Part shown: in pieces, positions 1 to 13,689 of the stretch
Position numbering within the stretch: the stretch's first letter is position 1
Layout of the letters: each line of letters opens with the position of its first letter
Source of the DNA: an uncultured Oscillibacter sp.
GTDB taxonomy: Bacteria > Bacillota > Clostridia > Oscillospirales > Oscillospiraceae
NCBI GenBank assembly: GCA_948435975.1
Contig: CAOJHG010000012.1
Span: forward strand, 1 to 13,689
Direction: 5' to 3'
Length of the DNA stretch: 13,689 bases
Made by a program: the position numbers and the translations under genes
Notes under the pieces: generated by a model
Told to the model about the DNA's origin: nothing
Seen by the model: the letters and a program-made list of their open reading frames with translations, nothing else
Databases searched by the model: none

Positions 1-18
1 CAGAAGCTGAGCGCACAT

Positions 19-55
19 AAAAAGGCTGGACGGAAAAGTGTACAACTCCGTCCAG
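19..55 (+). repeat. 37-bp inverted repeat, left copy
   Basis: This copy matches the reverse complement of 140-176 at 32 of 37 positions. Differences are three bases in the middle of the left arm (AAA against GTT) and two near the right end. Its inner 20 bp (31-50) form an imperfect dyad around a GT dinucleotide at 40-41. The pair brackets an 84-bp AT-rich spacer (56-139) holding a further 6-bp hairpin (94-111). It could be a recombinase site or one of two related terminators. Confidence 0.7.
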
Positions 56-60
56 TCTTT
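19..60 (-). terminator. Hairpin terminator past the recombinase gene
   Basis: A 14-bp stem (AAAGGCTGGACGGA with TCCGTCCAGTCTTT, one G-T wobble) closes a 12-nt loop. Read on the minus strand the right arm ends in CCAGCC and runs straight into five Ts, the usual layout of an intrinsic terminator for the minus-strand recombinase gene about 115 bases upstream. Read on the plus strand the T tract is only TTT before CCC, so it works less well that way, although a possible stop codon (TAA, 18-20) of an unseen plus-strand gene sits right at its base. The same bases form one copy of a 37-bp inverted repeat, so it may instead be, or also be, a recombination site. Confidence 0.55.
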
Positions 61-139
61 CCCAGTTTTCTCAACCGCTTTCATAACTACATATCGGCGG
101 CATTTCGCCGAAAATAATAGCCTGAATAAAAAATTTTTT

Positions 140-176
140 CTGTCCGGAGTTGTACACAACTCCGTCCAGCCTTTTT
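140..176 (-). repeat. 37-bp inverted repeat, right copy
   Basis: Reverse-complement partner of 19-55. Its core at 145-164 is a perfect 9+9 bp dyad (CGGAGTTGT / ACAACTCCG) around an AC dinucleotide at 154-155, and the symmetry extends to 30 bp with a 2-bp mismatch on each side. A dyad with a two-base asymmetric centre is the shape of a serine-recombinase crossover site, and the recombinase gene ends inside this repeat (its TAA is 177-175). This is a structural resemblance only; no cleavage site is proved. Confidence 0.7.
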
Positions 177-789
177 ACACGCGCCCAGCTGCCGTTTCCG
201 CCCGCAGGGCGGCGTCATAAAAGGTGGATTTGGGCATTCCACAGGTGTCCGCGGCTTCACGCAGCGTCATTTGCCGCGCCCTCCACGCCTGATGAAAAGC
301 CGCGAAATTCTCCGGCGGAGCCTGGGCCTCCGGCCCAAAATGAACGCCCCTGGCCTTTGCCGCGGCAATGCCCTCCATCTGCCGCTGGCGGATATTTTCA
401 CGCTCTGTCTGCGCGACATAGCTGAGAAGCTGGAGAACGATGTCGGAAATGAGCGTTCCGGTCAGGTCCCGGCTCTGCCGGGTGTCCAGCAGGGGCATGT
501 CCAGCACCACAATGGCGGCTTCACGCTTTTTGGTGATAAAAGACCACTGGTCCAGAATTTCTGTGTAATTGCGCCCAAGGCGGTCGATGCTTTTCACCAC
601 CAATACATCCTTTGCCCGCAAGACCCGCACCAACTGCCGGTAACGGGGCCTGTTGAAGTCCCTTCCGGACAATTTCTCCACTACAATGTTTTCCTCCGGA
701 ACGCCAAAGTCCCGCATGGCGGTCAGCTGGCGCGCCTCGTTCTGCTCCTGCGTGGAGACACGGATGTATCCATAGATCTTTTCTTTCAC
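175..789 (-). CDS. Serine recombinase (resolvase/invertase family)
   Basis: A 204-aa small serine recombinase that would cut and rejoin DNA at short dyad sites through a 5'-phosphoserine bond. The N-terminal catalytic domain shows YIRVST with the nucleophile Ser12 preceded by Arg10, and the DRLGR signature with Arg70 and Arg73. Residues around 105-135 fit the long oligomerisation helix. The C-terminus (about 172-195, MTLREAADTCGMPKSTFYDAA) is a helix-turn-helix of the resolvase type. Length matches the usual 180-210 aa, so it looks intact. A GTG at 795 would add two residues but lies only 2 nt from the AGGAG (798-802), whereas the GTG at 789 sits 8 nt from it and is preferred. It stands alone and points away from the genes to its right. 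It could resolve multimers, invert a segment, or belong to a transposon whose transposase is not in the window; the sequence does not decide. Confidence 0.93.
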   Translation of the reverse strand: MKEKIYGYIRVSTQEQNEARQLTAMRDFGVPEENIVVEKLSGRDFNRPRYRQLVRVLRAKDVLVVKSIDRLGRNYTEILDQWSFITKKREAAIVVLDMPLLDTRQSRDLTGTLISDIVLQLLSYVAQTERENIRQRQMEGIAAAKARGVHFGPEAQAPPENFAAFHQAWRARQMTLREAADTCGMPKSTFYDAALRAETAAGRV

Positions 790-805
790 GTCCACCTCTC
801 CTTGT

Positions 806-850
806 TAAAATGATACCTGTTATTTTAGCAAAAAAAGGGGAATTTGGCAC
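806..850 (-). promoter_or_regulatory. Promoter and possible operator of the recombinase
   Basis: On the minus strand TGCTAAAAT (829-822... reading leftwards) forms an extended -10, with a weak TGCCAA-like -35 (849-844) at about 16 nt. The -10 is one half of a TAAAAT-N10-ATTTTA inverted repeat (827-822 and 811-806), which could let the recombinase or another repressor block transcription. The start site would fall near 815, a few bases before the AGGAG. The promoter call is moderately secure; the operator is inference from symmetry. Confidence 0.45.
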
Positions 851-1206
851 TCGGACATCCCTCCTCAGCTTTTGCGGGGATTCGGACGAAGCTTTGCGGC
901 AAATTTGCGCCGCGTTGAGAGTAAAACCGTTTGTAGCAGAACACGCGGAATTGGAAAGCTGCGCAAAGCCGGAGGAGTACCGGGGATTTCCCTACACGGA
1001 TAGGCCGGACCGCTTGGTGAGCCTGTGTAGAGTTCTATCCGGGGCCGGGTGTGTCCGGTGGTTTTTGAAATGCTGGAACAGTTAAAAGCATCGTGTCATT
1101 TTAAGGTATGCAGGAGATAGGGGAAGTTTGTAGAAATGAATACTGCTTTTGCTGCTTAATGAGCTTATTCTTTGTTTATAGCGACGCAGTTTTTGAGTGG
1201 GCTGAC
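851..1206. other. Gap without a recognised gene
   Basis: No recognisable gene between the recombinase promoter and the next promoter. A plus-strand frame is open from 810 to 1085, but it has no ribosome binding site, and its apparent start lies inside the recombinase promoter. Near 1062 another frame continues for about 20 residues (from VVFEMLEQL to a TAG), which would fit a decayed coding stretch that has slipped frame. From about 1085 to 1200 the DNA turns AT-rich and full of stops. I see no tRNA, repeat or strong terminator here. Confidence 0.4.
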
Positions 1207-1235
1207 TTGTGTTTGCCCTTCTTCTGTGGTAAAAT
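1207..1235 (+). promoter_or_regulatory. Probable sigma-A promoter of the acetyltransferase remnant
   Basis: TTGTGT at 1207-1212 and TAAAAT at 1230-1235 are separated by 17 nt, and the -10 is preceded by TG with one base between (TGGTAAAAT), an extended -10. Transcription would begin near 1242, just before the GGGAGGGG ribosome binding site at 1249-1256 and the ATG at 1263. The -35 matches the consensus only in TTG. Confidence 0.5.
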
Positions 1236-1262
1236 ACAAACACTTTTTGGGAGGGGCACGCA

Positions 1263-1800
1263 ATGATTTTTTTGCCGTATGTTCTGCAAAAATCGAATCA
1301 TGCGTGTGTCCAGGTAGAAATTCTTCCCGCCACCGCAGAGGATGTGAATTCCACACGCCGTGAACCACGCTGGCAGACAGATTGGACCTCTGCGTATTTA
1401 TCAAATCCCGCTGTAGAAAAATACGCAATGAAGGCGCCGGATAGAGAATTGATTGCATTGGGTGCATACCAAATCACTGGCCGGAAAGCCTATGTTTATA
1501 TCATATACGCTGAAAGCGCGCCGCATAGCAACCCCACCATGGAGCCCAAACACGGTCGCAGATATTATGGCATCGGAGCTGCGCTGATTGCGTTTGGAAT
1601 CAAGTTTTCCATTAATCATGGCTGCCGGGGAGATGTCGTATTTGAAGCCAAAACAGACGAATTGGCGAAACACTATGCTGAGGATTTTCATGCCAGGTAA
1701 ATTCTAACTAAGTGCGTCCTCCGGTGGGCCGAAGAGGTTTATGTTGGCGGACGAGGATGCGTGGCGGCTGTTTTCGAGATATCTTAGGGAGGAGAACTAG
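1263..1800 (+). pseudogene. GNAT-type acetyltransferase, frameshifted near the 3' end
   Basis: The first 145 codons read as a GNAT-like protein. About residues 66-140 show a beta strand, then YYGIGAALIAFGIKF, which fits the acetyl-CoA-binding turn and helix of motif A, and then strand/helix FEAKTDELAKHY. That frame stops at TAA 1698-1700. The next frame (shifted by one base) resumes with SSGGPKRFMLADEDAWRLF and ends in SRYLREEN at the TAG 1798-1800, which reads as the missing C-terminal strand and helix. The second frame also has a TAA at 1705-1707, so a single base change cannot rejoin the halves: at least two lesions separate them. It has its own promoter and a good GGGAGGGG site 6 nt before the ATG, so a shortened product may still be made. 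Substrate unknown. The family call is by pattern, not by search. Confidence 0.6.
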
Positions 1801-1802
1801 CC

Positions 1803-2063
1803 ATGGAACGGAATGCGGAAAGTTTTTTCAAAATCGATGCGCTGGCCGAAGAAGCTGGAGGTTATTTTGCTCTGCCGTCTAAAGAAAATATAGAGTATAC
1901 AGATTTACTGTTTGACGTATGTGAGCAATTCGGAATCCGCTATTATTCCGCCACTCCAAAGGAACGGCATTTTGTTGAGGCAGTGACGCACGTTACATGG
2001 GCAAAAATGCAGGAGGAAAAGACAGGTATCAAACAGGATATCCGTCCGGCCTTCTCTGCCTGA
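1803..2063 (+). CDS. Small protein of unknown function (86 aa)
   Basis: An 86-aa acidic protein with a well placed GGGAGGAG (1787-1794) 8 nt before its ATG; that site overlaps the last codons of the acetyltransferase remnant, so the two were probably one transcript. The sequence reads as a helix (ESFFKIDALAEEAGG), a short extended part, and a second helical region (TPKERHFVEAVTHVTWAKM). No cysteine pair, membrane segment or signal peptide is visible. The family is not recognised. The good start site and lack of lesions support a real gene. Its TGA is the first base triplet of a TGACCCACAA repeat (2061-2070 and 2073-2082), after which the sequence changes character, so its original downstream neighbour may have been lost. 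Confidence 0.6.
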   Translation: MERNAESFFKIDALAEEAGGYFALPSKENIEYTDLLFDVCEQFGIRYYSATPKERHFVEAVTHVTWAKMQEEKTGIKQDIRPAFSA

Positions 2064-2082
2064 CCCACAAGTTGACCCACAA
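2061..2082 (+). repeat. Direct repeat TGACCCACAA, two copies
   Basis: TGACCCACAA occurs at 2061-2070 and again at 2073-2082, a 12-bp period. It begins in the stop codon of the preceding small gene and lies about 100 bases before the truncated polymerase, so it may mark a recombination or deletion scar. Function unknown. Confidence 0.5.
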
Positions 2083-2187
2083 TAGGAAAAATCCGGGTGG
2101 AAACAACGGAGAAGGTAGGACGCACACGTCTCTGGTCCTGTAGAAAAGAGCCTCAAACGGGTCCGAAAGGGTCTAACGGAATTTTAG

Positions 2188-2757
2188 ACAGGACTTCGGG
2201 AGATGGCGGATCAATTGGCACTGGACTTAGTTGACAAGGGATTGGTGACAGACCAGCTGACGCTGACGGTGGGCTATGACATTGAAAACCTGTCGGACCC
2301 GGAGCACCGTAAGAACTATCAAGGCGAAATCAAATCGGACCGTTACGGGCGTTCTGTTCCCAAACACGCCCACGGCACCGTCAACCTGGAGGACTACACC
2401 GCTTCCACAAGGCGTATTATCACCGCCGCTTTGGAGCTGTTTGACCGCATCATCGACAAGAATCTTCTGTCCCGCCGCCTGACGATTACGGCGGGCCGTG
2501 TGCTGCCGGAGAGCGAGGCCCCCCAAAAGAAGGCGTTTGAGCAGCTTGACTTGTTCACAAACTACGCCGCTGTTCAGGAGCGGCAGGAACGGGAAGCCAT
2601 TGAATTGGAACGGGAGAAGAAGGTGCAGAAGACGGTGCTGGATATTAAAAAGCGTTTTGGGAAAAACGCCATCCTGAAGGGCATGAACTTCCAGGAGGGG
2701 GCCACGGCGAAGGAGCGGAACCGCACGATTGGAGGGCATAGAAGTGGGGAAGTATGA
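2188..2757 (+). pseudogene. Y-family DNA polymerase (UmuC/UvrX type), 5'-truncated remnant
   Basis: Only the C-terminal part of a translesion polymerase remains. From about 2188 the frame reads TGLREMADQLALDLVDKG, then TVGYDIENL, DRYGRSVPKHAHGT and RRLTITAGRV, the little-finger (IMS C-terminal) region of Firmicutes Y-family polymerases. The palm and fingers, including the catalytic acidic residues, are absent; an in-frame TAG lies just upstream and 2064-2187 has no polymerase-like frame. An internal ATG at 2203 could yield a 184-aa product, but it lacks a clear ribosome binding site. Residues 114-118 from that ATG are QLDLF, the canonical beta-clamp-binding pentapeptide, followed by a charged helix. 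It overlaps the start of the YolD-like gene, its usual partner. Family call is secure; loss of polymerase function follows from the missing domain. Confidence 0.8.
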
Positions 2758-3145
2758 TGATATTATCGACCTGCCGCATCCTGACTCGGAGCGGCATCCC
2801 CGGATGCCTATGGCAAACCGGGCAGCGCAGTTTTCTCCATTCGCGGCCTTGACGGGTTATGAGGATGCCGTCCGGGAGACTGCCCGGTTGACGGACAGCA
2901 AAGCCGAGCTGACCGAGGAGGAGCAGTCCACTTTAAACACAAATCTTCAAATGCTGGCGGAAAAAATTGAAGAGCATCCAGAAGTGACGCTGACCTATTT
3001 CCGGCCAGACCAGAGGAAATCCGGCGGGGCCTATGTCACAGTTGCGGGCAGGGTGAAAAAACTGGACCATCATTTGAGGATGATGGTTCTGGATGATGGC
3101 CAGACAGTTCCAATAGAGGACTTAACGGAGGTTTGGCTTAGTTGA
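2744..3145 (+). CDS. YolD-like protein
   Basis: A 133-aa protein of the YolD-like family, whose genes commonly lie next to Y-family polymerase genes (YolD with UvrX in Bacillus) and are linked to the SOS response; molecular role not settled. It opens with KYDDIIDLPHP and carries MANRAAQFSPFAALTGYEDAVRETARLTD, the family's most conserved stretch (around residues 22-52). The C-terminal half alternates strands and ends VPIEDLTEVWLS. GTG at 2744 is preferred over TTG at 2729 because GGAGG (2731-2735) lies 8 nt before it and inside the TTG reading. It overlaps the polymerase remnant by 14 nt, showing translational coupling to a partner that is now broken. The gene itself looks intact. Confidence 0.88.
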   Translation: MGKYDDIIDLPHPDSERHPRMPMANRAAQFSPFAALTGYEDAVRETARLTDSKAELTEEEQSTLNTNLQMLAEKIEEHPEVTLTYFRPDQRKSGGAYVTVAGRVKKLDHHLRMMVLDDGQTVPIEDLTEVWLS

Positions 3146-3198
3146 CAAAAGTGCAACTATACAGGAGGCGGGAAGAATGATACAATAAGGCAGTATTC

Positions 3199-3225
3199 TA
3201 GGGCGGAGCAAATTAGGGCGGAGCA
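3199..3225 (+). repeat. Tandem TAGGGCGGAGCA, two copies with 15-bp period
   Basis: TAGGGCGGAGCA is found at 3199-3210 and 3214-3225. It lies between the YolD-like gene and the JAB operon, upstream of two hairpins. Just before it, AGGAGG (3163-3168) precedes a three-codon frame ATG-ATA-CAA-TAA at 3177-3188, which looks like the leftover start of a lost gene or a very short leader. The repeat could be a protein-binding site; two copies are too few to call iterons. Confidence 0.45.
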
Positions 3226-3248
3226 TGTAAGGGAGGAACGGCGAAGAG

Positions 3249-3270
3249 AAGGGGCGTAGTGCGCCCTTTT
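3249..3270 (+). terminator. Intrinsic terminator after the YolD-like gene
   Basis: AAGGGGCG pairs with CGCCCTTT (one G-T wobble) around a 5-nt TAGTG loop, followed by TTTT within the arm. It is short with a modest T tract and probably ends the upstream YolD transcript, about 105 bases past its stop codon. Confidence 0.55.
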
Positions 3271-3276
3271 AGCCGC

Positions 3277-3352
3277 ACCGCAACGGCCTGGAAGAACAAA
3301 ATAAGGACAAGAACACCGTAATTGCCTTTTGGGGCCGTTGCGGTCTTTTTTT
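3277..3352 (+). promoter_or_regulatory. Long-loop terminator or attenuator before the JAB operon
   Basis: ACCGCAACGGCC (3277-3288) and GGCCGTTGCGGT (3333-3344) are perfect 12-bp complements separated by 44 nt, followed at 3346-3352 by TTTTTTT. The strong GC stem with immediate T run is an intrinsic terminator by shape. The T run ends only 28 nt before the ATG of the JAB gene, and that space already holds the ribosome binding site, too short for a promoter and leader. I see no strong promoter inside the loop. Transcripts of the operon therefore probably pass through this element, making it a candidate attenuator or antitermination point. The large loop could hold a competing structure or a binding site. 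Confidence 0.65.
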
Positions 3353-3380
3353 GTCCCAAAATTGAAAGGAGCAAAATACT

Positions 3381-4775
3381 ATGAGCGATCAGAGCAGCAA
3401 TTTCCCGTTTGGAACCTTCGGACAGGAAGAAGGGCTGGATGTTGCCGCCATTTTTGGCGGCGGAGCCCCGGCCAGCGATGTGAACCCCTTTGAGACCCCG
3501 GTAGCGCAGCAGGCGGAATCCTCCACGCCAGAATCCCAGCCCCAAGTTACAGAGAACGCCGCTCAGCCGCCTCAGACAGCTCCGGCTCTCCAGGCGGCCC
3601 CCGCGGCAGTCTCGGAACCCCAGACGCCCCAGACGGCTCCGGCATCCGCTCCCGCTCAGACTGTGGTACATGCCGCGCCTCCGGCGGAGATGGATAATCC
3701 TATTGCGGCGGCCTTCACCCAGAAGGCGGCGGAGAACACCCAAAAGGGCCTTTTGGAAAAGCCTCCGGTGTTTTTTCACAAGAACGTGAAGGAGCCCATT
3801 GAGGACGCCTCCATGACCTTCGAGGAGCTTCGGATTCGCAAATCCGAGGACTTCACGGATCTGGAGGAGGGCAAATACGTGTCCTGGAGCGTGGACTACT
3901 GCGGCATCCGCAAAGATATCAAGGACCCCAAGGGTACCACCATCATCTCCGTGAAGGAGACCATTGAGCGGTCCCGGGAGTTCTTGGACGCCCTAAAGAA
4001 GTCCAAGGACAAGAACCCGGCCTGCTTGGTGAAGCCCAAGGTGGTCATGAAAACCAAGGGCACCGCCGCCAGCTATAAGGGAAACTTCCAGACGGTGGAA
4101 GAGGCCCGGGCGTCGGACAAGGTGATTTGCGTCATCCCCTCCAGCGACGGCAGATTCTATGAGCTGCGAAAAACGGATGCGGGCGAGTTCATCGCCCCCG
4201 CAAGCAAGGTTGTAGATTTTCAGCAGGTGCGGGCCGGGTTCACCCCGGCCCTGCCCCTGATCCCCCTGGACCTGATCGGCTCCATCGCCTCTTTTTTCCG
4301 CTCCTTCATGGAGGAAAACGCGGAGTATGAGGCTCTGGCGCTGATCTACTGGTCTGTGGAGGCTGAGTGCTTTTTCGCTTACGTCCCGAAGCAGACCGTC
4401 CGTAAAGACCATATAGAGGCGGACCTGCGGGACTGCCCCTATGACGACGATCCCCGGTATATCCGCTACGCCGACATTCACAGCCACAACAGCATGGAGG
4501 CGTTTTTCTCCCATGTGGACGACAGGGACGAACGGGGCACTGGATTGTATCTTGTGATGGGGAAGCTGGACCGCTTCTTCCCGGATATCAAGGCCCGGAT
4601 TTCCTGCGGCGGTTCCTTTGTGGACATCGACCCCGGAGAGGTGATCGAGGGGCTGAAACGTGATTATCCCCAAGATTGGGTGAAGAATGTAAGCCGGGAG
4701 CAAAAACACCCCTTGCGCGGTTTTCCTGTAAGGCCAAGCGGCTTCCTGCCCTCTGCCTTGGAGGAACGGCTATGA
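3381..4775 (+). CDS. JAB/JAMM metallopeptidase-like protein (PRTRC protein A-like)
   Basis: A 464-aa protein whose C-terminal domain (about 290-435) carries an exact JAMM zinc motif: His367-Ser-His369, seven residues, Ser377, two residues, Asp380, with Glu315 or Glu317 as the upstream acid. Enzymes of this fold cleave isopeptide bonds of ubiquitin-like tags or process tag precursors. Residues 1-110 are low-complexity, rich in Pro, Ala, Gln and Thr with a repeated PQTAPA, and should be disordered. The middle (about 130-285) has a compact domain with a strand-strand-helix order at 166-200 (YVSWSVDYCG to TIERSREFL), then VKPKVV at 217 onward. JAB proteins of this context are usually shorter, so the N-terminal extension is notable. 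AAAGGAG lies 9 nt before the ATG. The stop overlaps the next start as ATGA, coupling it to the E1-like gene. Fold is secure from the motif; the substrate is unknown. Confidence 0.87.
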   Translation: MSDQSSNFPFGTFGQEEGLDVAAIFGGGAPASDVNPFETPVAQQAESSTPESQPQVTENAAQPPQTAPALQAAPAAVSEPQTPQTAPASAPAQTVVHAAPPAEMDNPIAAAFTQKAAENTQKGLLEKPPVFFHKNVKEPIEDASMTFEELRIRKSEDFTDLEEGKYVSWSVDYCGIRKDIKDPKGTTIISVKETIERSREFLDALKKSKDKNPACLVKPKVVMKTKGTAASYKGNFQTVEEARASDKVICVIPSSDGRFYELRKTDAGEFIAPASKVVDFQQVRAGFTPALPLIPLDLIGSIASFFRSFMEENAEYEALALIYWSVEAECFFAYVPKQTVRKDHIEADLRDCPYDDDPRYIRYADIHSHNSMEAFFSHVDDRDERGTGLYLVMGKLDRFFPDIKARISCGGSFVDIDPGEVIEGLKRDYPQDWVKNVSREQKHPLRGFPVRPSGFLPSALEERL

Positions 4776-5533
4776 AATATCCGACGGATGTGCCGGTGAA
4801 GCTCGTCCAGCTGGGTGCCGGCGGTACTGGCGGCCATATCGCGCCTCAAATCTACCGTCTGCTGTACTCCCTGAAGCGTCCCGCCCGTTACATCATCTGC
4901 GACGGCGATAAAGTGGAGGAAAAGAACCTGTTGCGGCAGAACTTCTCCCCGGCGGACCGGGGGGAGAATAAGGCCAGGGTGCTGGCGGAGCGATACTCTA
5001 CGGTGTTCGGCCTGGAGGCAGAATATGTACCTTCCTTCATTGAAAAGCTAGACACACTGATGGAGCTGATCCGGCCCAATGAATGGGAACTGGATGAAAT
5101 GTCCCGCGGCAAGGTAAAAGAAATGGTGATTCTGCTGGGAGCCGTGGACAACAACAAATCCCGTCGGCTCTGCCATCAGGCGTTTTACCAGTCCAAGGAT
5201 CTGGTGTATATCGACAGCGGCAATGGGGAGTTCACCGGCCAAATTGTCTGCGGTGTGCGGCGAAACGGGCACACGGTATTCAAGCCCATCGGCGGCGTGC
5301 AGCCGGAGCTGCTGAAGGACACGGACAAGTTTCCCTCGGAGCTTTCCTGCGCCGAGGCGTCTGTTTCCGATCCCCAGAGTATGGCGGCCAACATCACGGC
5401 GGCTACAGCGGTGGTGAACATGGTGTACAACATCCTGGCCCTTGGTGAGAACCTGGTGCGGCAGACGGAGTTTTCCACCCGGACTGTGAAGATGCAGACA
5501 ATTTTGGAAAAGCAGAGGAGGAAAGCGGCATGA
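4772..5533 (+). CDS. ThiF/E1-like adenylyltransferase (PRTRC ThiF-like)
   Basis: A 253-aa E1-like enzyme that would use ATP to adenylate the C-terminus of a small beta-grasp protein and may pass it on as a thioester. Visible features: a Rossmann glycine loop LGAGGTGG (14-21); CDGDKVEEKNLLRQNF (43-58) with the acidic residues and Arg55 and Asn57 that contact ATP; Lys67 in GENKAR; GAVDNN (123-128) with Asp126; and Cys193 in ELSCAEASVSDPQS as the best candidate for a catalytic cysteine. It has no separate zinc ribbon or ubiquitin-fold domain. The start at 4772 is set by the ATGA overlap with the JAB gene; longer versions would run inside it. Its own stop overlaps the clamp gene start, again as ATGA. 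Family is secure; the modified partner is not known. Confidence 0.9.
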   Translation: MKYPTDVPVKLVQLGAGGTGGHIAPQIYRLLYSLKRPARYIICDGDKVEEKNLLRQNFSPADRGENKARVLAERYSTVFGLEAEYVPSFIEKLDTLMELIRPNEWELDEMSRGKVKEMVILLGAVDNNKSRRLCHQAFYQSKDLVYIDSGNGEFTGQIVCGVRRNGHTVFKPIGGVQPELLKDTDKFPSELSCAEASVSDPQSMAANITAATAVVNMVYNILALGENLVRQTEFSTRTVKMQTILEKQRRKAA

Positions 5534-6618
5534 GAGCCACTGTAGACGCGAAAGCCTTTTCGGAGGCATTGAACCATGTGGGCAGGGTGCCCCGGCAATC
5601 TACCATCCCTGTATTGGCGGGCGTGCTGGTCCGGTTTGAAAATGGACGCTGCTCTATAACCGGCACGGACTTTACCACTTGGCTAACCATAACACTGCCC
5701 GCCGTCGGTGATGACTTTACTTTTTTACTGGATAACCCCTCGGATGCGTCAAAAGCCTGCCGGTTCTTTGACGGTAAGCTGACGCTGGAGCTTCATGGCA
5801 AAAACCCGAAATATCCGTCGGTAACGCTTTCCTGCGGCCATCGTTCCGGGACCTTTAATGCATTCCCGGAGGAAGACTATCCAGAACAGCCCAAGCTGGA
5901 AGCAGGGGCTTCCTTTACCGCCAGCGCCGCCGCTCTGTTGAAACGGATCGAGCGGGTGAAGTATGCTGTCCGTGTGCCCGAGGGTTCTTCTGACTCGCCA
6001 CAGCGGACCTGCGTGCAGTTCAGCGGAAACGACGTGTTCTGTTTGGACGGCTATCGGGCCGCCTGTGATACGGATTCGGCCTTGTCTTTCCCTGTACCCT
6101 TCTTGACCTGGGGAGATTCCCTGGCTCACCTGAAGCTGATGGGAGACAACGATGTGGTGGTCCTTGTAGAAGAAAGCTATGTCCTGCTTTCCTCGGACAC
6201 CGTGGCCATTTGCTGCCGCCGGGAAGGTGTGGAGACTTATCCATTGTGGGATGCTGTTCCAAAGAGCTTCCCGGAGGAGTTTTTTGTTTCTCCGAAGATA
6301 TTCCTGCGGGAGTTAGAGTACCTGAAAGGCTTTCAATCTAAAAGGAACCGTATTCCAACTGTACTTTGCGGAGGACGGTTGTTCCTGGATACTGAGGAGA
6401 ACAAATGCTCTACGTCTGTAGAGATTGAGGGCGAAAGCAAGATCGCGGTGGGCTTTAACCCGCGCTATATGAAGGACGCCTTGACACAGTTCAAAGATGA
6501 ACCTCGTGTAAAAATGAAGCTTAGCATTGGCTCCGGCCCCATCATCGTCGAGGCCGAGGGCCGGAAGGACTTCGCAATGGTGCTGCCGGTCCGGCTGCAC
6601 GGGCTTATGGCGGCGTGA
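5530..6618 (+). CDS. DnaN-like DNA polymerase III beta sliding clamp
   Basis: A 362-aa protein with the length and three-repeat layout of a bacterial sliding clamp (usually 365-380 aa). Domain 1 starts ATVDAKAFSEALNHVGRVPRQSTIPVLAGVLV and contains ITGTDFTTWLT, the pattern of SLTATDLE in DnaN. Domain 2 begins near residue 130 (SFTASAAALLKRIERVKYAV) with the FCLDGYRAA stretch. Domain 3 begins near 238 and the protein ends AMVLPVRL, matching the C-terminal LPMRL of DnaN that helps form the partner-binding pocket. It diverges strongly from chromosomal DnaN, as expected for an element-borne copy. It is translationally coupled (ATGA) to the E1-like gene, so the cell probably makes both together. 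Likely role: processivity clamp for the element, or a platform for the operon's other proteins. Fold call is good; the role is inference. Confidence 0.83.
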   Translation: MRATVDAKAFSEALNHVGRVPRQSTIPVLAGVLVRFENGRCSITGTDFTTWLTITLPAVGDDFTFLLDNPSDASKACRFFDGKLTLELHGKNPKYPSVTLSCGHRSGTFNAFPEEDYPEQPKLEAGASFTASAAALLKRIERVKYAVRVPEGSSDSPQRTCVQFSGNDVFCLDGYRAACDTDSALSFPVPFLTWGDSLAHLKLMGDNDVVVLVEESYVLLSSDTVAICCRREGVETYPLWDAVPKSFPEEFFVSPKIFLRELEYLKGFQSKRNRIPTVLCGGRLFLDTEENKCSTSVEIEGESKIAVGFNPRYMKDALTQFKDEPRVKMKLSIGSGPIIVEAEGRKDFAMVLPVRLHGLMAA

Positions 6619-6629
6619 AAGGAGCGGTT

Positions 6630-6911
6630 ATGCAAAACGAACAGAAGATACTGACCCAGGAGGAGTTCAGCTATTTGACCGCCAAGGCCGGAGATTTGGT
6701 GGAAGAGGCCGTGGCATATAACGCTATGGACTGTATGCTGCCCGCCCATATGAGCGCCGAGTGCATCCAGATGGGAGAGCCCTATTCGGAGCGGTGGGAC
6801 CCGGAAATGGAGAAGGACCGGACAACCTTTGCCACGTTCAAGCGTATTTCCAAAGGCGTATGGCAGTATTGCGGCCATTGCTTTCTGGGCGAGACCGTGG
6901 AAAGAGGGTAA
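6630..6911 (+). CDS. Small unknown protein with a single CxxC (93 aa)
   Basis: A 93-aa acidic protein. GTG at 6615 overlaps the clamp gene's TGA, but ATG at 6630 follows AAAGGAG (6618-6624) by 5 nt and is the better start. The first half looks helical (LTQEEFSYLTAKAGDLVEEAVAY); the C-terminus holds one Cys81-Gly-His-Cys84 pair, which could complete a metal site with His40 or a partner chain. No membrane segment or signal peptide. Not assigned to a family. Its place between the clamp and a zinc-ribbon gene 3 nt downstream suggests a subunit of the same machinery; no further function can be read. Confidence 0.68.
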   Translation: MQNEQKILTQEEFSYLTAKAGDLVEEAVAYNAMDCMLPAHMSAECIQMGEPYSERWDPEMEKDRTTFATFKRISKGVWQYCGHCFLGETVERG

Positions 6912-6914
6912 AGG

Positions 6915-7367
6915 ATGGACTATCAGGATTTTGAGAAACTCTATCGCAAAGACCCAATTATATTCCATCTTGGTATGGAGCTATTAGAGGACCGAGGGCG
7001 GGACATGCTTTCTATTAGTACGGACCAGGCGCTTTGCGCCGCCGTCACAAAAAAGTTGTCCGAACTAATTTCGGCGGATAAAGTTATGGACGTGGTGAAA
7101 GCCGCCAGAGCTTTTGCTGGGTTGAGCGTTGTGGAGCGGTTGTCTTATGCCGCCCGCTGCGGTATTAAGCTGGAGTATGGTCCCAAGGAAAAGCGTGGCG
7201 TCTGCCCACTTTGCGGCGGCCAGCTACGCTACGATTGGCCCCGCGCCATTGGCTGGACCTGCAAAAAATGCGGAGCCACCGGCAGAGAGGTGTATCGGGA
7301 AATATTTGATGGCCACTATGACCTGCGAGACGCACAAGGGAGCCCCGTTGGTGGCCGGAATCATTAA
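6915..7367 (+). CDS. Zinc-ribbon protein of unknown function (150 aa)
   Basis: A 150-aa protein. The N-terminal 90 residues are mostly helical (FEKLYRKDPIIFHLG, SADKVMDVVKAARAFAGL). The C-terminal part is a classic zinc ribbon: Cys97-Pro-Leu-Cys100, a 15-residue loop, Cys116-Lys-Lys-Cys119, followed by a short basic helix. Such ribbons bind nucleic acid or proteins. It begins 3 nt after the preceding stop; the ribosome binding site is a weak AGAGGG. Immediately downstream is the beta-helix protein gene with a clear AAGGAG. The metal site is clear; the role is not. A DNA- or clamp-binding adaptor would fit the context, but this is only inference. Confidence 0.77.
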   Translation: MDYQDFEKLYRKDPIIFHLGMELLEDRGRDMLSISTDQALCAAVTKKLSELISADKVMDVVKAARAFAGLSVVERLSYAARCGIKLEYGPKEKRGVCPLCGGQLRYDWPRAIGWTCKKCGATGREVYREIFDGHYDLRDAQGSPVGGRNH

Positions 7368-7385
7368 GGAATTAAGGAGAACGAT

Positions 7386-8045
7386 ATGAAAAATCTGTAT
7401 ATCCCCAAGGGCCAGGCCCTTAACTATGACACGCTGGAGACGGAGCATCTGGTTGTAAACGGTATCTTGAACGTAGCCCACGGCCTCAAGGCCCGAACCA
7501 TCAGCGGTGACGGACTGGTGCTTGCCGGGACTGTCTCGGCGGACGATATCCGCGTGCGGGAGCTGGAAGCCGCCTCGGTGTACTGCCTGCGGCTGGCGGC
7601 CAAGCGGGTCCAGGCGGCGGAGGTGTTCGCCTCGGAGAGCGCCGCCGTGTCCTGCTATCTCTGCGCCGACTACGTGTCGGCGGACCGGCTGACGGTAGCT
7701 CTGCATGAGGTGGGGAAGATCGACGCCCGTGAGGTCGCCGTTCTGACGCCGAAGGAGCGAAGCCTGTTCCGGCTGTTGCTGGCCTCGGCCCTGCGGTCGC
7801 TTTGGGCGTCCATGACCACGCCCCGCGAGAGGGAGGTCCTGGATGCGGAGTACCGGCAGGTACAGGAGGAGCCTTCTGCCGGAAAGACGGAAGATCCCAG
7901 GGATGAAGAACTGGAGCGGATTATCAGCATCTTCAAGTTGCTGCGTAACTCCGGCTATACGCTGAAAGTCATCCCCGGAACGCCAGAGGACAACGCACCC
8001 GCCTTTAATTTCCTGGCGGAACGGGCAAACCTTCCCGCCGCGTGA
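7386..8045 (+). CDS. Bactofilin-like beta-helix protein
   Basis: A 219-aa protein. Residues about 18-120 show hydrophobic residues every second or third position in repeating rungs (HLVVNGILNVAHG, LKARTISGDGLVLAGTVSADDIRV, ELEAASVYCLRLAAKRV), the look of a right-handed beta-helix as in polymer-forming bactofilins, though shorter and less regular. Residues 125-190 become helical and charged (TPKERSLFRLLLASALRSL, then a Glu-rich stretch), and the C-terminus ends in AERANLPAA. Bactofilins form filaments near the membrane; here the setting among DNA genes suggests a scaffold, for instance in positioning the element. Start ATG at 7386 follows AAGGAG by 7 nt. The stop overlaps the next gene's GTG (GTGA). 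Fold inferred from pattern alone; it could also be a repeat protein of another type. Confidence 0.6.
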   Translation: MKNLYIPKGQALNYDTLETEHLVVNGILNVAHGLKARTISGDGLVLAGTVSADDIRVRELEAASVYCLRLAAKRVQAAEVFASESAAVSCYLCADYVSADRLTVALHEVGKIDAREVAVLTPKERSLFRLLLASALRSLWASMTTPREREVLDAEYRQVQEEPSAGKTEDPRDEELERIISIFKLLRNSGYTLKVIPGTPEDNAPAFNFLAERANLPAA

Positions 8046-8239
8046 GCGCCGTGCGGGAGCGGATAGTCCTGGAGCGGACCGTTACGACTGAAAACGGACG
8101 GACGGTTCTTCGAGAGAGAAGAATCTGCGGCGTGCGGAACGCGGATGGGACCTTTCATCTGCGGGCCTGCTGCGGAAAGCGGTTTGTCGTCCGGCGGAAA
8201 TCGGACGGGCAGATGAAAAGCGGAAGCAAGGCGGCTTGA
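8042..8239 (+). CDS. Small basic protein of unknown function (65 aa)
   Basis: A 65-aa protein rich in Arg and Lys (IVLERTVTTENGRTVLRERRICG, then FVVRRKSDGQMKSG), with two beta-hairpin-like segments and a CC pair at about residues 44-45. It starts with GTG at 8042, sharing bases with the previous TGA, so translation would be coupled; it has no ribosome binding site of its own. A second GTG at 8051 would also fit. The strong positive charge would suit nucleic acid binding, but no family is recognised. Confidence is limited by its size and the lack of an independent start site; the coding pattern (GC-rich third positions as in its neighbours) supports it. Confidence 0.5.
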   Translation: MSAVRERIVLERTVTTENGRTVLRERRICGVRNADGTFHLRACCGKRFVVRRKSDGQMKSGSKAA

Positions 8240-8250
8240 CCGTCTTTGAA

Positions 8251-8283
8251 GGCAAGGGACCGGACGGCCCCTTGCCCATTTTT
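8251..8283 (+). terminator. Intra-operon terminator or attenuator
   Basis: GGCAAGGG (8251-8258) pairs with CCCTTGCC (8269-8276) over a 10-nt loop, followed by CATTTTT (8277-8283). Next is AAGGAGG and the ATG at 8300. As the genes on both sides are on the same strand, it would lower but not stop transcription of the downstream half, so it may set a dosage step or be overcome by antitermination. It resembles the 3277-3352 element in lying directly before a ribosome binding site. Confidence 0.6.
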
Positions 8284-8299
8284 ATAAGGAGGAATCGCA

Positions 8300-8764
8300 A
8301 TGTCTGTGAAGTCTCAAGAAAACAACATGCGCCGTCTGGCCAACCTGCTGAGCAAAGACCTCGGGTATATCTGGGGCGAGCGGGAAAGCGGCCCTAATGG
8401 AACAAAGAAAACCTTTTTGAACCTGGGCAAGGTGTTCTTGCGGACGCTGTCAAAAGACCTGGGCCTCCGGGATACTAAGGTTCAGTCCAACCCCAGTGGC
8501 ATCGCCGTTTCCGGCGACTGCTCTCTGATTGGAATGTGGGAGCACAACGGTATCTACATCAGCCTCTCCCAGTTCTGTGGCGGGAAGTATGTGCTGCTGT
8601 ACCGCATGGCCCGGCATATTCGGGACTATTCCAGCAGCCACAATCATTTCCTGACGCTGGACGATCTGCGGAAGCTGTCCTACACCGATCTGCTGGAAAA
8701 GTTTACGGCTCTGCGAAAGGAGGGTGGTTCCCATGGGCGACGCAACAATAGCTGGGCAGCCTGA
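8300..8764 (+). CDS. Unknown protein (154 aa)
   Basis: A 154-aa protein that begins with a basic helix (MSVKSQENNMRRLANLLSKD) and continues with short strands such as GIAVSGDCSLIGMWEHNGIYISLSQF, then a helical end (LTLDDLRKLSYTDLLEKFTALRKEGG). I do not recognise the family; the glycine- and aromatic-rich middle looks like a compact alpha/beta fold. It has an excellent AAGGAGG 8 nt before its ATG. Its last 32 nt overlap the methylase gene in another frame, so the two are coupled. Position next to the methylase suggests a partner of it, but nothing in the sequence shows that. Confidence 0.75.
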   Translation: MSVKSQENNMRRLANLLSKDLGYIWGERESGPNGTKKTFLNLGKVFLRTLSKDLGLRDTKVQSNPSGIAVSGDCSLIGMWEHNGIYISLSQFCGGKYVLLYRMARHIRDYSSSHNHFLTLDDLRKLSYTDLLEKFTALRKEGGSHGRRNNSWAA

Positions 8765-10154
8765 TGGACCGCAGTATTACGCGGTGGAGCAGCTTCGGAC
8801 GGCGCAAAGCCGCATCTTGAACCTGTCCCAGTCGCTGGTCATCTGGCGGGCCAGGGTGGAGAAGTACCGGACTACGGACCGCACCGCCGCCAAGGATACC
8901 TTTGACGTTCTGTTGAGTGTCCGCCATGATTTGGCGGAGGTCCTAGGGAAAACCCGGCTGCTTTTGATGGAGGCGGAGGAATATCAGACAGCCCAAACCG
9001 CCGGAAAGCTCCGGGACGGACTGCTGGGCTTCAACCTCATGAGCAGCAATTACCGGCCTGTCTATGACACGCTCCACGCTTTTGCCCAGAGCCTTCCGGT
9101 GGAGGGGACCACCAACGCCGCCATCGTTGGACGGCTGATGAACAACATCAAGTTGGGCTACTACCCCACGGACCCGGACAACATTGCCTGGATGCTCCGG
9201 GGGATTCAGTTCCCGGAGGGCGTGACTACGAACCTTCTGGACCCCTGTTGCGGGTGCGGCAAGGCCCTGCGGCAGATTGCCCAGGGCAACAACTGCTACG
9301 CCTATGGGATGGAGCTGGACGAAAGCCGGGCAGAGGAGGCCCAAACGAGACTGCATCGTGTAGGCTTTGGCAGCTTCTTCTACAGCCGGATCAGCCGCGA
9401 GGCGTTCCATCTGCTGTTTTTGAACCCGCCGTATTTGTCCGTTCTCAATGAGAGCGGAGGAAAGTCCCGGCACGAGAAGCGGTTCTTGATCGAATCCTTC
9501 CCGGCTCTGGCCTATGGGGGATTGCTGATTTACGTGATCCCCTACTACCGCCTGACACCAGATATCTGCCGGGTCCTGGTTGACAACTTCTCCGATCTCG
9601 CCGTCTGGCGTTTTACCGACGCCGAGTTCAAAAAATTTAAGCAGGTGGCCGTGTTCGGCGTTCGGAAGCGAAGGGATCTGGTCCTCCAGGACACGCTCTG
9701 GCTGGAGCGGTACGCGGAAAATCCCGCCGCCATCCCCAGCCTGGCCGAGCTGCCGGAAAATCGGTATGCCCTTCCGGGGGAGCCGCTGGAGGTCCCTCTC
9801 TTCCAGGGACAGAAATTCAACCGGAGAGAGCTTGAGCAGCAGCTCCGGCGCTCTGCCAGCTTCACGCAGATGATGACGGCCCGCAGCGAGTTAGACGACG
9901 GGACAAAGCGGCCCCTTCTGCCGCTGTCCATCAGCCAGATCGGGCTGGTGGGCGGCTCCGGCATGATTAACGGGCTGATTGAATGCGATTCGCCCCATAT
10001 CATCAAAGGCCGGATTATTAAGGTGATTCGCACGGTGTCGGAAGAACTGCACGACCATGATGGAATGCGGATGGGAGAAGAAATCCGCGAGACCATTTCC
10101 AATAAGATGATTTTCAACATCCTGACGCCCAAGGGCTTCAAGGCACTGACGTAA
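8733..10154 (+). CDS. N6-adenine DNA methyltransferase (DUF6094-like)
   Basis: A 473-aa class I SAM-dependent methylase. The SAM loop is LLDPCCGCGKAL, with Asp170 and a cysteine-rich variant of the usual FxGxG; MELDESRAEEAQTRL follows as the acidic ribose-binding strand and helix; NPPY (231-234) is the N6-adenine catalytic motif. The N-terminal 140 residues are helical (LRTAQSRILNLSQSLVIWRARVEKY) and may bind a partner. The part after 350 has no recognisable target-recognition domain. It ends with an LTPKGF stretch. ATG at 8733 is chosen because AAAGGAGGG lies 8 nt upstream; the GTG at 8724 lies within that site. No restriction endonuclease gene is visible, so it is probably an orphan methylase that marks or protects the element. 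Family resemblance to DUF6094 is from memory; the methylase call is firm. Confidence 0.88.
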   Translation: MGDATIAGQPDGPQYYAVEQLRTAQSRILNLSQSLVIWRARVEKYRTTDRTAAKDTFDVLLSVRHDLAEVLGKTRLLLMEAEEYQTAQTAGKLRDGLLGFNLMSSNYRPVYDTLHAFAQSLPVEGTTNAAIVGRLMNNIKLGYYPTDPDNIAWMLRGIQFPEGVTTNLLDPCCGCGKALRQIAQGNNCYAYGMELDESRAEEAQTRLHRVGFGSFFYSRISREAFHLLFLNPPYLSVLNESGGKSRHEKRFLIESFPALAYGGLLIYVIPYYRLTPDICRVLVDNFSDLAVWRFTDAEFKKFKQVAVFGVRKRRDLVLQDTLWLERYAENPAAIPSLAELPENRYALPGEPLEVPLFQGQKFNRRELEQQLRRSASFTQMMTARSELDDGTKRPLLPLSISQIGLVGGSGMINGLIECDSPHIIKGRIIKVIRTVSEELHDHDGMRMGEEIRETISNKMIFNILTPKGFKALT

Positions 10155-10166
10155 GGAGGAAAAAAG

Positions 10167-10496
10167 ATGCCTACGGTAAAAAATCCACTGGCGGAGAGAA
10201 AGCCGCCAACAAAAAGGAACCAGCCTCCGGCGAAACTGGTTCCCCTTGGCCGCACGGTGGCAACTCCCGCTGTGCTTGACGCCGTTCCTTTTCTGGAAAT
10301 CCAGATTGCTCTGGACCGTCATAGGCGGCACGATTGGGGCGACGTCTGCGAGGAGGATCGGAAGCGGAACGACCAGGCGCTGAAAACCGGCGAACGCCTG
10401 TTGTCCGTCTATAAGAGCGGCGGCGGCACGAAGTTCTGGATTATTACCGAACGGGACAGGTCCGTTACTACGGTCCTGCTGCCCTCGGATTATTAA
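10167..10496 (+). CDS. WGD-motif 'plasmid-related' protein (109 aa)
   Basis: A 109-aa protein of a type often found on plasmids and integrative elements, with a disordered basic start (KNPLAERKPPTKRNQPP), then LGRTVATPAVLDAV, HDWGDVCEEDRKRNDQAL (56-72) and a C-terminal KFWIITERDRSVTTVLLPSDY (89-109). Database entries in this group are often called plasmid-related or, wrongly, type I restriction subunit; I know of no tested function. It is 12 nt after the methylase stop with GGAGG before its ATG. Its usual occurrence beside DNA methylases and PRTRC-type genes supports a role in the element's upkeep. Family recognised by pattern; function unknown. Confidence 0.78.
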   Translation: MPTVKNPLAERKPPTKRNQPPAKLVPLGRTVATPAVLDAVPFLEIQIALDRHRRHDWGDVCEEDRKRNDQALKTGERLLSVYKSGGGTKFWIITERDRSVTTVLLPSDY

Positions 10497-10510
10497 GGAA
10501 GGAGTTTAAT

Positions 10511-11068
10511 ATGAGAGCAAGCCATCTGGCGGTAGTCTTTCCGGTAAAGGGACTTCCGCGAAACACGGTCCACGCCTGCGGTGCGCTCTGGACGCGAACC
10601 AGCCGTATGCTGCTCCCGGGCCTGGGAAGGTTCTATGACCGATTCCACCCGGCGGCACAGCCTTGGGGGGTGGATATCCCAACTCCGCTCAGCGTTGTGC
10701 TGGGACGGGACGACCCCAGCCTGTTTCTCCGCCTGTATTTTCGGGCGAGGAAGTTTCGGGAGTCATCCATTGATTTCCATGTGGGCGCAGCAATTGCCGA
10801 AACAGGCTTTGAAAAGCTCAAAAAGGTGGGCGATGTTCTGATCTGTCCCGTAACCCTGAACGGAACAAACAAATGTCTGGAGGGACATATCTTCTGGCAC
10901 GCGGCAATAGCCCAAGGGGAGATTTTGCCGGACTGCGGCATCTACTACGCGGAGTACAAGCGTTCCATAGTGGAGCCGGGGCTGGAGAAGTGCATTGAGA
11001 GCGCCCCGGCGGACTACGCTTTATGCATGGTCACGCTGGAGCATGGGGAGGACCGTCATGGAATTTGA
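10511..11068 (+). CDS. Unknown protein (185 aa)
   Basis: A 185-aa protein with alternating strands and helices (ASHLAVVFPVKG, DIPTPLSVVLGRDDPSLFLRLYF, GDVLICPVTLNG, IFWHAAIAQGE). Rich in Phe, Leu and His, without a cysteine pair or membrane segment, so likely soluble. No family is recognised. AAGGAAGGAG precedes the ATG by 6 nt. Its last 11 nt overlap the next gene's start in another frame. The tight packing and shared strand put it in the same operon; no specific function can be drawn. Confidence 0.7.
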   Translation: MRASHLAVVFPVKGLPRNTVHACGALWTRTSRMLLPGLGRFYDRFHPAAQPWGVDIPTPLSVVLGRDDPSLFLRLYFRARKFRESSIDFHVGAAIAETGFEKLKKVGDVLICPVTLNGTNKCLEGHIFWHAAIAQGEILPDCGIYYAEYKRSIVEPGLEKCIESAPADYALCMVTLEHGEDRHGI

Positions 11069-11354
11069 TAAACAGCGGTTCTTTCAGGCTCTTTTGGAGG
11101 CTCCGGCGGAACAGCCTCTGCTGGAAACGCCGGAGCGCAGCGAATATCTGCAAACGCAGGTCTTTGACAGGCTGGAAGCCGGAGAGACCTTCAGCCTGAT
11201 GGCCCTGGACTGGAACGCTTTCGAGCTGCGGCACGTTACGCCGGTGAACTATGACCGGTTGTATGACCGGGCGCATCAGGGGTGGCTCCTGGGCATCAAT
11301 GCCTTTCTCCGCAAAGCGCCCGCTGCCAGCCTGAGCGAGAAGAGCTTTTTTTAG
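11058..11354 (+). CDS. Unknown small protein (98 aa)
   Basis: A 98-aa protein that reads as helices separated by short strands: MEFDKQRFFQALLEAPAE, SEYLQTQVFDRLEAGE, FELRHVTPVNYDRLYDRAHQGW, ending KSFF. The ATG at 11058 is chosen because GAGGACCGTC upstream gives a GGGGAGG site (11045-11051) about 6 nt away; longer forms would lie inside the previous gene. It overlaps that gene by 11 nt and is followed 8 nt later by the next ATG. Not recognised; it could be a small helper protein or, less likely, the missing beta-grasp protein (no GG tail is present). Confidence 0.6.
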   Translation: MEFDKQRFFQALLEAPAEQPLLETPERSEYLQTQVFDRLEAGETFSLMALDWNAFELRHVTPVNYDRLYDRAHQGWLLGINAFLRKAPAASLSEKSFF

Positions 11355-11362
11355 GAGGAGCT

Positions 11363-11899
11363 ATGTACAACTACGAATATGAGGCGGACGTTCTTCGGTT
11401 CTTGCGGCTGGCAAAATACCTTTACTGTCAGGCTCCCGCCGCCCTGGAGGCTATTTTACGGGTATACGGAAATTTTGACCTGGAGCATCTGTTTGAGCTT
11501 TGCGAGAGCATCATCTGGGAGATATGCACCGACGTCTTCTTTGACCAGGATGATGGCTACGAAACTTCCTTCTGCACCTTCAGCCATCCGCTTATGGACC
11601 GCTTCTGCGCTTTGAGCGGAGAGTGGAGCTTTATCAGCAGACAATCCGACGGCGCTTGGCAGCGGAAGCTCGGCGACATTGCGGAGTATTACCTGATGGG
11701 GACAAACTACAGCGTCATGCAATTGGAATGTTTTCCGGGGCAAAACCACGCGAAACTTCGAACCTGGTTTTCCTCGGACTGCTATGACCCCGCAGACTTC
11801 GGCAACAGCCTTGTGGACATGCTGCTTTGCGTCCAGCGGGAAAACAAGCGATTGGAAGGACTGCTGAAAGAAGCGGGAGCGAGAAAGGAGGCGGCGTGA
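11363..11899 (+). CDS. Unknown protein (178 aa)
   Basis: A 178-aa acidic, mainly helical protein rich in aromatic and cysteine residues (YEYEADVLRFLRLAKYLYC, FELCESIIWEICTDVFFDQDDGYE). The C-terminal 35 residues (ENKRLEGLLKEAGARKEAA) form a charged helix, suggesting a coiled-coil tail that binds another subunit. AGGAG sits 5 nt before the ATG at 11363. The stop shares bases with the next gene's ATG (TGATG), so it is coupled to the E2-like gene. Not recognised as a family. Its pairing with an E2 gene makes a partner or regulator role plausible, but that is inference. Confidence 0.7.
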   Translation: MYNYEYEADVLRFLRLAKYLYCQAPAALEAILRVYGNFDLEHLFELCESIIWEICTDVFFDQDDGYETSFCTFSHPLMDRFCALSGEWSFISRQSDGAWQRKLGDIAEYYLMGTNYSVMQLECFPGQNHAKLRTWFSSDCYDPADFGNSLVDMLLCVQRENKRLEGLLKEAGARKEAA

Positions 11900-12585
11900 T
11901 GCCGGCGGAAAACAAGGACAATACCAGGGATATGGTCCTGCGAATATCGCCCTCAAGAAACACGTTGATGGTTGAGGAGCTGAAACCGGGTGGGGCGGTG
12001 GCTTATAAAGAGATCTCGCCCCTGGAGTTGTACTTCATCATCAACAACAGCTATACCAGCAGGGACCTTCTCAGAAGCGGTTTTCTCCCGGAGAACTGCC
12101 TCCATGTTTCCATGAGCAGCGCGGAGAGACACTTTATTGTCTGGAACCACGAGCTGCGGGCGGATATCACCTACAAGGATACGAAGTACCCGGATTTCCC
12201 GCTTCCCCGGCTTGTATTTGGGGTTCGGATGTTGGAAAACGGAAAGGTGGCGGATTGCTCCATCGGTGTAGTGGCGGACGAAACGCCCACGCCGGAGACT
12301 CGGATGTTTCACTACCCCTTCTCCAATGTTTATGAGCACGGAAAGGTGTGTTCTGGAAACAACATTCTGCCCAGGTACCGGAAGCTCCAGGCACTGAAGC
12401 ATTTCCCCCGCTACCTGCTGGAGCTGCCGGACAATGACGATATGTACAGCCCAAAAAACAACAAGCTGGGCCTTGGGCACAAGGAACTACTGGAGCACCT
12501 GAAAGACAAAGACCCGGCGTATTACTACTCGGGCATCCTGATTCCGAGCGGCACTACGCTGGCGGACTATATCTGCGGGAGGTGA
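11899..12585 (+). CDS. Prokaryotic E2-like protein (Prok-E2_D / PRTRC protein B-like)
   Basis: A 228-aa protein of the bacterial E2-like (UBC-fold) group found with ThiF and JAB genes in PRTRC-type cassettes. The key motif is FHYPFSNVYEHGKVC at 137-151, with Cys151 as the candidate thioester cysteine, followed by SGNN and a helix. The first half has strand-rich sequence (MVLRISPSRNTLMVEEL, KYPDFPLPRLVFGVRM) as expected for the E2 beta-meander; the last 50 residues add a helical end (LGHKELLEHLKDKDP). Bacterial E2s of this type usually have 200-250 aa, so the length is right. The start at 11899 is set by AAAGGAGG (11884-11891) and the TGATG overlap. With the E1- and JAB-like genes it would give a tag-transfer chain, yet no tag protein was found. 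Family call is fairly firm; activity is unproved. Confidence 0.82.
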   Translation: MPAENKDNTRDMVLRISPSRNTLMVEELKPGGAVAYKEISPLELYFIINNSYTSRDLLRSGFLPENCLHVSMSSAERHFIVWNHELRADITYKDTKYPDFPLPRLVFGVRMLENGKVADCSIGVVADETPTPETRMFHYPFSNVYEHGKVCSGNNILPRYRKLQALKHFPRYLLELPDNDDMYSPKNNKLGLGHKELLEHLKDKDPAYYYSGILIPSGTTLADYICGR

Positions 12586-12589
12586 CGCA

Positions 12590-13525
12590 ATGTCACAGAA
12601 AGACGCGCGCACGATCCAGGCGGAGCTGGCCAAGCCCTTCGCCGCCGAGGATTTGGAATGGCGGCTGCAAAGGACCTTTGAGGTGCAGGGCCGCATGACC
12701 GGCATTGCCGTCCCCTACGTGACCAACCGGGCCATCATGAACCGGCTGGACAGCGTGGTGGGGCCGCAGAACTGGTACAACCAGTACCAACCCTGGCACA
12801 CCGCTGGAAAGAAAGAGGCCCAGATCTGCGGTATCTCAATTTACTTCGAGGGCCGGGGCTTCATCACCAAATGGGACGGCGCGGAGGATTCGGACGTCGA
12901 ACCCATCAAGGGCGGCCTCAGCGACAGCATGAAGCGGGCCGCCGTCCAGTGGGGCATCGGCCGGGTCCTGTACAACATGGACACGGTTTGCGTGGACGTG
13001 GAGCAGTGGGGCAAGAGCTGGGTCATCAAAAAAGGCGCCCGGGCCAAGCTGGACAAGGCGTATCTGGATATGCTGAAAGCCTTGAAGCTGGAGCCCGCCC
13101 CTGCCGGGGGACTCCAGTCTCTGATCTCCAGCGGCGATGTGGAACCGGACGATACCCCCAGGCGGACCGGGACCCCGGCGATTCCGCCCAAGGACGGCGG
13201 CACACCGAAGGAGGGAGGAGTTTCCGCGAAACAGTCCTCCAAAAAGACGGAACAGGCGGCGCAAGCTGTCTCGGACCAGCCCGGCTACACCTATATCGTC
13301 ACCGCCAGCAGCACGCAAAAGGGCATGAAAACGACCAGCGTGTCGTTGCGCCTGAGAGGTGCGGACGGCAAGGAGATCACCGCCTTTGCCCAGGGCGAAC
13401 ACCCCCTGCTGGTCCCCGGGGCCATGCTGGCTTCCGCCAAGCTGACCACCAGGAAGCAGGATACGGTGGTGTACTACGTCCTGGAATCGTACAAAATCGC
13501 GGAGCCCCAGGGGGAGGCCGCGTAG
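12590..13525 (+). CDS. Rad52/Rad22-like single-strand annealing protein
   Basis: A 311-aa protein. Residues 1-170 match the Rad52 DNA-binding ring domain: VPYVTNRAIMNRLDSVVGPQNW (41-62), then ISIYFEGRGFITKWDG (82-97) and KGGLSDSMKRAAVQWGIGRVLY (107-128), the most conserved stretch. Such proteins coat ssDNA and anneal complementary strands. Residues 180-230 are a Pro/Gly/Lys linker (disordered), and residues 232-305 form a second, strand-rich unit (YTYIVTASSTQKGMKTTSVSL to VVYYVLESYKI), possibly a small OB-like fold that binds DNA or a partner; many phage Rad52-type proteins lack such an addition. Start ATG at 12590, 4 nt after the E2 stop, with GGGAGGTGA upstream. It is followed by an SMC-like ATPase, a usual partnering of annealing protein and nuclease/ATPase. 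Confidence 0.87.
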   Translation: MSQKDARTIQAELAKPFAAEDLEWRLQRTFEVQGRMTGIAVPYVTNRAIMNRLDSVVGPQNWYNQYQPWHTAGKKEAQICGISIYFEGRGFITKWDGAEDSDVEPIKGGLSDSMKRAAVQWGIGRVLYNMDTVCVDVEQWGKSWVIKKGARAKLDKAYLDMLKALKLEPAPAGGLQSLISSGDVEPDDTPRRTGTPAIPPKDGGTPKEGGVSAKQSSKKTEQAAQAVSDQPGYTYIVTASSTQKGMKTTSVSLRLRGADGKEITAFAQGEHPLLVPGAMLASAKLTTRKQDTVVYYVLESYKIAEPQGEAA

Positions 13526-13538
13526 AAAGGAGTTTTAC

Positions 13539-13689
13539 ATGGAAAAGATCAAGTCTTTTCAAATCACCGGCATGACCATTTCCGGCTTCAAGTCTTATCA
13601 GGAGCCCACGGAATTGACCTTTGGAAATCCTACCATTATCACCGGCGGCAACGGCCGGGGGAAAACCAGCGTGGCGGACGCCATCGCCT
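13539..13689 (+). CDS. SMC/SbcC/RecF-type ATPase, 5' part only
   Basis: Only the first 50 codons are in the window. They read MEKIKSFQITGMTISGFKSY and then NPTIITGGNGRGKTSVADAIA, an ABC-type Walker A (GGNGRGKT, 36-43) preceded by the 'GFKSYQEPTELTF' strand-loop-strand typical of SMC, SbcC and RecF N-termini. AAAGGAG (13526-13532) is 6 nt before the ATG. The rest, including Walker B and any coiled coil, lies beyond the end of the window, so a short RecF-like and a long SbcC-like protein cannot be told apart. It directly follows the Rad52 gene, pointing to DNA end processing or recombination. Confidence 0.83.
   Translation, partial: MEKIKSFQITGMTISGFKSYQEPTELTFGNPTIITGGNGRGKTSVADAIA

Follow-up and report, generated by a model that had tools for sequence, protein, structure and literature searches.

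The 13,689-nucleotide stretch of DNA analysed here (the window) is read here, with a probability of roughly 0.55, as part of a mobile element that encodes a PRTRC-like cassette for modifying proteins, in which the modifier would be the N-terminal domain of a Ubl-JAMM precursor that is cut after Gly227 and conjugated by way of the E1 and E2. The missing modifier of this system is apparently fused to the JAMM protein (JAB), which is new in this analysis; the preliminary description had listed the enzymes and named no modifier.

The window is one entire contig of a MAG of 61% completeness and the element is therefore truncated at both ends. The source is a mobile DNA element of gut bacteria, and its tag is seemingly built into the enzyme that removes it. 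When the open reading frames and residue positions were rechecked, the genes for the JAMM protease, E1, DnaN-like clamp, E2, Rad52 and SMC/Rad50-like ATPase were found on the same strand, as first described, and the coupled starts were present as ATGA overlaps at the JAB–E1 (4772/4775) and E1–clamp (5530/5533) junctions. The features are as follows.

3381..4775, + strand: Ubl-JAMM precursor, 464 aa (N-terminus of about 120 aa predicted with low confidence, then Ub-like domain, linker and JAMM domain)
3750..4061, + strand: predicted fused ubiquitin-like beta-grasp domain, aa 124–227, ending KTKG227
4479..4520, + strand: JAMM motif HSH-x7-S-x2-D, aa 367–380
4772..5533, + strand: E1 (ThiF-like adenylyltransferase), Cys193 at 5348–5350, ATGA overlaps with JAB and clamp
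5530..6618, + strand: DnaN-like sliding clamp, accessory part
6615..8764, + strand: five small genes (98, 150, 219, 65 and 154 aa), no family match above cut-off
8736..10154, + strand: DUF6094 methyltransferase-like protein (frame; start uncertain), family match 6.5e-201
10167..11899, + strand: four further small genes of 109, 185, about 98 and about 178 aa, none matching a family
11899..12585, + strand: E2-like protein (Prok-E2_D/PRTRC_B-like), Cys151 at 12349–12351
12590..13525, + strand: Rad52-like protein, Rad52 match 7.9e-15
13539..13689, + strand: SMC/Rad50-like ATPase, start only, ended by the contig edge

The last gene, from 13539, encodes a Walker-A-like GGNGRGKT and runs for about 50 codons before the contig ends; a full-length relative (L096) matches AAA_23 of Pfam above the cut-off and SMC_N below it. 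The product of the 150-residue small gene contains a zinc-ribbon-like stretch. The six main genes are under purifying selection, with dN/dS values of 0.06–0.37 in those comparisons, with as many as eight relatives, for which dS was estimable; many of the dS values are greater than 1. Among the 25 fetched lineage loci long enough to show it, 20 have E2 and Rad52 downstream of E1. An order-level census with an E1 HMM matched 324 of 394 genomes at E 0.001, only nine of which (the window's own included) scored at least 82 bits, the next best scoring 43. A phylum-level search with the E1 of the window matched 12 of 398 genomes, two of them strongly besides the window's own.

The preliminary description had proposed an E1, E2 and JAMM protease on a mobile element; the element does look mobile, and the individual positions show the catalytic residues to be intact. 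The JAMM residues are His-Ser-His 367–369, Ser377 and Asp380, all invariant in alignment A1, and the E1 has its GAGGTGG loop at 15, DGD at 44, NLLRQ at 52 and Cys193, the last invariant in alignments A3 (13 rows) and A4 (eight rows). Cys151 of the E2 is likewise present, in a column that is invariant across a 29-row alignment of diverse E2s. The E1 (253 aa, one ThiF domain) matches ThiF (3.8e-11) and PRTRC_ThiF (6.9e-24), the E2 matches Prok-E2_D (2.3e-11) and PRTRC_B (3.6e-10), and the JAB matches PRTRC_A (6.7e-10) and, below threshold, Prok-JAB of Pfam (18.4 bits; cut-off 25). A profile of the whole JAB found no solved relative at E 0.01. The ThiF-like character of the E1 would also suit a sulfur-carrier pathway of the ThiS/ThiF kind instead of protein tagging. 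The accompanying E2 with its invariant cysteine argues against such a pathway, as does the absence of matches to sulfurtransferase families among the window proteins scanned, and we regard it as highly improbable.

For residues 124–227 of the JAMM protein the predicted fold is a ubiquitin-like beta-grasp whose flexible C-terminal tail ends in glycine. Predicted alone, residues 120–231 gave a pLDDT of 88.5, a pTM of 0.81 and the order strand-strand-helix-strand-strand-helix-strand. The structural matches found by Foldseek are individually weak, none being significant singly, and the first is to a bacterial multi-ubiquitin-domain protein. Most of the 50 Foldseek/VIA-align rows listed are what we take to be ubiquitin-like domains (FERM, RA, PB1, USP UBL, the ATG8 family, ISG15, parkin and ubiquitin); a row missing from the structure library is uninformative. 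Ubiquitin 1–74 aligns with residues 127–224, which positions Lys226-Gly227 at the tail of ubiquitin. The domain ends in [TSK]KG in all 21 distinct homologous domains, KG is invariant in 40 of 40 alignment rows, and changes in length occur directly after it. Seven long JABs of other Gram-positives also have a KG ahead of the JAMM part. Of the 11 Ubl ORFs that stand alone in related cassettes, eight have [KR]G at the matching place, and three of these eight extend past it.

The fused-domain profile scored 31.5 against the stand-alone Ubls, compared with maxima of 16.5 over 60 shuffles and 19.9 over seven other families, a link that is only partial. A first hhalign comparison (E 1.8e-4, probability 48%, controls 0.003 to 0.97) was only suggestive, and the fused domain alone had no match in an NCBIfam search. 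It could be argued that the domain serves permanently in docking or regulation and is never released, as in USP11, USP15 and USP7, the real modifier lying beyond the contig or being a host protein. The USP UBL domains among the structural matches and the partial nature of the profile link are consistent with this, but it offers no obvious reason for the KG tail of the fused domains and stand-alone Ubls alike. Moreover, a Ubl HMM found no separate Ubl ORF in the lineage loci, which are limited stretches. We consider a permanent docking domain unlikely and favour a modifier released after Gly227. None of the window proteins scanned matched a Ub-like family, as another small gene acting as the Ubl might have done. 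Identity of the fused domain with the published JAB-N domain was also considered and rejected, because the N-domain fails on four short JABs (E 0.48) and residues 228–440 of the window protein match (E 2e-11). No paper describing a Ubl-JAB fusion was found in the open-licence literature searched.

The closest described system is the PRTRC cassette, given as operon type 6d in the relevant passages of Iyer 2006 (PMC1779556). Both comprise a JAB, a ThiF-type E1 and an E2 with a cysteine on plasmids or mobile elements, and in the window system the catalytic cysteines of E1 and E2 are conserved as in PRTRC. Of the NCBIfam models, PRTRC_A, ThiF and B come closest, all scoring below their cut-offs (38.9 versus 101.8, 84.5 versus 144.75 and 39.6 versus 131.45 bits, respectively); judged by sequence, the window enzymes are distant relatives of PRTRC A/ThiF/B. 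The Ubl is fused to the JAB here, whereas in PRTRC it is a separate gene, and the window has Rad52, DUF6094, an SMC-like ATPase and a clamp where PRTRC has ParB and protein E. Among the 19 window proteins, on a contig cut at both ends, there was no match to ParB, E or further PRTRC genes, nor to PRTRC_C, the separate Ub-like protein ending in glycine. Section 14 and the PRTRC passages of PMC1779556 name no clamp or Rad52.

The type 6e (polyUbl/BUB) operons, as described in passages of the same paper, have the JAB fused to the E1 and stand-alone Ubls, in contrast to the JAB-fused Ubl of the window. Likeness to this type is seen in the multi-ubiquitin protein that tops the Foldseek rows and in BubCD (PDB) among the solved relatives of the E1. 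BilABCD, in the passages of PMC11354881 that describe it, shares Ubl, E1, E2 and JAMM protease with the window, and its Ubl precursor is trimmed by the JAMM protein; however, its Ubl is a separate two-domain protein and its E1 has two adenylation domains, unlike the single JAB-fused Ubl domain and single-domain E1 found here. A Bil-like anti-phage system that tags phage proteins would share these enzyme classes and could explain why the cassette is sporadic (11 of 86 genomes of the genus). It would also suit the PADLOC scan of ten proteins in which the E1 weakly matched E1-E2 models and the DUF6094 protein weakly matched mad2 (2.7e-14). In the same scan, though, the JAB, E2, clamp and Rad52 had no match, and the genes constantly found alongside serve replication and recombination. 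In our view anti-phage tagging is improbable.

The clamp matches DNA_pol3_beta (1.6e-9) and dnaN (4.6e-19). Its first and third domains reach the Pfam cut-off (38.4 versus 24.4 and 27.0 versus 27 bits), and the full-length dnaN model scores below its own (68.6 versus 137.65 bits). Although the clamp is coupled directly to the E1 gene, as first noted, it cannot be a general substrate because it is absent from 16 of 28 E1 rows of the lineage, with two changes on the tree; the 'clamp' tree rows number 12, of which two seem to be broken, L011 being in two pieces and L098 a fragment, and L018 and L101 lie outside the tree. The clamp is 60% identical to that of L010, compared with 83–93% for JAB, E1, DUF6094, E2 and Rad52, which indicates at the sequence level a history different from that of its neighbours. 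A 619-residue protein with DnaN and ThiF domains (P0205; one member on one contig) was not accepted as a true E1–clamp fusion because it leaves the E1 sequence (by eye) past the SC motif in a frameshift-like manner.

Clamps near such E1s do recur far from the window. Among 18 plasmids picked irrespective of dnaN, nine, from four phyla, have a DnaN within 8 kb of a PRTRC-type E1, against 1.4 expected for one dnaN per plasmid placed at random, an expectation that ignores clustering of backbone genes; without H16, P = 1.3e-5. Six of the nine clamps are annotated beta subunits that seeded the HMM or resemble its seeds, and three were found by the HMM, two of them weakly (the related H13 and H16, 38.5 and 39.1 bits). 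The other nine picks have no DnaN inside the flank, which spanned 20 kb in H1, 12 kb in H2 and H10, 10 kb in H17 and 8 kb in all others, or less where a record ended sooner. The Pelobacter record (H81), which stops just past the E1, tests this incompletely. Not counted are Anabaena (H94) and Terribacillus (H27), fetched for their known dnaN. Rarity of clamp and E1 genes as neighbours in related elements, which the preliminary description had named as counting against a modified clamp, is half borne out: they are optional partners in the window's own lineage and recurrent ones elsewhere.

This distribution could mean that the clamp just serves replication of the element and owes its place to clustering of plasmid backbone genes, and that tagging acts on other proteins. 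We consider this quite possible, at somewhat less than even odds. The lineage rows and plasmid picks without a clamp favour it, as do the divergence or exchange of the clamp independently of its neighbours and the presence of DnaN in only two of the 80 viral loci kept (78 lack it). Against it stand the excess over the expected 1.4, the clamp-loader genes immediately 3' of the E1 in Sporosarcina, Lysinibacillus and Leptolyngbya plasmids, and the clamp-binding-like motifs that open five of six long Bacilli JABs. The pattern for these motifs was chosen post hoc, after the sequences had been seen, and its background was 256 other ORFs in all six frames, some of them non-genes; the window's own JAB has no strict match. 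A partnership between PRTRC-type cassettes and clamps is plausible, tagging of the clamp itself being putative. No paper linking PRTRC to a clamp was found in the open-licence literature searched.

In the scheme that we prefer, the modifier would be made as the N-terminal domain of the Ubl-JAMM precursor and would be cut off behind Gly227 by the JAMM half, acting in cis or in trans. The E1 would activate Gly227 and hold the Ubl on Cys193, the E2 would receive it on Cys151 and attach it to a target, and the JAMM protein would take it off again. We infer the cleavage, the conjugation, the targets and the purpose of the cassette from the features described above. The likeliest targets would belong to the module with which the element replicates and recombines: the clamp, of the element or of the host, where one exists, or failing that Rad52, the DUF6094 protein or the SMC/Rad50-like ATPase.

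Eukaryotic PCNA undergoes ubiquitination and SUMOylation, and in the window Ub-type enzymes similarly adjoin a sliding clamp and Rad52. Here, however, the clamp is a DnaN and no E3 is seen. A bolder and rather doubtful extension is that PRTRC-like systems are plasmid clamp-modification systems, in which the Ubl of the Ubl-JAMM precursor would be put on and taken off DnaN of the element or host, guided in Bacilli by the N-terminal clamp-binding motif, and would switch replication, lesion bypass or recombination as an independent bacterial counterpart of these PCNA modifications. The titles and abstract openings of papers mentioning PRTRC announce no clamp-type role.

If the preferred reading is right, it would supply the missing modifier for a Gram-positive branch of the bacterial ubiquitin-like systems, and Gly227 would be the exact site at which cleavage and conjugation become testable. 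One candidate partner for probing what PRTRC-type cassettes do would be the sliding clamp. Such kits often lie beside a replication clamp, which hints at a bacterial counterpart of eukaryotic clamp tagging.

The window, an entire 13,689-base contig from a MAG that is 61% complete, encodes an E1 whose closest relatives are found in Oscillibacter MAGs. The gene set given in the preliminary description (JAB, E1, clamp, E2, Rad52 and ATPase on one strand) was confirmed, and its order is as follows.

3381 to the right end of the window, + strand: operon of JAB, E1, clamp, five small genes, DUF6094, four small genes, E2, Rad52 and ATPase

The ATPase gene is truncated at the right contig end. ATGA overlaps are present at the JAB/E1 and E1/clamp junctions, the catalytic residues of the enzymes are intact and purifying selection is indicated for the six main genes (measurable pairs only). 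A second copy of the JAB–E1–clamp set lies on contig C35 of the same MAG, and contig C326 carries part of the region downstream of it. At the left end there is a serine resolvase gene (175–795, − strand; 1.8e-29). The DUF6094 protein (8736–10154), which occurs in 24 of the 29 loci tabulated for the window's own lineage, resembles the mad2 defence model (2.7e-14).

The closest NCBIfam models are PRTRC_A, PRTRC_ThiF and PRTRC_B, each of which scores under its cut-off. The operon type corresponds to type 6d of Iyer 2006 (PMC1779556), described there with a separate Ub-like gene that has a glycine at its end. In the window, by contrast, a predicted ubiquitin-like domain (Ubl) is fused to the JAB protein. 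The window proteins scanned include no separate Ub-like protein with a terminal glycine, and a Ubl HMM detected no separate Ub-like gene in the loci fetched for the lineage. The fused domain with its KG ending is our firmest new point, and cleavage at this KG would naturally be expected. We note a tandem Ubl ORF in the viral-contig locus L127 (5783–6163), with GTKG between the repeats, a further tail and an E2–JAB–E1 set nearby.

Within the lineage the clamp is present in 12 of the 28 rows of the E1 tree, a distribution that two changes, such as one gain and one loss, would be enough to explain. Compared with the related locus L010, the window clamp is 60% identical, while JAB, E1, DUF6094, E2 and Rad52 are 83–93% identical; the dS of the clamp (5530–6618) is also higher than those of its neighbours in this pair. 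For L097 the values are 77% for the clamp, 63–70% for JAB and E1, and 86–88% for DUF6094, E2 and Rad52. Identity so out of step with the neighbours suggests that elements have exchanged clamps. Given its distribution and separate history, the clamp is recurrent, yet optional and exchangeable, and is outside the core. E2 and Rad52 are steadier: of the 25 lineage loci whose sequence extends far enough, 20 have both and the other five (L011, L018, L019, L075 and L101) have neither. Several copies look decayed or shortened: JAB and E2 lie in two frames in L010, E1 and the clamp are in pieces in L018, and L011, L018, L019 and L101 are without E2 or Rad52 downstream.

Beyond the lineage, we surveyed 18 plasmids with a PRTRC-type E1, picked regardless of dnaN (H1, H2, H8, H9, H10, H11, H13, H15, H16, H17, H29, H60, H62, H72, H80, H81, H90 and H91); H1, from Subdoligranulum, is also counted in the 28 lineage rows of the tree. 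Nine of the plasmids have a DnaN-type gene no more than 8 kb from E1, six annotated (H8, H9, H17, H29, H62 and H91) and three detected by HMM (H13, H16 and H90), compared with 1.4 expected assuming one randomly placed dnaN per plasmid. E1 is followed by dnaX and a delta-prime-type gene in Sporosarcina and Lysinibacillus and by holA in Leptolyngbya. Adjacent Rad52 and dnaN genes stand upstream of the E2–JAB–E1 set in Halobacillus and also in Terribacillus, the latter selected rather than an unbiased pick. In the phylum sample, both strong matches outside the window's genome have DnaN about 2.4 kb after E1.

DnaN-less E2–JAB–E1 triads are common in large viral contigs (L118–L197). Of 196 loci on viral contigs with an E1 of this type, the best 80 were kept. 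E1, E2 and JAB are all present in 55 of these 80; DnaN occurs in only two, which both belong to the lineage of the window, although the HMM would miss other clamp families. This rarity counts against a clamp link.

Clamp-binding motifs follow the consensus QL[S/D]LF or QxxLF, according to a published account (PMC12309361). In eight Bacillota loci a strict pattern of this kind falls in the first 45 residues of seven of 262 ORFs, namely five of the six long JABs, a 5'-3' exonuclease ORF and a single small ORF (Fisher 1.3e-8, for a pattern written post hoc, after the sequences had been seen). The JAB of the window does not match the strict pattern; immediately before its Ubl it has QKGLL. The motif of the Bacilli JABs is a possible physical link to the clamp.

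In G786, a nearly closed genome with a related element, a RepA_N initiator precedes E1 by about 19 kb, two large serine recombinases follow E1 at a distance of about 40 kb, and one of the 33 flank proteins scanned is a type IV coupling protein. E1 is carried by 11 of the 86 genomes in the genus, counting that of the window, and this sporadic distribution fits a mobile element. At 2203–3145 the window also contains the C-terminal part of a Y-family polymerase (184 residues, IMS_C), with the clamp-binding-like motif QLDLF, followed by a YolD-like gene. In L074 (12619–14802) a full-length polymerase frame (503 residues) and YolD lie beside the JAB–E1 operon and on the strand opposite to it; the other fetched loci show no such pair, except for a weak match at the edge of L111.

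The preliminary description had paired the clamp with E1 and envisaged the clamp or Rad52 as the tagged protein, as for eukaryotic PCNA. This interpretation is partly supported, with DnaN near E1 in half of the plasmid picks but the clamp absent from 16 of the 28 lineage rows. In our view, tagging of the clamp is only a proposal, while the genomic comparisons lend broad support to a clamp partnership.
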